From Candidatus Gastranaerophilales bacterium (GTDB lineage Bacteria; Cyanobacteriota; Vampirovibrionia; Gastranaerophilales; Gastranaerophilaceae): 64,000 nt of DNA. The translations under genes were made by a program, and so were the position numbers. The first letter of the stretch is position 1. Each line of letters begins with the position of its first letter. Below, piece after piece: positions 1 to 64,000 of the stretch. Under the pieces are notes generated by a model. The model was given only the letters and a program-made list of their open reading frames with translations, was not told the DNA's origin and made no database searches. Where the stretch lies: positions 124,001 through 188,000 of the forward strand of contig CALVBS010000001.1 in assembly GCA_944325865.1 (NCBI GenBank), given 5' to 3'.

Positions 1-162
1 ATAAATAAAGATATGCGTGACAGAGAAATAGAAATGTACAAAAATTACAGAAAAGAGATGCTTACAATTCCAAGCATTGATTATAAAATCAAAAATCCGA
101 GAGTTCAGGAAACTATACGGCGTGCAGATACAATAAGGCATTTGCAGCGTAACATCAAGTAA
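1..162 (+). CDS. 3' end of an unrecognised gene (5' truncated by window edge)
   Basis: An open frame runs from the first base to a TAA at 160-162 and gives 53 residues with no internal stop. The peptide is charged and rich in Arg, Lys and Glu, with no membrane segment or Cys motif, and resembles a helical C-terminal tail. I do not recognise it. The stop lies 20 bases before the ATG of the next gene on the same strand, so the three genes up to 1377 probably form one operon. The reading frame may belong to a longer gene whose function cannot be judged from this end. Confidence 0.55.
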   Translation: MNKDMRDREIEMYKNYRKEMLTIPSIDYKIKNPRVQETIRRADTIRHLQRNIK

Positions 163-182
163 CATATAATTGAGGAATAAGA

Positions 183-374
183 ATGGCTATTAGAGTTTTA
201 TTTTTACTACTTGCATTTGTAATAGTGTCAAATATTATAATTATTATTTGCAGCTATATATTTGGTGTTAATTTATACCAGAAACATGGGAAAGCTATTC
301 TGACGGGTTATGCCTCTCTTGCATTGTTGATAGTTATAACATATGTAATTCTGGCTATATTGGGGTTAGTGTAG
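183..374 (+). CDS. small two-helix membrane protein
   Basis: This 63-residue protein is almost wholly hydrophobic. Helix 1 covers about residues 5-28 and helix 2 about residues 40-62, joined by a short polar loop (NLYQKHGKAI). No signal cleavage site is evident, so it is probably an inner-membrane hairpin. The start is supported by GAGGAA about 6 bases before the ATG. The stop is separated by a single base from the ATG of the SPFH gene, which implies co-translation. The family is unknown. It may assist or anchor the downstream band-7 protein, but that is inference from position only. Confidence 0.7.
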   Translation: MAIRVLFLLLAFVIVSNIIIIICSYIFGVNLYQKHGKAILTGYASLALLIVITYVILAILGLV

Positions 375-375
375 T

Positions 376-1377
376 ATGAGTGACTTAGTATTCTGGTTAA
401 TATTAGCTGCAATATTATTTATAATATATTTTGGTGAATATATTACAAAACGAATTATTAGATTCAAACCGGTTAGAAGAAGAAATAAACGAAAATCAAA
501 TGTAAATTCAATAAATTCCAACGGTACAAAACTCTCTAATAAAACAACATTTCTAAAAAAATATATAAAAGAAAGGATGGAATTAATGGACAAAAAGAGT
601 TTAGCTACACCGACAATGGTTGTATTACTTTTAATTGTATTTATTATACTATGCAATCCTATTGCAATAGTTGGAGTCGGAGAAAGAGGAGTTAAAGTAA
701 CTCTGGGAAAAGTATCACCGCAAAGCTATACAGAAGGTATCCATTTGATTACTCCTTTTATATCAAAAATTAAAACAATGGATGTCAAAACTCAAAAAAA
801 CTATATTACAACTGATGTTTATACCAAGGACATTCAGCAGGCACAGATTGCATATGTTGTTAACTTTAATCTCCAGCCTCAAAATGTTCATAATATGTAC
901 AGAGAGGTCGGCGTAACTTATGTTGATACCGTTTTAATGCCCGTAGTTGAAGGCACAATAAAAGATGTTATCGGGAAATGGAACGCTCAAGATTTAGTTG
1001 CAAACAGAGAATCGGCAACCGTTGATATTCTCGGAAAGCTACAAAAACAATTAGAACCAAGATACATTAATGTAACCGGTTTCCAAATTACAGATATAAA
1101 CTACTCAGGGGTTTTTGAAAAAGCCATTGAAAGTAAGGTTACTGCCGAACAGGATGCATTAAAGGCAAAAAATAAAACAGTTCAAATTGAAGAAGAAGCA
1201 AAACAGAAGATTATATCGGCTGAAGCAGAAGCAAAATCAATGGCAATAAGAGCCAATGCACTTACACGTAATAAAGCTCTTGTTGAGTATGAAGCAGTTC
1301 AAAAGTGGGATGGCAAACTCCCTGAATATATGCTTGGAAACTCAATTCCATTTATAAACTTAAATGACAAAAAATAA
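376..1377 (+). CDS. SPFH/band-7 (prohibitin-like) membrane protein
   Basis: The 333-residue frame contains a typical prohibitin-type region: a membrane segment at about 80-97, then GVGERGVKVTLGKV, a band-7 core to about residue 240, and a charged Ala/Glu/Lys coiled coil at about 245-300. Such proteins form large ring scaffolds on the cytoplasmic membrane that organise microdomains or restrain proteases. The frame as drawn has an extra N-terminal helix (residues 4-20) and a basic stretch with RRRNKRK. A second start at 586 (M71) has AAGGA at good spacing and would give a conventional prohibitin of 263 residues. Either start, or both, may be used. Its position one base after the small membrane protein favours use of the first. 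Confidence 0.85.
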   Translation: MSDLVFWLILAAILFIIYFGEYITKRIIRFKPVRRRNKRKSNVNSINSNGTKLSNKTTFLKKYIKERMELMDKKSLATPTMVVLLLIVFIILCNPIAIVGVGERGVKVTLGKVSPQSYTEGIHLITPFISKIKTMDVKTQKNYITTDVYTKDIQQAQIAYVVNFNLQPQNVHNMYREVGVTYVDTVLMPVVEGTIKDVIGKWNAQDLVANRESATVDILGKLQKQLEPRYINVTGFQITDINYSGVFEKAIESKVTAEQDALKAKNKTVQIEEEAKQKIISAEAEAKSMAIRANALTRNKALVEYEAVQKWDGKLPEYMLGNSIPFINLNDKK

Positions 1378-1414
1378 CATATTTATAAACTTAACCTTAA
1401 AATAATCCTTAATC

Positions 1415-1444
1415 ATCCGCTCTATTCCGGGCGGATTTCTTTAT
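1415..1444 (+). terminator. rho-independent terminator after the SPFH gene
   Basis: ATCCGC and GCGGAT form a perfect six-base stem around a ten-base loop, followed by TTTCTTT. It closes the transcription unit running from before position 1 to 1377. Confidence 0.7.
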
Positions 1445-1481
1445 GCATTTTATCTTAACTCTCATTCGTTATTTACAGGAT

Positions 1482-2618
1482 TTATTGAGATGAACAAGCG
1501 GTAAAATACTTATCCATTATATCAAGAATTTGTTTTGCAGAAGTCCCGTCACCATATGGATTAGTAGCCTTTAGTCTTGTGTTCTCCCACGTATCTGAAA
1601 GTATTTTCTCGCTCAAAGAAATTATTTTTTCATAATCTGCACCGACAAGTGTTGAAACCCCGGCATCAATTCCTTCCTGTCGTTCCGTTTCATATCTCAT
1701 AACAAGAGTAGGGCAGCCGAAGGATGGAGCCTCCTCTTGAATACCGCCGGAATCTGTCAAAATAAGTTTTGCATTTTTCATTAAATAAACAAGATACGGG
1801 TAATCAAGCGGTGTTAGAAGTTTCACATTATTATATTCTCCTAAGCGTTCATGAATCTTTATCTTTACGTTCGGATTAGGATGAACCGGAATTATAAAAG
1901 TGTGATCTGTAAATTTTTCAACAAGATACTTAATAGCGTCAATAATTCTGTCAATTCTTTCACCATGGTTTTCACGTCTGTGTGCGGTAATCAAAACTAA
2001 TTTATCATCAATATTGATACCATTTGATATATAAAATTTTTCTGCAGTTTTTAATGTTTCATCAGATAGGCAGAATAACGCATCTATAACGGTATTCCCT
2101 ACGACATGAATTTTTGCATCATCAATATTTTCCTTCAATAAGGCCTGCCTGTTTTTTTCCGTCGGGGCAAAATTAAGTTCGGCTACTCTGGTTGTCATTT
2201 GTCTCATAACTTCTTCCGGAAACGGTTCGTAAATATCATATGAACGTAGTCCAGCTTCAACATGAAATACAGGAATTTTGTTGTAAAAACTGGCCAGAGC
2301 ACCGCATAAAACAGTCATTGTATCACCTTGAACAATAGTTGCATCAAAGTTATTCTCAGAATATACTCTGTCAAGTGCGGAAAGAATTCTGGTCTGAACT
2401 CCAATCAATGTCTGATCCGGCCTCATTACATCCAGATTAATATCAGCTTTAAGATCGAAATAAGCCAGAGTCTGGTTTGAAAGTTCTTTTTGCTGCTCGG
2501 TATTGCATATTACAACATTATATTTTTGAGGATATTTTCTTAGCTCAATTATCACAGGGGCAAGCTTTATAACCTCAGGTCTTGTACCGAACACAACTAA
2601 AATATTCTTCTTATTCAT
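1482..2618 (-). CDS. wecB: UDP-N-acetylglucosamine 2-epimerase (non-hydrolysing)
   Basis: The protein interconverts UDP-GlcNAc and UDP-ManNAc in the cytoplasm, supplying ManNAc for surface polysaccharides or cell-wall polymers. Family signatures are clear: VVFGTRPEVIKLAPV at the N-terminus, HVEAGLRS, GNTVIDAL, TAHRRENHG and TDSGGIQEEAPSFG. The length (378 residues from this start) is normal. The open frame extends 12 codons further to 2654, but the family pattern begins MKK-ILVVFGTRPE, so the inner ATG at 2618 is preferred. Neither start has a strong Shine-Dalgarno. The gene stands alone and faces away from the glutaredoxin gene. No partner ManNAc dehydrogenase is in the window. Confidence 0.93.
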   Translation of the reverse strand: MNKKNILVVFGTRPEVIKLAPVIIELRKYPQKYNVVICNTEQQKELSNQTLAYFDLKADINLDVMRPDQTLIGVQTRILSALDRVYSENNFDATIVQGDTMTVLCGALASFYNKIPVFHVEAGLRSYDIYEPFPEEVMRQMTTRVAELNFAPTEKNRQALLKENIDDAKIHVVGNTVIDALFCLSDETLKTAEKFYISNGINIDDKLVLITAHRRENHGERIDRIIDAIKYLVEKFTDHTFIIPVHPNPNVKIKIHERLGEYNNVKLLTPLDYPYLVYLMKNAKLILTDSGGIQEEAPSFGCPTLVMRYETERQEGIDAGVSTLVGADYEKIISLSEKILSDTWENTRLKATNPYGDGTSAKQILDIMDKYFTACSSQ

Positions 2619-2717
2619 AGCATTAAGTCTAATATAAAAATTATTCCCATGCAATCAAGTAGGGGGATAAAAAATTAATTGGACGAATTATAATTTATTT
2701 TGTTACAGGAGGAAAAA

Positions 2718-2948
2718 ATGCTTAAACTATATTATTCTGAAACCTGTCCGTACTGCCGAAAAGTTCTTTCATTTTTTAGCGAAAATAACATAAATTTTGA
2801 ACGCAAAGATGTTTCGGATCCGGAAAATTACGAAGAACTAATTAAAAACGGGAAAGTTGCTCAAGTCCCGTTCTTAATGGATACAAATAACAACGAACAG
2901 ATGTATGAATCGGATGTTATTATTGATTATGTTAAAAATTTAAAATAA
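2718..2948 (+). CDS. glutaredoxin-like thiol oxidoreductase
   Basis: A 76-residue thioredoxin-fold protein beginning LKLYYSETCPYCRKVL, with the dithiol active site CPYC at about residues 11-14 and the cis-proline region QVPFL, both typical of glutaredoxins. It would reduce disulfides or glutathione-type mixed disulfides in the cytosol. The open frame reaches back to 2700, but AGGAGG lies exactly before the ATG at 2718, which settles the start. It ends 12 bases before the hybrid-cluster-protein homologue on the same strand, so the two are probably co-transcribed and may act together in redox or nitrosative stress (inference). Confidence 0.9.
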   Translation: MLKLYYSETCPYCRKVLSFFSENNINFERKDVSDPENYEELIKNGKVAQVPFLMDTNNNEQMYESDVIIDYVKNLK

Positions 2949-2960
2949 GTAGGGATATTT

Positions 2961-4550
2961 ATGTCATATAATTATTATGCCGAAAATAACGAATATAATG
3001 AATGTAGTGCCAGAGGTGCTTGCTCGCTTGCACCTAAAGTTTCATCTTTACAGGAAGTGCTTATAATATTTTTTAGGCAAATATCATATTATGCACAAAA
3101 GTTGGACGAATTTGACAGGGATATTTCATCTGTAACTGAAAAAATTGTTTCAGGACTGGCGTCAATAATTTCAACCACTGACTATACGGATGAACAACTT
3201 TTAAATATGGTCAGCATGTACTATAACCTGCTGGTAAAGACAAAACGCGACTATATAAGTATTTGCAAAGAAAATAATAAACGTGCGGAAGAATTAAAAT
3301 TTGGACTTAAAATTACTCCGCAAATGAATCTTTCTGCAATAATTGCTCAAGGCGAACGTATATTTCTTGAAAAATACAGAAAAACACCATCATCGCTTAA
3401 GAACATGACAGAAATACTTCTATTTGTACTTAAGAGCATCTGTATTAATATACTTGAATTAAAGAGCCTTGAAGAAAATGATGAAATTGCTGTAAAAAGC
3501 GTAATGAGCGGGCTGGATATATTAAATAGTCCAAAGCTCAACATTTCTGCGGTAAAAAATACAATAAAAGAACTTGTCGATGTAAACAGAAGCCTGATAG
3601 ACAGAATTTCGGAAGTGCAGGTTAAACGATTCGGAAAAATTGAAAAAAAATCTGTATCTCACAGTACATCCTCAGGTAAGGCAATTCTCGTTTCAGGCAA
3701 TAATATGTCAAATCTTATGTCACTGCTAAAAGAGGTAGAAAATAAGGATATTGATATATATACTCACGATGATTTGCTTATTGCACACGCATTTGAAAGC
3801 TTTAATAAAATTAAGCAGTTAAAAGGACACTATGGCATATGTTCAGAAAATTGTGTTCTTGATTTCGCAACATTTCCGGGTGCAATACTTTTGACTCAAA
3901 ATTCCTATAGAAATGTGGAGTACCTGTACAGAGGACGACTTTTTACCACAGATGATATCCAGCCCAAGGGGGTCATAAAGCTTGAGAATAATGATTATTC
4001 AAAACTGATTGAATCTGCAGAAAATGCAAAGGGATTTGCAAAGGGCAGAAAATTACATGATGAAACAGTAGGGTACAATGAAGAAGAATTATCCAGACTT
4101 GTGGATTTGCTTGCAAAAAATTTTCATGAAAATAAATTTGAAAAATTAATAATTATCGGGCATACAATCAAAAACTACAAACAGGACGAGTACTTTGAAA
4201 AGCTTTTAAAACTTTCTACTGAAAAAAATTATGTTATATCTTTTTCATACAGCTGTCAAAATGATAACTGTGTCTTTATAAATCTTGCAAACAGTCTTCC
4301 TCGAATTTATTCGGTTTTAAAAAGACTTTTTAGAGATATTCCGCTTGATTCAGCTCGTGTAGCTTTTTTCATTACAAAATGTGATGTAACATCAATATCG
4401 CATATGATTTCACTTAAAAAGCTTGGTGCAAAAAATATTTTTCTGTCAAATTGTCAACCAAAAATTAATCCTTCAATAACTTCTACACTGCGTTCCATAT
4501 ACGGAATAAAGCTAATTACAAATCCTGAAGATGACATAAAATCATTTTAG
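2961..4550 (+). CDS. hybrid-cluster-protein (Hcp) homologue lacking most metal ligands
   Basis: The 529-residue sequence follows the Hcp/prismane family over its whole length: ARGACSLAPKVSSLQEVL near the N-terminus, GKAILVSGNNM, DIYTHDDLLIAHAF, FPGAILLTQN and a GIKLIT tail. Hcp normally carries an N-terminal [4Fe-4S] cluster and an Fe-S-O hybrid cluster and acts as an NO or hydroxylamine reductase. By-eye alignment finds only two N-terminal Cys (C15, C21). Ser315 stands where TTNC has a ligand Cys, GHTI (400-403) where GGCDG is expected, no Cys near 450-460, and FITK (470-473) instead of the WFEQK glutamate. The first His (H269) is kept. The protein is therefore likely to be a non-canonical or inactive relative. 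It follows the glutaredoxin gene by 12 bases and ends at a terminator. Confidence 0.8.
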   Translation: MSYNYYAENNEYNECSARGACSLAPKVSSLQEVLIIFFRQISYYAQKLDEFDRDISSVTEKIVSGLASIISTTDYTDEQLLNMVSMYYNLLVKTKRDYISICKENNKRAEELKFGLKITPQMNLSAIIAQGERIFLEKYRKTPSSLKNMTEILLFVLKSICINILELKSLEENDEIAVKSVMSGLDILNSPKLNISAVKNTIKELVDVNRSLIDRISEVQVKRFGKIEKKSVSHSTSSGKAILVSGNNMSNLMSLLKEVENKDIDIYTHDDLLIAHAFESFNKIKQLKGHYGICSENCVLDFATFPGAILLTQNSYRNVEYLYRGRLFTTDDIQPKGVIKLENNDYSKLIESAENAKGFAKGRKLHDETVGYNEEELSRLVDLLAKNFHENKFEKLIIIGHTIKNYKQDEYFEKLLKLSTEKNYVISFSYSCQNDNCVFINLANSLPRIYSVLKRLFRDIPLDSARVAFFITKCDVTSISHMISLKKLGAKNIFLSNCQPKINPSITSTLRSIYGIKLITNPEDDIKSF

Positions 4551-4559
4551 GAAAATAAT

Positions 4560-4588
4560 AAAAGAGCCTCCAATTTGGAAGCTCTTTT
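4560..4588. terminator. bidirectional terminator between the Hcp homologue and rpsG
   Basis: AAAAGAGC is followed by a short inner CTCC/GGA(A) pairing and GCTCTTTT, giving a stem with A-runs on one side and T-runs on the other. It can end transcription from both convergent units. Confidence 0.85.
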
Positions 4589-4609
4589 GGTAATATATTA
4601 ATTAAAAAA

Positions 4610-5080
4610 TTAATATCTGTAATGTGCAAAAGCTTTGTTAGCTTCAGCCATCTTGTGGGTATCTTCACGCTTTTTGCAAGCTGCACCTGCACCGTTTGAT
4701 GCATCGATAATTTCATTTGTTAATTTATCTTTAAATGATTTACCGCCGCGTTTCTTAGCAGCTTCAATAATCCATGAAGATGCAAGAGCAAATCCTCTGT
4801 CAGCTTTAACTTCAATAGGCACCTGATAAGTAGAACCACCTATACGTCTTGCTTTAACCTCCAGTAACGGAGTTGCATTAGTTAAGGCCTTCTGGAAGAT
4901 TTCCATTGCTTTTTCATTGGTTCTTTCTTCTATTTGCTGCATTACAGAATAAAAGATTTTTTCAGCCAATGATTTTTTACCGCGTCTCATTATACGGTTA
5001 ATAAATTTAGAAATATCTACACTGTTATAAACAGGATCTGCTAAAGGTATTCTTTTAGCCGGTTTTGAACGTCTTGACAT
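4610..5080 (-). CDS. rpsG: 30S ribosomal protein S7
   Basis: A 156-residue S7 of normal length. It begins [20 protein letters not shown] and contains INRIMRRGKKSLAE, PLLEVKARRIGGSTYQVP and the C-terminal HKMAEANKAFAHYRY. S7 nucleates assembly of the 30S head and binds 16S rRNA near the decoding centre. Its ATG overlaps the rpsL stop by one base, so the two are translationally coupled. Unlike the usual str operon, no fusA or tuf follows: a strong terminator lies 20 bases beyond the stop. The spacing and order rpsL-rpsG are otherwise standard. Confidence 0.98.
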   Translation of the reverse strand: MSRRSKPAKRIPLADPVYNSVDISKFINRIMRRGKKSLAEKIFYSVMQQIEERTNEKAMEIFQKALTNATPLLEVKARRIGGSTYQVPIEVKADRGFALASSWIIEAAKKRGGKSFKDKLTNEIIDASNGAGAACKKREDTHKMAEANKAFAHYRY

Positions 5081-5466
5081 TATTTCTTACCTCCTTTAGC
5101 GTTTTTCTTAGCACCGTATTTAGATCTGCTCTGAGTTCTGTTAGCAACACCTGCAGTATCTAAAGTACCTCTTACGATGTGGTAACGAACACCAGGAAGG
5201 TCTTTAACCCTTCCGCCTCTGATAAGAACAACGCTGTGTTCCTGAAGGTTGTGACCGATACCCGGAATATATGAAGTAACTTCAAATCCGTTAGTTAAAC
5301 GAACCCTTGCAACTTTTCTTAAAGCTGAGTTAGGTTTTTTAGGGGTTGTAGTGTAAACCCTTGTACATACTCCACGTCTTTGAGGACAATCCATCAAAGC
5401 AGGAGATTTTGTTTTGTCAGTAAGCTTTTTACGTTCTTGACGTACAAGCTGATTAATTGTAGGCAT
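5080..5466 (-). CDS. rpsL: 30S ribosomal protein S12
   Basis: A 128-residue S12 with the classic blocks [59 protein letters not shown] and [15 protein letters not shown]12 controls decoding accuracy in the 30S subunit. The lysines targeted by streptomycin resistance (in TPKKPNS and GGRVKDLP) are wild type. AAAGGAG precedes the ATG. It is first gene of a two-gene operon with rpsG and is preceded by a strong promoter about 205 bases upstream. Confidence 0.98.
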
Positions 5467-5665
5467 TTTTGTCTCCTTTTAATTAGTTACTACACTGGCA
5501 AAATCATAACCTGAAACCCTTACGCATTCCGGTATGACGGGACTGCCGATTCTATAGATTTTCAGAAATTTTGAGATTTTACATCATCCCTTTATTCAGT
5601 AGAACCCTACGTCCTATTTTTGCCCACAGCTGATATATCCAGCACGAAAATTTCAGCAGTGTTTA
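5467..5665 (-). other. long 5' leader of rpsL-rpsG
   Basis: About 200 untranslated bases separate the predicted transcription start (near 5665) from the rpsL ATG. They contain G/C-rich blocks that could pair, for example near 5521-5545, unlike the A/T-rich spacers elsewhere. No open frame of note is seen. A ribosomal-protein autoregulatory leader is plausible, but I do not recognise a known family. Confidence 0.4.
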
Positions 5666-5670
5666 ATATT

Positions 5671-5699
5671 ATTAAACTACCTGCATGACAAGTTGTCAA
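5671..5699 (-). promoter_or_regulatory. sigma-70-type promoter of rpsL-rpsG
   Basis: Read on the minus strand, TTGACA (5699-5694) is a consensus -35 box, followed by exactly 17 bases and TTTAAT (5676-5671), a five-of-six match to the -10 box. It is one of the best housekeeping promoters in the window, as expected for ribosomal genes. Confidence 0.8.
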
Positions 5700-5717
5700 T
5701 AGGTACAGTAAGAACTA

Positions 5718-6689
5718 TTACAAGTGCTCACTAACTTTAGACAGTTCTTTAATACGACGTTTAGCTTCATTAACAGGATACACAATTAGTATTGCCTTTA
5801 TCCTGTCTGCTTTTTGAACATCAAAATAGCAGCCTATTTTGTCATCATAGCTTATAGCATATTGAGAACAATAAAATACATCAGAAGCTCCTGCATTACT
5901 TAGCAATTCTTTTTCAAAATTAAGCATTTCAGGAGAATAATACTCGTTATGATTTTCATCATCAAGAACTGCAGCACTCATTAATAAAGCAGCATCAGTA
6001 TAGTTCTCATCGCAATATTTATCCGCAAGTGAAAAGCCTTCTTCAAATAAAGCATAATCTACATGTTCGTTACCATCGGCATCACGAAGTTTTGCTGCAT
6101 CTGCAATTTTAATAATACCATCTGCAGGATAGCCTAATATATCATACTGATACCTGACTGCAGTTTTCAATTTAGGGTTTATTACAGATTTACCATTGCG
6201 ATTCAATTTATATGCTTGAGGTAAATATTTTTCGTCAAGTTGAGGTTTTTGCTTTGCTGCTCGTCTTGCAATTTGCAAATCTTTATATCCTACAGCATTT
6301 GTTTCTAAATCAGTATTAAAAAAGTCATTAATATCAAAGTATTCATCTTTTAAAAGTATGTAATCGGAATCAATCGGATTAAAAAAATGTTTCGGAGCCT
6401 TAACATCATCCGGCTCATAAATTGAATACCCGTTGGTATCAAAATCACGTGTTTCATCGAAAAGTTCATTATCTCTGAATATTGAATCCAAAGCCTGGCG
6501 TGTTAAAGTCTCATCTTCTGTCAAGCCGCTATACTGAGATTTCAGCAAAGGTATAGGATAGGTAATATGGTTATTACCATATATCGAAGCTGCAGAATTA
6601 TTAAAGTTTTGAGGCTGCTTTGCGGCCTTAAAGCTGACAGAAGTATCCTTCCTGTTTGTGTAAGTTAATGTAATATTTTGAATTTTCAT
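5718..6689 (-). CDS. unrecognised protein with an N-terminal F-x-A/G motif
   Basis: The 323-residue protein matches no family I know. From the chosen start it opens with about 18 polar residues and then SVSFKAAKQ (F20), a short motif shared with other unrelated proteins here (16908, 35492, 35786, 26346). The remainder is acidic and Asp/Tyr-rich, with no membrane segment. A repeated helical segment (YALFEEGFSLADKY, DAALLMSAAVL) suggests an alpha-helical fold. The frame extends to 6758, but that part overlaps leuD. AGAGGA five bases before the ATG at 6689 decides the start, which lies 10 bases after the leuD stop, so the gene is probably in the leuD operon. The role is unknown. Confidence 0.75.
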   Translation of the reverse strand: MKIQNITLTYTNRKDTSVSFKAAKQPQNFNNSAASIYGNNHITYPIPLLKSQYSGLTEDETLTRQALDSIFRDNELFDETRDFDTNGYSIYEPDDVKAPKHFFNPIDSDYILLKDEYFDINDFFNTDLETNAVGYKDLQIARRAAKQKPQLDEKYLPQAYKLNRNGKSVINPKLKTAVRYQYDILGYPADGIIKIADAAKLRDADGNEHVDYALFEEGFSLADKYCDENYTDAALLMSAAVLDDENHNEYYSPEMLNFEKELLSNAGASDVFYCSQYAISYDDKIGCYFDVQKADRIKAILIVYPVNEAKRRIKELSKVSEHL

Positions 6690-6699
6690 AAAATCCTCT

Positions 6700-7194
6700 T
6701 TATATAAGTTTAAAATCACCATTTTTCTTGATATGTTCAACAAGTCCTCCGTCATCAAGGAGTTTAATCATGACTGGCGGTAATGGTTCTATAGGAATAA
6801 TTGCACCATTTGTCAGGTCTTTAAGAATACCCTTTTCAATATCCAGATCAAGTTCATCTCCGGCATCTATTCCGTCAGTGTCGCATTCTATTGCAAGAAG
6901 ACCAATATTTATTGCATTCCTATAAAAAATTCTTGCAAAAGACTTTGCAATAACTGCCCCTACACCTGCTATTTTTATAATTTGCGGAGCATGTTCTCTG
7001 GAAGAGCCTAAACCGAAATTATTTCCTGCAACCACGAAATCACCCTTGCTCATTTTAGAAGCAAATTCTGGATCTGCATCTTCAAGAACGTGCTTTGCAA
7101 ACTCAGGTAAATTTGAGCGTAAATGAAATAATCTTCCGGGTGCTATATGGTCTGTAGATATATTGTCACCGAATTTAAAAGCTTTTCCACGCAT
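6700..7194 (-). CDS. leuD: 3-isopropylmalate dehydratase small subunit (aconitase swivel domain)
   Basis: A 164-residue swivel-domain protein of the LeuD/HacB group. It carries FGDNISTDHIAPGR, the substrate-loop motif GNNFGLGSSREHAP and a FARIFYRNAINIGL segment. With a large LeuC-type subunit it isomerises 2- to 3-isopropylmalate in leucine synthesis. The large subunit is not in the window, so a related role (homoaconitase or dimethylmalate dehydratase small subunit) cannot be excluded. The gene is divergent from the histidine phosphatase and precedes the F-x-A protein by 10 bases. Confidence 0.9.
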   Translation of the reverse strand: MRGKAFKFGDNISTDHIAPGRLFHLRSNLPEFAKHVLEDADPEFASKMSKGDFVVAGNNFGLGSSREHAPQIIKIAGVGAVIAKSFARIFYRNAINIGLLAIECDTDGIDAGDELDLDIEKGILKDLTNGAIIPIEPLPPVMIKLLDDGGLVEHIKKNGDFKLI

Positions 7195-7297
7195 AATAAC
7201 TCCTCAACTTTCATCTATATGTTTGATATCAAGTGTACTACAAAATAATAATTATGTGTTATAATTAGGTAAAGAAAAATTAAGAGATGAGGTTTTT

Positions 7298-7921
7298 ATG
7301 TATTTCAACAGAAAATGTAAAATAACTTATATATGCCATGGGGCCACAATATATTCGGATGAATTCAGATTTTCAGATGTTGAAAATTATCCGCCTATAA
7401 CAGAAAACGGATATGAAGAGATGGAAAAAATCTGTGATTATCTAAGAAGACGCGGAGTAAAAAACGATACAATTTATTCTTCTCCGGCAACGAGATGCCT
7501 TCAATCGGCTAAAATGGTAGCAAAGGTCTATAAAAAAGATTTTGAGATATTGGAAAATTTAAAACCGAGACGTTGCGGAGGGTTTAACGGTAAAACTTTT
7601 GAACAGATTGAGCGTGAAACGCCGGATTTATTGGAAAGATTGATTTATAGTCCTGAAATTCCTACACCTGATGATGCTGAGAGTATGACGGCTTTTATTA
7701 ACAGAATTGCCTCTGAAATAAACAGAGTGGTTGAATCAAATATTGGAAATCGTATTATCATAGTAACACATCCGGATATAATTAAGGCTGTGATTTGTGA
7801 TACACTAAATATTCCGCATTCTTCCCTGCAGCATATTTATATCAAAACAGGCAGTGCGACTCAAATTAGTTACTATGAAAGCTGGAAAAGTCTTGTCTAT
7901 TCAGACTATACTCCGCTTTAG
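7298..7921 (+). CDS. histidine-phosphatase (phosphoglycerate-mutase) family protein with CHG for RHG
   Basis: The fold is recognisable from ITYICHGAT near the N-terminus, IYSSPATRCLQSAKMV (R66) and IIIVTHPDIIKAVI (second His, H158). Family members use a phospho-histidine within an RHG motif to hydrolyse or transfer phosphate. Here the motif is CHG (C13-H14-G15), so the invariant Arg that holds the phosphate is missing. The usual Glu-containing strand reads RRCGGFNGKTF. The protein may be weakly active, use another substrate or be regulatory. GAGG precedes the ATG, and a TGTTATAAT extended -10 box lies about 40 bases upstream. The 3' end overlaps the convergent radical SAM gene by four bases. 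Confidence 0.8.
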   Translation: MYFNRKCKITYICHGATIYSDEFRFSDVENYPPITENGYEEMEKICDYLRRRGVKNDTIYSSPATRCLQSAKMVAKVYKKDFEILENLKPRRCGGFNGKTFEQIERETPDLLERLIYSPEIPTPDDAESMTAFINRIASEINRVVESNIGNRIIIVTHPDIIKAVICDTLNIPHSSLQHIYIKTGSATQISYYESWKSLVYSDYTPL

Positions 7922-9462
7922 TTTGAATAAGCCATAAGCCTTTTATTTTCTTGAATTAAGAACTCTTTTCCGGGTTTAATATCAATAAAATCCCATGGGA
8001 GTTCTTTTTCAAAGGAGTAGTTTTCGAGAGCATAAGAGTCAGAATTAATATGGAATTGTTTTGCCGCAGATTTAAATGCCCCGAGCTTGCCGCCTTTTCT
8101 GTAAACTTCAATTAAAAAGTCGGTAAAAGTTTTGTCCCCACGTGACAGAACAGCCTGCCAGTAGTCCCATTTAGCACTTGAAACTGAGGCTGAAACTCCT
8201 ATTTTATGCAGTTCACGCTTTATATAATTTGATTTTTCTTCAAGAATTTTTGTGTTATCCCGTCCAAACCACTGAAAAGGCGTATTAGGCTTCGGTACAA
8301 ATGTTGAAAATCCAAAGGAAATATCAAAGCCTTTATATTGCTGCTTAATTTTCTTTGCGAGAGTAATCATTTCGTCTAAATCTTCATATGTTTCAGCAGG
8401 CAGCCCGAGCATACCATAGAATTTAAAACCTTTTAAGCCCGCATTGACTGCAATTTCAACGGCATTCATAATCTGTGCTTCAGTAAGGTTTTTATTAATA
8501 ACTTTACGAAGTTTTTCACTTCCGGCCTCTATTGCAAGAGTGATATTTTTTTGTCCTGCCGCAGTCAGTGTTTTTAGGATTTTAGGAGTAATAGAATCTA
8601 CACGCAAAGACGAAACACTCATTTCAATTTTTTTGCCGTTTTGAATTTTTTCATAAATATATTCACATATTTTATCAAACTCCGGATGAGCAGATAACTG
8701 TGCACCTAAAAGAGCTATTTTATCTGTGTGGGAAAGTCCGATTTCAATATCTTTGATAATATCTTCATACGGCATAAACCTTAGCGGCAGATTTAAATAA
8801 GAAGCAAGACAAAAACCGCATCTGTTTGCACAGCCCCTTGCAACTTCTATAATAAATGTGTTAGGGAAGAAAGCTTTGCTGCTTAAAATAGGTGTATAAA
8901 TTGAACTTTCAAGCCGCTTGGTAATTTTTTTAACATTTCCTCTTGTAATACCGGGTACATAGATACCGTCTATTTCTGCCAACATTTCAAGAACTTCCTT
9001 TTTGGACTTATTTTTATTTTCTTTGCAAATAGAAACAAGTTCAAGGTTGACATCTTCACCATCACCGATTACAAAGAAATCAAAAATTTCGGAATAAGGT
9101 TCCGGATTTGCACTCACCACGGGACCTCCTGCAAAAATCAATGGCAAAGAGTTATCTCTTTCTGCTGCCTTAAACGGAATATTATATTTTTCAAGCATTG
9201 TAAATATTTCAAGAAAATCAGTATCAAAACTGAATGAAAACCCTAAAAGGTTGATGTCACTTATGTTAATTTTTGTATGTTCCGTATCGGAATAAATGCG
9301 TTCAATATTAATATCATCACACTCATCAATAGTCTTGAACATCCAAAGATATCCCAGCGAAGAAAGAGCAAAGGCTTCACATCCGGGAAAAGCCAGCCAC
9401 ATATTATAAGAAGCTTCTTTTTGTATTAACGGATTATACAAAAAAGTTTCTTTACTCTGCAT
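7918..9462 (-). CDS. radical SAM protein with N-terminal cobalamin-binding-like domain
   Basis: A radical SAM enzyme of the large B12-associated group (TIGR03960/YgiQ-like). The N-terminal 190 residues look like a degenerate cobalamin-binding Rossmann domain (LAFPGCEAFALSSLGYLWM, FAGGPVVSANPEPYSEIFDFFVIGDGE). The core carries ARGCANRCGFC, the CX3CX2C [4Fe-4S] motif at about residues 211-218, followed by SLRVDSIT and IEAGSEKLRKVINKN. The substrate is unknown; a role in RNA or lipid modification would be a guess. Two ATGs lie close together; the second (9462) has AAAGGA at better spacing. The start lies inside the end of the transporter gene, so the two are translationally coupled. Confidence 0.85.
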   Translation of the reverse strand: MQSKETFLYNPLIQKEASYNMWLAFPGCEAFALSSLGYLWMFKTIDECDDINIERIYSDTEHTKINISDINLLGFSFSFDTDFLEIFTMLEKYNIPFKAAERDNSLPLIFAGGPVVSANPEPYSEIFDFFVIGDGEDVNLELVSICKENKNKSKKEVLEMLAEIDGIYVPGITRGNVKKITKRLESSIYTPILSSKAFFPNTFIIEVARGCANRCGFCLASYLNLPLRFMPYEDIIKDIEIGLSHTDKIALLGAQLSAHPEFDKICEYIYEKIQNGKKIEMSVSSLRVDSITPKILKTLTAAGQKNITLAIEAGSEKLRKVINKNLTEAQIMNAVEIAVNAGLKGFKFYGMLGLPAETYEDLDEMITLAKKIKQQYKGFDISFGFSTFVPKPNTPFQWFGRDNTKILEEKSNYIKRELHKIGVSASVSSAKWDYWQAVLSRGDKTFTDFLIEVYRKGGKLGAFKSAAKQFHINSDSYALENYSFEKELPWDFIDIKPGKEFLIQENKRLMAYSN

Positions 9463-10495
9463 CAGCATTGTCCTTTATTTGATTTTCGTTGATAGGAGCC
9501 AGATACAATTCATCAATCAAAACGCATATCATAGCGGCTATAGCAGGAGACAAAATTACCCCCCAGAACCCGAGAAATTGTTCCGCAAGAAATAATGCAA
9601 GAAATATCATGAGCGGGTGAAGCTGCATAAACTTTCCGAATAAAATAGGTCTTACTGTATAATTTGATAGCTGCTGAACAAGCAAAAATCCTGCTATAAT
9701 AAGTATTACTTTAACAATACCCAGAGGATATGCAACCAAAAGAATTGCAATAATAGCAATCGTAGGTCCCAATAGAGGTACAATATCAAGAACACCCGTT
9801 ATCAAGCCCAGAAGAAATGAATAATCCACACCAAGTAAGATTAAAACAATAGTCATCATTATTCCTACGCTGGCCATTGATAATATTTGAGCACGCACGA
9901 ACCCCCCGACACGTAAGCTTATTGTTGATAGAATTGACGACGCCTTTTCTTTATACATTGGCGGGAAAAATTCAATAAATTTTTTCTTTAAATAATCCTT
10001 ATCAGCCAGTAAATAATATATAATCATGGTTAAGGCTACAATTACTACGAAAATCTGGAAAATTCCCATAGTAAAACTCCACGAATGATTAACTATATTT
10101 TGGGCAACATCAGGAGATGCGTTAACAAATTTGTCCATAGAAATAAATTCAGCAAGCTTATGCCCGAATATACTAAAACTTGACAAATATTGAATCAGAG
10201 CCATTACTTTTTGCGGCAGATAGCTTATTAAAGCTCCTATCTCTTTATATGCAATTAAAAATATTGGTAGGAAGAGAGCAAAAACAGCTAATGAACTTAC
10301 TAACACCGCTATTATAGATGCAGTATTTCTGCTTACTTTTTTTTGCATTTTCAATACAAAAGGGTTAAGAGCACATGCGATAACATACGCCGCGAAAAAA
10401 AGCATAATTATATTTGATATTTTGGGTATTAAATAAATCAAAAATATAACCAGAAGTAAAAAAATCAAATTTTTTGCGTTTAAATATTTCTTCAT
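9452..10495 (-). CDS. AI-2E family transporter
   Basis: A 347-residue polytopic protein with about eight hydrophobic segments and the family signature in its C-terminal half: LLGVDYSFLLGLITGVLDIVPLLGP, then NYTVRPILFGK and LHPLMIFLALF. Members of this family export small molecules or, in some bacteria, act as Na+/H+ antiporters; the name from autoinducer-2 export is not a safe guide to substrate. The C-terminal tail (NQIKDNADAE) overlaps the start of the radical SAM gene. A terminator-free junction supports an operon of these two genes. Confidence 0.88.
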   Translation of the reverse strand: MKKYLNAKNLIFLLLVIFLIYLIPKISNIIMLFFAAYVIACALNPFVLKMQKKVSRNTASIIAVLVSSLAVFALFLPIFLIAYKEIGALISYLPQKVMALIQYLSSFSIFGHKLAEFISMDKFVNASPDVAQNIVNHSWSFTMGIFQIFVVIVALTMIIYYLLADKDYLKKKFIEFFPPMYKEKASSILSTISLRVGGFVRAQILSMASVGIMMTIVLILLGVDYSFLLGLITGVLDIVPLLGPTIAIIAILLVAYPLGIVKVILIIAGFLLVQQLSNYTVRPILFGKFMQLHPLMIFLALFLAEQFLGFWGVILSPAIAAMICVLIDELYLAPINENQIKDNADAE

Positions 10496-10613
10496 ACACT
10501 CTCCCTTTTTAATAAAGATATTTTAGTCAAAAAAAAAATGTTTTTCAATTCGTAACATGTAGTGTTAATTTGTAACAATTTTGTAAAGAAATATTAAAAA
10601 AGCGTTTATATTA

Positions 10614-10645
10614 AGCAATCTATAAATAAATATATACTTTATATA
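10614..10645 (+). promoter_or_regulatory. bipartite AGCAAT-N14-ATACTTTATATA promoter-like element, copy 1
   Basis: AGCAAT (10614-10619) is followed by 14 bases and ATACTTTATATA (10634-10645), which ends 30 bases before the ATG of the 10676 gene. The same two boxes with the same 14-base gap occur upstream of 22268, 22767, 40716 and the minus-strand gene ending at 49293. An AAGAAAT box starts 28 bases further upstream (10586). Confidence 0.7.
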
Positions 10646-10675
10646 TTTAAGAATACTTAACACGAAGGATAAGAC

Positions 10676-11215
10676 ATGGGTTTCTTAACAGGCGCATTTC
10701 TAAAGATTTATGCCGCACGGCAAAGGATTCAACTGCAGCACCAGTTGACATCCGTTACAATGCGTCTTAGCCGTGTCACCCGACAAATGGGAGATGCACA
10801 AAAACAACTTACCCGAATGAAACAAATGCAGAGCATGAATATGAAGGCTATGCAGTCTTATGCTATGAAAGGTGCAAGTGCTGCTATGAATCAATCTATA
10901 TTTGATTTACAAAATAGCGGCTTATCAGAGGCACAAATGTCATCACAAATGATGTCTATCAACAGTGCATTTACGATGAAACAACAGGATATTGCTCTAC
11001 AATTCTCTCAAATGCAATCGCAGCAGGATATGGCTATGCAGGAATTTGAAGAGGCACAACTTGAACCTCTTAAAAATATGGAAGAAAGCTTGCAGGTTGA
11101 AAAAGCATCTATTGAATCACAACTCAAACTCGTTGAGGGTCAAGAAAAAGCTGCAGGCGAAATGGAAAAAGCAAGTTCAAAAGATTTCGTTCCGGAATAT
11201 ACCGGCGGAGGTTAA
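10676..11215 (+). CDS. Met/Gln-rich coiled-coil protein of unknown function
   Basis: The 179-residue protein begins with a short hydrophobic stretch (MGFLTGAFLKIYAA). It then becomes a long Met/Gln-rich helix (MKQMQSMNMKAMQS; MKQQDIALQFSQMQSQQDMAMQEF), ending with a Gly-rich tail EYTGGG. Heptad spacing of hydrophobics suggests an extended coiled coil. No enzyme motif is seen. The CAA/CAG/ATG-rich codon composition differs from neighbouring housekeeping genes. It carries the bipartite promoter-like element found upstream of other lineage-specific genes here and is followed by its own terminator, so it is monocistronic. A structural or secreted filament-like role is possible but unproven. Confidence 0.85.
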   Translation: MGFLTGAFLKIYAARQRIQLQHQLTSVTMRLSRVTRQMGDAQKQLTRMKQMQSMNMKAMQSYAMKGASAAMNQSIFDLQNSGLSEAQMSSQMMSINSAFTMKQQDIALQFSQMQSQQDMAMQEFEEAQLEPLKNMEESLQVEKASIESQLKLVEGQEKAAGEMEKASSKDFVPEYTGGG

Positions 11216-11228
11216 TACACAAATTCTT

Positions 11229-11261
11229 AAAAAGGGTTCGGGCACCACCGGACCCTTTTTT
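11229..11261 (+). terminator. terminator of the Met/Gln-rich gene
   Basis: AAAAAGGGT-TCGG and CCGG-ACCCTTTTTT form a strong stem with a six-base loop and a T-run. It abuts the stop codon of the convergent ferredoxin gene. Confidence 0.85.
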
Positions 11262-11445
11262 AGTACTCTTTTATCATAATTGCATTTTGTGGGCAATATA
11301 AAGCGGCATCAATGCATGAATCTTCATTTCCGCACACATGTTCCTGATTAGCAATAACAAAGCTCCCGCAAACATCAAAAACCTCAGGACATAAAGTTGC
11401 ACATACACCGCACCCTTTACATTTATTTGAGACAGAAACATACAT
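11260..11445 (-). CDS. small [4Fe-4S] ferredoxin
   Basis: A 61-residue acidic protein with CKGCGVCATLCPEVF (Cys at about 9, 12, 15 and 19) and, near the C-terminus, LYCPQNAI. This is the single-cluster ferredoxin pattern, with the fourth ligand supplied by the distal CP motif. C15 or C19 and further Cys in the loop (VCGNEDSC) are extra. It carries electrons at low potential in the cytosol. It lies alone between the terminator at 11229 and thrB. GGAGGG lies close before the ATG. Confidence 0.9.
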   Translation of the reverse strand: MYVSVSNKCKGCGVCATLCPEVFDVCGSFVIANQEHVCGNEDSCIDAALYCPQNAIMIKEY

Positions 11446-11530
11446 AAAAATACCCTCCGAAATGATTATTAATTATTGGAGAGTATTTTTCATTATACTT
11501 TTTAGTTAAAATTTGTTTGTACCAAATAAA

Positions 11531-12478
11531 TTAATCATCGTGCTTAATTACTGCGGCACCGTTATTTTCAACAGGTAAAGTAATTATTTCTGCTTTCACA
11601 TTTAAATCAGTCCAAACTTCACGAACAATGGCTTTTATTCTATCAAGATTGTTTTTCTCAGAAACAATTAAAATAGATGGACCTGCACCGCTAAGTACAC
11701 AGCCTAAAACATTTTCTTCATGTTTCAGGTTATCAATAATTTTTTCAAGCCCCGGAACAAGTTTTGTTCTATAAGGTTGATGCAATTTATCCTTTAGAGC
11801 AAGCTTCATCAATGCAGAATCTTTTGTGTGAATTGCGTGAATAAACATGCCCATACGCTGTGCATTAAAGACCGCATCCTGCATAGGAACTTCTTTCGGC
11901 AGTACTGAACGTGAAATATCTGTTGCCAGTTCGTATTCAGGCACACAGAGCGTCAATGTCCATTCCTGCGGCCACTCAAGTTTTCTGTAAACAATACTTC
12001 CGTCATCCTCAGTGGCAGTAATAGTCAATCCTCCTACTATAGCAGGGGTTACATTATCGGGATGCCCTTCAACTTCCGTAGCTATTGAGAGTAATGCAGC
12101 TTCGTCAGCGGGTCTGCCGAGCAGTTCATTTGCGGCAAGCAATCCGCCTACAATAACTGATGCACTGCTTCCTAAACCTCTTGCAATCGGAATTTCAGTA
12201 TGTATTGTAATTTTTAACTCGCTCGGTGTCTGACCGATAGAATTATAAAGAAGTTCAACAGCTTTATATATCAAGCTGTTTTCATCCATAGGCATATGCT
12301 CAAGTGAAAATTCGTCAGGTGACTCCTTATCGCTTATTACATTAATTTGCACTCCTGAACCCGGCAAGACTGTTTCTTCAATAGTTATGGTATTATATAT
12401 CGGCAAAGCCATACCCATACAATCAAATCCAGGTCCTATATTTGCCGTAGTGGCAGGCACTTTTACACTAATTTTCAT
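11531..12478 (-). CDS. thrB: homoserine kinase
   Basis: A 315-residue GHMP kinase that phosphorylates L-homoserine for threonine synthesis. It starts KISVKVPATTANIGPGFDCMG, the diagnostic ThrB opening. It has the ATP-binding loop PIARGLGSSASVIVGG, EVEGHPDNVTPAIVGG and the C-terminal GCVLSGAGPSILI motif. The length is normal. It is transcribed alone on the minus strand, with no thrC or hom nearby. GAGGAAG precedes the ATG. Confidence 0.96.
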   Translation of the reverse strand: MKISVKVPATTANIGPGFDCMGMALPIYNTITIEETVLPGSGVQINVISDKESPDEFSLEHMPMDENSLIYKAVELLYNSIGQTPSELKITIHTEIPIARGLGSSASVIVGGLLAANELLGRPADEAALLSIATEVEGHPDNVTPAIVGGLTITATEDDGSIVYRKLEWPQEWTLTLCVPEYELATDISRSVLPKEVPMQDAVFNAQRMGMFIHAIHTKDSALMKLALKDKLHQPYRTKLVPGLEKIIDNLKHEENVLGCVLSGAGPSILIVSEKNNLDRIKAIVREVWTDLNVKAEIITLPVENNGAAVIKHDD

Positions 12479-12563
12479 ATCTTCCTCATTACTTTACTCA
12501 ACTATTATAACACAAACAAAAAAATCCCCACAAATCACTACTAATGTTTAGTTTTATAACTTT

Positions 12564-12593
12564 TTGGTACTGTAAAGTAGCTGTATATATAAT
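12564..12593 (+). promoter_or_regulatory. promoter giving a probably leaderless mnmC-like mRNA
   Basis: TTGGTA (12564-12569), 18 bases, then a consensus TATAAT (12588-12593). Only six bases separate the -10 box from the ATG at 12600, so transcription would start at or next to the start codon. Confidence 0.6.
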
Positions 12594-12599
12594 AGGAAT

Positions 12600-13931
12600 A
12601 TGTACCAGTTATACCCATACTTCACCAATGACGGGTCCGTAGGCCTATACTCTGAAAGTGATAACGATATTTATCATTCAACATACGGTGCACTGACAGA
12701 AGCTTACGAAAAATTTATTTTGCCCGCAGAACCTGAATATTATATCAGCAAATATAACGAAATAAAAATTTTAGATATTTGCTATGGAATTGGATATAAT
12801 TCAAAAAGTTTTTTAAATTTTTATTTAAAAAATTTTCTAATAAATAAAAATATCGCTACGATACATACCAATAAAAATATTAGCAGTATATGTAACGATA
12901 AGATATATACTAATAATAACTTACAAGATAGATTACCAATTTGTAACGACGAGGTATATACTAATAACAATTCTTGTATAAATTCTGCATACAGTAAATC
13001 AGAAAAACAAAATTTTAAAATTTATATCAAGGCAATCGACACCGATAAAATTTTAGCATTTTTGTCTCCATTTGTTATATGTAACAAAAAAAACATTCCG
13101 CGGAATTACAAACTTCCTTTTACAAATGAAAAAATATCAAAAATGTTAAATAAGCCCACAAAAAACAAAATTGAATTTTTAGATGAAATAAATGTTATAT
13201 TTTTTGAGAAAATTGCCGAAAAATATCCGGAAATCTTTAAAAATGAAGATATAAAGGAAATTTTAAAATCGAAAAAATATAGTCATTTTTTTGAGCCGTT
13301 TATTTGCCGCTTATTTGAGATGAAACAATCTCAAATATATAAATACTTACCTTTAGGTTACTTATCGGCCTTCTTACATAATATACATTATCACCACATA
13401 TCAAATCGTTATAAAAAGGCTGTAAATAGCCCTATATTTAACGATTTTGTTCTTGACTTAAAAATAGAGGACGCCCGTAAAGAACTAATGCATGATTCAA
13501 ATAGGTATAATTTGATATTTTTAGATGCTTTTACTCCTGCAAAATGTCCGGCACTCTGGAGTATAGATTTTTTTAAGGTGCTTTTTGAGCATTTGGAGGA
13601 AAATGGTAAAATTTTAACTTACTCAAATTCTGCAGCGGTAAGAAACGCTTTTTTAAATGCAGGTTTTTATGTCGGTAAAATTTATAATGAATCATCAAAT
13701 AAATATATGGGTACAATAGCAACAAAAAACAAAAACCTGATAAAACATAAGCTCTCGGATTACGATTTAGGCTTGCTAAAGACAAAGGCCGGCATTTATT
13801 ATCGTGATGAAAATCTGACAGCAGACAATGATAAAATTATAGCTTTGCATAAAATTGAAGTTGAAAACTCCAATCTTATCTCCAGTTCTCGGTACATTAA
13901 AACACATAATAAATTAACGGAGGATTTATGA
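12600..13931 (+). CDS. MnmC1-type tRNA-wobble-uridine methyltransferase with a large insertion
   Basis: Both ends match the SAM-dependent methyltransferase half of MnmC (DUF752). The first part has FTNDGSVGLYS, DIYHSTYGALTEAYEKF and ILDICYGIGYNSKSF; the last part has NLIFLDAFTPAKCPALWSIDFF and ILTYSNSAAVRNAFLNAGF. MnmC1 methylates 5-aminomethyl-2-thiouridine at tRNA position 34. About 190 Asn/Lys/Ile-rich residues are inserted between them, containing two copies of an ICND-[KE]-[IV]-YTNNN repeat (around 12892-12970). A TATAAT box six bases before the ATG suggests a leaderless mRNA. The stop overlaps the ATG of the FAD oxidoreductase by four bases, which implies linked function. Confidence 0.8.
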   Translation: MYQLYPYFTNDGSVGLYSESDNDIYHSTYGALTEAYEKFILPAEPEYYISKYNEIKILDICYGIGYNSKSFLNFYLKNFLINKNIATIHTNKNISSICNDKIYTNNNLQDRLPICNDEVYTNNNSCINSAYSKSEKQNFKIYIKAIDTDKILAFLSPFVICNKKNIPRNYKLPFTNEKISKMLNKPTKNKIEFLDEINVIFFEKIAEKYPEIFKNEDIKEILKSKKYSHFFEPFICRLFEMKQSQIYKYLPLGYLSAFLHNIHYHHISNRYKKAVNSPIFNDFVLDLKIEDARKELMHDSNRYNLIFLDAFTPAKCPALWSIDFFKVLFEHLEENGKILTYSNSAAVRNAFLNAGFYVGKIYNESSNKYMGTIATKNKNLIKHKLSDYDLGLLKTKAGIYYRDENLTADNDKIIALHKIEVENSNLISSSRYIKTHNKLTEDL

Positions 13932-15226
13932 TATATGATTTAGTAGTTGTAGGCGGAGGAACTGCCGGATGTGCAGCTGCATACACTGCAGGGAAATTAG
14001 GATTAAAAACCCTTTTGATAGAAAGGAAGATTCATCTTGGCGGTACAATCACATCAGGGCTTGTCATTCCTGTTATGAAATCCGGGAATAATCAGATAAA
14101 TACATCTTTTCGAGAAGCACTGACCACAGAATTGAAGCGGCTTGGCGGGCAAACTACTTTTCAAAACAATTCGGGATGGTTTAATCCAGAACTTGCAAAA
14201 ATTGCACTTGATAATTTGATGAAAGAGGCAAATGTTGAAGTTTTTTTTGATACTCACATTATTGATGTTAAACATGAAGATAGATTAATTAAAAAAATTA
14301 AAATCTCAAAAGAAATTTTATCGGTATCTAACGACCCGTTAGAAATGGAACAGAAAAAATTATCGGTATCTATCGGAGCGAAATATGTTATAGATGCGAC
14401 AGGAAATTGTGAAATTGGAAAAATTTGTGACTGCAGATTTTTAGAAAAAGATAAAGAATTTCAGCCTGTTACTCTGCGATTCATGATGGGTGGAGTGGAT
14501 TTAAAAACTTTTTCAGACTGGATTATTGAATATGACAAAGACAGAAACGTCACAACATGCGAGGTTATAGACGGCGAAATCCACATGTCAACGGCATACA
14601 CCTGGGATAAGGACAGAAAATGGGCATTAGAACCGCTCTTTGCAGATGCCGTAAAGAAAAAAATACTTAAACGTTACGATACTAACTATTTTCAGCTGTT
14701 TACAGTACCCGGAATGCCCGATACGGTTGCGTTTAATTGTCCAAGAATAATTGATTATAATAATTCTCTGGAGGTCAAAAGTATATCTAAAGCATTACTG
14801 CTTGCACGCCAGAATATATACAGGTATTTAAATTTTTGCCGTGAGTATTTTCCCGGATTTAAGCAAGCATATATATCAAATATAGCAGATATGCTCGGAG
14901 TAAGAGTATCAAGGAGAATTAGAGGCAAATACATATATACTCTTGATGACTTAAAATCAGGCAAGAAATTTGAGCATCCGGTAGTCATATCCGACTATCC
15001 TGTTGATGTCCACTCCAACAAGAAAAATAGTTCAACCCTAAAAACATACAGTGAATATCAACTTCCTCTGGAATGTTTGATGTCTGATGATTACGACAAT
15101 CTTTTTGTAGCAGGAAGATGCTTATCAGCAGATTATATGTCACAGGGTGCATTACGCGTTCAATCAAGCTGTTTTTCCATGGGCGAAGGTGTCGCAAAAC
15201 ACATCAGGAGTCTGATTCAAGCTTAG
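13928..15226 (+). CDS. FAD-dependent oxidoreductase coupled to the MnmC-like gene
   Basis: A 432-residue flavoprotein of the FAD_oxidored type. It has the dinucleotide-binding motif VVVGGGTAGCAAAYTAGKLG at the N-terminus, ERKIHLGGTITSG, YVIDATGNCEIG in mid-chain, and a C-terminal FAD-closing segment NLFVAGRCLSADYMSQGALR. The substrate cannot be read from the sequence. It overlaps the MnmC1-like gene by ATGA. In gammaproteobacterial MnmC a flavin oxidase (a different, DAO-type family) is fused after the same methyltransferase, so this could be a two-gene analogue; that is inference. The last 23 bases overlap the convergent gene at 15204. Confidence 0.85.
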   Translation: MIYDLVVVGGGTAGCAAAYTAGKLGLKTLLIERKIHLGGTITSGLVIPVMKSGNNQINTSFREALTTELKRLGGQTTFQNNSGWFNPELAKIALDNLMKEANVEVFFDTHIIDVKHEDRLIKKIKISKEILSVSNDPLEMEQKKLSVSIGAKYVIDATGNCEIGKICDCRFLEKDKEFQPVTLRFMMGGVDLKTFSDWIIEYDKDRNVTTCEVIDGEIHMSTAYTWDKDRKWALEPLFADAVKKKILKRYDTNYFQLFTVPGMPDTVAFNCPRIIDYNNSLEVKSISKALLLARQNIYRYLNFCREYFPGFKQAYISNIADMLGVRVSRRIRGKYIYTLDDLKSGKKFEHPVVISDYPVDVHSNKKNSSTLKTYSEYQLPLECLMSDDYDNLFVAGRCLSADYMSQGALRVQSSCFSMGEGVAKHIRSLIQA

Positions 15227-16565
15227 ACAATAACAGTTGAGCTGCATTTAACAGCGGATCAATAGTCGGGGAAAACGGTGGAGAATAAGTTAAATCATTA
15301 TTATAGAAATCTTCTACTGTTAATTTTGCAATCAGTGCAGTTGCAAGAGTATTTATCCTCTTATCGGCATCTCCGGCACCGACCCCCTGTCCGCCCAGAA
15401 GACGTTTTGTTTTTTTATCAGCAATAATTTTTAACGTAATATTATTTGCATCAGGCATATAGCCCACCTTATCATATTTTGTAACAGTAGCCGAAACTGT
15501 TTCATAACCAAGTTTCTGTGCCTGAGTTTCAGTTAAACCTGTCATTGACATTGTCAATTTCATACATCTTGTTACTGCAGATGCCAGAACACCCGGAAAT
15601 TCATCGTCAAATCCGCATGCATTCATTGCGGCACAACGTCCTTCTTTATTTGCATTAGAACCCAGAGGAACCCAGACCGGTGTATTAGATATTAAATGCA
15701 GATCTTCAACACAATCTCCGCATGCATATATATCTTTAATATTTGTTTCCATCCTTTTGGTCACTTTAATAGCACCGGTCTCACCAAGTGCAATTCCTGC
15801 ATCAATAGCAATTTCGACATTTGGAACCACTCCTGCACACAGTATTACCAGATCAGTTTCAATATCCCTGCCTGAAGCTGTTCGTACCGACGTTACTCCG
15901 TTATTATCACCAACCATCTCTGTTACATTATCAGATGTGATAATTTCAAATTTACCGTCATTTATACTCATCAGCTGTGTTTTTATTAATTTAGACATAT
16001 CTGAATCAAACATTGGCATAATTGAATCGTTTCTCTCAATAAGAGTAGTATGAAGCCCCTGCTTTACACAAGATTCCAGAAGCTCAATACCGATGTAACC
16101 TCCTCCGATAATTACCGCCTTTTGAGATGATTCAACTTTTTGCCTAATTGCAATACCGTCTTCAATAGTTCGGAGAGTAAAAACATTATTTAAAGCAATG
16201 TGTTTAATATTTGGAATAAACGGTCTTGCACCTATAGCAAGTATAAGTTTATCATAGCTAACAAGAGAACATTCAGGAGAATCCAAATTTTCAACTAGGA
16301 CCTGTTTCGTTTTTGGAAGGATTTTACTTACTTTGTGTTTCAGATGCACATTAATTCCTGATTTTGCGAATTCTTCAGGAGATCTTACAAGAAGGGCTCT
16401 GTAATCTTCAAAGTTTCCCTCAATATAATATGGAAGTCCGCATGCCGAATATGAAACATGCGTATCCTGTGTATAGATATCTATTTCCGCATCAGGTAAT
16501 AAACGTCTTGATTTTGCTGCTGCTTTTGCACCTGCAGCTACTCCGCCTACTATAACAATTTTCAT
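15204..16565 (-). CDS. CoA-disulfide reductase/NADH oxidase family flavoprotein
   Basis: A 453-residue pyridine-nucleotide disulfide oxidoreductase of the single-cysteine branch. Residues 1-50 give KIVIVGGVAAGAKAAAK and HVSYSACGLPYYIEG, with the redox-active Cys at residue 42. A second Rossmann motif KAVIIGGGYIGIELLE binds NAD(P)H, and YACGDCVEDLHLI is the C-terminal FAD motif. Such enzymes reduce CoA disulfide or polysulfide, or oxidise NADH with O2. Without a rhodanese domain the choice stays open. It is monocistronic and overlaps the preceding convergent gene by 23 bases. Confidence 0.9.
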   Translation of the reverse strand: MKIVIVGGVAAGAKAAAKSRRLLPDAEIDIYTQDTHVSYSACGLPYYIEGNFEDYRALLVRSPEEFAKSGINVHLKHKVSKILPKTKQVLVENLDSPECSLVSYDKLILAIGARPFIPNIKHIALNNVFTLRTIEDGIAIRQKVESSQKAVIIGGGYIGIELLESCVKQGLHTTLIERNDSIMPMFDSDMSKLIKTQLMSINDGKFEIITSDNVTEMVGDNNGVTSVRTASGRDIETDLVILCAGVVPNVEIAIDAGIALGETGAIKVTKRMETNIKDIYACGDCVEDLHLISNTPVWVPLGSNANKEGRCAAMNACGFDDEFPGVLASAVTRCMKLTMSMTGLTETQAQKLGYETVSATVTKYDKVGYMPDANNITLKIIADKKTKRLLGGQGVGAGDADKRINTLATALIAKLTVEDFYNNDLTYSPPFSPTIDPLLNAAQLLLSKLESDS

Positions 16566-16614
16566 AACACTTAAATAATAAATTATTTATGTAAAAAAAA
16601 CATTGTTCACTTGT

Positions 16615-16755
16615 CTAGTTTGTACCTGAAGTTGCAAGAAATGTTTCAAGCATAAATTCACAATAAGAGTCCAAATCACTTTTAAATTCATCGGCCTTTT
16701 CAATAAGACCTTTTAATTCAACTATAATCTGTTCTTTCTTTAATTCTTCATACAT
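16615..16755 (-). CDS. small acidic helical protein (46 aa)
   Basis: A short frame begins MYEELKKEQIIVELKG and ends at TAG (16617-16615). GAGGAG lies nine bases before the ATG, a strong ribosome site in an otherwise A/T-rich spacer. The peptide is charged and probably helical, with one Cys. It resembles in size and composition the 54-residue frame at 41662-41826. Function is unknown. It may sit downstream of its own promoter within 16756-16880. Confidence 0.55.
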   Translation of the reverse strand: MYEELKKEQIIVELKGLIEKADEFKSDLDSYCEFMLETFLATSGTN

Positions 16756-16907
16756 AAATACACACTCCTCATACTGATAAATCTATAAACGACAGCATGG
16801 AAGATTAACTTTAACTGTATTACAAAAATTGTTACAAAGTTTAATTATTTAAGCCACTTACTCCTTTATATGTTTTAATAATAGAACCATTTGAAAGGAG
16901 ATAGAAA

Positions 16908-17336
16908 ATGAATGTAAGCAAAATAGGTTATCAGCCCAACTTTAAAGCAAAATTTATAAAAAATGAGGATTTAATGCAGCTGACTACAGAAGAAATTAAA
17001 TCCGGCAGGCAGGATGCTTTGTGCAAGGCGTTAGATAATCTTAATACTACCCACACAAATGTCAGACTAATGTTAAAAAAAGATCAGGGTAATTACGTTG
17101 TGCGAAACTTATACAACAATAATACAGTTCTATGGTCTGAAAAAAGAGATTCGGCAGAAGAGATTATGAAATTAAGCAATCCATTCTCTGATAATTATTA
17201 TATGCTATTTGTAAAAGGCAAAAATCCTATTGATGAAAGAAAAGCTTCCAGAATTGCATCAAAAGTTGCTTCTGCATATTATGCGGAAAATATTCCGGAT
17301 TACAGTATAGGGAAAATAGTTGATGCCTCATTTTAA
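16908..17336 (+). CDS. unrecognised small protein with an N-terminal QPNFKAKF motif
   Basis: The 142-residue protein opens MNVSKIGYQPNFKAKFI; the F-K-A at residues 12-14 matches the short N-terminal motif also found at 5718, 35492, 35786 and 26346. The rest is soluble-looking and mixed alpha/beta, with a repeated Asn/Asp/Lys-rich section (VVRNLYNNNTVLW) and a helical C-terminus (ASRIASKVASAYYAE). No family is recognised. GAAAGGAGATAG before the ATG is a near-perfect ribosome site. It ends three bases from the stop of the convergent ABC permease. Confidence 0.8.
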   Translation: MNVSKIGYQPNFKAKFIKNEDLMQLTTEEIKSGRQDALCKALDNLNTTHTNVRLMLKKDQGNYVVRNLYNNNTVLWSEKRDSAEEIMKLSNPFSDNYYMLFVKGKNPIDERKASRIASKVASAYYAENIPDYSIGKIVDASF

Positions 17337-17339
17337 CAA

Positions 17340-18233
17340 CTATTCTGTCTCATTATAAACAAGTTTTTTCCTTAAATTCCACTGGATTAAAGTTAAAATA
17401 AGAATAATAACAAACAAAACGTAGGCAATGGCACTAGCTTTGCCTGCGTTAAAATATTCAAAAGCATTTTTATAGATAGCATAAACAAGAACGTTTGTAC
17501 TATCGAGAGGCCCTCCCTGAGTCATCAGGTAAATTAAATCAAAAATCTGGAACGAAGACACGGCAGTTATAATAACAACAAAGAAAATTGTCGGAGACAA
17601 TAGCGGAATAGTAACATATAAGAATGTCTCAAACGGGTTAGCACCGTCAATTTTGGCAGCCTCAAACATACTGTTAGATATTCCGCTAAGAGAAGCCAAA
17701 AAGATTATCATATTGTAGCCGATAAGTTTCCAAACTGACACAATTATTAGTGCCGGCATGGCCCAATGCGGGTCATAAAGCCAATTTATATGCAGATGCA
17801 AAACTTTATTCAAAAGACCGATATTAGGATCAAATATCCACTGCCACACAATGCCGATAACAATCATAGGGGTTATAAACGGCAAAAAATATGCAGTTTT
17901 AAAAAATTCAGAACCTCTGATTTTGCTATTTAATATTACAGCTAGAATTATTGGAATGATAACACCTAATACGGATGTTGAGAATGCGAACACAACAGTG
18001 TTCAACAGAATTTTTCCAAACAAAGGCTCAGTCAAAATTTCTTTATAATTATCAAGACCTGCAAACTGCATAGGATTTAACAAATCCCATCTGGCAAAAC
18101 TGAGACCAAATGAAAAAAATATCGGTATAATTATAAAAATTAAAATTCCTGTAACAGCAGGAAGTATAAAAAGCCATGCTGCATACTTTTCAGTGTTTAG
18201 AATATGGTTAACAAATCCGGTTAATTTATTCAT
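17340..18233 (-). CDS. sugar ABC transporter permease (MalF/UgpA type)
   Basis: A 297-residue inner-membrane protein with six predicted helices and the EAA loop AAKIDGANPFETFLYVTIPLLSP that docks on the ATPase. The N-terminal ARWDLLNP-FAGLDNYKEIL section is typical of carbohydrate uptake 1 permeases. Such permeases normally pair with a second permease and a binding protein, but neither lies in this window and both neighbours are unrelated. The partner genes may be elsewhere, or the gene may be a remnant of a dispersed system. It is convergent with the 16908 gene with only three bases between stops. Confidence 0.93.
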   Translation of the reverse strand: MNKLTGFVNHILNTEKYAAWLFILPAVTGILIFIIIPIFFSFGLSFARWDLLNPMQFAGLDNYKEILTEPLFGKILLNTVVFAFSTSVLGVIIPIILAVILNSKIRGSEFFKTAYFLPFITPMIVIGIVWQWIFDPNIGLLNKVLHLHINWLYDPHWAMPALIIVSVWKLIGYNMIIFLASLSGISNSMFEAAKIDGANPFETFLYVTIPLLSPTIFFVVIITAVSSFQIFDLIYLMTQGGPLDSTNVLVYAIYKNAFEYFNAGKASAIAYVLFVIILILTLIQWNLRKKLVYNETE

Positions 18234-18277
18234 GTTATAATTATACTATAGCAAATGAGTTAAGGGGAGAATTTAAC

Positions 18278-19756
18278 ATGCAGAAATATGAACATGCATT
18301 CGGTAAGAATGACATCAGAGGAATCTATGGGGAAGATATTACCGAAGAGTTATACACAGCAACAGGTAAAGGACTTGTAAAATATCTTGAAAAAGAGTCA
18401 GAAAAACAACCCTCTGATATGTGGATAACTGTTTGTATGGATGCTAGAACTCATTCACCATCGCTTTGCAAAGCCTTGATTGCCGGAATAATTTCAACCG
18501 GAGCTAACGTTATAGACTTAGGGCTTGCTCCGACACCAATCGGATATTATTCGGAAGCTGTTGGTGTTCCTGACGAACTTACCGGCGGAAAAGGAGTAAT
18601 CTCTGCCTGCATAATCACTGCAAGCCACAATCCTAAAGAATATAACGGTCTGAAAATGACTTATAAAAAACAAACTCTTAATGAAAGCCAAATTAAGGAA
18701 GTAAGAGATATAACATTTGAAATTCTATCTTTGCCGTCAAATACTGCCTCTGTACCTAAAGGCCAGATTAAACAATATAACATCATTCCTGATTATATAA
18801 AAGAAATGAAAGAAAAATTTGGAAATATCGGCAAGGGTGTTAAGGTTGTTGTGGACAGTGCAAATGCAACCGGCGGAATTGTTGGACCGGAATTATACAG
18901 AGAAATCGGCTGTGAGGTTGTTGAATTATTTTCGGAACCTGATGGAACATTTCCAAACCACCATCCTAATCCCAGTGTTGAAAAAACTCTTGATACGCTA
19001 AAGGAAACTGTAATTAAAGAAAATGCAGATATTGGGATTGCCTATGACGGCGACAGCGACAGAATCGGAGTTGTTGATAATCAGGGCAAATACTTAACAG
19101 GCGATAAATTACTTTTAATCTACGCTCTTGATTTAATAGAAACATGCAAGGAAAAAGGTATCATACCTAAAATAGTTAGTGAAGTGAAGTGTTCTCAGGT
19201 TTTATATGACACTATTGATGCCTGCGGCGGTCAAGCAATTATGTGTAAAACCGGACACGGATATATTAAAGGAAAAATGAAAGAATCAGGAGCTATTCTT
19301 GCAGGTGAGATGAGCGGCCACACATTCTTTAAAGACAGATATTACGGATTTGATGATGCTATTTATGCAGGCTGTAGAATTATTGAAATTATCGCAAAAC
19401 ATAAAGCGTTGAAACAGGACTTTAGTATTCGTGAAATGCTTGAGCCTTTTGATAAAGTGTTTACATCAGCAGAGGTTCGTTTCCCTTGTCCGAATGAACT
19501 GAAAAAATCGACCCTTCTTGAAGTCCAACAGATTGTAGAAAATAACAGGGATATTTTTGGCTCTCCTATTAAAGATATCATAACACTTGACGGAATGAGA
19601 ATTGTATTTGACGGTGGTTTTGCTCTAATCAGACAAAGTAATACCGAACCCGTTTTTACGCTGCGTTTTGAGGCTAAAACTAAAGAGGAATGTGAAAAAT
19701 TCCAAAATTGTATGACAGGACTGCTTCAAAAAATTCTTGATAAAGCAAAAGTATAA
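18278..19756 (+). CDS. phosphomannomutase/phosphoglucomutase
   Basis: A 492-residue alpha-D-phosphohexomutase. It has the catalytic phosphoserine loop TASHNPKEYNG, the metal-binding DGDSDR, the sugar-specificity loop GEMSGHTFF and the phosphate-binding RQSNTEP near the C-terminus, in the right order. It interconverts hexose 6- and 1-phosphates to feed sugar-nucleotide and glycogen pathways. GAGMSGH-type loops suit dual glucose/mannose use, as in AlgC. AAGGGGAG precedes the ATG. It ends five bases before recG, implying one operon. Confidence 0.93.
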   Translation: MQKYEHAFGKNDIRGIYGEDITEELYTATGKGLVKYLEKESEKQPSDMWITVCMDARTHSPSLCKALIAGIISTGANVIDLGLAPTPIGYYSEAVGVPDELTGGKGVISACIITASHNPKEYNGLKMTYKKQTLNESQIKEVRDITFEILSLPSNTASVPKGQIKQYNIIPDYIKEMKEKFGNIGKGVKVVVDSANATGGIVGPELYREIGCEVVELFSEPDGTFPNHHPNPSVEKTLDTLKETVIKENADIGIAYDGDSDRIGVVDNQGKYLTGDKLLLIYALDLIETCKEKGIIPKIVSEVKCSQVLYDTIDACGGQAIMCKTGHGYIKGKMKESGAILAGEMSGHTFFKDRYYGFDDAIYAGCRIIEIIAKHKALKQDFSIREMLEPFDKVFTSAEVRFPCPNELKKSTLLEVQQIVENNRDIFGSPIKDIITLDGMRIVFDGGFALIRQSNTEPVFTLRFEAKTKEECEKFQNCMTGLLQKILDKAKV

Positions 19757-19761
19757 GATAT

Positions 19762-22149
19762 ATGATAGAAAATCTTGAACAGCTTAAACTGGCAATCGAA
19801 GTAGAGGAAAAACACCGCTACATAGATATACGCGGAAAAAGCCAGTGTTTCTCAAGTTTTATAAAAAAAGAAGCACAAAAACAATATCACCTTTCAAAAA
19901 AGAATCCGCGTTGGGCTGTTATTATTGAAACATTTGAGCATTATCCGTTTGCCTCGGTAAATGAACGCAGACGTGCGATTGAAACACTTATTAAAGTTAT
20001 CAAATCAGAAATTAAAACATCCAAACTTTCGCAGGAAGAACTGACTCATAATCCTGAAATTCCTAAAAATCCTAATGAAGTTGACGTTATGTACGTTAAA
20101 GGCGTTGGACCGAAAGTTGCATATAAACTAAATAAACTGGGAATATATACCGCAAATGACCTGATGTGTTATTTCCCTAAAAAGCATGTTGATTATTCAT
20201 CAAGAACTCTCATTAAAAATTTGAAAGAAGGAGACAATACTACAGTTTTCGGGTATATTAAATCTGTTTCCGCATTTAACACAAAAAATAACCTTTCCGT
20301 TGTAAAAGTTACTGTAGCAGATGAAAGCGGAAATCTTGAGTTAAGTTTTTTTAACGCAAAAGGAAATCGATTTACACTGGAAAGAACTAAGGCTCAATTT
20401 CCGCACAATGCAGGCATAATGCTCTCCGGAACCGTAAAAGTCAACAATTATAACAAAAAGCTTACTATTGATAAGCCGACTTATTCAATAATGACCGGAG
20501 AATTTCTTGAAGGTAACAATACCAATTTAAACCTTGGTCGTATAGTTCCGGTTTATACTGTGTGTGAAGATTTAAGCATTAAAACACTAAGAAAAGCTAT
20601 TTACAATGCAATTCAGCTTTATAAAGAGCATATTGTAAATATTGTTCCTGATGAAATTAGAAAACGTCTTGGAATTATGGATAAAAAACTTGCGGTTGAA
20701 CAAATTCATTTTCCTGATAATAAAGACGCTCTTGAACACGCCAGATTCAGTTTGATTTTTGAGGAATTATTTCTCGTACAGTTAAAACTTGTAAGAATCA
20801 GAGAAGAAAACAGTACAAAATCCGCACTTGCCCTCAAAATTAAACAGGATGGTCTGGTGGAAAAATTTATAAAAAGTTTGCCTTTTGAATTAACCGGAGG
20901 ACAGAAAAAAGCAGTAAATGAAATTCTGAACGATCTAAATTCTGAAAAGCCAATGGCAAGACTTTTACAGGGAGATGTCGGGAGCGGGAAAACTGTTGTG
21001 GCTTGTATAATGCTTTTGGCAGGTGTTGAAAACGGATATCAGGGGGCTCTGATGGCTCCGACTGAAATTCTTGCTCAGCAGCATTATAATAACCTTATTC
21101 AGTGGCTTACCCCGTTAGGTTTAAGTGTCGGCTTATTTTTAGGAAGTCAGGGTAAAAGAGTTCGTGACAAATTTCGTCAGGATTTATTGAACGGGCAAAC
21201 AAATATCGCCGTCGGAACTCATGCACTTATTCAAGAAGGTGTAGAATTTAACAATCTCGGGGCAATAGTTGTTGATGAACAACACAGATTCGGGGTAAAG
21301 CAGCGTAATATTTTAAGAAAGAAATCTCAAAATCCGCAAATGCTTACAATGACAGCTACTCCGATTCCAAGGACTCTGGCAATGACAGTTCATGGAGATT
21401 TGGATTTAACAATTATTGATGAACTGCCCAAAGGCAGACTCCCTATTATAACAACACTTACATCTTCCCATAGAGGAGTTTATGATTTAATTCAAAGAGA
21501 AGTCGAAAAAGGGCGTCAAGCTTATGTTGTTTATCCTTTAATTGATGAGAGTGAAACGCTTTCGGCAAAAGCGGCAACTGTTGAGGCAGAGCATCTTCAA
21601 GAGGAAGTTTTCCCTCAATTTAAAGTTGGTCTTTTGCACGGAAAACTTAAAAATGATGAAAAAGAACAAATTATGGCAGATTTTAAAAATAAAAAGTATG
21701 ACATACTTGTTTCAACTACAGTAGTGGAAGTCGGAGTTGATGTGCCGAATGCGACAGTTATGGTTATTGAAAATGCTGAAAGGTTCGGACTTTCTCAGCT
21801 TCATCAGTTGAGAGGCCGTGTCGGCAGAAACGAACTTCAATCGTACTGCGTCCTTGTATCAGGTTCACGCTCACAAGAAACCAGAGAACGTCTTGCTATT
21901 ATGACACAAACTAATGACGGGTTTGTAATTGCGGAAAAAGATTTACAACTGCGTGGTCCCGGAGAATTTCTCGGAACTCGCCAGAGCGGTCTTCCTGATT
22001 TAATAATTTCTGATATTGTCCGCGATGCAAAAATTCTTGAGCTGGCACGAAATGAAGCTATCGACTTTATTAAAACTCATAATATGGACGAATACCCGCT
22101 TCTGCAAAAGATTACCTCATTGCAAATGTTTAATGGTATTGATATTTAG
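19762..22149 (+). CDS. recG: ATP-dependent DNA helicase RecG with an N-terminal extension
   Basis: A 795-residue RecG, which unwinds and reverses stalled replication forks and Holliday junctions. Wedge/OB-domain sequences around VFGYIKSV are followed by Walker A GDVGSGKT, DEQHRFG (motif II), MTATPIPRTLAMT (motif III), VVEVGVDVPNATVM and QLRGRVGRN, then the C-terminal DLQLRGPGEFLGTRQSG. Ordinary RecG is about 690 residues. The extra 100 at the front (before VDVMYVKGVGPK) match the longer form familiar from cyanobacteria. It follows the phosphohexomutase by five bases with only a weak ribosome site. Confidence 0.97.
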   Translation: MIENLEQLKLAIEVEEKHRYIDIRGKSQCFSSFIKKEAQKQYHLSKKNPRWAVIIETFEHYPFASVNERRRAIETLIKVIKSEIKTSKLSQEELTHNPEIPKNPNEVDVMYVKGVGPKVAYKLNKLGIYTANDLMCYFPKKHVDYSSRTLIKNLKEGDNTTVFGYIKSVSAFNTKNNLSVVKVTVADESGNLELSFFNAKGNRFTLERTKAQFPHNAGIMLSGTVKVNNYNKKLTIDKPTYSIMTGEFLEGNNTNLNLGRIVPVYTVCEDLSIKTLRKAIYNAIQLYKEHIVNIVPDEIRKRLGIMDKKLAVEQIHFPDNKDALEHARFSLIFEELFLVQLKLVRIREENSTKSALALKIKQDGLVEKFIKSLPFELTGGQKKAVNEILNDLNSEKPMARLLQGDVGSGKTVVACIMLLAGVENGYQGALMAPTEILAQQHYNNLIQWLTPLGLSVGLFLGSQGKRVRDKFRQDLLNGQTNIAVGTHALIQEGVEFNNLGAIVVDEQHRFGVKQRNILRKKSQNPQMLTMTATPIPRTLAMTVHGDLDLTIIDELPKGRLPIITTLTSSHRGVYDLIQREVEKGRQAYVVYPLIDESETLSAKAATVEAEHLQEEVFPQFKVGLLHGKLKNDEKEQIMADFKNKKYDILVSTTVVEVGVDVPNATVMVIENAERFGLSQLHQLRGRVGRNELQSYCVLVSGSRSQETRERLAIMTQTNDGFVIAEKDLQLRGPGEFLGTRQSGLPDLIISDIVRDAKILELARNEAIDFIKTHNMDEYPLLQKITSLQMFNGIDI

Positions 22150-22205
22150 TTTAATTTAAAAGAATATTAATTATTAAGAAATATAAAGCTAATATTTGCC
22201 TTAAG

Positions 22206-22237
22206 AGCAATTTTATAATCTTTAAATACTTTATATA
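22206..22237 (+). promoter_or_regulatory. bipartite promoter-like element, copy 2
   Basis: AGCAAT (22206-22211), 14 bases, ATACTTTATATA (22226-22237), ending 30 bases before the ATG at 22268, the same distance as copy 1. AAGAAAT starts at 22176, 30 bases upstream of the first box. Confidence 0.7.
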
Positions 22238-22267
22238 TATAAGGATTAAGAGAAAAGGGATAACTAT

Positions 22268-22600
22268 ATGGTAATGAGATATGGAATAGACGGAATCGGA
22301 TATATGCCTGCAACACGAAGCAGCAACACAACTTATATTCAAAATAACTTTTACGGGAACAGTGTGTACTCCGGAAATGCGAATTTTGGATATAACGGAT
22401 ACGGCTGTGGCTGCTGCGGCGGTTACAGCGGAAGCTGTTTCGGATTCGGTTTTGCCGGCGGGTATCCGCCTCCTCCGCCGCCATCTCATCATTACTGCGG
22501 TGACAACGAGCTCCCGGGCATAGCAAAATGGTCACTCGGAATCGGCGTAACAAGTTCACTTGTCGGATTAGGTATAAAATTATTTTCTAAAAATTCATAA
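22268..22600 (+). CDS. Gly/Cys/Tyr-rich lineage-specific protein with NTTYIQNNFYG motif
   Basis: The 110-residue protein contains NTTYIQNNFYGNSVY at about 19-33, a Gly/Cys/Tyr-rich middle with a six-proline run, and a C-terminal hydrophobic helix (IAKWSLGIGVTSSLVGLGIKLF). The same layout, including NTTYIQNNFYG and the terminal helix, occurs at the start of the next gene, so the two are paralogues. No known family is recognised. The start ATG at 22268 follows GAAAAGGGA. Higher GC than its surroundings comes from the Gly/Pro codons. It has its own bipartite promoter element and terminator. Confidence 0.85.
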   Translation: MVMRYGIDGIGYMPATRSSNTTYIQNNFYGNSVYSGNANFGYNGYGCGCCGGYSGSCFGFGFAGGYPPPPPPSHHYCGDNELPGIAKWSLGIGVTSSLVGLGIKLFSKNS

Positions 22601-22627
22601 AAGCACTTTTAATAAGTGCTTTTTTTA
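22600..22627 (+). terminator. terminator of the 22268 gene
   Basis: AAAAGCACTT and AAGTGCTTTTTT pair around TTAAT, directly after the stop codon. Confidence 0.85.
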
Positions 22628-22700
22628 TTGACCAAAATCAGCTTATAGCTTTAAAATTTAAAATATTTGTAAAGAAATGTAAAGATATATACTTAAAATT

Positions 22701-22732
22701 AGCAATTATCTATTTATTATATACTTTATATA
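22701..22732 (+). promoter_or_regulatory. bipartite promoter-like element, copy 3
   Basis: AGCAAT (22701-22706), 14 bases, ATACTTTATATA (22721-22732), ending 34 bases before the ATG at 22767. AAGAAAT starts at 22672, 29 bases upstream of the first box. Confidence 0.7.
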
Positions 22733-22766
22733 TACAAGAGAGTAAAACAAGAGAGGTATAAAGAAC

Positions 22767-24206
22767 ATGGCTTCGTATATGCAACCTAGATCAAATTTAG
22801 GCGGTATTGCCAGACAACCGTTTAGACCAGGACAATGGCAAGGGTTTAAAGGTGTCTCCAGAAATACTACCTATATTCAAAATAACTTCTACGGAAGCAG
22901 TGTTTTTGGTGCCAACAGAAACTACGGCTACTACACTCCTCAACCGTCTTATCATGATTGCGGCAATAATGATATGCCTAAATGGATGAAATGGATGGTT
23001 GGTATCGGAGTAGGGTCTTCTTTACTCGGCGGTATTTTAAAATTGTTCCAGAAGGATAAACCTGAAGGCGGTGGCGACGTTCAAGAACCTGTACAAACTT
23101 CTACGCCTGCTCCGGTTGAGGCACCTACTCAAGCTCCAGCTCAAGAGGTTACCGAATCTCCTGAAACTCCAACAGGCACCCCTACCCCTGCTGAGGGTGG
23201 CGATGGGGTAAAAGCCGATTACGCAGGATTAAACAGCCTAAATAGTATGGTTTGTCGTGATGACAGCGGCAAAACAACTAATATCGAGGGTAATTTTAAG
23301 ATTACGGAAGCTGGTGCAAATGGAGAACCGCCTAAGTCATTTACAATTACAGACAGCTCTTCAGGAACTGCTCATGAATATACATATGAATTTACAGGCC
23401 AATATGATGATAACGGAAAACCTATATATACCTGCAAATCAATGAATGGTCAGGCTGCAAGTACAGAAAACCAATATACACTTGAAATGAAAGGTAAAGA
23501 CGGAAAACCTGAACTTGTTCAGTACGATGGACAAGATAACTACACTAAAGGTTTAAAATTCGGTTCTGCAGCACCTGCACCAACACCGACACAAGCTCCG
23601 GGACAAGCTCAGGGACAAGCTCCATCTGCACCTTCTATAGTTGTTACCCAACCTCCAGCCGATGACAGCCAGGCTCCGTCAGGGCCTGATGAAACCCCGA
23701 AAGGTCAGGAAACACAAGCTCCTTCTTATACCGAAAAGGATGCTTCACAGGCAAGAGCAATGGGACAGGGTGTTGCAGATGATTTAGTCGGATACACAAA
23801 AGATAAGCAAAAAACTCATGCTAGAAATGTTATTGCATCACTTAACTCTGATAACATTGCAGACTTTTTAAACGGTTATAGGAATAACAAAGGTCTCGGA
23901 GATAACATAATGAGACAAATAAATACAGAGTATGGCTGGACTAATCAGGAAAAAGTGGAATCTCAAAAACAAATCCTACGCAACCTGTTAGAAAAGGCTA
24001 ACGATATGGGTATTAAGTTAAATTCAAATGAGCAGGCTTATTGTAAGAAATTTCTTAACACAGATGCCAGTACAACCAAAATTTCAAATGCAGTAGCAGA
24101 TCAGCTGGATAAAATTATAAACAAACTTTTAGAAGAAATGAAACCGAAACCTGGTTCTTACGGTGGCGGTCAAAGCGGCGGCGGTGGTGCCGGCAGTACA
24201 TTTTAA
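22767..24206 (+). CDS. large Pro/Gln-rich paralogue with NTTYIQNNFYG motif
   Basis: This 479-residue protein repeats the plan of its neighbour: NTTYIQNNFYGSSVF (about 33-47), a Tyr-rich stretch, then a membrane-type helix WMKWMVGIGVGSSLLGGILKLF. After that come two Pro/Thr/Gln/Ala-rich linkers (about 100-140 and 265-320) around a beta-rich domain with KTTNIEGNFKITEAG. A helical C-terminal domain and a GGGQSGGGGAGSTF tail follow. The linkers resemble those of surface-exposed or wall-spanning proteins. No enzyme motif is seen. It has its own bipartite promoter element and terminator. Confidence 0.87.
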   Translation: MASYMQPRSNLGGIARQPFRPGQWQGFKGVSRNTTYIQNNFYGSSVFGANRNYGYYTPQPSYHDCGNNDMPKWMKWMVGIGVGSSLLGGILKLFQKDKPEGGGDVQEPVQTSTPAPVEAPTQAPAQEVTESPETPTGTPTPAEGGDGVKADYAGLNSLNSMVCRDDSGKTTNIEGNFKITEAGANGEPPKSFTITDSSSGTAHEYTYEFTGQYDDNGKPIYTCKSMNGQAASTENQYTLEMKGKDGKPELVQYDGQDNYTKGLKFGSAAPAPTPTQAPGQAQGQAPSAPSIVVTQPPADDSQAPSGPDETPKGQETQAPSYTEKDASQARAMGQGVADDLVGYTKDKQKTHARNVIASLNSDNIADFLNGYRNNKGLGDNIMRQINTEYGWTNQEKVESQKQILRNLLEKANDMGIKLNSNEQAYCKKFLNTDASTTKISNAVADQLDKIINKLLEEMKPKPGSYGGGQSGGGGAGSTF

Positions 24207-24207
24207 T

Positions 24208-24236
24208 AAAAAAACTCCCTTATGGGAGTTTTTTTG
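24208..24236 (+). terminator. terminator of the 22767 gene
   Basis: AAAAAAACTCCC and GGGAGTTTTTTT pair around TTAT immediately after the stop codon. Confidence 0.87.
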
Positions 24237-24325
24237 TGCAATTATACGGCTCTTGCTTATAAGTAATTTACAACACTGTAAAAAAATAGTATAATATCAT
24301 TCATAACAGAAAGAAGGGGTTACTT

Positions 24326-24760
24326 ATGGAAGATTTAAAAGTTGTAATAGGTTCTGATCACGCAGGGTATGAATACAAAGAAAAAATCATTGATTACTTG
24401 AATGCGAGGAATATTCCTTACACGGATGTAGGAACGCACACAAAAGAATCATGTGATTATCCGGAAATTGCACGTGCAGTTTGTGAACGTGTTATCAGCG
24501 GAAAATCAAACAGAGGGATTTTAATCTGTGGTACAGGTATCGGTATGTCCATTGCTGCCAATAAGGTCAGAGGTATAAGGGCTGCCCTCTGCGGCGATAC
24601 ATATTCCGCAAGAGTTTCAAGAGCACACAACAATGCAAATGTTCTCTGTCTCGGTGAACGTGTTATTGGAGAACATCTTGCCCTTGATATAGTCGATGTC
24701 TGGCTAAAAACAGGATTTGAAGGCAGCAGACACAAACGAAGAGTTGATATGATTGAGTAA
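24326..24760 (+). CDS. rpiB: ribose-5-phosphate isomerase B
   Basis: A 144-residue LacA/RpiB-family sugar-phosphate isomerase that interconverts ribulose and ribose 5-phosphate in the pentose-phosphate pathway. It begins VVIGSDHAGYEYKEK. It has the catalytic Cys in GILICGTGIGMSIAANKVRGIRA, RAHNNANVLCLGERVIG and the C-terminal GGRH-like GSRHKRRVDMIE. The length is normal. GAAGGGG lies before the ATG and TATAAT about 40 bases upstream. It is monocistronic, closed by a terminator. Confidence 0.96.
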   Translation: MEDLKVVIGSDHAGYEYKEKIIDYLNARNIPYTDVGTHTKESCDYPEIARAVCERVISGKSNRGILICGTGIGMSIAANKVRGIRAALCGDTYSARVSRAHNNANVLCLGERVIGEHLALDIVDVWLKTGFEGSRHKRRVDMIE

Positions 24761-24779
24761 TTTTTCGCTAAGATAAAAA

Positions 24780-24820
24780 TAAAAAAGAGTTATGAGAGAA
24801 CGCATAACTCTTTTTTTTAG
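24780..24820 (+). terminator. terminator after rpiB
   Basis: AAAAAAGAGTTATG and CATAACTCTTTTTTTT form a 14-base stem around AGAGAACG. Confidence 0.88.
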
Positions 24821-24835
24821 CTCAAGATTTTTAAT

Positions 24836-25036
24836 CTAACTTTGTGCAACGATTGTTGTAATAAGTTCGCCATAATTATTTACGTGCCCGTCTGTCTCCA
24901 TAATTATGTAATTAAGTTCAGGATCTTCTTTAATTGCTTTTTCCGCAGCATTTTTTGCTTCTTCTAAATCTGTGTATTCCCCGAGCAGTGCTCTTGAAAA
25001 TTCTGAATAGTCCCTTTCCGTGTAAACGTGATACAT
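24836..25036 (-). CDS. small conserved-looking soluble protein (66 aa)
   Basis: The frame begins MYHVYTERDYSEFSRALLG and looks like a compact beta-alpha-beta unit, with an acidic helix (LEEAKNAAEKAIKEDPEL) and a strand (LNYIIMETDG). GAAAGGAG before the ATG is a strong ribosome site, which supports a real gene. I do not recognise the family. It is divergent from the PLP lyase gene at 25113, and the 76-base spacer must hold both promoters. Confidence 0.75.
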   Translation of the reverse strand: MYHVYTERDYSEFSRALLGEYTDLEEAKNAAEKAIKEDPELNYIIMETDGHVNNYGELITTIVAQS

Positions 25037-25112
25037 ATTTTACTCCTTTCTTCTTTAAGATTATTTTACTACAAAATAATATTCGTGTTACAATACTCCC
25101 GAGGGATATAAT

Positions 25113-26345
25113 ATGAATAGCAGAGAAATTATTAAACAAGCCGAAAAAGAATTGAAAGAACAATTTGAAATTATTGATGAAATAAGAGACTATAATCAGG
25201 AAAAAGTGTTAAAAGCTTTCATTGAAAATAAGGTAGCCCCTGAACATTTCTACACAGTATCCGGCTACGGGCATGATGATATGGGAAGAGAAGTTCTTGA
25301 TAAAGTTTTTGCTGATATTTTTAAAGCAGAAAAAGCAATCGCAAGAATACACTTCGCATCTGGAACACATACTCTTGCCTGCGTTCTTTTCGGAAATCTA
25401 CGCCCGAATGACAAATTGTTATCTGTTGTTGGTGCTCCATATGATACAATGCAGGAAGTTATCGGAACTATGGGAGATAACGACACAAAAGAGGACTCTC
25501 TGATTGCACACGGTGTAATTTATGATGAAGTTCCGCTTAAAAATGATGATGTGGATTTAGAAGGTATTGAAAATGCTGTGGATGAATCTGTAAAAATGGT
25601 TTTAATTCAGCGTTCCAAGGGTTACTCAACAAGAAAATCCCTTACAGTTGATACAATCGGAAAAATTTGCGAAATCGTTAAAAAGAAAAATCCAAACTGT
25701 ATATGCTTTGTTGATAACTGCTACGGAGAGTTTGTAGAAGATAAAGAACCGATTGAAGTCGGAGCTGATATTATTGCAGGTTCACTCATAAAAAATCCCG
25801 GAGGAGGTATTGTGGAAGCCGGCGGATACATTGCGGGCAAAGCCCGATATGTTGATAAATCCGCAAACAGATTAACAGCCCCCGGAATCGGGAGTGAAGG
25901 CGGTGCTATGTTTAACCAGCACAGATTAATTTTTCAGGGACTGTTTATGGCACCGTCAGTTGTATCTGATGCCGTCAAAGGTGCAGTTCTTGCGTCCAAA
26001 GTGTTTGATGAAATAGGCTTTGATTCAACTCCGAAATATTATGAAAAAAGAACTGATATTATTCAAAATATTACATTCGGTTCTCCTGAACCGTTAGAGC
26101 AATTCTGCAGAACAATCCAGTCATTGTCTCCGGTTAACGGCTATGTAACCCCTATTCCGGAATATATTCCGGGATATGAGGATAAGGTTATTATGGCAGG
26201 TGGAACATTTATTGAGGGCTCTACTATAGAGCTTTCTGCAGACGGTCCTATGCGTCCACCGTATGTTGCCTACATGCAGGGCGGTCTGAATTATGCTCAT
26301 ATAAAAATCGCATTGACAAAAATATTGGATAAAGTCAAAATCTAA
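25113..26345 (+). CDS. methionine gamma-lyase-related PLP protein (aluminium-resistance family)
   Basis: A 410-residue PLP-fold protein of the Met_gamma_lyase/aluminium-resistance family (YnbB type). Recognisable blocks are HFASGTHTLACVLFGNLRP, QRSKGYSTRKSLT, CFVDNCYGEFVEDKEPIEVGAD, the PLP-lysine segment GSLIKNPGGGI-EAGGYIAG and RLTAPGIGSEGG. Members are predicted C-S lyases, but the physiological substrate is uncertain. GAGGGA precedes the ATG. Its stop codon directly abuts the stop codon of the convergent gene at 26346, with no bases between. Confidence 0.92.
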   Translation: MNSREIIKQAEKELKEQFEIIDEIRDYNQEKVLKAFIENKVAPEHFYTVSGYGHDDMGREVLDKVFADIFKAEKAIARIHFASGTHTLACVLFGNLRPNDKLLSVVGAPYDTMQEVIGTMGDNDTKEDSLIAHGVIYDEVPLKNDDVDLEGIENAVDESVKMVLIQRSKGYSTRKSLTVDTIGKICEIVKKKNPNCICFVDNCYGEFVEDKEPIEVGADIIAGSLIKNPGGGIVEAGGYIAGKARYVDKSANRLTAPGIGSEGGAMFNQHRLIFQGLFMAPSVVSDAVKGAVLASKVFDEIGFDSTPKYYEKRTDIIQNITFGSPEPLEQFCRTIQSLSPVNGYVTPIPEYIPGYEDKVIMAGGTFIEGSTIELSADGPMRPPYVAYMQGGLNYAHIKIALTKILDKVKI

Positions 26346-27464
26346 TTACAAAAGACCTTCCATCATCTGATTTAAGACAACCTTTGCAGCACGAATTGAT
26401 ACTGCAATAGAAGTTCCGGTTATTGGTTGATGCAGCATTGACAAATTAGATTTGACAGGAATATCTATTTCATCAGTTCCGGTAAATTTAAAGCCTTGCG
26501 GAAGTTGTATAACACCAAATTCACCTAATTCATAATGCTGGGTGAAATAAGAATTTCTGGAAGATGAATATTCTGCAATTTTGCCATAGGTATCAAGACT
26601 TCCTACCCCTTCGACATTATTCAAACTAAGCCATCTGTTATATGAGTTCTTTCCGGCATTGCCTGCCGACATAAAAATCCTAACATGTGACGGTATCCCT
26701 GATAAGTTTTCATCTAACTCTTTTGAAGCATAAGCTAATTTTTCTTTAAGGATTTCAGGTTTAGAAATTTTTGTTCTCTTATTAAAAAAGTTATTATACA
26801 ATCGCTTTATCAAATTATCCGGAGAAATATTAGAATTAGAGGTAAATGCACAGGAAATTGCCGCAGTATCTTTGTCCAATTCCTGCTTTAATTCTCTGCT
26901 AATTTCCAGCTTGTCTTTCCAATAATAAAGCTTAACATCAACAAAAGGATTATATCTTTTTACAAAAAGAGTCATCAACTCTCCATGTGTAATATTATTT
27001 ATATTAGGTAATAATTTATCTGAATAACACTCAAAAACAATTATTTTTTTCTTATTTAAAGCCGCTTCTTTTACAAAACTACCGTCAGAATTCAAAATAC
27101 GAACAATCTGTAAACCGTCATCAGTCTTGCCGTTATTAAGCAAATAATAAGCTTTACCATCTTTAGGATTTACCCATTTAACCCTTAAAAAACTGGCTTC
27201 GGAAGAAGGATCCGTTAAACGAACCAAATCTTCAAGTGAGGCATTTCTAAAACCTCCCACTTTACTTCTCTGCCTTATATCCTGCAACGCTAACCTGTTC
27301 ATAACACGTGCTTCGTGCATTTCTTTAGAGATAAATCTCGGTAAATTAAAATATTTATCCGAATATTCATATCTTATTTTTGGGTTTATACCGAAAAACC
27401 TTTGCTGCGGTACAATATATGGAACTTTATTTGCATAAGAGCTTATTCGGGTAAATTTAATCAT
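26346..27464 (-). CDS. subtilisin-like (S8) protein with altered catalytic Asp
   Basis: The 372-residue protein has subtilase landmarks in the right order: NITHGELMTLF (H160), RIFMSAGNAGKNSY (oxyanion Asn269), VEGVGSLDTYGKIAEYSSS and TGTSIAVSIRAAKVVLN (Ser352). At the first triad position the usual V-I-D-[ST]-G is IVFECYSD, so Glu145 replaces Asp unless D149 serves. There is no signal peptide. The N-terminus has QQRFFGIN at about residue 20-27, similar to the F-x-G motifs in other genes here. The frame extends to a TTG at 27491; the ATG at 27464 is preferred, though its ribosome site is weak. It may be an intracellular protease or a pseudoprotease. Confidence 0.72.
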   Translation of the reverse strand: MIKFTRISSYANKVPYIVPQQRFFGINPKIRYEYSDKYFNLPRFISKEMHEARVMNRLALQDIRQRSKVGGFRNASLEDLVRLTDPSSEASFLRVKWVNPKDGKAYYLLNNGKTDDGLQIVRILNSDGSFVKEAALNKKKIIVFECYSDKLLPNINNITHGELMTLFVKRYNPFVDVKLYYWKDKLEISRELKQELDKDTAAISCAFTSNSNISPDNLIKRLYNNFFNKRTKISKPEILKEKLAYASKELDENLSGIPSHVRIFMSAGNAGKNSYNRWLSLNNVEGVGSLDTYGKIAEYSSSRNSYFTQHYELGEFGVIQLPQGFKFTGTDEIDIPVKSNLSMLHQPITGTSIAVSIRAAKVVLNQMMEGLL

Positions 27465-27675
27465 AACACTACCAAAATAAATGTGACTCAAGCATAAATT
27501 TTGCTAAATTATTAAGAATTGTTAATCTCAAATAGCACTACACGACTAATTCTTTAGGATTAGATGAAAATATTCGTATAATTATAATTGACTATATATT
27601 TTTTGTGGTATGCTGTTAGTTGACCCCGCTATGGGTGATGAAATTACGTATTTAGTTAAGAAGAAAGGGTAAAAT

Positions 27676-29367
27676 ATGTCATTACCAAATGTAGCTTATT
27701 TTTCAATGGAAATCGCTCTGGATCAGTCTTTAAAAACTTATTCAGGCGGGTTAGGATTTTTAGCTGGTTCGCATATGCTTTCTGCAGGGTATTTACAAAT
27801 GCCTATGGTTGGCGTAACCATGTTATGGTCATACGGCTACTATGACCAGCGTATAGCACATGATGGTCAGGTTGAAGTTGCTTATATCAGAAAATATTAT
27901 GACTTCCTCAAAGATATTAATGTTCAAACAGAAGTTGATATTTTCGGTGAAAAAGTTAAAGTAAAAGCTTATCTTGTTGAACCTGAATTATTCGGAGCTT
28001 GTCCTGTTTATTTATTAACTACCGATATTGAAGGAAACAGCGACTGGGCAAAAAGTATTTCACATAAACTTTATGACGGAAATGAAAAAATAAGAATTGC
28101 TCAGGAAACTGTTCTTGGTATTGCCGGTATAAGAATATTACAGGCTGTAGGTTATAAATTTGATGTTGTACATATGAACGAAGGACATGCACTCCCTGCT
28201 GCCTTTGAATTATTAAGACAACACAATGGCAACCTTGAAGAAGTTAAAAAACATACAGTATTTACAACTCACACTCCTGTTGCTGCAGGTAATGAAGTTC
28301 ACTGGGTTGACACACTTCTTGAAGGCGGTTTCTTTGCAGGTGCATCTCGTGAAACTGCTGTTAATCTCGGCGGTGAAAACTTCTCACTTACTGTTGCTGC
28401 ATTGAGAATGTCACGTATTGCAAATGCTGTATCACAGCTGCATGGTCTTGTTGCTAACAAGATGTGGGAATGGGTTGACGGAAGATGCCCTATCAGAGCA
28501 ATTACTAATGCTGTAAATCTTCACTATTGGCAGGATGACCGTATTAAAAATGCTCATACCCCAGAACAACTTCTTGCAGTTAAACGTGAAATGAAAGTTG
28601 AACTTTTTGAACATGTTGCAAATGTTGCAGGTAAAAGATTCGACCCAGATGTATTAACTATCACTTGGGCAAGAAGATTTGCAGATTATAAACGTGCATG
28701 GTTAATCCTTATGGATAAAGACAGAATTAACAGACTTCTTGATGAAAATAAGGTTCAAATTATCTTTGCAGGTAAATTCCATCCGGACGATGTTATGGGT
28801 AAAGAAATGTTTAACAAATTGTTGAACCGTTCTCATTCATTGAAAAATGTCGTTGTATTACCTGGCTATGAACTTGAATTATCAGGTATGTTGAAACGCG
28901 GTTCTGATATATGGTTAAATACACCTCTCAGACCGTTTGAAGCATCCGGTACTTCTGGTATGTCAGCTAATGCTAACGGTGCTTTACACCTTTCAATCTA
29001 TGACGGCTGGACTGTTGAAGGTACATTCGACGGAATTAACGGTTACACTGTCGAATATGAAGGTCTTGATGACGAAATGCCATGGGAAGAACGTCACTGG
29101 AAAGATCATGAATGCATCATGAATATCATAGAAAATAGAATTATACCAACTTACTATGAAAACAAAACAGAATGGGCAAGATTGATGAGACAGGCTATCA
29201 GAACTTCTGAAGCTTACTTCAATTCTGACCGAATGGTAATCGAATACTACAACAGATTGTATAAACCGATTGCACATGATGATGCTACTTCCGGTACGGA
29301 TAAAAAGGAAATGAAAATTTCTGAAACTCCTACATTTGATGCTTGGACTTTTTCTAACATCAAATAA
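27676..29367 (+). CDS. glgP: short alpha-glucan phosphorylase (GT35) lacking the PLP lysine
   Basis: A 563-residue member of the short glucan-phosphorylase branch. It has NVAYFSMEIALDQSLKTYSGGLGFLAG at the N-terminus (quoted in parts), VVHMNEGHALPAAFELL, TTHTPVAAGNEVHW, WARRFADYKRAWL and PLRPFEASGTSGM. Phosphorylases release glucose 1-phosphate from glycogen and need PLP bound as a Schiff base to Lys in GTSGMK. Here the codon is TCA, giving GTSGMS (Ser430, 28963-28965), so the cofactor anchor is absent. The enzyme may be inactive, regulatory or a glycosyltransferase of altered chemistry. AAAGGG precedes the ATG, and the gene is monocistronic with its own terminator. Confidence 0.88.
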   Translation: MSLPNVAYFSMEIALDQSLKTYSGGLGFLAGSHMLSAGYLQMPMVGVTMLWSYGYYDQRIAHDGQVEVAYIRKYYDFLKDINVQTEVDIFGEKVKVKAYLVEPELFGACPVYLLTTDIEGNSDWAKSISHKLYDGNEKIRIAQETVLGIAGIRILQAVGYKFDVVHMNEGHALPAAFELLRQHNGNLEEVKKHTVFTTHTPVAAGNEVHWVDTLLEGGFFAGASRETAVNLGGENFSLTVAALRMSRIANAVSQLHGLVANKMWEWVDGRCPIRAITNAVNLHYWQDDRIKNAHTPEQLLAVKREMKVELFEHVANVAGKRFDPDVLTITWARRFADYKRAWLILMDKDRINRLLDENKVQIIFAGKFHPDDVMGKEMFNKLLNRSHSLKNVVVLPGYELELSGMLKRGSDIWLNTPLRPFEASGTSGMSANANGALHLSIYDGWTVEGTFDGINGYTVEYEGLDDEMPWEERHWKDHECIMNIIENRIIPTYYENKTEWARLMRQAIRTSEAYFNSDRMVIEYYNRLYKPIAHDDATSGTDKKEMKISETPTFDAWTFSNIK

Positions 29368-29386
29368 GATGAATAAATAAAACTTT

Positions 29387-29419
29387 AAAGACCGATTCTG
29401 ATTCAGAGTCGGTCTTTTT
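29387..29419 (+). terminator. terminator after glgP
   Basis: AAAGACCGA and TCGGTCTTTTT pair around a 13-base loop that itself contains CTGA-TTCAG pairing. Confidence 0.88.
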
Positions 29420-29479
29420 GTTACAATATTCTCAAAAAGCTTAATTTCTGGTATAATTTAATAAAATGAAAGGTAAATA

Positions 29480-29884
29480 ATGACAGAAGAATTAAGTTCA
29501 CATAAATTGGCATGTATTATTGCAAGAGTTTTGGATGATAAATTGGCAAAAAATATTGCAATTTTAAATATCAGTCATGTATCTTCTCTTGCGGATTACT
29601 TTGTAATAGTTACAGGTGATTCAACCCCTCATGTCAAGGCTCTTATGGAAGAGGTTAAGGACAGGATTAAAAAGATTTTTAACCGCATGCCGCTAAGAAT
29701 GGAAAATGATGCCAGAAACAGATGGAATTTATTGGATTACGGCGATGTCGTTGTTCATATTCTGCACAAAGACGAAAGAGAGACTTATGCAATAGAAAAA
29801 TTTTGGAACAATGCATTCAGTATTCCTGAAGATGAATGGAAAGAGGTTTCAAAAGATTATTCAACTTACGGTAATGTAAATTAA
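29480..29884 (+). CDS. rsfS: ribosomal silencing factor RsfS
   Basis: A 134-residue RsfS/Iojap protein, which binds L14 on the 50S subunit and blocks subunit joining in starvation. Diagnostic blocks are VSSLADYFVIVTGDSTPHVKAL, ARNRWNLLDYGDVVVHIL and the C-terminal REYY-like ETYAIEKFWNNA. The length is normal. TGGTATAAT (an extended -10 box) lies 22 bases upstream, and AAAGG before the ATG. It leads a likely operon with the TPR and Tic20-like genes. Confidence 0.95.
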   Translation: MTEELSSHKLACIIARVLDDKLAKNIAILNISHVSSLADYFVIVTGDSTPHVKALMEEVKDRIKKIFNRMPLRMENDARNRWNLLDYGDVVVHILHKDERETYAIEKFWNNAFSIPEDEWKEVSKDYSTYGNVN

Positions 29885-29944
29885 TTAAAGGTTTACATAT
29901 TGCAATAAATTTACAAGTAATGAAGAAAGAGATAATATAAAGTT

Positions 29945-31018
29945 ATGGAAAATACTGAAAATAAAGATCTGAATAAACAAATAAACGACTTAATTATGGA
30001 AATGGCTAAAGATCCTCAAAATACGGAACTTTACCATAAATTATCCGAATTGTATCTTGAACAGCAGGATTATGATAAAGTTATGTCCGTGCTTGACAGT
30101 TTACTTGCAATAAAACCTGATGATGTGAAGGCACTTGTCGGTATGGGGACAATGTGGTTTTATGAAAAAGATTTCAGAAAATCACTTTCTTATTACAACA
30201 AGGCACTTGAAATTAATCCTAAAAATTATCTTATTTATTACAATATTGGTAATGTTTTTGCAGAATGGAAAAATTTCCCTAAAGCTTTGTTTTATTACAA
30301 CAGGGCTATTGACCTGAACGCTCTGAACCCTGAAATTTATAATGCAATCGCATTATTGTATCAGGACAATGAAGAATATATCGAATCAAAAGCATATTAT
30401 GAAAAAGCCCTTTCGCTTGATCCGACAAATATTACGGCTCTTGTTGATATGGGTAATGTCTGCTTCAAATTGTTTGATTATGAAACCGCACTTGACTTGT
30501 ACAAAAGAGTTTATGCTCTGAATATTGATAATAAAGTTGTTGCAATTTGTATCGGTAACACTTATACCCTGATGAAAAACAGGGAAGAAGCATACAAATA
30601 TTATGAAAAAGCATTAACCATGGAAGGCGATAACTACAGAGCTTATATTTGTTATGCTATCTCATTATCAGAATTCGGGGAAAATGATATGGCAATCGAA
30701 ATGTATAAAAAAGCTATTGAAATATTTCCGAAACAGCCTAATGCATATCAGCTTCTCGGTAATTTATATACAAATCTTAACCGTATTGAAGAAGCTATGG
30801 CTGAATACAAAAAGGTTCTCCATTTTGCAACAAATGATGCTCAAACCTATATGCTTTTAGGTAATGCACACTATTTGAATAATGAAATCGAAAAGGCGAT
30901 AGCATCATATAGAGCCTCTATTCAAATTGAACCTGATAATGATGAATACAAGCTTATATATTATCAAATTCTGGATGAATATATAGACAAAAAACGCCGC
31001 GGAGAATTGGAGGCATAA
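29945..31018 (+). CDS. tetratricopeptide-repeat protein
   Basis: A 357-residue all-helical protein built from about nine tandem TPR units (for example AKIKPDDVKALVGMGTMWFYE-type segments, YNKALEINPKNYLIYYNIGN, YEKALSLDPTNITALVDMGN, YKKAIEIFPKQPNAYQLLGN). TPR arrays are protein-protein scaffolds, so the partner is unknown. There is no signal peptide or catalytic domain. It follows rsfS by 60 bases and ends two bases before the Tic20-like gene, so a membrane-complex role is possible by association. Confidence 0.9.
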   Translation: MENTENKDLNKQINDLIMEMAKDPQNTELYHKLSELYLEQQDYDKVMSVLDSLLAIKPDDVKALVGMGTMWFYEKDFRKSLSYYNKALEINPKNYLIYYNIGNVFAEWKNFPKALFYYNRAIDLNALNPEIYNAIALLYQDNEEYIESKAYYEKALSLDPTNITALVDMGNVCFKLFDYETALDLYKRVYALNIDNKVVAICIGNTYTLMKNREEAYKYYEKALTMEGDNYRAYICYAISLSEFGENDMAIEMYKKAIEIFPKQPNAYQLLGNLYTNLNRIEEAMAEYKKVLHFATNDAQTYMLLGNAHYLNNEIEKAIASYRASIQIEPDNDEYKLIYYQILDEYIDKKRRGELEA

Positions 31019-31020
31019 AA

Positions 31021-31434
31021 ATGTACAGAGAGGAGCAGGCAAAACCCTACGTAATTGAAAGAATTGTTTCAGCACTAACTTACCCTACAACCGGAATTAT
31101 CGGTGTTATTTGGCTTATTTTGGGCTGGATTACAAAATCATATCCAAGAAAATTTACGCAGTATCATATATACCAATCTATATTTTTATCACTTGCGTTT
31201 GTGATTCTTGACTATTTAGTAAGAATCATAGCAAATATGTTTGCGTATGTACCTATAATAAACAGAATTATCGCACAGTTACTTTACTGGTTTAATATGC
31301 CTGTACTGTTTGAATACTCAATCATTCAAATATTCATATATTCTTTGCTTATATATCTGACTGTGACAGCCTTTTTAGGGAAATACAGTTATATTCCGTT
31401 TGTTTCGGATAACATAAAACAGCTGCTCAGGTAG
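31021..31434 (+). CDS. Tic20-like small membrane protein
   Basis: A 137-residue protein with four predicted helices. It opens with ERIVSALTYPTTGIIGVIWLIL, has RKFTQYHIYQSIFLSLAFVILD in the middle and ends YLTVTAFLGKYSYIPFVSDNIKQ. The R-F-x-Q-Y-H-x-[YM]-Q-[AS]-[IL] and GK...IP-x-[IV]-SD patterns resemble cyanobacterial and chloroplast Tic20, a protein-import channel component; a DUF4870-type protein is the alternative. The start follows the TPR stop by two bases with GGAGGC overlapping the stop region, so translation is coupled. Confidence 0.72.
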   Translation: MYREEQAKPYVIERIVSALTYPTTGIIGVIWLILGWITKSYPRKFTQYHIYQSIFLSLAFVILDYLVRIIANMFAYVPIINRIIAQLLYWFNMPVLFEYSIIQIFIYSLLIYLTVTAFLGKYSYIPFVSDNIKQLLR

Positions 31435-31460
31435 TTTTGTAATATGTAATGTAAATTATA

Positions 31461-31490
31461 AAAAAATACCGTCTTCAGTAAAAGACGGTA
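31461..31490 (-). terminator. terminator of the phosphodiester-glycosidase gene
   Basis: On the minus strand TACCGTCTT and AAGACGGTA pair around a short loop and are followed by TTTTTT (31466-31461), as expected downstream of the gene at 31567. Confidence 0.75.
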
Positions 31491-31530
31491 ATGGATGCGG
31501 ATGCTTGAGGAAACAAGTTAAAATCGATCA

Positions 31531-31552
31531 CCCTCTCCCATAAGGGAGAGGG
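31531..31552. repeat. palindromic CCCTCTCCC-ATAA-GGGAGAGGG element
   Basis: A perfect nine-base inverted repeat with a four-base loop and high GC in an A/T-rich spacer, 15 bases after the glycosidase stop (minus strand). It has no T-run of its own on the minus side. It could protect the 3' end or be a dispersed intergenic palindrome; only one copy is in this window. Confidence 0.55.
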
Positions 31553-31566
31553 GAAATTTGTCTTAA

Positions 31567-32838
31567 CTAACCTTTTTTAGAAAGAACCAGAGCATTTGAT
31601 AATGTAATTCCCCCTTTGACTTGCGGTCTGTTTACAACAGCACCGTCAACATACATAACCGTAGAACCGCCGCCGTCAAGATTCATTGCATTAATACATC
31701 CTATTGACTTCATAAACCTTGCAAGCTGCATTAAAGTCATTCCGACCGAACTGCCTTCCCTGCCGTCAACAGTAACCATTATAAGGTTATTATCTCCGGT
31801 ATAGCCGATTGCAGTTCGCGGATTTTTACCGCCTATTGAACCAAGTTTTTGGGCTGTCATATCAACAAAAACTTCTGAATTTTTAACAAGATATGGTCCT
31901 CCGCTGATAATATGTTTAACCCCCTTCCATTCCGGAGTTGTAGAAATAATAAGTTCAACTTTTGATTTACTAAGAAGAGGCTTAAGTTGTTTTGCAGGCC
32001 CAACAATAACGTAGCCATCCTCTGGAATTGCCAGCGGAGAAGTCGAAGATGCGATAATTTTGTTATCTTTAATTGCAATTTGGTAGCCGTATTTTGGCGT
32101 TGCAGGAGAGGTCGTTCCCCAGGCCTTTGAGTAAGCTAAAACATAAGATGATAACATTCTCGGCTGATTAATGTTATCGACCTTAACGGAGATGTCAGAG
32201 GCCTTTAAATAACTTTTAACCTGAACCCGTGCCATATCAAATTTGTTATCAAAAATTCCCATTGCAACCCTGTCATAAATAGGCCCAGTATATAATGTTC
32301 CGTCAATCATAAGCGTACCCAGAGGGACACCAGTTTGCGGCTTGAAATAAGTGCCGTTAATTGCTACTACGGAATCGGAATTTTTCGCAATGGTTGTAAT
32401 TGTTTTTCTGCTTTTCAAATTATTCGAAACCGAAGAAAGCTCCGGACGCAGCTCAAATCCGTCCGCGAGTTTTAAATCTACTTCCACAACATTAATCCTG
32501 ACCGGACGGCCATCGTAGTATTTTGTAAGTCTAATATGTTTTATACCTCTTGAAACTGTTCTGATAAGAGAATTCGGGTACTTTCTTTTTATCTCTTCGT
32601 TAAAATTGTTTTCTCTAACTTCAGGAGAAATTTCATGTAAAATTTTATTTTTTACACTTCCAGTATCAATTCCGACAGGGGCAAGTGTAGCTTTTGCAAG
32701 CCGCATGTCATCTGCAAAAAGCGGACTGCTAAAAAGTAAACACTGAGTCAATACTAATCCCGCAATAATCGAAAAATAAAAAGCTACTTCGATTAATTTT
32801 AAATTTGACCAATTTTTCGCAGCAAAGAGTGTATCCAT
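31567..32838 (-). CDS. membrane-anchored phosphodiester glycosidase (NAGPA) domain protein
   Basis: The 423-residue protein has an N-terminal membrane anchor or signal (about 14-40, IAGLVLTQCLLFSSPLF). A DUF2233/NAGPA domain then fills the rest: VVAINGTYFKPQTGVPLGTLM, HIISGGPYLVKN, NPRTAIGYTGDNNLIMVTVDGR and MNLDGGGSTVMYVDG. Such domains remove GlcNAc or similar sugars from phosphodiester linkages and are common in cell-wall or exopolysaccharide processing outside the membrane. The catalytic region appears intact. It has a promoter at 32956-32984 and a 110-base leader that may be structured. Confidence 0.9.
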   Translation of the reverse strand: MDTLFAAKNWSNLKLIEVAFYFSIIAGLVLTQCLLFSSPLFADDMRLAKATLAPVGIDTGSVKNKILHEISPEVRENNFNEEIKRKYPNSLIRTVSRGIKHIRLTKYYDGRPVRINVVEVDLKLADGFELRPELSSVSNNLKSRKTITTIAKNSDSVVAINGTYFKPQTGVPLGTLMIDGTLYTGPIYDRVAMGIFDNKFDMARVQVKSYLKASDISVKVDNINQPRMLSSYVLAYSKAWGTTSPATPKYGYQIAIKDNKIIASSTSPLAIPEDGYVIVGPAKQLKPLLSKSKVELIISTTPEWKGVKHIISGGPYLVKNSEVFVDMTAQKLGSIGGKNPRTAIGYTGDNNLIMVTVDGREGSSVGMTLMQLARFMKSIGCINAMNLDGGGSTVMYVDGAVVNRPQVKGGITLSNALVLSKKG

Positions 32839-32949
32839 AGCGTCACCTCAATTTGAAAAGTAACCGGATACCTTTTTGTTTAAAGAGTGGTGTGGGGAGT
32901 AACACTCATCGGAAACCTGAATAACCAAACCCAAGATCAGGGACTTCCT
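32839..32949 (-). ncRNA. possible structured 5' leader of the glycosidase gene
   Basis: The untranslated leader between the predicted start of transcription and the ATG contains GGAA-CCTGA...TCAGG-TTTCC pairing, then GAGTGTT-ACTCCCC-ACACCACTC pairing. Both are G/C-rich against an A/T-rich background. I do not recognise a known riboswitch class. A regulatory leader is plausible but unproven. Confidence 0.35.
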
Positions 32950-32955
32950 ACTACT

Positions 32956-32984
32956 ATTGTAACATAAATTAACAAATAACTCAA
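32956..32984 (-). promoter_or_regulatory. promoter of the glycosidase gene
   Basis: Read on the minus strand, TTGAGT (32984-32979), 17 bases, TACAAT (32961-32956): four-of-six and five-of-six matches to housekeeping boxes at ideal spacing. Confidence 0.65.
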
Positions 32985-33071
32985 GTCCTCTGACAGTAAG
33001 GGTTTTACAAAACTAAATAATGGCAAATTTACACTTATTAACAATTTAACAAAGCTACAATGTAAACTTAA

Positions 33072-35357
33072 TTAATCAATATCTACAGGCTCACGCTGAA
33101 TTTTATCAATGGCTTCCCGTGCAGTAAACACTAGAGCTTCCGGCACATTATCTATTGTTGTCAGCTGTCTTAAAACATCTACGACGCGTTTAAATGCACG
33201 TACAATATCGCCTTCTCCGATATCTATTTGTTCAGAAATTGTATCCCATTCAGCACCTTCAACCCAGAGCTCTATGAGTGAACTGAAATAAGGATTGATA
33301 TAACAAGGTGCTTCCACATTATGATAATTCTGAACTTTTTCAATTTTTCTTCTGATATTTCTAATTTGATTAAGTGTTTTCCTTACCGGTTCTGAGAACG
33401 GGATATAAGGGATATCAATTCTCAAATCTTCCGTAGTAATTGCACAAATGACTCCTGCCAGCTGCGACGGTGTAAGATTTTCAAGTATATTTGAAAAAAT
33501 AATTTCAGCAATAAATAGTTCATTTTCTGAACGTATTTGAGAAGTTGTAATTCCGCGTGCCGTAGGATAATCATTTTCAAGATAACCAAAATCAATAAGC
33601 ACAGAACGGTGAGAAAGAAATTTATTCCAGAAAATATCTCTTTGACGTTCAATTTCCCTATTAAGTTTACTTAAACGAGATTCAATACGATTAAGAACTT
33701 CAATATTTTTAGTATGTTTTTTGTAAAGTTTACAAGTATCACACGGACAGGAATGCATTTTTTCAAGCATTGCCTTGGTTTCTCTGCCGAATTTCACGGC
33801 TTCTTCAGAAAGCGGTCTGTTTTTTGAACGTTCCTGCTTACAGATCTTCTTGTAGGTTTGCCTGTTCTGCACATAAATATGACGGAGTTTATCATATTCG
33901 TATAGTTCAGCATCAGTGTGCTTAAACGGACACACAAATTCTCTGTCTTTCTTTTCCGTTTCAAGTGCGGCTTTAGCCTGCAAAAGCGGAGTTAGCCTTG
34001 AACCCGACGAAAAATAGCCAAAACTTTTCATAATAAGTTCTTTAGCTTCTTCAATCGAAAATCTCTGCAAAAGGTTAAGCACCATTGAATAACTTGGAGA
34101 AAAGCGGCTCTCTAAAGGATTAGCGTCACTTAATACAAGTTCAGCAACTTCTTCCGGAGACTGGAACTGAGTTCCAACAATAGTAACATATCCGACCTCG
34201 TCCATTCCACGTCTGCCGGCTCTGCCCGACATTTGTAAAAATTCGCTGGCTGTAAGCATTCTGTGTCCGCTGTCGGTTCGTTTGCTTGTAGAACTTATTA
34301 CTGTTGAACGTGCAGGCATATTTATCCCTGCAGCGAGTGTTTCAGTTGCAAATACAACTTTTATCAAGCCTTTCTGGAAAAGTTTTTCAACAAGGTTTTT
34401 CCAGGCAGGCAACAGTCCTGCATGATGTGAAGCAACTCCGCATAAAAGATATTGGATATGTTTATTATTGTAAAGGTGTGGGTTTTCAGCGATATAATCA
34501 TCTATAATATGCTGTATTTCAGCTCTTTCTCCCTTTGTAATAAGTTCAAGCCCTGCACATTTTTCCATTTGCTCATCGCATTTTTTTCTGGAAAAAGTAA
34601 AATAAATGGCAGGAAGCATATCTCGTTCCTGAAGATTCCTGACAACATCTTTTACAAAAGATTTTTGCTTATTTTTTTTATGTCCCCATACTCGTTTTTC
34701 AGGTTTAATTTTTTTATTAAGCTGCCCCGACGGAGTCAACAGGGGGAGTAACTTATCGGGTTGAGAACTGTCAAAGTAAAAGAATCTCAATGGCACAGGC
34801 CTAAAATCAGTATCAACAAGTTCTGTTCTGGAATGTACCGTATTAATCCAAGCCGTAAGTTCAGCGGCATTTGCGACTGTTGCTGACAGTGCAATTATTT
34901 GAACATTTGTAGGACAATAGATAATACTTTCTTCCCACACTGTTCCTCTCTGCTCATCATTCATATAATGAACTTCATCAAGCACAACATATTTTACATC
35001 CTTCATATTATCGGCAACAGCACCAAAGTTGGTTCCGTAAAGCATATTCCTAAAAACTTCGGTAGTCATAACAACAATTTGACCGTTACGGTTGATGGAT
35101 GTATCACCTGTCAAAAGTCCTACTTTTTCAGAGCCGTATTTTTCTGAAAAATCATAATATTTTTGATTTGACAAAGCCTTTAAAGGGGTAGTGTAAAAAA
35201 TTCTTGTACCTTCTTCCAAAGCTCTATGAATTGCATGCTGTGCAATTACAGTCTTTCCGGCTCCGGTAGGAGCACAGACAACAACACTTTTTCCTTCGTC
35301 AATAAATTTACAAGCTTCTTTTTGAAAGTCATCTAGTTCAAATGGAAATTCGTACAT
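33072..35357 (-). CDS. Ski2/Mtr4-like DEAD/DExH RNA helicase
   Basis: A 761-residue superfamily-2 helicase. It has Walker A CAPTGAGKT, FYTTPLKALSNQKYYDF, the DEVHY box, SATVAN, FATETLAAGINMPAR and QMSGRAGRRG, then a Cys motif CPCDTCKLYKKH (about 550). A C-terminal arch/DSHCT-like domain follows (LIDFGYLENDYPTARG...LAGVICAITTED). Eukaryotic relatives feed the exosome, and cyanobacteria carry the same bacterial form, so an RNA-processing role is likely. The promoter side has a TGTTATAAT extended -10 box near 35390. It is divergent from the 35492 gene. Confidence 0.93.
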   Translation of the reverse strand: MYEFPFELDDFQKEACKFIDEGKSVVVCAPTGAGKTVIAQHAIHRALEEGTRIFYTTPLKALSNQKYYDFSEKYGSEKVGLLTGDTSINRNGQIVVMTTEVFRNMLYGTNFGAVADNMKDVKYVVLDEVHYMNDEQRGTVWEESIIYCPTNVQIIALSATVANAAELTAWINTVHSRTELVDTDFRPVPLRFFYFDSSQPDKLLPLLTPSGQLNKKIKPEKRVWGHKKNKQKSFVKDVVRNLQERDMLPAIYFTFSRKKCDEQMEKCAGLELITKGERAEIQHIIDDYIAENPHLYNNKHIQYLLCGVASHHAGLLPAWKNLVEKLFQKGLIKVVFATETLAAGINMPARSTVISSTSKRTDSGHRMLTASEFLQMSGRAGRRGMDEVGYVTIVGTQFQSPEEVAELVLSDANPLESRFSPSYSMVLNLLQRFSIEEAKELIMKSFGYFSSGSRLTPLLQAKAALETEKKDREFVCPFKHTDAELYEYDKLRHIYVQNRQTYKKICKQERSKNRPLSEEAVKFGRETKAMLEKMHSCPCDTCKLYKKHTKNIEVLNRIESRLSKLNREIERQRDIFWNKFLSHRSVLIDFGYLENDYPTARGITTSQIRSENELFIAEIIFSNILENLTPSQLAGVICAITTEDLRIDIPYIPFSEPVRKTLNQIRNIRRKIEKVQNYHNVEAPCYINPYFSSLIELWVEGAEWDTISEQIDIGEGDIVRAFKRVVDVLRQLTTIDNVPEALVFTAREAIDKIQREPVDID

Positions 35358-35491
35358 TTTTTACCTTTAAAAAGCTATTCCATAATTATTATAACATATT
35401 TTGTAACAATTTAGAGAATATTTATAGATATTTTAGCAAAAGATAATATTTTTAAATTTTAGTAAATTACAATTAAAACAAGAGGTAGAAT

Positions 35492-35761
35492 ATGAACTTA
35501 AGCATAACCCCGATAAATTTTACAGGCGGACAGCGGATAAAAATAAAAATAGCAAACAATATGGAAGATTACCGGAAAGGTTTTACCATGGGTTCTACTC
35601 TTCCTAAAGAAAAACTTGATATAGAGTTACGAAAATACTCTTCAAATCCTAAATTTGCTAGCCTAGTCCGCGGGATACTCGATGGAATAGACAGCTTAAC
35701 TGATGCAACAAAACGGCTTGGCAAATTTGAAAAAGGGAATTATAAAGGCACTATAAAATAA
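35492..35761 (+). CDS. small protein with N-terminal TPINFTGG motif
   Basis: The 89-residue protein opens MNLSITPINFTGGQRIKIK; F10-T-G matches the short N-terminal motif of other proteins in the window. The remainder is basic and helical (ELRKYSSNPKFASLVRGILDG). There is no known family. AAGAGGTAG precedes the ATG. It ends 24 bases before the next gene, whose product carries a related motif (KPQFGM), so the two probably form an operon of motif-tagged proteins. Confidence 0.75.
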   Translation: MNLSITPINFTGGQRIKIKIANNMEDYRKGFTMGSTLPKEKLDIELRKYSSNPKFASLVRGILDGIDSLTDATKRLGKFEKGNYKGTIK

Positions 35762-35785
35762 ATTTTAATCGAAAGGAAATTAATT

Positions 35786-36232
35786 ATGCAGGTAAATTTA
35801 AACAATCAGGCAAATAAACCGCAATTCGGCATGGCAATTCATTCAAACGCAAATGTTAATAAATTACTTAAAGCAAAAATCAAAAATGCTGCCGAACTCG
35901 ACAAATTAAATAAAATTATAGAACAGCAAAATAAAAATGACCTTGTAGATATTACGTTATTAAGTGATGATAAATATTTAACGGCAAATGTCTATCCGAG
36001 GGATATAACAAATGAGGAATTTCAAAATTTAGGCAGACAATTTACTGAAAATGCATTCACAAGAATGTTTGGAGGAGTTGTCGGTTTTCTTAAAAAAGCA
36101 GCTGATTATGCTGATAAAACTGCATCACAAATCGCCAAAAGAAATGCAATGAATATTGACCAGATTTTAAATAAAATGGACAATAATAAAGAAGTAACAG
36201 TAGGTCTTCATCATAGTATTGATAAAAAATAA
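35786..36232 (+). CDS. small protein with N-terminal KPQFGMAI motif
   Basis: A 148-residue protein opening MQVNLNNQANKPQFGMAIHS, with F14-G15 in the position of the short motif seen elsewhere. It then reads as a mixed alpha/beta domain (DITLLSDDKYLTANVYPRD) and a C-terminal helical part with a Gly-rich turn (MFGGVVGFLKKAADYADKT). No family is recognised. GAAAGGAAA lies before the ATG. Together with 35492 it forms a two-gene unit closed by the terminator at 36253. Confidence 0.78.
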   Translation: MQVNLNNQANKPQFGMAIHSNANVNKLLKAKIKNAAELDKLNKIIEQQNKNDLVDITLLSDDKYLTANVYPRDITNEEFQNLGRQFTENAFTRMFGGVVGFLKKAADYADKTASQIAKRNAMNIDQILNKMDNNKEVTVGLHHSIDKK

Positions 36233-36252
36233 ATTTATATTAAAATTTCATT

Positions 36253-36280
36253 AAAAAAGCTCCCTTTCGGGAGCTTTTTG
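36253..36280. terminator. bidirectional terminator between 35786 and serS
   Basis: AAAAAAGCTCCC-TTTC-GGGAGCTTTTT is a near-perfect inverted repeat with runs usable on both strands. Confidence 0.9.
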
Positions 36281-36286
36281 TAATTG

Positions 36287-37552
36287 TTATATTTTGTCGA
36301 AACCTGTATATTTTCTGAGGACTTCCGGAATAATAATAGTTCCGTCCTCCTGCTGGTAGTTTTCAACAATAGCTGCAAATGTTCTTCCGACTGCAAGCCC
36401 TGACCCGTTGATTGTATGAACAAACTGGGTTTTTCCAGTAGCTTTATCGCGGTATCTGATATTTGCACGTCTTGCCTGATAGTCGCCATAGTTTGAACAG
36501 CTTGAAATTTCTTTATAAGTACCGTAAGACGGCATCCAAACTTCTAAATCCCAGCATTTATTTGCTGAAAATCCTATATCTGCCGTACAAAGTGCCTCAC
36601 GGCGATACGGAAGTTCAAGAAGCTGCAGCATTTTTTCAGCATCTTCAGTTAATTTTTCATGTTCTTCTTTACTTGTCTGCGGAGTACAGAGTTTTACCAG
36701 TTCAACTTTATTAAACTGGTGAACACGGATTAACCCTCTGGTATCCTTACCGGCAGAACCTGCTTCACGGCGGAAACAAGGAGTGTATGCTGTCATATAT
36801 TTAGGCAAATCATCTTCAGAAAGTATTTCTCCCGCATATATATTTGTTACAGGAACTTCAGCCGTCGGAATAAGATATAAATCTTCATCAACACACTTAT
36901 ACATATCCTCAGCGAATTTTGGAAGCTGTCCCGTTCCTGTCATAGTGGCAGCATTAGCCATAAACGGCGGAAGGATTTCCTCATATCCCTGCTCATTACA
37001 GTGGTAATCAAGGAAGAAATTAATAATTGCACGTTCTAATTTTGCACCTTTGCCTCTGTATAATGTAAAACGGCTCTGGGAAAGTTTTACGCCGCGTTCA
37101 AAATCAACAAGACCTTTTTCTTCGCACAAATCCCAGTGTGCCTTAAATTCAAAATCGAATTTTCTCGGTTCACCCCATTTGTAAACTTCCTGATTATCGT
37201 CTTCTGATGCTCCAACCGGAGTTGTTTCATCAGGAATGTTTGGAATATGAAGTAAAATATCCCTCTGTTTTGCATCTAATTCAGACTGTTTTTCTTCTAA
37301 TGCTTTGATATCATCGCCTATCTTACGAACTTCTTCCTGTACTGCATCTGTATTTTCACCTTTTTTCTTCAATTCACCTATCATCTGAGAATCTTTTTTT
37401 CTTTTTGCTCTTAATTCGTCAGCTTGAGTTTGAATTTTTCTTCTTTCTTCATCTATCTTAATAACTTCATCAATAGAAAGTTCCGGATTTCTTCTTTTTA
37501 AAAGTTCGTTAATTTTTTCAGGACACTCCCGAATTAGTTTTATATCAAGCAT
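36287..37552 (-). CDS. serS: seryl-tRNA synthetase
   Basis: A 421-residue class II synthetase that charges tRNA-Ser. An N-terminal antiparallel coiled-coil arm (about 30-100) binds the tRNA variable loop. Motif 2 is [22 protein letters not shown], and motif 3 lies in [21 protein letters not shown]. The frame extends two codons upstream to a TTG, but AAGAGG sits six bases before the ATG at 37552, which fits the family start MLDIKLIRE. It is monocistronic. Confidence 0.98.
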
Positions 37553-37653
37553 TTTCAACCTCTTTCTTATTTCATATTCAGCACAAATATTATAGATTAA
37601 ATAGAAACATTAATCAAGACAAGAATAGCCCGACAGGTAAATCAAAAGATTTA

Positions 37654-37682
37654 TTGCAAAATTGACAAAAAAATAGGATAAT
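37654..37682 (+). promoter_or_regulatory. promoter of the 37702 gene
   Basis: TTGCAA (37654-37659), 17 bases, GATAAT (37677-37682). The predicted transcript starts near 37689, downstream of the first in-frame ATG at 37681, so translation must begin at 37702. Confidence 0.6.
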
Positions 37683-37701
37683 GTTTTTGAGGATATGTGG
37701 C

Positions 37702-38034
37702 ATGAAAATTTTTAAGATGATATCAGAAAAATTTAATAGTAAAAATAAAAAGATTGTTACGGGAGGAATGACTACCCCTGTTGAGTTAAATTTTGATGCC
37801 GAAAAAAATGAATTTTTGGATAATCTTTCCAAAAAAGCCGTTAAATTATACGAAAAACAGACTGATATTAAAAACTTTTCACAACTTGTACTGTCTGATC
37901 CCGAAAACACATCTCATATAGACAGAGTTAATGAATTAAAACAAAAAGGCATTGTAGATCCTCTGGAAGATGAAAAATTGGAAAAACTTGCGGATAATTC
38001 AAAGTTTTTGCGTGATTTGGGACTTATAGATTAA
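37702..38034 (+). CDS. unrecognised 110-residue soluble protein
   Basis: From the ATG at 37702 the protein begins MKIFKMISEKFNSKNKK, then NFDAEKNEFLDNLSKKAVKLYEKQ and a C-terminal helix-turn segment (VNELKQKGIVDPLEDEKLEKLADNSKFLRDLGLI). It is charged and helical, with no membrane segment and no recognised family. The upstream ATG at 37681 overlaps the -10 box of the promoter, and GAGG lies at workable distance before 37702, which fixes the start. It lies alone between serS (divergent) and the TMEM43-like gene. Confidence 0.72.
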   Translation: MKIFKMISEKFNSKNKKIVTGGMTTPVELNFDAEKNEFLDNLSKKAVKLYEKQTDIKNFSQLVLSDPENTSHIDRVNELKQKGIVDPLEDEKLEKLADNSKFLRDLGLID

Positions 38035-38098
38035 TTGTATGATGTAAAATAATCTACAAATTATATACTTAATATGTGTTATAATTTGGAGGTTATTT

Positions 38099-39271
38099 AT
38101 GGATTACACATCAATAGTAAGCAAAGGACATAATTTTAAGTCCGGATGTGCTGTTGTTATTTTTGGGATTATACTTTTTATCGGTTCATTTGTTTTACTA
38201 TGGATGAACGAAACAAATTATGTAAAAAACATTAAAATGGCTAAATTTATTAAAGATAACGTTGTTAGTGTTTCTTCTAATTCCAAGGAAAACAACAATA
38301 AACTTGTTCACTATTCCGGAAAAATCACGACAAATGAAATATTAGCGGATGAATATATTAAAGTTAATACACCTGCTCTGGACAGAAAAGTTGAAATGTA
38401 CCAGTGGGAAGAAAAAAAATATACATCCGGAAGCGGCAGTTCAAAACGCAGAGAATATAAGTACCGAAAAATATGGTCTGAACATCCGATTAGTTCAACC
38501 AATTTTCACAGAAGCGGTCATGACAATCCGCCTATGCCGGTCAGATCTGAGAGTTTTCGTGCCACAAACTCTCAAATAGGGGACTTTTCTGCTGATATTT
38601 CCGTCACAGATGCAATAAAACCTGTTCAGGAACTTCCTATGAATCAATCATTTTTAAATAGTGATATAAATGTCAAATATAAATTAAGAGAAGCCGGACT
38701 TTATTTTCCAAGCCCCTATGTAAAAGAGTATTCCTCAGATTACACACCGGGAGTACAAATCGGAGATATAAAAATTACTTACAGATATATTCCTGTAAAT
38801 ACAGCAGTATCAGTTATTGCCGGGCAAATAAATAACAAATTAACTTCTTTTGATACCGCAAAATATAATATCGTACTTGCAGAAACAGGTACAGTATCTG
38901 CAAGCGGAATGATACAACATTTTGAAGATAAACAAACAATGCAGGTTTGGAAAATAAGACTTATCGGAATAGTATTAATGTTTATAGGTATTATGCTTCT
39001 GGTATCGCCAATCACGGCAATTCTCTCATTTATTCCTTTATTTGGCGATATATCTAAGCATGCGGTCGGAATACTTGCTGCTGTTATTTCAGTATGTCTT
39101 TCAATAATTACTATAGCAGTATCCTGGATTGCAGTAAGACCGGAAATCGCAATTCCTGTGGTAATTGCTGCAGCAGGCGGTATCTTCTTCTATTTAACAT
39201 CCGGCGGAGGCGGCTCTAAAAATATTCCTCCTGCCCCTAACAGTCCTCAGCAGCCTATGCCTCCAATGTAA
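38099..39271 (+). CDS. TMEM43-family membrane protein
   Basis: A 390-residue protein of the TMEM43/LUMA family (PF07787). It has an N-terminal helix (VVIFGIILFIGSFVLLWMNE), KLVHYSGKITT, the hallmark LDRKVEMYQWEEKKY, a large extracytoplasmic or lumenal-type domain, then three or four C-terminal helices and a Pro-rich tail. The bacterial function is unknown. TATAAT and GGAGG lie just before the ATG, giving a short leader. It is monocistronic and convergent with the isocitrate dehydrogenase gene. Confidence 0.88.
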   Translation: MDYTSIVSKGHNFKSGCAVVIFGIILFIGSFVLLWMNETNYVKNIKMAKFIKDNVVSVSSNSKENNNKLVHYSGKITTNEILADEYIKVNTPALDRKVEMYQWEEKKYTSGSGSSKRREYKYRKIWSEHPISSTNFHRSGHDNPPMPVRSESFRATNSQIGDFSADISVTDAIKPVQELPMNQSFLNSDINVKYKLREAGLYFPSPYVKEYSSDYTPGVQIGDIKITYRYIPVNTAVSVIAGQINNKLTSFDTAKYNIVLAETGTVSASGMIQHFEDKQTMQVWKIRLIGIVLMFIGIMLLVSPITAILSFIPLFGDISKHAVGILAAVISVCLSIITIAVSWIAVRPEIAIPVVIAAAGGIFFYLTSGGGGSKNIPPAPNSPQQPMPPM

Positions 39272-39293
39272 AAGGCTCAGACAAGTTTATCAT

Positions 39294-39327
39294 AAAAAAT
39301 CCCTGTCAAGAAAATGACAGGGATTTT
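39294..39327. terminator. bidirectional terminator between the TMEM43-like gene and icd
   Basis: AAAAATCCCTGTC and GACAGGGATTTT pair around AAGAAAAT, with runs on both sides. Confidence 0.88.
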
Positions 39328-39348
39328 CAACTTACAAATTAGAAAAAT

Positions 39349-40344
39349 CTATTTTAACTTAGCAATAACAGCATCTGTAAACTCTGTTGTAGAAAGTTTA
39401 CCGCCTAAGTCCTCAGTAAATTCTCCTGCTTCAAAAGTTTTAAATAAAGCTTTTTCTATCTTATCAGCATATTTATCTTCTTTGATATATCGTAACATCT
39501 CAATAGCAGATAAAAGAAGTGCAGAAGGATTAGCTTTATTTTTACCTTTCAAATCAGGAGCAGAGCCGTGAACAGGTTCAAATACAGCCCCGTAAAGCCC
39601 TAAATTTGCCCCCTGAGCAACCCCTAAACCACCTATTAATCCGGCAGTAAGGTCAGAAACAATATCACCATACATATTAGGCATTACAAGAACATCAAAA
39701 ACAGTAGGATCTTGGACTAACTGCATGCAAAGATTATCAACCAGAATTTCTCTGGTATTAATTTTAGGAAATTCTTTTGCTACATTTCTGAAACATTCCA
39801 GAAACAACCCGTCAGACAATTTGCATATATTAGCCTTTGTTGCGACACAAACTTCCTTTCTTTTATATCGAGTTGCATAATCAAAAGCATAACGACAAAT
39901 TCTGTCCGATGCCTTTCTTGTAATAACTTTTATTGTCTCTGCAGTATTTTCATCAATTTTATGCTCGTGCCCAGCATACAAATCTTCTGTATTTTCTCTA
40001 ATAACAACTAAGTCAACATTCTTAAATTTTGTTTTAATGTTCGGAAGATTTTTGCAAGGTCTTACGTTTGCATATAAATCCAATGCACGTCTTAATTGAA
40101 CATTGACTGAACGAAAATCTCTTCCGATAGGAGTTGTTACAGGAGCTTTAAGAGCAACTTTATTAACCTTAATTGATTCCAAAACTCTTGGCGGAAGCGG
40201 GGTTCCCTCATCTTCAATAACATCCGCCCCTGCTGTTTGTACATCCCAGTCTATTTTTAAACCGGAGGCTTCAATAATTTTAACAACGGAGTCACATATT
40301 TCAGGCCCTATCCCGTCACCGTTAATCAGAGTTATTGCTGTCAT
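39349..40344 (-). CDS. NAD-dependent isocitrate dehydrogenase (IDH/IPMDH family)
   Basis: A 331-residue beta-decarboxylating dehydrogenase that makes 2-oxoglutarate. The substrate helix has FRSVNVQLRRALDLYANVRP, the S-x-N pair that selects isocitrate, and VIRENTEDLYAGHEH is the IDH signature; MPNMYGDIVSDLTAGLIGG supplies metal ligands. GSAPDLKGKNKANP carries Asp where NADP enzymes have Lys/Tyr, pointing to NAD use. Homoisocitrate is a less likely substrate. The start lies 22 bases inside the preceding small Cys-rich gene, so the two are translationally coupled. Confidence 0.93.
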   Translation of the reverse strand: MTAITLINGDGIGPEICDSVVKIIEASGLKIDWDVQTAGADVIEDEGTPLPPRVLESIKVNKVALKAPVTTPIGRDFRSVNVQLRRALDLYANVRPCKNLPNIKTKFKNVDLVVIRENTEDLYAGHEHKIDENTAETIKVITRKASDRICRYAFDYATRYKRKEVCVATKANICKLSDGLFLECFRNVAKEFPKINTREILVDNLCMQLVQDPTVFDVLVMPNMYGDIVSDLTAGLIGGLGVAQGANLGLYGAVFEPVHGSAPDLKGKNKANPSALLLSAIEMLRYIKEDKYADKIEKALFKTFEAGEFTEDLGGKLSTTEFTDAVIAKLK

Positions 40345-40546
40345 TATTTTTTCCTTTCACAATATGTAAATATCTTTTAAATTCTTTGTAGAAACCGCAT
40401 TTAGTGACTGTCAAACTATCTTCCAGAAAAACATCCCCCTGCACCAATGCCGATAATAAAGGACAATTCACATTATTCACGTAATTGATGCAGCTTAAAC
40501 AAATATCGTCATCCTCAATAAATATTTTTGAGTCACTGCAATACAT
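40322..40546 (-). CDS. small Cys-rich protein preceding isocitrate dehydrogenase
   Basis: The 74-residue protein has DDDICLSCINYVNNVNCPLL and a later TVTKC, giving a C-x2-C-x8-C-x21-C pattern suited to zinc or an Fe-S cluster. There is no known family. It is the first gene of the unit with isocitrate dehydrogenase and overlaps it by 23 bases. The ATG has no Shine-Dalgarno. A perfect -10 box ends eight bases before the start codon, so the mRNA is probably leaderless. It might sense redox or metal status for the dehydrogenase (inference only). Confidence 0.72.
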   Translation of the reverse strand: MYCSDSKIFIEDDDICLSCINYVNNVNCPLLSALVQGDVFLEDSLTVTKCGFYKEFKRYLHIVKGKNNDSNNSD

Positions 40547-40553
40547 AACTTAT

Positions 40554-40582
40554 ATTATACTCTTTTGTACGATATTTGTAAA
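40554..40582 (-). promoter_or_regulatory. promoter of the Cys-rich/icd unit
   Basis: On the minus strand TTTACA (40582-40577), 17 bases, TATAAT (40559-40554). Seven bases then lead to the ATG at 40546, so the transcript is expected to start at or one base before it. Confidence 0.75.
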
Positions 40583-40648
40583 TAGGGACACAAAAGGCCA
40601 TGATTTATTCTAAGAAATATTAACATTTGTAACATAAATAAAATCTAA

Positions 40649-40680
40649 AGCAATTTTACCTTAGGAAAAAACTTTATATA
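40649..40680 (+). promoter_or_regulatory. bipartite promoter-like element, copy 4
   Basis: AGCAAT (40649-40654), 14 bases, AAACTTTATATA (40669-40680), ending 35 bases before the ATG at 40716. An AAGAAAT box starts at 40612. Confidence 0.68.
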
Positions 40681-40715
40681 AGTAAGGTAGTTATAAAAAG
40701 GTAGGTAGAAAAGTT

Positions 40716-41603
40716 ATGGGAATTGGATCAATCGCCAATCAAGGTTGGCAATGGGTAAAAAAAGGCGGCAGAGTTTATGGAGACCTTATATTGGGTACCG
40801 GTGCCGACACAATGACAAAAAAAATTCAACAAAGTGTTGCTAATAGAGCAGCAAATGGTAAAAATTATTTTAGTGCTGTTGGTACAGGTATTAAAGACGG
40901 AGTTAAGGCTTCTTATCAACATAATCTGGCACAATCGACAAGACATGGCGGATTCTTCAAAAATCTTTGGCATCAAATAGGAACAACGCCAAGGTTGGTT
41001 AAAAATGGGTGGAAACTCGGTTCAAAAGCTGCAAAATCAGCAGGTAAAAGCGGATTTTGGGGCGGAATTAAAGGTGCTTTCGGAGGGATTGCAAAACGTA
41101 TGCCTTTAATAGGCGGTCTTTTAATGGTAGCATCTGAAATTCCGAATATTTGGAAGGCAACAAAAGAAGAAGGTATCGGTGCAGGACTTAAAGAAACTGT
41201 TAAATCAGGTGCCAGAGTCGGTGCAGGTATGGCCGGAGGTGCAATCGGTGCAGCGTTATTGGCTCCTATACCGGTAGTCGGTCCGATTGTAGGCGGTATT
41301 CTTGGTTATATGCTCGGTGATAAAGTTGCAAGCCTGTTTACCGGAAAAAGCTACTCAGAAAAGAAAATGGAAGAACAGGAACAACTGGCACAACTTCAAC
41401 AACAACAGCAGCAACAGTTTGGATTCAATCCGGCAGGCGGTACATTTGATACGGGTTCAACAAATCCATTTGCCTATATGCAGCCAACAATGACACCGCA
41501 ACAATTAATGGCAATGCAGCAAAGTTTATATGGCGGAATGGGCGGAATAAATGATGACTTTATGTATATGACAATGATGAACAGATTGAATAGCTTAAAC
41601 TAG
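40716..41603 (+). CDS. Gly-rich hydrophobic protein with a Gln tract
   Basis: A 295-residue protein in three parts. The first is basic and amphipathic (residues 1-120; KKGGRVYGDLILGTG, SKAAKSAGKSGFWGGIKGAFGG). The second is a long Gly/Ala hydrophobic hairpin (about 165-205; GAGMAGGAIGAALLAPIPVVG, PIVGGILGYMLGD), and the last is a Gln-rich tail with seven Gln in a row followed by Met/Pro/Asn. The hairpin resembles glycine-zipper or bacteriocin-like membrane inserting segments. No family is recognised. It carries the bipartite promoter-like element and its own terminator. Confidence 0.85.
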   Translation: MGIGSIANQGWQWVKKGGRVYGDLILGTGADTMTKKIQQSVANRAANGKNYFSAVGTGIKDGVKASYQHNLAQSTRHGGFFKNLWHQIGTTPRLVKNGWKLGSKAAKSAGKSGFWGGIKGAFGGIAKRMPLIGGLLMVASEIPNIWKATKEEGIGAGLKETVKSGARVGAGMAGGAIGAALLAPIPVVGPIVGGILGYMLGDKVASLFTGKSYSEKKMEEQEQLAQLQQQQQQQFGFNPAGGTFDTGSTNPFAYMQPTMTPQQLMAMQQSLYGGMGGINDDFMYMTMMNRLNSLN

Positions 41604-41625
41604 TTAAATCCTCTATAAACTAACT

Positions 41626-41661
41626 AAAAACGGGACCAGCACATCACAGGTCCCGTTTCTT
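41626..41661. terminator. terminator between the 40716 gene and the 41662 small gene
   Basis: AAAAACGGGACC and GGTCCCGTTT pair around AGCACATCACA, with runs on both sides; it abuts the stop codon of the minus-strand small frame. Confidence 0.85.
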
Positions 41662-41826
41662 TTATCTTTTTAACAAATCTTCCGAAGATATATTACAGCA
41701 TTCTAATACGTTGTTAAAAAATGATTCCAAAGCTGTTTCCATTGAGGATAGCTCCTCTCGAAATTCCTGCACTACTTCGGCTCTAGCTTCAGTAAAAGCT
41801 ACTCTGAACAATTCATCATGATTCAT
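41662..41826 (-). CDS. small acidic helical protein (54 aa)
   Basis: The frame begins MNHDELFRVAFTEARAEVV and ends with TAA at 41664-41662. GGGAG lies seven bases before the ATG. The peptide is charged and helical with two adjacent Cys (LECCNI). Size and make-up recall the 46-residue frame at 16615-16755. It ends exactly at a strong bidirectional terminator, which supports a real transcription unit. Function is unknown. Confidence 0.6.
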   Translation of the reverse strand: MNHDELFRVAFTEARAEVVQEFREELSSMETALESFFNNVLECCNISSEDLLKR

Positions 41827-41991
41827 AAAATAACTCCCGTTTGACTATCACACAGAAGTAATCGGAATCAACAACATAAAACTTTAAAACTTTAAAGAAA
41901 TTTGTTACAAAATTTATTATAAGTTAGAAAATTAATAATCTTTAAAGTACAATATAAAAAAAAGGATTTTTCATAGGGGAATAAGAAAGCA

Positions 41992-42828
41992 ATGACAGCA
42001 AGTTTTCATTTAACAAGTTATGACTACTATTCCAGCAGAACAGATATGGAAGTCATTTCTAATATAGTAGAATCATTAAAAAAAATTCTTGAAGAAGATA
42101 AGCAGGAAAAGCAGCCGCTGTTCTTGAAAACTTCAGATAATCTTATTTTAAACATTGCACGAAAAGTTGTTCAGGAAAAGAAAAAGACTTTTTTAATCGG
42201 TATTACCGGTGAGAGTGCATCAGGTAAAACCGTTTTTGTTGATAATACTATTAAAGCCTGCATAAAGGATAAAAAAGAAGGTATTTATACCGTAGTGAGA
42301 TGCGATGATTACTACAAAGATACTTCAAAAGAATTAAAAGCTGCAGGAAGCTATGAAGAATTATTTAAAACCGGATTCAGCTTTGATACACCCAATGCTA
42401 TTGATTTAGATTTAATGAAAAGCCATTTGATGGAATTAAAAAAAGGCAAAACAATAGTTTCTCCTGCATACAACTTTGTTACCTGTGAATCAAATCCGGA
42501 CGGTGATGTTAAAAAACCGGCAAAAGTTATTTTAAATGAAGGTTTGTACGTTCTAAATGAAGGTTTAAGAGAAATTATGGACGTAAAAGTATATGTTTAT
42601 ACACCTTTAGAAGTTATTAAAGACCGCTGGTACAGACGTGCTGCACTTCGAGGCAAAACAGGTGCTGCCGCAGATTTACAATTTCAGGATGTAAACAGAA
42701 CCGCTCAACAATACATACGGCCGGCATATCAAATTTCCGATGCTGTTATTAACGGAATGGTATCGCAAGAATATATTCAACAAATTACAGATAAAATATT
42801 TAATACACTTAAAAATATCGAGTATTAA
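41992..42828 (+). CDS. uridine kinase/phosphoribulokinase-family P-loop protein
   Basis: A 278-residue protein with an N-terminal 60-residue extension and then the kinase core: GITGESASGKTVF (Walker A), VRCDDYYKDTSK, FDTPNAIDLDLM and NEGLYVLNEGLREIMDVKVYV, a Y-RWYRRAALRGKTG substrate/ATP lid following. The order matches uridine kinase, with phosphoribulokinase and pantothenate-kinase relatives possible. The substrate is uncertain, since the extension is unusual. GGGGAATAAGAAAG precedes the ATG. The stop is four bases before the next gene. Confidence 0.82.
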   Translation: MTASFHLTSYDYYSSRTDMEVISNIVESLKKILEEDKQEKQPLFLKTSDNLILNIARKVVQEKKKTFLIGITGESASGKTVFVDNTIKACIKDKKEGIYTVVRCDDYYKDTSKELKAAGSYEELFKTGFSFDTPNAIDLDLMKSHLMELKKGKTIVSPAYNFVTCESNPDGDVKKPAKVILNEGLYVLNEGLREIMDVKVYVYTPLEVIKDRWYRRAALRGKTGAAADLQFQDVNRTAQQYIRPAYQISDAVINGMVSQEYIQQITDKIFNTLKNIEY

Positions 42829-42832
42829 TACT

Positions 42833-43114
42833 ATGGATTATAAAACTGCAATAAGAAGACAAAGACTTTGTATAACATCATTTCTAATGCTTGTGCTATG
42901 GGGATTTAATGCTCTGCGTTCACATGTGGAAAAAATTAAAGATAATCCTGAAACCGGATTACTTATACTTGGTATTACGTTCGGGATACCAATTCTGTTG
43001 CTTTTAATTCTTGCAATCTTTTACACAATAAAGGCAAAACAAGCGGAATATGATGAGTTGGATGAGGATTTTGCCTCTAAAACCGAAGGAAATTCTGATT
43101 CAGATAACAAATAA
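42833..43114 (+). CDS. small two-helix membrane protein
   Basis: The protein begins MDYKTAIRRQRLCITSF and is 93 residues long, with helices at about 14-28 and 43-66 and an acidic tail (YDELDEDFASKTEGNSDSD). The open frame reaches further back to 42740, but that part overlaps the kinase gene in another frame; the ATG at 42833, four bases after the kinase stop, is the natural start. There is no known family. It shares a terminator with the kinase and is probably cotranscribed. Confidence 0.72.
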   Translation: MDYKTAIRRQRLCITSFLMLVLWGFNALRSHVEKIKDNPETGLLILGITFGIPILLLLILAIFYTIKAKQAEYDELDEDFASKTEGNSDSDNK

Positions 43115-43145
43115 AAGCACCACCTCATACGGGATGGTGCTTTTT
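43114..43145 (+). terminator. terminator after the kinase/membrane-protein pair
   Basis: AAAAGCACCA and TGGTGCTTTTT pair with CC/GG inside the loop, directly at the stop codon. Confidence 0.87.
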
Positions 43146-43160
43146 ATTAATACCTGTAAA

Positions 43161-43448
43161 TTAATATCTGTTACGCATACAAGGACAAGGTTCATTATTA
43201 AAAGCTTTCTGACAGGTTGGACATGTCGGAACGACTTTTACATGAGCACAACGGTCACATTCATCAATTTTTTTACAAGGATTACAATTTTTAAAACCTG
43301 TAAACGGATTTAAACTGAAAGAGGTTTTATTTTCCCCAATTCCAATATATGGAAGAGGGTTAAGATAAGATATATCCCAGGCAAAGGCACCCTGTGCAGG
43401 AATCATAAGAAAACCTAAAACACCCAAAAACAATAAATACTTTTTCAT
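43161..43448 (-). CDS. secreted Cys-rich small protein
   Basis: The 95-residue protein has a classical signal peptide (KKYLLFLGVLGFLMIPAQGAFA, cleavage after AFA) and about 70 mature residues. These carry ten Cys in CX2C pairs: NCNPCKK, ECDRCAH, TCPTCQK and PCPC. The spacing suggests several metal sites or disulfides. No family is recognised. AGGAGATAT precedes the ATG. It is monocistronic between two terminators. Confidence 0.8.
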   Translation of the reverse strand: MKKYLLFLGVLGFLMIPAQGAFAWDISYLNPLPYIGIGENKTSFSLNPFTGFKNCNPCKKIDECDRCAHVKVVPTCPTCQKAFNNEPCPCMRNRY

Positions 43449-43555
43449 ACATATCTCCTATAAAATTGGTACTCTATCATTTTAAGTCTTTACAAAAATA
43501 AAACGATGACCATATGTATAATATATATTAATAATTCAGGCTAATAAAAAGCTAC

Positions 43556-43588
43556 AAAAAACGGGATGATAAAAATCAATCCCGTTTT
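43556..43588. terminator. terminator after the SLH-protein gene
   Basis: AAAAAACGGGAT and ATCCCGTTTT pair around GATAAAAATCA. On the minus strand it follows the stop of the 43610 gene. Confidence 0.8.
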
Positions 43589-43609
43589 CTGCTTAAATTT
43601 AAAATTCAA

Positions 43610-44884
43610 TTACAGTTTGCTTTTTGAAATTGAAGCATCTTTTAACAAGATAACATTAATAACTTCGCCTTCTTTAGCATGATAATTCAGGCCTTTTGTG
43701 ATTAAACCTGTTGCAAGACCGATACCAGCACCAACCGGAGTACCGATTGCGATACCTGTACCAATTTTAGTAGGATCCGGAATAAATGCAAAACCAACAC
43801 CGGCACCTGTACCAACAGCACCACCGGCTACAGTATATAATGCTAATTTACCGGCAGTCATCCAAGGACCTTCTTTTAACTCATAGTTTTTGTAGAACGG
43901 TTTAGCGTCTAAAGAAACTTTCTGACCGCAAGGCATAACAGCACCGTTTAACTGAGCATAAACTCTTGCATTTTTATTGAACCATTTAGGATCTTTAATT
44001 TCAAGAACCTGTGCATCGAATTTAGTTCCAGCAGGGAATAAAACTGTCCCTTCTTCAGTAGTAATATCTTCTTTTGCTACGAATGAAACAGCATCTCCTG
44101 CAGCAGAATCTTCTGATTTAAATCTTTCAGAGAAAGCAACAGGAATAACATTACCTTCTTTAATTACATTTGAATCAGATTTAATTTCAACTTCATCAGA
44201 AGGAGCTCTTCTTGTAGTGTTCAAATGTTCAATAGCAAGTAATTCTCCGCCTTTATACTGAGTTTTAACAAGACCGATTTTATCTTTCAATCTTGCAAGA
44301 ATAACTGCAGCTTCAGCTCTTGAAAGAATATCATTTGGTCTTAATTCATTTGGTTTCGGATAATTTACATAAATTCCGTAATTAAGAGTTTTTGCATAAG
44401 GAGTTCTTGCCCAGGTCGGGATAGAACCTGCATCTTCAAAACGATTAAGAACAGAAGTATCTGCATCCATATCTTTTGTAATGTGGCTTATAACAGATTG
44501 AGTTTCAGATCTGGTCATAAGTCTCTTAGGTTGGAAAGTTCTGTCCGGATAACCGTACACCAAACCTAACTGCTGTGAACGTAAAACATTTTCATAATAA
44601 GAATCAGTTGATTTAACATCAGTGAAGATATTAGAGATGTTTACGTTCAAGTTGTCGTTAGACAACAATTTTAATAAAGCACTAACGAAATCAACTCTGG
44701 CAACACTGCCTTCAGGATTAAATTTTCCGTCAGAAAGAGTCATGATGTTGTCATCTACAACTTCGTTGATTTCTTTTGAAGCCCAATAATTTGAGCTTAC
44801 ATCGGCAATATCTGCTGCACAAGCCGGAATAACCGTTGTTGCAAACAGACCGCATGCCAATAACCCAACTAAAAATTTGTTCAT
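43610..44884 (-). CDS. SLH-domain envelope protein
   Basis: The 424-residue protein has a signal peptide (VGLLACGLFATTVIPACA), then three S-layer-homology repeats (for example NYWASKEINEVVDDNIM, FTDVKSTDSYYENVL, LVYGYPDRTFQPKRLMTRSE). A beta-rich region (VALFPAGTKFDAQVLEI-like) and a C-terminal glycine-zipper hydrophobic segment (GGAVGTGAGVGFAFI) follow. SLH domains bind the peptidoglycan or its secondary polymer, so this probably links the wall to the outer layer. It has its own promoter and terminator. Confidence 0.9.
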   Translation of the reverse strand: MNKFLVGLLACGLFATTVIPACAADIADVSSNYWASKEINEVVDDNIMTLSDGKFNPEGSVARVDFVSALLKLLSNDNLNVNISNIFTDVKSTDSYYENVLRSQQLGLVYGYPDRTFQPKRLMTRSETQSVISHITKDMDADTSVLNRFEDAGSIPTWARTPYAKTLNYGIYVNYPKPNELRPNDILSRAEAAVILARLKDKIGLVKTQYKGGELLAIEHLNTTRRAPSDEVEIKSDSNVIKEGNVIPVAFSERFKSEDSAAGDAVSFVAKEDITTEEGTVLFPAGTKFDAQVLEIKDPKWFNKNARVYAQLNGAVMPCGQKVSLDAKPFYKNYELKEGPWMTAGKLALYTVAGGAVGTGAGVGFAFIPDPTKIGTGIAIGTPVGAGIGLATGLITKGLNYHAKEGEVINVILLKDASISKSKL

Positions 44885-44933
44885 TTCTACTTCCTCATCT
44901 TCTACTAAATACTAGTAATTGAATTTTGTTTAT

Positions 44934-44962
44934 AGTATATATTAGAATGTAAGTTTTGTAAA
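44934..44962 (-). promoter_or_regulatory. promoter of the SLH-protein gene
   Basis: On the minus strand TTTACA (44962-44957), 17 bases, TATACT (44939-44934). Each box matches five of six consensus bases. The leader is about 45 bases long with GAGGAAG before the ATG. Confidence 0.7.
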
Positions 44963-45022
44963 GCTTTAAATAAAAAGTTTTGTTATATAATAAATATACA
45001 GCTAGCTATTAAGGAGATTAGT

Positions 45023-46462
45023 ATGAATAGTTATACCATGACAAAGATTGTAGCTACTTTGGGTCCGGCAACAAGTTCCAAAGCTATGATTAAAAAATTA
45101 TTTGACGCCGGTGTTACAATGTTCAGATTAAATTCATCTCACGGTACTGAAGAATTTCACAAACAAAATCTGACATATATCAGAGAGATTGAAGAAGAAG
45201 AGCAAAAACTTATTCCTGTTTTGCTTGACTTGCAGGGTCCTAAAATCAGAATAGGCGAAATCGGTGAACCTATTGAACTAAAAAAAGGTGAAGTTCTAAA
45301 ATTCAAACACCAGAAAGAATTGGAAAATGATATTATCCCTGTTGATTACAAAGGAATGGCAAATGACGTAACTCCGGGAGAAAAAATTCTTATTGATGAC
45401 GGAAAAATTCAATTAGAAGTAGAAAAAGTTGAAGACAGTGTTATCTATGCCAGAGTTTTGACCGATGGGCTTCTAAAGCCTCGAAAAGGGATAAATATTC
45501 CAGGCTCAACAGGAAGTATAGATGTATTAACTGAAAGAGATATTAAATTTGTTGAATTTGCTGCTAAAAACGGCATTGATTACCTCGGTCTTTCTTTTGT
45601 AAGACATGCTGATGATGTAGTAAAACTTAGAGAACTTTTGAAAAAATTCAATAAAGAAGATATTAATATCATTTCAAAAATTGAAAAACCGCAGGCTGTA
45701 GATAATATTGATGACATTATTGAAGTTTCCGACGGTATTATGGTTGCCAGAGGCGATTTAGGTATTGAAATTTCAACAGAAAAAGTACCTATTGTTCAAA
45801 AAACTATAATCAGAAAAGCTAATATTAAAAGAAAAGTCGTTATTGTAGCAACACAGATGCTTGAAAGCATGATTGAAAATCCTATTCCAACCCGTGCAGA
45901 GACTTCTGATGTTGCAAATGCCGTACTTGACGGAACCGATGCAATTATGCTTTCAGGAGAAACCGCAGCAGGTGCATATCCTGTTGAAGCCGTACAAATG
46001 ATGAAAAAAATTGCGGATACTGTTGAAGCGTCTCCATTCATGAGAAGAAATAAATTCCCTAGAAGAATGATTGAAGAAGAAAAAGACAGTCAGGCTATGG
46101 CTATTGGTATGTCAATAGCTGACATGACAAAGAAAATGGATGTAAAGGCCATTGTTGCATTGACCAGAACAGGATGTACCGCAAAATTCCTATCAGAAGG
46201 CAGATTAAGTGTCCCGATATTTGCATGCTGTCCGGGAATTGAAACTTGCAGAGTTTTGAAACTTTATAGAGGTATAATACCTGTAACAATGAAATTTACA
46301 GGAAACATTGATAAGCAAACTATCAAAATGATTGATAAATTTATGATGCGTCATCTAAATGCAAATGTAGGAGATACCATCATATTTACCGGTTCAATCC
46401 CTGAAATTCTTATGGGAGGAACAAACTTCATTAAAATTCACCAGATTGGTTCAGTTAAGTAA
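45023..46462 (+). CDS. pyk: pyruvate kinase
   Basis: A 479-residue pyruvate kinase that makes ATP and pyruvate in glycolysis. It has TKIVATLGPATSSK, FRLNSSHGT, LLDLQGPKIR, the substrate/metal block MVARGDLGIEIS, KVVIVATQMLESMIENPIPTRAE and MLSGETAAGAYP, with a complete C-terminal regulatory domain. The length is normal. AAGGAG precedes the ATG. It is monocistronic with a following terminator. Confidence 0.98.
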   Translation: MNSYTMTKIVATLGPATSSKAMIKKLFDAGVTMFRLNSSHGTEEFHKQNLTYIREIEEEEQKLIPVLLDLQGPKIRIGEIGEPIELKKGEVLKFKHQKELENDIIPVDYKGMANDVTPGEKILIDDGKIQLEVEKVEDSVIYARVLTDGLLKPRKGINIPGSTGSIDVLTERDIKFVEFAAKNGIDYLGLSFVRHADDVVKLRELLKKFNKEDINIISKIEKPQAVDNIDDIIEVSDGIMVARGDLGIEISTEKVPIVQKTIIRKANIKRKVVIVATQMLESMIENPIPTRAETSDVANAVLDGTDAIMLSGETAAGAYPVEAVQMMKKIADTVEASPFMRRNKFPRRMIEEEKDSQAMAIGMSIADMTKKMDVKAIVALTRTGCTAKFLSEGRLSVPIFACCPGIETCRVLKLYRGIIPVTMKFTGNIDKQTIKMIDKFMMRHLNANVGDTIIFTGSIPEILMGGTNFIKIHQIGSVK

Positions 46463-46488
46463 CAATCTAAAAATATAAACAACAAAAA

Positions 46489-46519
46489 GAAGGCCCCTTA
46501 AATATAAGGGGCTTTAATT
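46489..46519. terminator. bidirectional terminator after pyk
   Basis: AAGGCCCCTTA and TAAGGGGCTTT pair around AATA. On the minus strand it would also close a transcript started at the orphan element at 46622. Confidence 0.85.
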
Positions 46520-46614
46520 TTGTTTTAGGAAGGTAGGAATAAGGAATAATTTTCTCTCTCTTTTGTTAAACGGATAATTTTTACTCTCTCTTAATATCTG
46601 TTTATTTAATGTTC
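46489..46614 (-). ncRNA. candidate small RNA driven by an orphan bipartite element
   Basis: No gene follows the minus-strand element at 46622-46653. A transcript from it would run about 125 bases and end at the bidirectional terminator at 46489. It contains no ATG-led frame of note, but two purine-rich AGAGAGAG blocks. It may be a small RNA or a dead promoter left after a gene loss. Confidence 0.3.
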
Positions 46615-46621
46615 TCTTGTA

Positions 46622-46653
46622 TATATAAAGTATATACTGAATAGCAAATTTCA
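46622..46653 (-). promoter_or_regulatory. degenerate bipartite promoter-like element (orphan, copy 6)
   Basis: On the minus strand ATACTTTATATA (46633-46622) is exact and continues TACAAGAG like copy 3. Fourteen bases upstream is TGAAAT (46653-46648), a four-of-six match to AGCAAT. It points away from the adjacent 46821 gene, toward pyk's terminator. Confidence 0.5.
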
Positions 46654-46753
46654 ATGTTGGAAAATTTTGTTACATAAGTTAACACAATTAATTTAACAAC
46701 AATACTATAGCCAAAACTACACATATAGCAGAGAAAATAATTCTAAATAGCTA

Positions 46754-46782
46754 TTGCAAAAAAAATAAGAAAAGGTTATCAT
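46754..46782 (+). promoter_or_regulatory. promoter of the 46821 gene
   Basis: TTGCAA (46754-46759), 17 bases, TATCAT (46777-46782). This is a housekeeping-type promoter, unlike the bipartite element used by similar proteins. Confidence 0.6.
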
Positions 46783-46820
46783 AGAAAAGTAGTTAAAGAC
46801 ATGTTTTGAGGTTAGTATAA

Positions 46821-47099
46821 ATGTTAGTTTCTTCTATTGCACGTTTTAACGCTATTAATACAATGAATAATGCTGCGATGAATATGATGAATGCATCATC
46901 TGCTTTTACTAATACTATGGCAAATATGCATACATTCGGAGGGGAACATGATTTAAATATGCTTCATAACATGGATAAAAAATTATCGTTGGATTTGGCA
47001 TCAAACAGTCTCTTATATAAAATATCTTATTTGCAGGAAAAAGCTGCAAGAAAACGTCAGGAAACTGAAGCTAAAAGGCTATTAGATTTTCAGGCATAA
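46821..47099 (+). CDS. Met/Asn/Ala-rich helical protein of unknown function
   Basis: A 92-residue protein with an N-terminal section dominated by Met, Asn and Ala (NTMNNAAMNMMNASSAFTN) and a charged C-terminal helix (KAARKRQETEAKRLLDFQA). The composition resembles the Met/Gln-rich 10676 product and the 49051 product, and all three lack known domains. GAGG lies 12 bases upstream of the ATG. It is monocistronic. The 358-base gap before it also contains an orphan minus-strand element and a candidate small RNA. Confidence 0.75.
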   Translation: MLVSSIARFNAINTMNNAAMNMMNASSAFTNTMANMHTFGGEHDLNMLHNMDKKLSLDLASNSLLYKISYLQEKAARKRQETEAKRLLDFQA

Positions 47100-47132
47100 T
47101 TGTTGATTCATGAATTAATTATTGATGCCAAG

Positions 47133-47158
47133 AGTTCTACATCATTGTGGAGCTTTTT
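47133..47158 (+). terminator. terminator of the 46821 gene
   Basis: AGTTCTACA and TGTGGAGCT pair (two G-T wobbles) around TCAT and are followed by TTTTT. Confidence 0.65.
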
Positions 47159-47165
47159 GAAATTA

Positions 47166-48329
47166 TTATTTTGTACTAAATAGTCTTTTAAGGATAAATA
47201 ACGCCGAAATAGCAGGTATTAAAGCAACTACTAACAATACAGGAATAATACCTTTGGCCTGAGCAATAAATCCGAGAGCAGACATAAAAATTGCAATAAC
47301 ACCCCATGAAAAACCGTTAATAAATCCACCGATTATACTTTTGTATTGAGGCATTTCACTCTGTGCCATAACCATGGTAACAGGCATGGCCATTGCAGTA
47401 CATAATCCCGTAATTGCAAATATTACAAATGAAATAATCGGAAAAGATTTGTAAGTTAAAGAAAACATTATCATCAAAGGGAAAGTTGATATCATAGAAA
47501 AATAAAACACCATTTTGGCTCCAATACGTTTTTCAATATCCCTGCTGACAAAAGAACCGATTCCGCTCATAAAACTAAATGCAAAAAGAGCAGCTCCTAT
47601 TTTAAAAGGCATATATCCCATATCACGCCACAAAAATGGTAATAATATTGAAGTAGAAGTGGTTATTAAGGATTTCAGTATAGATATCAGAATCAACAGT
47701 TTTAGTCTGTAATTAGAAAATATATCTTTGAAAGCCTTTATAAATTCTGAATGAGTCCTTTCAACGATTCCATCAGAAATCTTAGGAACAAATTTAAACA
47801 TAAACAAAGCCCAGATGACTCCTATTAAACAAAGATATGGCATATTATTAAGACCGGTAAACTGTGTAACAAAGGCAGACACAACAGGACCGAGGGAGTA
47901 CCCGAATGTTCCCATTGCAATAAATGTTCCCATACTTTTTCCGGTGTCAGCCGATGCAAATCTTACAGAAAACCCGAGAGCCTGCGGGTGAAAAAGACTT
48001 GAACCTAAACTGCCCAAAATTACAAACAAAATCAAAATTGAAAGATGACTTACACTCGGAGCAAAAGATATAAATACGGCAGTAAACATCAACCCCCAGA
48101 AAATAAATACTCTTTTTAGAATATTATCAGCAAAAAATCCGAAAACAGGCTGTAAAAGAGAAGAACAAATATGTGACACACTAAGCACAACCGTGGCTAT
48201 TGCCATACTAATTCCGAGTTTTGCTGCAATAAACGGCATAATAGGATTTAGCATTCCAGTATAAATATCATTAATAAAATGAGCTGTTGAAAGCCATATA
48301 TGGGGTCTTTTTTCAGTAATAGTATTCAT
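47166..48329 (-). CDS. MFS transporter, fosmidomycin-resistance (Fsr) type
   Basis: A 387-residue protein with 12 predicted helices. The N-terminus HIWLSTAHFINDIYTGMLNPIMPF is the Fsr-family signature, and helix 2/3 contains QPVFGFFADN. The family exports fosmidomycin and related small molecules, though the natural substrate is usually unknown. The gene is minus-strand, 87 bases after maf and its trailing regulator remnant. Confidence 0.88.
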   Translation of the reverse strand: MNTITEKRPHIWLSTAHFINDIYTGMLNPIMPFIAAKLGISMAIATVVLSVSHICSSLLQPVFGFFADNILKRVFIFWGLMFTAVFISFAPSVSHLSILILFVILGSLGSSLFHPQALGFSVRFASADTGKSMGTFIAMGTFGYSLGPVVSAFVTQFTGLNNMPYLCLIGVIWALFMFKFVPKISDGIVERTHSEFIKAFKDIFSNYRLKLLILISILKSLITTSTSILLPFLWRDMGYMPFKIGAALFAFSFMSGIGSFVSRDIEKRIGAKMVFYFSMISTFPLMIMFSLTYKSFPIISFVIFAITGLCTAMAMPVTMVMAQSEMPQYKSIIGGFINGFSWGVIAIFMSALGFIAQAKGIIPVLLVVALIPAISALFILKRLFSTK

Positions 48330-48356
48330 AACAAGAACATTAAAATAAAAACATTT

Positions 48357-48416
48357 CTAAAAATCAATTAAATCCTTAACCTGTACATCCAGCTTATCCG
48401 CGACATCAATTAAAAG
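48357..48416 (-). pseudogene. possible remnant of an XRE-regulator C-terminus
   Basis: Immediately after the maf stop, another frame reads LLIDVADKLDVQVKDLIDF and then a stop, with a stop also directly before it. The pattern V-A-x-x-L-x-V-x-V-x-D-L-I-x-F matches the last helix of small XRE regulators such as the 51157 product (IAKALNISLSELFKF). Only 19 residues remain, so this is suggestive only. Confidence 0.3.
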
Positions 48417-48998
48417 TCACCATCTAATACATCGTTTAGCCTCCGAAATAATATTAGCTAAAGCTTCAGGACACAGCCCGATGATATTTTCCAGACTTCC
48501 CGAGTAAGCTTTAATGTATCCGTCGGGCATCTCCTGAATTCCATATGAGCCAGCCTTATCAAATGGTTTGTAGTTATCAACATAATAAGCAATCTGTTTA
48601 TCAGTAAGATTATTAAATTCCACACGGCTTGTCGTCGAATTTATTTTGCATTCACTTGTAACAGAATTCACAACAGCAATGGAAGTAACAACAAGATGAG
48701 TTTTACCGGATAGGGATTTAAGCATATTAACAGCACCCTCGCGGCCTTCCGGTTTACCAAGAATTTTACCTTCAAGCACAACTACAGTATCTGCTCCTAT
48801 AATTAACGAAGGTTCCTGAACCAGCGGTAAAACAGCCATAGCCTTATTTTTAGCAAGAGATTCTATAAAATCATAAGAAAAATCCGTCCTCGAATGGTCT
48901 TCCACATACGGTGACGGAATAATTTCAAATACATAATTGTGTTTTCTCAGTATGTCCTGTCTTCTGGGAGAAGAAGACGCCAATACAATTTTTCCCAT
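48417..48998 (-). CDS. maf: Maf family nucleotide pyrophosphatase
   Basis: A 193-residue Maf protein, which hydrolyses dTTP, UTP and modified nucleotides and is linked to septum arrest. It begins KIVLASSSPRRQDILRKHN, has LIIGADTVVVLEGKILGKP and the ESFxD-like DKAGSYGIQEMPDGYI, with SGSLENIIGL near the end. The length is normal. AAAGGAG precedes the ATG. It stands alone on the minus strand, followed by the regulator remnant and the MFS gene. Confidence 0.96.
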   Translation of the reverse strand: MGKIVLASSSPRRQDILRKHNYVFEIIPSPYVEDHSRTDFSYDFIESLAKNKAMAVLPLVQEPSLIIGADTVVVLEGKILGKPEGREGAVNMLKSLSGKTHLVVTSIAVVNSVTSECKINSTTSRVEFNNLTDKQIAYYVDNYKPFDKAGSYGIQEMPDGYIKAYSGSLENIIGLCPEALANIISEAKRCIRW

Positions 48999-49050
48999 AG
49001 GTCAGCTCCTTTTTCCGTATTATAACAGAAAAAAGAACTGCTAAACCCTT

Positions 49051-49293
49051 TTATTGACGTGCCTGAGGAGAACGTATATATCTGGCATTTTTAGCATTTA
49101 CTGCATAACAAGCGATATTCAGCCTTTGTTTAAGCATCATCATGTTTTTATACATGTTTGCATAATCGTTCATTGCACCCATCATCTTATTTGGATCTAC
49201 CATTGATTCCATGTTGTCATGGTTATCCACTTTTTCTTCTGCGTATTTTTTGACCAATAGCTGGTCAATGTAGTCTTCAGCACCTATTGCCAT
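49051..49293 (-). CDS. small Met-rich lineage-specific protein with a bipartite promoter
   Basis: An 80-residue protein with an acidic N-terminus (AIGAEDYIDQLLVKKYAEEK) and a Met/Asn-rich helix (DPNKMMGAMNDYANMYKNMMMLKQRL). No family is recognised. It resembles the 46821 and 10676 products in composition. AGGGAGG precedes the ATG. The bipartite promoter element lies 88 bases upstream, further than for its companions, so it has a longer leader. Confidence 0.78.
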   Translation of the reverse strand: MAIGAEDYIDQLLVKKYAEEKVDNHDNMESMVDPNKMMGAMNDYANMYKNMMMLKQRLNIACYAVNAKNARYIRSPQARQ

Positions 49294-49381
49294 AAGTTGA
49301 CCTCCCTAAATAGTGTGTGTATCCTTGTTCCTATGAGAAAGTATGTATTTGATTATAGTTATCCTAAATATTCCTTATGTA

Positions 49382-49413
49382 TATATAAAGTATTTTATGA
49401 TTTAAAAATTGCC
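49382..49413 (-). promoter_or_regulatory. bipartite promoter-like element, copy 5
   Basis: On the minus strand GGCAAT (49413-49408), 14 bases, ATACTTTATATA (49393-49382), followed by TACATAAGG. The first box differs by one base from AGCAAT. Confidence 0.65.
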
Positions 49414-49482
49414 TGAAATTGTTCTTTTATTAAGAAATGTTAAAATAAATTTTTTGAAGGCAATATTTTTTACTCTAAGAAC

Positions 49483-49488
49483 TATAAT
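49483..49488 (+). promoter_or_regulatory. -10 box of a probably leaderless U32-like gene
   Basis: TATAAT sits six bases before the ATG at 49495. No clear -35 box is at 17 bases, and the only purine-rich bases (GGA) touch the start codon. Confidence 0.45.
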
Positions 49489-49494
49489 ATTGGA

Positions 49495-51138
49495 ATGAAA
49501 GAGATTAAGATAGTTTCTCCGATTAAGAAACCGGAAGATATAGATTTATTTGCAAAAGAAACTTCCTGCAGAGAGTATTATGTTTACTATAAAAAGTTTC
49601 TTAATAACAATTTCGATTATGTTAATGAGTTTGTTGAGTCTGCAAAACGCAATGACTGCAAGATTTACATAAATTTCAAACACGATATCACTGAAGAAAA
49701 TCTTCCGGAAATAAAAAGAATGCTGAAATTTTTAAAGACAGCAGGCATTGACGGAATTTTTATAAACAGTTTCGCAATACTGGAAGCAATCAAAGTTTTT
49801 AATCTGCCTTTCAAAGTTATTGTCGATTCATATTTTGATATTCATAATCTTTCAGGAATAGATTTTATTAACAATTTTCATAAAATTGATGAAATCATAA
49901 TAACTGAAGAAATCTACATGAAAAATATCGCAAAAATAAAAAAATATACAAACTTACCGCTTGCGATTGATACAGATAACCTTCCATGGTGTGCGGAAGA
50001 CATAAAAAAGCTCAAAGCCATTGATAAAGTTGTTATAAAAGGTAAATTTGCAAACTCTGAGGAAATTCTGGAAGCTATAGAATTAATAGAAAAAATTCTT
50101 GATAAACCTAAACTTTTTAAAAATCAGAAACTACCTTTTAAACACGTCAGAAAAAGTATTTATCAGACAAATCACTTTTCAGGAGAAATGGTTTCTGCAC
50201 AGGGAAAAGACTTCAAATTCAGCAGAAACATACAAACATTTGAATGGGATATAAAACGCCCAAGAATAACAAAAGACATAGATTTTTCTAAAAACGAGAA
50301 TTTTAAAATCAACCTGAGACTCTCCGAACAGGCACAACTCAAAGAACTTGAAAAATACATAAAAAAAATCGGTACAAATCCGATTTATTCAATAGAATAC
50401 GGAGAAATCGTTTCAACATGCGACCTTTCAACAAGCAGTTATAACGAAATAATAAAAAAGGTAAAAAAATTCTGCCAAAAACACGGTATTAAATTTCAGC
50501 TCTCAACTCCAAGAATATTAATAGAAAGAGATTTTGACAGAGTTTATGAATACAACAAGCAGTTGTTACTTGAATCTCCGGAGCCGGACAGCCTGATAAT
50601 AAATAACATCGGATTTTTCTGGGCCATAATCAATGATTCTGAAATAAATCATATTCCTATTGAAATAGGACAGGGGATAAACCTTTTAAACAGCATGTCA
50701 ATTAAATGTTTGAATAACCTTTCTCAGATTGACACAATAGATTTTACCTCTTTTACTGATTTGGAAAGTGCAATTCAAACAGTAAAAAAAGTTAAGAATA
50801 TAATACCAAACCGAAAATATACTATCGCCGGCAACATAAGAGTACCAAGCCTGGGTTTGTGCCCTTTAAACAATGACAGTGCAATAATTTCCCGACTTTC
50901 CTGCAAAGCACCATGCCATAGAGGAGAATTTGCACTGAAAGATCCTTCGCTAAAAAAGATTTTTCCATTCACCTGTGATGGGTTCTGCAGAATGCATATG
51001 TTTGAAGACACTGTTTTACAGGATTTTAGCAAAACAGACATCCTTGTAAAAGCAGGATTTAATGAACTGGTATTTGATTTTTCCGCACTAAATGCGAAAT
51101 ATGTTCCGATATTACTTAATAAATTTTTTACAAGATAA
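49495..51138 (+). CDS. peptidase U32-like protein
   Basis: The 547-residue protein has a barrel-like N-terminal half (DIDLFAKETSCREYYVYYKKF, GIDGIFINSFAILEAIK, FKVIVDSYFDIHN). A C-terminal part follows with Cys-rich VPSLGLCPLNND, LSCKAPCHRGEFALKD and FTCDGFCRMHMFE. This layout recalls the U32/PrtC-YhbU group, some of which modify RNA rather than cut protein; four conserved Cys may bind iron-sulfur. The match is by eye and moderate. The mRNA appears leaderless. It is convergent with the XRE regulator gene 18 bases beyond its stop. Confidence 0.62.
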   Translation: MKEIKIVSPIKKPEDIDLFAKETSCREYYVYYKKFLNNNFDYVNEFVESAKRNDCKIYINFKHDITEENLPEIKRMLKFLKTAGIDGIFINSFAILEAIKVFNLPFKVIVDSYFDIHNLSGIDFINNFHKIDEIIITEEIYMKNIAKIKKYTNLPLAIDTDNLPWCAEDIKKLKAIDKVVIKGKFANSEEILEAIELIEKILDKPKLFKNQKLPFKHVRKSIYQTNHFSGEMVSAQGKDFKFSRNIQTFEWDIKRPRITKDIDFSKNENFKINLRLSEQAQLKELEKYIKKIGTNPIYSIEYGEIVSTCDLSTSSYNEIIKKVKKFCQKHGIKFQLSTPRILIERDFDRVYEYNKQLLLESPEPDSLIINNIGFFWAIINDSEINHIPIEIGQGINLLNSMSIKCLNNLSQIDTIDFTSFTDLESAIQTVKKVKNIIPNRKYTIAGNIRVPSLGLCPLNNDSAIISRLSCKAPCHRGEFALKDPSLKKIFPFTCDGFCRMHMFEDTVLQDFSKTDILVKAGFNELVFDFSALNAKYVPILLNKFFTR

Positions 51139-51156
51139 ATAGCTTAATACAAAAAT

Positions 51157-51381
51157 TTAAAATTTAAACAGCTCGCTTAAAGATATATTAAGAGCCTTTG
51201 CAATCTTATAAACCCTTGAAAGCGGAATATCTCTGTGGGCATTTTCTATATTAGCAATATAAGAATTATCCGCATCAATCTCGAAACTTAACTGTTCCTG
51301 TGTCATACCTCTTTCTTTACGCAGAAATCTGACCCTTTGCCCGAATTTTCTATGAAAAACTTTGTCCATTTTCTTGGTCAT
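51157..51381 (-). CDS. XRE-family transcriptional regulator, left copy
   Basis: A 74-residue helix-turn-helix protein (FGQRVRFLRKERGMTQEQLSFEIDADNSYIANIE...LSRVYKIAKALNISLSELFKF) with no extra domain, like SinR-type repressors. It is divergent from the pilin gene at 51481; the mirrored arrangement recurs at 56180/56040. The start ATG sits directly beside a TAAGTTAA site (51381-51388), which also occurs as TTAACTTA in the spacer of the second pair. It probably autoregulates and controls the pilin (inference). Confidence 0.9.
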   Translation of the reverse strand: MTKKMDKVFHRKFGQRVRFLRKERGMTQEQLSFEIDADNSYIANIENAHRDIPLSRVYKIAKALNISLSELFKF

Positions 51382-51416
51382 AAGTTAAGGTATATCAAAT
51401 AATTTCAATAAAAATA

Positions 51417-51445
51417 TTGCTATTTTGGATATTTTATGCCATAAT
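51417..51445 (+). promoter_or_regulatory. promoter of the left pilin gene
   Basis: TTGCTA (51417-51422), 17 bases, CATAAT (51440-51445) preceded by TGC, giving an extended -10 box (TGC-CATAAT). The leader is about 30 bases with AGGGGG before the ATG at 51481. Confidence 0.6.
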
Positions 51446-51480
51446 TGATTATAGCAAGAGACTTTAGGGGGTATAAAATC

Positions 51481-52212
51481 ATGAAAACGAAAAATTTAAA
51501 AGATAGCTTTACAAAAATAAACTATGCATTTACGCTTGCAGAAGTTTTGATAACACTTGGGATTATAGGTGTCGTAGCAGCAATGACACTGCCAACACTT
51601 ATTCAAACAAACAAAAATAAAGAAGTTGAAACTAAACTACAAAAAATTTATTCAGTGATGAATCAGGCTATACTTATGTCTGAATTAGACAATGGTCCGA
51701 AAGAATACTGGTCTCAATCATGTGGAGAGGGAGATAGTGATATTGACTGTGAGACTTACTATGACAAATATATTCTGAAATATTTAAATAATGTTTCAAA
51801 AAAAACATTTACGGATGCCAAGGGATATAATGTTGCAATTTATTTTGAGGATGGAACAGTTCTTGTAGGTAAAGCCGGATACGATTATTTTTTCTTTCCT
51901 AGCGGTAAGAATTTTGATATAGAATCCTTTTCTGCAGAATCTGAAGACAACCCCGGAGTAATGCTGAGAGAAGGGCAAGGAAGCACCTTTTTTACCTTTA
52001 GATTTATGCCTTCAAGTACAAGTATAAAAGATAAGTTTCATTATAAAAAAGGCTTTGAGCCGTATAAGTATGAACTTGAAGAACTTTCTACAGAAGCGAC
52101 TAAAAAGGGGAACTACGCATGCAAAATAAATGGTAATGGCGGCTATTGCACAACAATGATTCAGCTTAACGGCTGGAAAATACCTGATGATTATCCGTTC
52201 AAAGTGAGATAG
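51481..52212 (+). CDS. pilin-like protein (type IV prepilin leader), left copy
   Basis: A 243-residue protein with a type IV prepilin-type N-terminus: a basic leader (KDSFTKINYA), then FTLAEVLITLGIIGVVAAMT, the class III cleavage site and hydrophobic assembly helix. The globular part contains MNQAILMSELDNGPKEYW, KFHYKKGFEPYKYEL and a C-terminal IPDDYPFKVR. Such pseudopilins are processed by a prepilin peptidase and assemble in pili or type II secretion pseudopili. The frame extends to 51445, but AGGGGG before 51481 decides the start. It is paired divergently with an XRE regulator and is a close paralogue of 55300-56040. Confidence 0.9.
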   Translation: MKTKNLKDSFTKINYAFTLAEVLITLGIIGVVAAMTLPTLIQTNKNKEVETKLQKIYSVMNQAILMSELDNGPKEYWSQSCGEGDSDIDCETYYDKYILKYLNNVSKKTFTDAKGYNVAIYFEDGTVLVGKAGYDYFFFPSGKNFDIESFSAESEDNPGVMLREGQGSTFFTFRFMPSSTSIKDKFHYKKGFEPYKYELEELSTEATKKGNYACKINGNGGYCTTMIQLNGWKIPDDYPFKVR

Positions 52213-52504
52213 GTCCAAAATATGTTGTACAGACTTCACGTAACGTAACAATATGCTTGCATTTCAAATATTTTCATGTTAGATTTTAAATTGTCAGAAA
52301 AGTTAAACTCGAATACGATTTCAAAGGCTTGGCACTTAATGAGGCTAAAAGCAGTTTCAGAATGTGTGGTTTGGTGGTAAGCATCAAATAAAAAGCATTA
52401 TTTTTGACGTATTCACTAATAGTATAAGAAAAGTAAAATTGAATAATCATTCAACTTTTAAACTTTTCAACCATAAACAAAACTAATAAGAAAGGTAAAA
52501 ATCA
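52213..52504 (+). other. 292-base spacer before rpsE
   Basis: No frame is convincing. TTGCAT, 17 bases and TAGATT occur around 52258-52286 as a weak promoter, and a G/C-rich block near 52320-52390 could fold. It probably holds the rpsE-rpmD-rplO-secY promoter and leader, since no upstream spc-operon gene precedes it. Confidence 0.35.
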
Positions 52505-53167
52505 ATGGATTTAGAAAACAAAGATGAATTAAATGCAGAAGCAGCAGTTGAAGAAGTAACAGAAACTGCTGAAACCGTAGAAACGGAAGCTGCAGCAAAA
52601 GAAGAAACTCCTGCAGAAGAAAAACCGGCAAGAGGAAGAAAAGGCCGCGGAAGAAAACAAAAAATCGAAACTTCCGAAGAAAAACCTCAAAGCGAATGGA
52701 CAGAAAGAGTTGTCCAAATCAGCCGCGTAACAAAAGTTGTTAAAGGCGGTAAGAAATTAAGCTTCAGAGCTATCGTTATTGTAGGAAACCAGAAAGGTCA
52801 GGTAGGTGTAGGATGTGCTAAAGCTTCAGAAGTTATTATAGCTATCCAGAAAGCTATTGCTGACGGCAGAAAAAATCTTATTACAGTTCCTATTTTCAAA
52901 ACAACAATTCCGCACCCAATTACGGGTAAATCAGGTGCAGGTGCAGTAATGCTAAGACCTGCTTCTGAAGGTACAGGTATTATTGCAGGCGGTGCAGTTC
53001 GTTCAGTTCTTGAACTTGCAGGTATCGGAAATATTCTGTCAAAATCTTTAGGTTCAAAATCTCCGCTTAACGCAGCTAATGCAACAATGGATGCTTTGAA
53101 AAAATTAACTCCGTTTACAGAAGTTGCTAAAAAACGCGGTTTGACAATGGCTGAACTTTTAAATTAG
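52505..53167 (+). CDS. rpsE: 30S ribosomal protein S5 with an acidic N-terminal extension
   Basis: A 220-residue S5. The core from about residue 68 ([31 protein letters not shown]) through [17 protein letters not shown] and [13 protein letters not shown] is standard, with the cyanobacterial-type [16 protein letters not shown]. The first 65 residues are an Ala/Glu-rich acidic segment with a basic patch ([10 protein letters not shown]), not found in short S5. S5 helps decoding accuracy and assembly. AAAGG precedes the ATG. It is first gene of a four-gene run, with no rplR before it. Confidence 0.96.
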
Positions 53168-53223
53168 TCAATCGGCTGATTGATTAGTCCGTAACTACAA
53201 AATTAAAATAAAGGAATATAAAA

Positions 53224-53415
53224 ATGGCTAAAACTGAAAATAAACAAATAAAAATTAAACTTGTAAGAGGCCTGATTGGTGCATCCGAAACACAAAGAAA
53301 AGTTGTAAGAGCATTAGGCTTCACTAAAAAAGATCAGGTAGTTGAACACTATGACTCACCTACAATCATGGGCATGGTTAACAAAGTTTCACACCTTGTT
53401 CAAATAGTAGATTAA
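53224..53415 (+). CDS. rpmD: 50S ribosomal protein L30
   Basis: A 63-residue L30, with KIKLVRGLIGASETQRKVVRALGF, DSPTIMGMVNKVSHLVQIV. L30 is a small non-essential 50S protein. It lies between rpsE and rplO in the usual order. AAAGGAATAT precedes the ATG, and the gap from rpsE is 56 bases. Confidence 0.96.
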   Translation: MAKTENKQIKIKLVRGLIGASETQRKVVRALGFTKKDQVVEHYDSPTIMGMVNKVSHLVQIVD

Positions 53416-53445
53416 TTAATTTAAAAAGAAAGAAGGAATAATAAA

Positions 53446-53898
53446 ATGGCAAATACAATAACATTAGAAGATTTAAGACCTGCTGAAGGTTCTACTCATA
53501 AATCTAAACGCGTTGGCAGAGGCCGTTCTTCAGGCCATGGTAAAACATCTTGCCGTGGTCATAACGGTGAAGGCCAGCGTTCAGGAAGTGCTGCTAAAAG
53601 AGGTTTTGAAGGTGGCCAGATGCCTGCTTACAGAAGATTACCTAAATTAAAAGGCTTCCAGATTATTAATAAAATTAAATACGCTGAAGTTAACGTTGCC
53701 AGACTTGATGCTTACAAATTAAAAGAAGTTTCTCTGGAATCTTTAATTGAAGCTAAAAGAATTCACCCTTCATCAGAAGGTTTAAGAATTATGGGCAACG
53801 GCGAAATTAAAACCGCTGTAAATGTGAAGGCAAATTATGTAACACCTGCCGCTAAAGCTAAAATTGAAGCTGCAGGCGGAAAGGTTGAGTTAGTATAA
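53446..53898 (+). CDS. rplO: 50S ribosomal protein L15
   Basis: A 150-residue L15 with the Gly-rich N-terminus RVGRGRSSGHGKTSCRGHNGEGQRSGS, GGQMPAYRRLPKLKGF and the C-terminal AAKAKIEAAGGKVELV. It binds 23S rRNA early in 50S assembly. The stop TAA overlaps the secY ATG by one base, so the two are translationally coupled. AGAAGGAA precedes the ATG. Confidence 0.97.
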   Translation: MANTITLEDLRPAEGSTHKSKRVGRGRSSGHGKTSCRGHNGEGQRSGSAAKRGFEGGQMPAYRRLPKLKGFQIINKIKYAEVNVARLDAYKLKEVSLESLIEAKRIHPSSEGLRIMGNGEIKTAVNVKANYVTPAAKAKIEAAGGKVELV

Positions 53899-55235
53899 TG
53901 GCACAGGGAATGAGAATGCCTTCTACAGAAGATTTAATGTCAATGTGGCAGGCATCAGGTTTAAAACAGAAAATATTATTTACTTTTGGCATGATTGCAC
54001 TATTCCGTCTCGGGGCTCAATTACCTCTTTACGGTATTAACAATGAAGTATTTGCAAATATTGCACAGGGTAACAATATTATCGGATTTTTAGACCTGTT
54101 TACAGGAGGTGCGTTAGGAAACGTTTCCATTTTCGCACTCGGTATCGGCCCTTTCATTACAGCTTCAATTATAATTCAGCTTGTTTCTGTTGTAATTCCT
54201 GCTCTGGAAAAATTACAAACAGAAGAAGGTGAAGCAGGCAGAAGAAAATTGTCGCAATATACCCGTTTATTTACGGTTGTACTTGCAGCATTCCAGGCAA
54301 TGGTTTTCATGTTTTATATGAAACACCTTCCAGGTGCAGTGCTTCCTGGAATTCCATTCGGATTATTCTTTGTAAGTTCGGTTGCGGTTCTAACTGCAGG
54401 CTCTGTTCTTGTTATGTGGCTTTCCGAACTTATTACCGAAAAAGGTATTGGTAACGGTGGTTCTTTAATCATCTTTATCGGTATAATTTCGGGGATTCCG
54501 GTTTATGCACAAAGAACATTTCAGATGGTATCTCACAGTACTGCTCTCCAGCTGGGACTGCTTGCATTGCTTGCAATTTTCTTTGTAACAATGATATTTA
54601 TCGTTATTATGCAGGAAGCCGTAAGAAAGGTTATTATTGTAAATCCGAAACGTCAGGTAGGAAACAAAGTTTACGGAGGTATGAATTCATATATTCCGTT
54701 TAAATTGAATCCCGGCGGTGTTATGCCGATTATCTTTGCGGTTGCAATTCTTTTGTTTCCGTCAACGGTTTTAAGCCTTGTAGGACAGGCAAACTTTAAA
54801 AGTGAAACCGCAAAGGATATAGTCATGAGCCTAAATCATTGGCTCAGTCCTGACGGAATTATCTATTATGTGCTGTATTTCTTATTCATAGTTGGTTTAA
54901 CATTCTTTTATGCTTCAATTATGCCTAATATGCAGCCAAAAGATATTGCAAAAAATCTGAAAAAATACGGGTCTTCAATTCCCGGGGTAAAACCTGGAAG
55001 ACCGACAGCAGAAGCACTTGATAAAATTCTTACAAAAACAACATTTATCGGTGCTATGGGACTTGGTATTATTGCACTTATACCGTCATTTGCAAGTTAC
55101 ATTACAAATATAAAAACCTTGCAGGGTATCGGTGCAACATCTCTCATAATCATGGTCGGTGTTGCTCTGGACTTGATTAATCAGGTTAAAACGCACTTAC
55201 TGGCAAGAAATTATGAGTCTTTCTTAAAACAGTAA
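53898..55235 (+). CDS. secY: preprotein translocase subunit SecY
   Basis: A 445-residue ten-helix protein that forms the protein-export channel. Recognisable parts are FRLGAQLPLYGI, GALGNVSIFALGIGPFITASIIIQL, TEKGIGNGGSLIIF and MPNMQPKDIAKNLKKYGSSIPGVKPGRPT. The length is normal. It overlaps rplO by one base. It is followed directly by a terminator and not by adk, map or infA as in the standard spc operon. Confidence 0.98.
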   Translation: MAQGMRMPSTEDLMSMWQASGLKQKILFTFGMIALFRLGAQLPLYGINNEVFANIAQGNNIIGFLDLFTGGALGNVSIFALGIGPFITASIIIQLVSVVIPALEKLQTEEGEAGRRKLSQYTRLFTVVLAAFQAMVFMFYMKHLPGAVLPGIPFGLFFVSSVAVLTAGSVLVMWLSELITEKGIGNGGSLIIFIGIISGIPVYAQRTFQMVSHSTALQLGLLALLAIFFVTMIFIVIMQEAVRKVIIVNPKRQVGNKVYGGMNSYIPFKLNPGGVMPIIFAVAILLFPSTVLSLVGQANFKSETAKDIVMSLNHWLSPDGIIYYVLYFLFIVGLTFFYASIMPNMQPKDIAKNLKKYGSSIPGVKPGRPTAEALDKILTKTTFIGAMGLGIIALIPSFASYITNIKTLQGIGATSLIIMVGVALDLINQVKTHLLARNYESFLKQ

Positions 55236-55246
55236 AATAATTTCTA

Positions 55247-55281
55247 TAAAAAAACGACCCTGAATAAGGGTCGTTTTTTTT
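55247..55281. terminator. bidirectional terminator between secY and the right pilin gene
   Basis: AAAAACGACCCT and AGGGTCGTTTTTTTT pair around GAATA with runs usable in both directions. Confidence 0.9.
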
Positions 55282-55299
55282 AAAACAAGGATTTCGCAT

Positions 55300-56040
55300 T
55301 TATTTAACTTTAAACGGATAATCATTAGGAATCTTCCAATCGTTAAGTTGAATTAAAGCTGTACACCAGACCTTCACAGTAGCATTTTGAGTACATGAAT
55401 ATGAATTTCCACTTGCAGTCATGGCATCTTTAGTTAAATTCGGTAAATTAAACTTATATGGTTCAAAGCCTTTTTTATAGTGAAACTTATTTAAGGCAAC
55501 ATCCATTGCAGGTGCAAATCTGAATGCGAAAAAAGTTATGCCGCAATCCTCTCTTGAATGTGTGCCATCTTCTGCTGTTGAACCAAATGTATCTTTATTA
55601 AAGTTTTTTCCGTTAGGATAAAAATAAAAATCTAATGCATTTGATGCACCTGAACCTGTTTTATTTATTTTGCCGACCAACACAGAACCATCGCTAAAAT
55701 AAATTGCCGTATTATATCCTAAGGAATTCACAAACGATTCAGACTTTGTTGATTTAACATATGGAAGAAAATATTTTTCAACACCCTGTTTACATTCATC
55801 AGCATTTACATTATCGTTTTCATCAGTACTGCAGCTGAACTGCCAGTATTCTTTCGGGCCGTTATCCAATTCAGACATAAGTATTGCCTGATTCATTACA
55901 GAATAAACTTTCTTTAAACGAGATTCAACTTCTTTATTTTTATTGTTTTGAATTAATACAGGAAGTGTCATGGAAGCCACTACGCCTATAATACCAAGAG
56001 TTATAAGAACTTCCGCCAATGTGAACCCATTTTTATTCAC
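55300..56040 (-). CDS. pilin-like protein (type IV prepilin leader), right copy
   Basis: The 246-residue protein begins MNKNGFTLAEVLITLGIIGV, a very short leader, and continues MTLPVLIQNNKNKEVES. It keeps MNQAILMSELDNGPKEYW, KFHYKKGFEPYKFNL and IPNDYPFKVK, so it is a paralogue of the left pilin. The central part (GTHSREDCGITFFAF) carries different Cys. It is paired divergently with a second XRE regulator across a 139-base spacer holding AACTTA half-sites. GGAGC precedes the ATG. Confidence 0.9.
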   Translation of the reverse strand: MNKNGFTLAEVLITLGIIGVVASMTLPVLIQNNKNKEVESRLKKVYSVMNQAILMSELDNGPKEYWQFSCSTDENDNVNADECKQGVEKYFLPYVKSTKSESFVNSLGYNTAIYFSDGSVLVGKINKTGSGASNALDFYFYPNGKNFNKDTFGSTAEDGTHSREDCGITFFAFRFAPAMDVALNKFHYKKGFEPYKFNLPNLTKDAMTASGNSYSCTQNATVKVWCTALIQLNDWKIPNDYPFKVK

Positions 56041-56062
56041 TTTAATCGCTCCTTTTGTAACT

Positions 56063-56124
56063 AAAATAACTTACGATATTAATATTATACACTGATAAGT
56101 TATTTTAATCAATATATTAACTTA
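56063..56124. promoter_or_regulatory. AACTTA half-sites between pilin and XRE gene (probable operator)
   Basis: AAAATAACTTA (56063-56073) and TAAGTTATTTT (56096-56106) are perfect 11-base inverted repeats, 22 bases apart, and TTAACTTA follows at 56117-56124. The last is the reverse complement of TAAGTTAA beside the left XRE gene (51381-51388). Likely binding sites for the XRE proteins. Confidence 0.5.
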
Positions 56125-56179
56125 CAACTGTATTTAAAAAATTTATAGATATTGATAGATTAAAGTAGTCGGAGCACTT

Positions 56180-56494
56180 ATGAGCAAAAAATTACTTGGC
56201 AAAAGATTTCGGGAAATTAGAAAAAAACTAGGTTATACACAAGAAAAATTTGCAGAAATTGCAGGTATTGAACCTCAATCTATCAGCAAAATTGAGTCCG
56301 GAAAAAATTATCCGTTGCTTGCTAATCTTGAAAAAATTGCCAATAATTTAAATATTGAATTATCTGACTTTTTTATATATTCCCACCAGAATAACGATGA
56401 TGAATTAAAGAAAATTTTAAATGAAACTTTTGACGGACTTTCTAATGAGGATAAAGCAAGAGCTGTAAGAATACTTCAGGTATTAAAGCTTTAA
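56180..56494 (+). CDS. XRE-family transcriptional regulator, right copy
   Basis: A 104-residue protein with an N-terminal helix-turn-helix (FREIRKKLGYTQEKFAEIAGIEPQSISKIE...LANLEKIANNLNIELSDFFIY). A short helical tail (NDDELKKILNETFDGLSNEDKARAVRIL) could mediate dimerisation. It is divergent from the pilin at 55300-56040. It is only distantly similar to the left XRE protein, so each pilin seems to have its own regulator. GGAGC precedes the ATG. Confidence 0.9.
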   Translation: MSKKLLGKRFREIRKKLGYTQEKFAEIAGIEPQSISKIESGKNYPLLANLEKIANNLNIELSDFFIYSHQNNDDELKKILNETFDGLSNEDKARAVRILQVLKL

Positions 56495-56559
56495 AAGCAA
56501 AATATCCTCAAAAGGTATTATGAAAAATTTGAATTTATAATCGTTTAGTACAATGTTTT

Positions 56560-56652
56560 GAGAAACAGAAGAGGCTAACATATAAATGTAAATCCTCAAC
56601 TCTTCTGATTGCTCAGTATTTGCCCTGTCAGTTTTAGGCAGGGCTTTTCTTT
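56560..56652 (+). ncRNA. candidate structured small RNA with intrinsic terminator
   Basis: Downstream of the XRE gene are a TACAAT box (56549-56554), then CAGAAGAG (56566-56573) pairing perfectly with CTCTTCTG (56600-56607). A second hairpin, GCCCTG-TC...GG-CAGGGC (56622-56644), is followed by TTTTCTTT. No frame is present. It is either a small RNA or a structured 3' end of the XRE transcript; the -35 region is weak. Confidence 0.4.
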
Positions 56653-56737
56653 ATAAGGGCATAATAAGTTTACAATTTGCAATTCAGGCAAAAATATATT
56701 ATAATCGGTTCATACATTACATTTGAAAGGGATAAAG

Positions 56738-57328
56738 ATGAGAGAATTAGTAGAAAAAGACCAGCATGTAATAATGATTCCTGCAGATTTTAAAAATGCA
56801 AATAAAGGGATTATAACCGAAGTTTCGCCGGAAGGTTTTACCCTTCAGCTTGATTATGAACCTGCTGGAGTATTAAAACATACATACTGCGAATTTTATG
56901 TAGAAACAACTAATGGTACACTCTTTTTTGAATCTTTTCCTAAAAATATAGAAAATAATACCGTTTTCATTGCCAGTCCGGCAAAACATAAATTTTTGCA
57001 GAGAAGACAGTTCCGCAGAGTTAAATATGTATATGACCTTGATTTAACAAAAGATAATGAACTGTACAAAATTACAACACTGGATATCTCTGCCGGCGGT
57101 ATCAAATTCAAAACTAAGGAAAACATAAATATAGAAGGGTTATACGACATTACACTTCCATTATCTGAAAATATAAATGTATCATGCAAATATAGTCCTA
57201 TCCGTATTGAAAAAGGCAATGACGGCATTTATACTCATTCAGGACGTTTTGTATATGATGACAACCGGAATAAAATGGAATTAATCCAGTATTGTACCAA
57301 AAGAAGTATTGAAATCAAGAATAAATAA
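56738..57328 (+). CDS. PilZ-domain protein
   Basis: The 196-residue protein carries an N-terminal YcgR-like beta domain (VIMIPADFKNANKGIITEVSPEG). A PilZ domain follows with the c-di-GMP signature RRQFRR (RxxxR, about residues 87-92) and LDISAGGIKF (D/NxSxxG). PilZ proteins link c-di-GMP to flagellar braking, pilus activity or polysaccharide output. The frame begins at a TTG at 56723, but AAAGGG before the ATG at 56738 decides the start. The stop is two bases before the PLP gene. Confidence 0.9.
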   Translation: MRELVEKDQHVIMIPADFKNANKGIITEVSPEGFTLQLDYEPAGVLKHTYCEFYVETTNGTLFFESFPKNIENNTVFIASPAKHKFLQRRQFRRVKYVYDLDLTKDNELYKITTLDISAGGIKFKTKENINIEGLYDITLPLSENINVSCKYSPIRIEKGNDGIYTHSGRFVYDDNRNKMELIQYCTKRSIEIKNK

Positions 57329-57330
57329 TT

Positions 57331-58368
57331 ATGAGTTTAGTTAGTTTACTAAAGAAAAAAGGCCGTAATACTTTATTTACTACACCTTCGCACAGTCAGA
57401 GATTTTTTATTTATCATAAGCTCAGAAATTTATATAAATACGATATTTCAGAAACAGATACACATAATCCTCAAACAGCACTTGAATTAGCTCAAAAAAA
57501 TGCCGCAAAAATATACGGGACAAAATCCACATCATTTTTACTTAACGGTTCTTCAAGTGGAATTATTGCTGCCGTGCTTGCGTGTGTAAACAAAGATGAC
57601 AATGTTTTGATTTGGGATAATGCACATCCATGTCACAAAAATGCCGTAAGACTTGCCGGAGCAAATCCTATTTATTATACCATCTCAAAAAATGCCGACT
57701 GGGATATCTATGAAAAAACTCAACCTGAATTAATTGATTCAATCTTAAAAACTTCAACCATCAAAGCCGTAATAATAACATCTCCAAGCTATGAAGGCGT
57801 CGTTTCTGATATAAAAGCAATAAAAAATCTTTGCACAAAATACGGAGTATATTTAATTGTTGATGAAGCACATGGGGCACTATATCCTTTTTCAGATAAC
57901 TTGCCGGAGAGTGCTGTAAAAATAGCAGATTTTACAATACAATCACTTCATAAAACAGCAGGCGGGCTAAATCCGACAGCACTATTGCATTGTAATTGTG
58001 ATATTGATGTTACAGAGGCCTTAAGTCTTATCACGACCACATCACCATCATATCCGATGCTGGCTTCTATAGAAAAAAATATTAATTACCTCAACTCCAA
58101 ACAGGGGAAAAAAGAAATTGAAAAACTTATAGCTGAAATTAAGATTTTACAACAAACCTGTTCAAATATTGAATTTTATGGCGACGATATTACAAAAATT
58201 CTCATAAAAAGCAGAAAATACACCGGATTTGAACTTTCTGAGCAACTCTTTACAAAGTACCATATTGAAGATGAAAGAACCAATAACAAATCAACAATGC
58301 TTTTATGTGGAATCGGGACTGACGAAAAAAAGATTAATAGATTAAAAAAAGCACTAAAGAAATTGTAA
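57331..58368 (+). CDS. PLP enzyme related to Orn/Lys/Arg decarboxylases, short form
   Basis: A 345-residue fold-type I PLP protein. It has SFLLNGSSSGIIAAVLAC (phosphate-binding loop), IVDEAHGALYPF with Asp178 and His181, and TIQSLHKTAGGL with the Schiff-base Lys208. The layout follows the major domain of Orn/Lys/Arg decarboxylase relatives such as SpeA/YaaO, but full members reach about 470 residues and have a C-terminal domain that is reduced here. The usual N-terminal GHKxG reads TPSHSQR. The substrate is uncertain. It follows the PilZ gene by two bases. Confidence 0.75.
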   Translation: MSLVSLLKKKGRNTLFTTPSHSQRFFIYHKLRNLYKYDISETDTHNPQTALELAQKNAAKIYGTKSTSFLLNGSSSGIIAAVLACVNKDDNVLIWDNAHPCHKNAVRLAGANPIYYTISKNADWDIYEKTQPELIDSILKTSTIKAVIITSPSYEGVVSDIKAIKNLCTKYGVYLIVDEAHGALYPFSDNLPESAVKIADFTIQSLHKTAGGLNPTALLHCNCDIDVTEALSLITTTSPSYPMLASIEKNINYLNSKQGKKEIEKLIAEIKILQQTCSNIEFYGDDITKILIKSRKYTGFELSEQLFTKYHIEDERTNNKSTMLLCGIGTDEKKINRLKKALKKL

Positions 58369-58396
58369 CGTTTTCTTAATAAAAGTTCTTATATAT

Positions 58397-58424
58397 TAAA
58401 GATTAAGCCCGAAAAAGCCGATAA
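58397..58424 (+). promoter_or_regulatory. sigma-28-like promoter of the 58480 gene
   Basis: TAAA (58397-58400), 16 bases, GCCGATAA (58417-58424). The second box is identical to the enterobacterial flagellar sigma-28 -10 element, and the 16-base gap is within the range seen for sigma-D promoters. Confidence 0.55.
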
Positions 58425-58479
58425 CCATAGTGAACGAATATGTTACGATAAGAAAATCGAAAGGAAAAAGTCGTCAACT

Positions 58480-60606
58480 ATGGGAATGGCAGCATCACAA
58501 GCTAGATTATTATCAATCACATCTCGTATGTCTGATAACGAGTTGAGATCTCAGCTTATTAATAATGCAAAGATGCGTCTCACTACAGACAGTTCAAAAG
58601 CCAGTGAGAAATATTTGGCTGCCTTAAATAAAACACAGTTGATGTTTTCAAACTATAATCTTCAAGGGGAATCACAGTATCAGCAACTAACATTTAACAA
58701 CTTAACAGCTTACAGTTCATACAATGATCAGTACGGACTTATTAACAAAGGCGGAGAAATGCTTGTATCCGAATTAGATTCAGCAAGATATCAGGCCGCA
58801 TTTGAAGCAGCATACGCTGACAACTCTATAGAAGATGGAGATGTAGATGGCATAAATTCTAAAGCTTTGGAAGAATTTTTAAAATCTTATGGTCTTATAA
58901 AAGATACAACATACTTTGAAAATGCAGCTATTTATGACATTGATGAACACATGAAAGAAATTTATGAAGGTGACATGGTTTATGAATACCACAGCGGTGA
59001 TGATACGACAATGCCATATGCAGAACGTGTCAGCGGTATTCACATGGGCTATGAAGAATCTTTAAAGAGTACCGATTACGCAATATATCAAAGCTTACTT
59101 GATAGTTATATAGCTGCTGAAACGCAATATGAAGCAGCTGTTAAGACCGAAATGCAAGAGTACATAAAAAATCTTAAGAGTTGTGGATGCCTTGACAGTT
59201 GTGCCGGTCTTCCACACCCTGCGACAGCAAAAAACAACTATGCAGACACCTATGAAGATTGTCTTAATTGGGCAAACAACGGGGTATTTGATGATGCTGG
59301 GAACCTGACTTCCGATGCTGTAGCTACAGCAAAAGACTACCAGCAACAGCTTGGAATATTCTATCATCAAATTATTGAAGAGGGTAACTTTGGAGCGAAT
59401 TCTTCAGCATTCAGAGATACAATGGAACAATATCTGTCATTGAATCCAACTGGAGTATATTATGAAGATGCTACAGATGCGTACAAGAGAGAGGACTTTA
59501 CTCCAAGCTTACAGCCACATTATGATGATGAAGGCAATATTGATTACTATTACTATGTTATAGATGAATCAACTGCAGACAGTCATCCGCTGGTAACAGA
59601 TGAATCAGGACAAAATATTCAATTAACACACAAAGTTCCGCAGCTAGATGAGGAAGGAAATCCTGTCTATGATGAAGATGGAGAGCCTGTTTATAAGGAA
59701 TATCCTGTAATGGAGATTGTACAGCGGCAAATCAGCGAAGAAGAATATGTTCAGTCAATAATTGATATGTACAGATTTTTCCAAAGTGAAGTTATGGGAG
59801 CGTTATCAAAAGATAATTTTGCCGTAGGCAATGCTCTTACTGCTCAACAAAACTATTATGATGCAGCCGGAAAACTATCAGAGTTTATCTTTGGCTTTGA
59901 TATAGGCACAGTAAACAGTGACTATTACGACAACCTTGATGATATGGAATGGATTCTATATGGAGAGCTGCAAGATGATGGAACAAGAGGCGGAGCTTTA
60001 TTTCCAACTACTGCTCTTGATGAATCTGAAGGCGGAGTTGTTGCAGATATAGACTTTATGATACCAAACCTTATTGAAAATGAAGACTTACCTTATCAGG
60101 CAAACTTCCAGGTTGTAAAAGATATATATTTATCTGAAAAAATGATGGAAGAATATGGCACACCTAAATATACATGGATAGATATAAATAATCCTGATGA
60201 AAATGCTGACGCTAAAGCCCAGTGGTACACAAACTTGTTTGAATACATGACAGAAAAAGGATATGAAACTATTGAAAATGGACTTGCCTCAAGTGCGGAA
60301 TGGCTACAATTTGCACTGGAAAGCGGCTTGATATCAATGGTTCAGGTTGATGTTAAAAACCAGTGGATGTCAACGATGTATTCAAATTGCAGTAATATTA
60401 CAGAATCTCAGGTAGATGTTGATATTACAATCGCAGAAGCTGAATACAATAAAACAATGAATGATATTGAAGCAAAAGATAAACGATATGATATTGAATT
60501 AAAAAATATTGATACGGAACATCAATCTCTTCAAACAGAGTATGATTCAATAAAATCCGTAATTGATAAGAACGTAGAGAGAAACTTTAAAATGTTTGAA
60601 GCATAG
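58480..60606 (+). CDS. large axial-like protein (MGMAASQARLLSITSR N-terminus)
   Basis: A 708-residue protein with no catalytic motif. It begins MGMAASQARLLSITSRMSDNE, an amphipathic helical start reminiscent of flagellar hook/filament protein ends, and ends with a long coiled coil (IEAKDKRYDIELKNIDTEHQ...ERNFKMFEA). The middle 500 residues are acidic and Asp/Tyr-rich, with an internal YDEDGEPVYK-type repeat. The same C-terminal coiled coil recurs at 63859-64000. The sigma-28-like box upstream supports co-control with motility genes, but no flagellar gene is in the window. AAAGGA lies 14 bases before the ATG. Confidence 0.8.
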   Translation: MGMAASQARLLSITSRMSDNELRSQLINNAKMRLTTDSSKASEKYLAALNKTQLMFSNYNLQGESQYQQLTFNNLTAYSSYNDQYGLINKGGEMLVSELDSARYQAAFEAAYADNSIEDGDVDGINSKALEEFLKSYGLIKDTTYFENAAIYDIDEHMKEIYEGDMVYEYHSGDDTTMPYAERVSGIHMGYEESLKSTDYAIYQSLLDSYIAAETQYEAAVKTEMQEYIKNLKSCGCLDSCAGLPHPATAKNNYADTYEDCLNWANNGVFDDAGNLTSDAVATAKDYQQQLGIFYHQIIEEGNFGANSSAFRDTMEQYLSLNPTGVYYEDATDAYKREDFTPSLQPHYDDEGNIDYYYYVIDESTADSHPLVTDESGQNIQLTHKVPQLDEEGNPVYDEDGEPVYKEYPVMEIVQRQISEEEYVQSIIDMYRFFQSEVMGALSKDNFAVGNALTAQQNYYDAAGKLSEFIFGFDIGTVNSDYYDNLDDMEWILYGELQDDGTRGGALFPTTALDESEGGVVADIDFMIPNLIENEDLPYQANFQVVKDIYLSEKMMEEYGTPKYTWIDINNPDENADAKAQWYTNLFEYMTEKGYETIENGLASSAEWLQFALESGLISMVQVDVKNQWMSTMYSNCSNITESQVDVDITIAEAEYNKTMNDIEAKDKRYDIELKNIDTEHQSLQTEYDSIKSVIDKNVERNFKMFEA

Positions 60607-60610
60607 TTTA

Positions 60611-60636
60611 ATCCCGCAATAATGCGGGATTTTTTA
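60611..60636 (+). terminator. terminator of the axial-like gene
   Basis: ATCCCGCA and TGCGGGAT pair around ATAA and are followed by TTTTTATT. Confidence 0.88.
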
Positions 60637-60682
60637 TTATTATAAGACCTCATAAATATGCATCAACAGATTACAATTATCA

Positions 60683-60706
60683 AATCTTTATATCGATATA
60701 AAGATT
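60683..60706. promoter_or_regulatory. 24-base perfect palindrome upstream of the HEAT-like gene
   Basis: AATCTTTATATC and GATATAAAGATT form a perfect inverted repeat with no spacer (centre 60694/60695). Its centre lies about 59 bases before the predicted start of transcription (TATAAT at 60742-60747), a usual activator position. Confidence 0.5.
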
Positions 60707-60782
60707 ATGTAAGGAAATCAATAAAGAAACTTCTTTTGAATTATAATAAGAACATAGGTTAGAAATAATATTGGAGATTACC

Positions 60783-61067
60783 ATGGAAACAGTAAATGAA
60801 ATTCTTACAAAGTTGGAAAATGCAGATAACACTACTAAAAATGAATTGGAAAATAAATTAGTTGATTGCGGTAAAGATGCTCTTCCTATCCTTGTTGATC
60901 AGTTGCAGGTAGTAAAGGGGATTAAAAGAGGCGTTGTTGCAATGACATTAATAAGAATCGGTGCTGCTTCCATTAAATATCTTGAAAAAGCTGCTCACGA
61001 AAATAAAGATTTTGAATGGGTTGCAGAATATCTTATAAGAGAAATTAAAGGCGAAATTGCCGCTTAG
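60783..61067 (+). CDS. small HEAT-repeat-like protein
   Basis: The 94-residue protein is a compact alpha-helical repeat: NEILTKLENADNTTKNELENKLVDCGKDALPILVDQL, then RGVVAMTLIRIGAASIKYLEK and EWVAEYLIREIKGE. This resembles two PBS-lyase/HEAT units, which serve as protein-binding platforms. The frame opens at a TTG at 60771, but GGAG six bases before the ATG at 60783 gives the start. A TATAAT box and a palindromic site lie upstream. Confidence 0.8.
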   Translation: METVNEILTKLENADNTTKNELENKLVDCGKDALPILVDQLQVVKGIKRGVVAMTLIRIGAASIKYLEKAAHENKDFEWVAEYLIREIKGEIAA

Positions 61068-61088
61068 TTTTAAATAAAGCAAAGTAAA

Positions 61089-61126
61089 AAATGAGTTGTT
61101 ACATTTAAGTAATGACTCATTTTTTA
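61089..61126 (+). terminator. terminator of the HEAT-like gene
   Basis: ATGAGTTGTTAC and GTAATGACTCAT pair with two wobbles around ATTTAA and are followed by TTTTTT. Confidence 0.8.
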
Positions 61127-61129
61127 TGC

Positions 61130-61135
61130 TAAAAT
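61130..61135 (+). promoter_or_regulatory. extended -10 box of a probably leaderless membrane-protein gene
   Basis: TGC-TAAAAT (box at 61130-61135) lies seven bases before the ATG at 61143. No Shine-Dalgarno precedes the start. Confidence 0.45.
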
Positions 61136-61142
61136 TATATTC

Positions 61143-62654
61143 ATGGGGAAAAAGATTTTATTTTTTATAACACTGTTTTTATTTATTTTTGTAATCTGCC
61201 TTAATGCGGATAAATTCGATTATGACTTATGGGCAAGATTAATTGCGGGCATGGGAGTTGTGGAAGGCGGTCATGTTTTAAAAGCGGACTTCCTGTCATA
61301 CACTCCTGTTCACATCTGGTATGACCACGAATGGGGTTCGGGTGTTATTTTTTATTTGTTCTTAAAATATTTTGGCCCGTTCAGCCTAATTATTCTTGAA
61401 GCATTGTTATATTTCGGAATTTTTGCCATTATCTCGGAAATTATACGGATTAGAGAAAAAGCAGCTCCATACAGTATATTACTTTATATACTGCCGGTTA
61501 TGGCACTGGAAGAAAATTTCAATAATCCAGTAAGATGCCACCTGTTCAGCTTTTTCCTTTTTGCTTTGTTTATTTATATCCTTGAACAGGCAAGAAAAGG
61601 AAAAAATCTAGGATTATATTTTATACCGCCACTTATCATATTCTGGAATAATGTTCATGGAGGTGTCGTTTCCGGTATAGGGTTATTGATAATGTATCTT
61701 GCAGGAGAAATCCTGAATAATAAGCCATTTAAAAAATATTTAATTACTCTTCTTATATCAACCCCGTTACTGCTTATCAATCCGTGGGGATTTGATTATA
61801 TTAAATTTTTATTGTCAGCAAACACAATGGCAAGGCATGAAATTGTGGAATGGTGGAGCATATTCTCTAAATTCCACATGTTCAGACTGAAACTATTCAA
61901 ACTGTTTATGTTGTGTGTTGTAATAATAGAAACCTGTAAGCTTGTTAGAATTACTAAAGCAGCTGAAAATATTAAAAGCTGGTATGAAAAACTTGATAAA
62001 ACAAAAATTATCTTATTATTAGCAACAGGATATCTTGCAATCAAACATTTGAAGCTTTTACCGTTTTTTGTTATTACCGGAACAATCTTCGCTTATGAAG
62101 ATTTCTTTAAATTAACAGAAAACTTAAAGCTTCCTAAAGTCAAAGAATGCATTATTTACACTGTATTAATCGTGATATCTTTAATTCCGTTAACGCTTAA
62201 AGAATTTTCTATTCCGCTTAATACAAACAATTATCCGGTAAAAGAAGTTGAATTTGTCAAAATAAATAATATAAAAGGTAATGTGCTTACAAATTTCGGA
62301 TTGGGAAGCTTTGTATCATACAAACTCCACCCTAATAACCTTATATTTATGGATGGCAGATATGAAGAAGTCTATTTTGATTATATGATACCTCTTTTAA
62401 AGAAATTCTTTCTTGTACTGCCGGGCTGGTACGAAATTTACGAAAAATATCCGCCTGATGTTATGATTATTGAAAAATACTATCCTGTATTTGATGCACT
62501 GGATAAATCCTCCGAGTGGGTAAAGGTATATCAGGGTGAGTCTTTTGGAGTATTTTTACCTAAACACAAGGTAAAAAAAGAGTATAAACAACCGAGCAAT
62601 GATAGAAAGTATTATAAAAATACTCTTTTTGATACAGATATAAAATTTAATTAA
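61143..62654 (+). CDS. GT-C-like polytopic membrane protein
   Basis: A 503-residue protein with about ten helices. The first loop reads FDYDLWARLIAGMGVVEGG and continues ADFLSYTPVHIWYDHEWGSG, with the acidic-aromatic residues typical of GT-C-fold lipid-linked glycosyltransferases, and its C-terminal 130 residues are soluble. Family members use polyprenyl-phosphate sugars outside the membrane. The match is to a diffuse pattern, so the substrate and direction are unknown. The 5' end looks leaderless. It is followed by the patatin gene after 16 bases. Confidence 0.68.
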   Translation: MGKKILFFITLFLFIFVICLNADKFDYDLWARLIAGMGVVEGGHVLKADFLSYTPVHIWYDHEWGSGVIFYLFLKYFGPFSLIILEALLYFGIFAIISEIIRIREKAAPYSILLYILPVMALEENFNNPVRCHLFSFFLFALFIYILEQARKGKNLGLYFIPPLIIFWNNVHGGVVSGIGLLIMYLAGEILNNKPFKKYLITLLISTPLLLINPWGFDYIKFLLSANTMARHEIVEWWSIFSKFHMFRLKLFKLFMLCVVIIETCKLVRITKAAENIKSWYEKLDKTKIILLLATGYLAIKHLKLLPFFVITGTIFAYEDFFKLTENLKLPKVKECIIYTVLIVISLIPLTLKEFSIPLNTNNYPVKEVEFVKINNIKGNVLTNFGLGSFVSYKLHPNNLIFMDGRYEEVYFDYMIPLLKKFFLVLPGWYEIYEKYPPDVMIIEKYYPVFDALDKSSEWVKVYQGESFGVFLPKHKVKKEYKQPSNDRKYYKNTLFDTDIKFN

Positions 62655-62670
62655 GTGTATAATAATTATT

Positions 62671-63864
62671 ATGAATGAAAAATCTTTTAAATATGCATGC
62701 CTTTTCGGAGGCGGAGCAATAAGAGGGGTTGCCTATTGCGGTACAATAAAAGCACTTGAAGAGCTTGGCGTTGATGCTGATATAATTGCAGGTTCTTCTG
62801 TAGGTTCAATTATAGCCGGACTTCTTGCCGTAGGATATACTGCACAAGAATTGAAGGAAATCTTTTTACAGGTAAATTTTGAACTGTTTAGAGATTTACA
62901 GTTCGCTCTCGGGCCACAGTTTGCACTCAGTAAAGGTGAAGTTTTTCTTGATTGGGTAAGGGAGTTAATAGAGCAAAAGTTCTACGGTGAAAAATATAAA
63001 AAAGGTACCCATAAAGCAGTTACGTTCTCTGATTTAGACAAAAATCTTGTAATTATAACAACAGATTTATCAAGTTTTGAGTGCAAAGAATTTTCAAAAC
63101 AAGAAACTCCTGATTTTGAAATAGCAACAGCAATAAGAATTTCCTGCAGCATGCCGGGCTTAATGAAACCTATTGAATATAATAACAGGGTTCTTGTTGA
63201 CGGAGATTTACAAAAAGGCTCTCCAATGTGGCGTTTATCAAAGAATCTTCAACCGAAAAATGAAAGAATACTTGAGTTCAGATTAGAAGGTGACTTTGAA
63301 GGTAATGATAAAAACACCATTGAATATATAAATTCTTTATATACATATGCTACAGCCATAGCTACGGAATTTATAATGGAAGTGTATAACAAAAACGACA
63401 AGTATGATTATATCGTTATCAATACTGGAGACGTAAATATTGTTGATTTTAACCTGCCGACCGATAAAAGGGAAAATCTTATGCAAATCGGCTATAGTCA
63501 GACAATGAACTATTTTAAAGATGTATTACCTTTGAAAAAAGAAAACTTGCTAAAGATTTATACAGAAATAGAAACTCATTTGAAAAAGGTTAAATCAAAC
63601 ATTGAATCCAATAATATTAAAAAGGCAAAAGAAACTCTTACAGAGTTATTTATGTATCTTTGCGACTATGTAAACGTTATTGATATAAAAGATTTTAATG
63701 AATTAAAAGAGTTTAAAGACATACTTTTCAGCAATATAGTTTATCCTGCATTGTTCGGAAAAACTGGTATTAAAAATGAAAAGTTGGTTTTATGCAAACT
63801 TGAACAGGTAACAAATAACATCGCTGATAAAACATCCGAATATAAACAATTTTTAAAATTATGA
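62671..63864 (+). CDS. patatin-like phospholipase
   Basis: A 397-residue patatin. It has the oxyanion-hole motif CLFGGGAIRGVAY, the nucleophile elbow AGSSVGSIIAG (Ser43) and the catalytic Asp in LVDGDLQKG (Asp177). These enzymes hydrolyse acyl chains from lipids. The C-terminal third is helical. TATAAT lies seven bases before the ATG and no Shine-Dalgarno is seen, so the mRNA may be leaderless. The stop overlaps the end of the minus-strand partial gene by a few bases. Confidence 0.9.
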   Translation: MNEKSFKYACLFGGGAIRGVAYCGTIKALEELGVDADIIAGSSVGSIIAGLLAVGYTAQELKEIFLQVNFELFRDLQFALGPQFALSKGEVFLDWVRELIEQKFYGEKYKKGTHKAVTFSDLDKNLVIITTDLSSFECKEFSKQETPDFEIATAIRISCSMPGLMKPIEYNNRVLVDGDLQKGSPMWRLSKNLQPKNERILEFRLEGDFEGNDKNTIEYINSLYTYATAIATEFIMEVYNKNDKYDYIVINTGDVNIVDFNLPTDKRENLMQIGYSQTMNYFKDVLPLKKENLLKIYTEIETHLKKVKSNIESNNIKKAKETLTELFMYLCDYVNVIDIKDFNELKEFKDILFSNIVYPALFGKTGIKNEKLVLCKLEQVTNNIADKTSEYKQFLKL

Positions 63865-64000
63865 GAATGTTTTAAATGTACGTTCAACGTTTTTATTTAT
63901 AACATTCTGAATTGACTCATATTCGGTTTGCAAAGCATTGTGTTCCGTATCAAGAAGTTTTAAATCATTGTCATACTGCTTGTCCTTAGCTTCAATTTCC
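63859..64000 (-). CDS. 3' end of a second axial-like protein (paralogue of 58480-60606)
   Basis: The last 142 bases, read on the minus strand, give 46 residues ending in TAA (63861-63859): EIEAKDKQYDNDLKLLDTEH...TEYESIQNVINKNVERTFKTFS. This aligns over its whole length with the C-terminus of the 708-residue product (IEAKDKRYDIELKNIDTEHQ...IDKNVERNFKMFEA), about 57 percent identical by eye. The gene continues beyond the window. Its stop lies inside the tail of the patatin gene. Confidence 0.85.
   Translation of the reverse strand, partial: EIEAKDKQYDNDLKLLDTEHNALQTEYESIQNVINKNVERTFKTFS

Follow-up and report, generated by a model that had tools for sequence, protein, structure and literature searches.

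What reads the bipartite sequence, RGCAAT followed after 14 bases by ATACTTTATATA, that precedes several orphan genes in this DNA? The window, that is, the whole stretch of 64 kb that was analysed (G000:C1:124001-188000, from a genome, G000, of 2,026,133 bases (2.03 Mb) in 14 contigs), had been credited in an initial annotation with five such sites, and all five are found with the 14-base gap, four of them exact (with R as the first base) and the one at 40649-40680 with a single mismatch in box 2 (Table 1). The annotation had also put box 2 at 30 to 35 bases before the ATG in four of the five cases, and the gaps measure 30, 30, 34, 35 and 88 bases. When up to three mismatches are allowed, the window holds 7 core matches against a mean of 0.58 in dinucleotide-preserving shuffles, and none of 100 shuffles reached 7. 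A sixth site, on the minus strand at 46622-46653, is accompanied at the expected distance by an upstream repeat of the kind discussed below and precedes a predicted terminator-ended transcript with no protein gene. That these genes lack a standard -35/-10 pair holds in so far as sigma-70-like pairs occur at chance level, with 4 found and 3.4 expected, in a scan of 22140-22800, the stretch with two of the five promoters.

Table 1. Promoter elements, upstream repeats and associated genes in the window (positions are those of the window, except for sigma C)
Feature	Position	Strand	Remarks
Core element	10614..10645	+	AGCAAT-N14-ATACTTTATATA, exact
Core element	22206..22237	+	exact
Core element	22701..22732	+	exact
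Core element	40649..40680	+	one mismatch, box 2 is AAACTTTATATA
Core element	49382..49413	-	GGCAAT-N14-ATACTTTATATA, exact
Core element (sixth)	46622..46653	-	TGAAAT-N14-ATACTTTATATA, two mismatches; absent from the initial annotation
HLR1-type repeat	10580..10597	+	TTTGTAAAGAAATATTAA, 2 mismatches to WWTGTAAMNNWWTGTAAM; 35 bp before GCAAT
HLR1-type repeat, degenerate	22170..22187	+	ATTATTAAGAAATATAAA, 3 mismatches; 37 bp before GCAAT
HLR1-type repeat, perfect	22666..22683	+	TTTGTAAAGAAATGTAAA, the window's only exact copy; 36 bp before GCAAT
HLR1-type repeat	40616..40633	+	AATATTAACATTTGTAAC, 2 mismatches; 34 bp before GCAAT
HLR1-type repeat	46669..46686	-	TGTGTTAACTTATGTAAC, 2 mismatches; 34 bp before GAAAT box
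HLR1-type repeat, degenerate	49429..49447	-	TTTTAACATTTCTTAA, 4 mismatches to HLR1; usual distance
Regulated orphan gene	10676..11215	+	179 aa, Met/Gln-rich, no Pfam match
Regulated orphan gene	22268..22600	+	110 aa, N-terminal NTTYIQNNFYG module, no Pfam match
Terminator-like hairpin	22599-22623		after the 22268 gene
Regulated orphan gene	22767..24206	+	479 aa, N-terminal module as in the 22268 gene, no Pfam match
Regulated orphan gene	40716..41603	+	295 aa, no Pfam match
Regulated orphan gene	49051..49293	-	80 aa, no Pfam match; ATG 88 bp past box 2
Predicted small RNA	46482..46615	-	~130 nt, putative ends; no ORF with a ribosome-binding site
Sigma C, RpoD-like paralog	G000:C4:20966-21952		

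The element is far from confined to the window. Across the whole genome RGCAAT-N14-ATACTTTATATA occurs 36 times with up to two mismatches and 24 times with up to one, compared with 2 and 0 matches for the reversed pattern, so that the genome scan called for by the initial annotation places it above chance. The sites are intergenic, most often 25-40 bp ahead of a start codon. A 79-position sequence-only profile, built from 60 sites in several genomes, recovers some 43 sites in the window's genome at E<0.05. Counts are higher in a genome from a different genus of the family and lower in two further families of the order; one out-group genome has 4 weak matches (best E 0.01). When seven stretches of the window's genome are scored with a weight matrix, the sites exceed 13 and all other sequence stays under 2. 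The switch would comprise about 45 sites per genome. Among 289 genomes of the class, the core (up to one mismatch) is present in all 193 genomes of the order, which we take to be Gastranaerophilales, relatives of cyanobacteria that live in the gut and lack photosynthesis, often in 10-30 copies, and in only 2 of the 96 genomes of other orders, as a single copy each. In contigs of about 85,000 species, the labels among the matches listed are nearly all Candidatus Gastranaerophilales, Melainabacteria, Cyanobacteria or 'uncultured bacterium', and the few other names among them (Acinetobacter, Brachyspira) look like mislabelled bins. Of 114 sites in loci of other genomes, 112 lie in non-coding DNA. 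A real regulon with a dedicated promoter is strongly supported, since the element is conserved throughout the order, sits between genes and keeps a fixed spacing to them.

What the promoter controls is less easily named. Element and ORF start are separated by distances that peak at 25-40 bp and range from 15 to over 100 bp, and a gene starts within 120 bp downstream at 74 of 114 sites compared with 26 upstream on the other strand. The window gene on the minus strand at 49293 is conserved in other genomes behind the same core element. The five window genes had been described as encoding Met/Gln/Gly-rich proteins of no known family; none of the five has a Pfam match at E 0.01, and the enrichment is mild across the regulon (3.0 versus 2.5% for M, 4.3 versus 3.2% for Q and 7.2 versus 6.0% for G). 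Pfam finds only a few scattered domains (CHAP, glucosaminidase, transglutaminase, RHH, MgtE_N) in 121 downstream proteins. By a hydrophobicity test, rather than a signal-peptide predictor, an N-terminal hydrophobic stretch is absent from all 74 downstream proteins and present in 144 of 617 neighbours (p=2e-8); over their first 25 residues the downstream proteins are depleted in Leu, Ile and Lys and enriched in Asn, Ser, Thr, Gly and Pro. All nine proteins with a TTYIQNNFYG-like N-terminal module in the fetched loci have core-like sequence upstream, although it was the core that led to the choice of most of those loci. The module, RPGQWQG...TTYIQNNFYG, sits on differing C-terminal parts in the 22268 and 22767 proteins and at five further loci, and may act as a signal for sorting. 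A 62-aa ribbon-helix-helix protein (MARVLISMPERFLDEID...) lies behind the promoter at four loci and is possibly a second regulator in the circuit. At four others the promoter is followed by a gene for a protein of about 302 aa with weak similarity to MgtE_N, always divergent to an alpha/beta-hydrolase-like gene.

A second, upstream element had been overlooked, as had the sixth site and the small-RNA members described below, and few of the roughly 45 sites had been seen. This upstream element is a pair of TGTAAM-type direct repeats spaced by 10 bp, at fixed places some 33 and 22 bp ahead of GCAAT. Read on the opposite strand, the pair matches HLR1, (G/T)TTACA(T/A)(T/A)-N2-(G/T)TTACA(T/A)(T/A), to which the response regulator RpaB binds (PMC9241938, PMC13421787). 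In cyanobacteria, RpaB is the master regulator of light and redox responses. Relative to the G of GCAAT in 152 sites, KTAA words peak near -33 (85 sites) and -22.5 (78 sites) over a background of about 2 per position elsewhere, and a repeat spacing of 10 prevails, with 56 pairs versus 24 at spacing 9 and 16 at spacing 11. The published consensus, with up to three mismatches, is found between -42 and -12 at 75 of the 152 sites, compared with 4 in either of two windows that lie farther upstream and with 5.5 expected from shuffled windows (at most 12 in 100 rounds); in the other half or so of the sites HLR1 is degenerate. Taken alone, with two mismatches, the HLR1 pattern occurs 19 times in the whole window against 10 expected by chance, about a twofold excess; the weight of the evidence lies in its fixed position.

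The genome encodes three OmpR-type response regulators, one of which, near G000:C1 230746 and outside the window, is an RpaB ortholog (NCBIfam NF045944, 362.4 bits, cut-off 330); a second one scanned scores 205 bits, below that cut-off. RpaB homologs were noted in Melainabacteria in 2013 and suspected of having another function there, photosynthesis being absent (PMC3787301), and were later found in all three orders then known (PMC4040986). A homolog of NblS, the partner kinase of RpaB, has also been reported in the group (PMC3787301); the single histidine kinase that we scanned with the NblS model scores 77 bits against a cut-off of 1000. In the presence of an ortholog, HLR1-type repeats at a fixed upstream distance shift the annotation's 'sigma factor or activator' partly towards an activator, with an order-restricted RpoD-like sigma factor as a good candidate for the reader of the core. 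The RpaB of this genome groups with a protein from an out-group genome that has no core, and it thus appears that RpaB is ancestral and that the core is an innovation of the order.

The core itself matches none of the common promoter classes compared. In a logo of 152 distinct exact-core sites, the features that had not been selected for are a T-rich stretch after RGCAAT, an A at +17 in 97% of sites, (A/T)-A-T-purine after box 2 and the two upstream blocks; this logo cannot place the -10 element, since those letters were selected. Weaker genomic sites retain GCAAT and TTTATATA, and ATAC becomes TTTT, AGTT or similar. The simplest reading would be a -35 element GCAATT and, 17-19 bp on, a -10 element TTTATA/TATATA, a near-standard spacing that would put the start about 4-7 bp past box 2, at the conserved purines, and HLR1 around -73 to -55. 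If TACTTT is instead the -10 element and transcription begins near the A that lies two bases past box 2, HLR1 would fall at about -68 to -50. Cyanobacterial RpaB activates when HLR1 lies at -66 to -45 and represses when it lies at -38 to +23 (PMC13421787); measured from the putative starts, the repeats here, at about -73/-66 to -56/-49 depending on the start, would overlap partly with the former range and fall outside the latter; under either reading, activation is predicted. The housekeeping sigma-70 consensus TTGACA-N16-18-TATAAT does not match the core. The initial annotation had recognized no sigma-54, sigma-28 or common ECF consensus in it, and the 152-site logo bears this out, as does a genome scan for sigma-28. 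There is no conserved GC 10 bp past the GG/AG, as sigma-54 would demand (GG at -24, GC at -12, 10-bp spacing). Box 1 (GGCAATTTT) is loosely like the GGAAC-type -35 element of ECF promoters, and box 2 is unlike their CGTC/TCTA-type -10 element. An archaeal-type TATA box is ruled out by the bacterial gene content (RecG, sigma factors) and by ribosome-binding sites too close downstream.

In our view the element probably forms the core of a class of sigma-70-family promoters that RpaB activates. An HLR1-type RpaB site, made of TGTAAM/TGTTAA direct repeats 10 bp apart, would lie about 36-19 bp before GCAAT, followed by a -35-like RGCAATTTT, a -10-like (AWATAC)TTTATATA 17-19 bp further, a purine start 2-7 bp past box 2, a short leader with a ribosome-binding site, and the ATG. 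RpaB bound upstream would recruit RNA polymerase, as it does at low-light cyanobacterial promoters, and the unusual core would be read by a sigma factor, perhaps most likely the order-restricted, RpoD-like sigma C. Such a promoter would drive about 45 units per genome, namely orphan proteins without signal peptides and small RNAs.

It is also conceivable, if rather unlikely, that RpaB is the sole specific regulator and that housekeeping RpoD reads the core, with TACTTT (TAnnnT) as its -10 element and the boxes as the remnant of a -35 element that the activator has replaced. Such a scheme would account for the HLR1 repeats and the RpaB ortholog; TACTTT does retain T, A and T of the -10 hexamer, and most promoters of Synechocystis lack a -35 element (PMC9241938). 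However, RGCAATTTT is conserved at a fixed distance, which is needless for a simple activated promoter, and weak sites drop the TAC of TACTTT yet retain TTTATATA. Moreover, out-group genomes that possess RpaB and RpoD have no core, and RpaB alone thus cannot explain a core that is specific to the order.

If a sigma factor does read the core under RpaB activation, as we favour, the candidates are few. The genome encodes RpoD, three RpoD-like paralogs (A, B and C), a FliA/WhiG-type factor (D) and two ECF-type factors. In a tree that includes the sigma factors of nine out-group genomes, drawn from eight families, C is present in all seven genomes of the order that were examined and in none of the nine out-group genomes. 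Two out-group families contribute long-branched relatives of A, and for B and D there are clear members in the out-group. Presence and absence over 192 genomes of the order does not decide between A and C, both being nearly universal, and the few weak or missing matches are about what incomplete genomes lead one to expect. By co-occurrence alone, sigma C is the likeliest reader, with sigma A as a runner-up that is nearly as good.

The confinement of sigma C to the motif-bearing order could be taken further, by supposing that an order-specific sigma factor (C or A) is the only switch and that the repeats serve the alpha subunit of RNA polymerase as an A/T-rich, phased UP element, or else bind some other factor, a view that we regard as improbable. 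The upstream region is indeed A/T-rich with a 10-bp phasing, and the 62-aa RHH gene behind the element in four genomes could supply such a factor. Against this, G and C stand at set places in the repeats (TGTAAC), their fit to the RpaB consensus is far above that of shuffles of equal composition, and an RpaB ortholog is present in the genome.

The regulon appears to reach beyond proteins. At 28 of 180 sites an intrinsic terminator precedes any credible ORF, and the predicted small RNA of the window carries a C/U-rich CCTTATTCCTACCTTCCT and an intrinsic terminator, AAGCCCCTTATATTTAAGGGGCCTTCTTTTT. Candidate small RNAs were also noted at thirteen further loci, two of which carry tandem, near-identical copies of promoter and C/U-rich small RNA about 450 bp apart. 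The candidates are spread over several families of the order, and many have C/U-rich stretches resembling an anti-Shine-Dalgarno sequence. One group has a common ACTAACCTTCTACAC..ACGAGGAATT and a terminator that varies in sequence and largely keeps its pairing: 6 of 8 pairs are changed on both sides in at least one genome, and each pair is broken or gapped in some. Duplexes predicted for the small RNA at C4:59864 are stronger with 14 regulon leaders than with 205 control leaders (-15.3 versus -10.6 kcal/mol), with p=0.004 as the best of four RNAs tried, another giving p=0.01 and two being not significant. Its best predicted partner is the leader of the window gene 40716. These predictions are no more than suggestive of pairing between small RNAs and regulon leaders.

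The same transcripts bear on the idea that the element is no promoter and acts otherwise in RNA or DNA, as a leader RNA element or a mobile repeat. A fixed distance to many start codons would suit a leader element as well, but the element also stands before ORF-less, terminator-ended transcripts, its distance to the ATG is as variable as given above, its flanks differ among sites, and no Rfam family matches either the element or the candidate small RNAs, all of which makes this idea very improbable. Chance, for which it could be said that single matches are cheap in A/T-rich letters, is refuted by the shuffles, the reversed-pattern controls and the sharp order boundary, and its likelihood is negligible.

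Returning to an RpaB-activated promoter class, one may ask where its protein products go. A FlhA/FliH/FliF/FliE-like operon lies at G000:C4:181450-187560; its FlhA-like protein reaches neither the equivalog cut-off for flagellar FlhA nor that for SctV, and the operon recurs in several families of the class, some genomes having a flagellar-type FlhA as well, so that it is possibly a separate type III-like export system. Elsewhere in the genome (G000:C5:149163-150641) a 492-aa protein corresponds to the cytoplasmic C-terminal half of FlhA/SctV only; it was found in all nine motif-bearing genomes searched and in several more besides. No core element precedes the FliE/FliF/FliH/FlhA-like operon; its region has only a weak site, near C4:191936. 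Because the element is missing from this operon, and because families devoid of the element have the apparatus too, we rejected type III secretion as what defines the regulon; it may still be the route that the products take. Judging by titles and abstracts, we found no paper on a type III secretion system in this group. Sec-independent export of regulon products would fit the lack of hydrophobic N-termini and the type III-like operon in the genome, and is put forward here as a hypothesis. A still more far-reaching scenario, which we hold to be doubtful in its entirety, is that RpaB runs an order-wide regulon through an unusual core promoter and a dedicated, order-specific sigma factor that reads it, and that this regulon links exported lineage-specific proteins to a family of C/U-rich small RNAs of anti-Shine-Dalgarno type, whose targets are messages made from this very promoter.

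Our literature search found no paper joining Gastranaerophilales with a promoter motif. What is added here is an activator candidate with a published binding site, the order-wide distribution and the non-coding members. The question raised in 2013 about the role of RpaB in these organisms (PMC3787301) is now directly testable, and HLR1-type sites at a fixed place before a large, order-wide promoter set offer a concrete candidate answer. The promoter also gives a handle on many orphan genes of uncultured gut bacteria, is of use for annotation and leads to candidate small RNAs absent from Rfam.

Several known systems invite comparison. With sigma-28 (FliA/WhiG) promoters the element shares two boxes about 14-15 bp apart, and a FliA/WhiG-type sigma factor is encoded in the genome; the boxes differ from TAAA-N15-GCCGATAA, a pattern that is not clearly enriched in the genome (9 versus 5 in controls). 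In the Hrp-box/HrpL-type regulons of type III secretion, a bipartite promoter stands before many scattered genes whose products have no signal peptide. A bipartite promoter, scattered genes, products without signal peptides and a type III-like operon in the genome are all encountered here as well, but the export operon lacks the element, the apparatus occurs in element-free families and the boxes differ from the hrp box. The group 2 sigma-70 promoters of cyanobacteria are comparable in that RpoD-like paralogs exist here and a sigma factor of such a kind is the likeliest reader; the core is GCAATT/TTTATA instead of TTGACA/TATAAT, and the sigma clade is order-restricted in our sample. The RpaB/HLR1 regulon differs in that its targets seen here include orphan proteins and small RNAs instead of photosynthesis genes, in that a special core promoter is attached to the site, and in that the repeats, many of them degenerate, are found on the other strand when compared with the consensus in its usual notation. 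Shared with it are an RpaB ortholog above the cut-off, two direct repeats with the same letters and the same 10-bp period, and a place upstream of the promoter, which, measured from the putative starts, would partly overlap the range from which RpaB activates.
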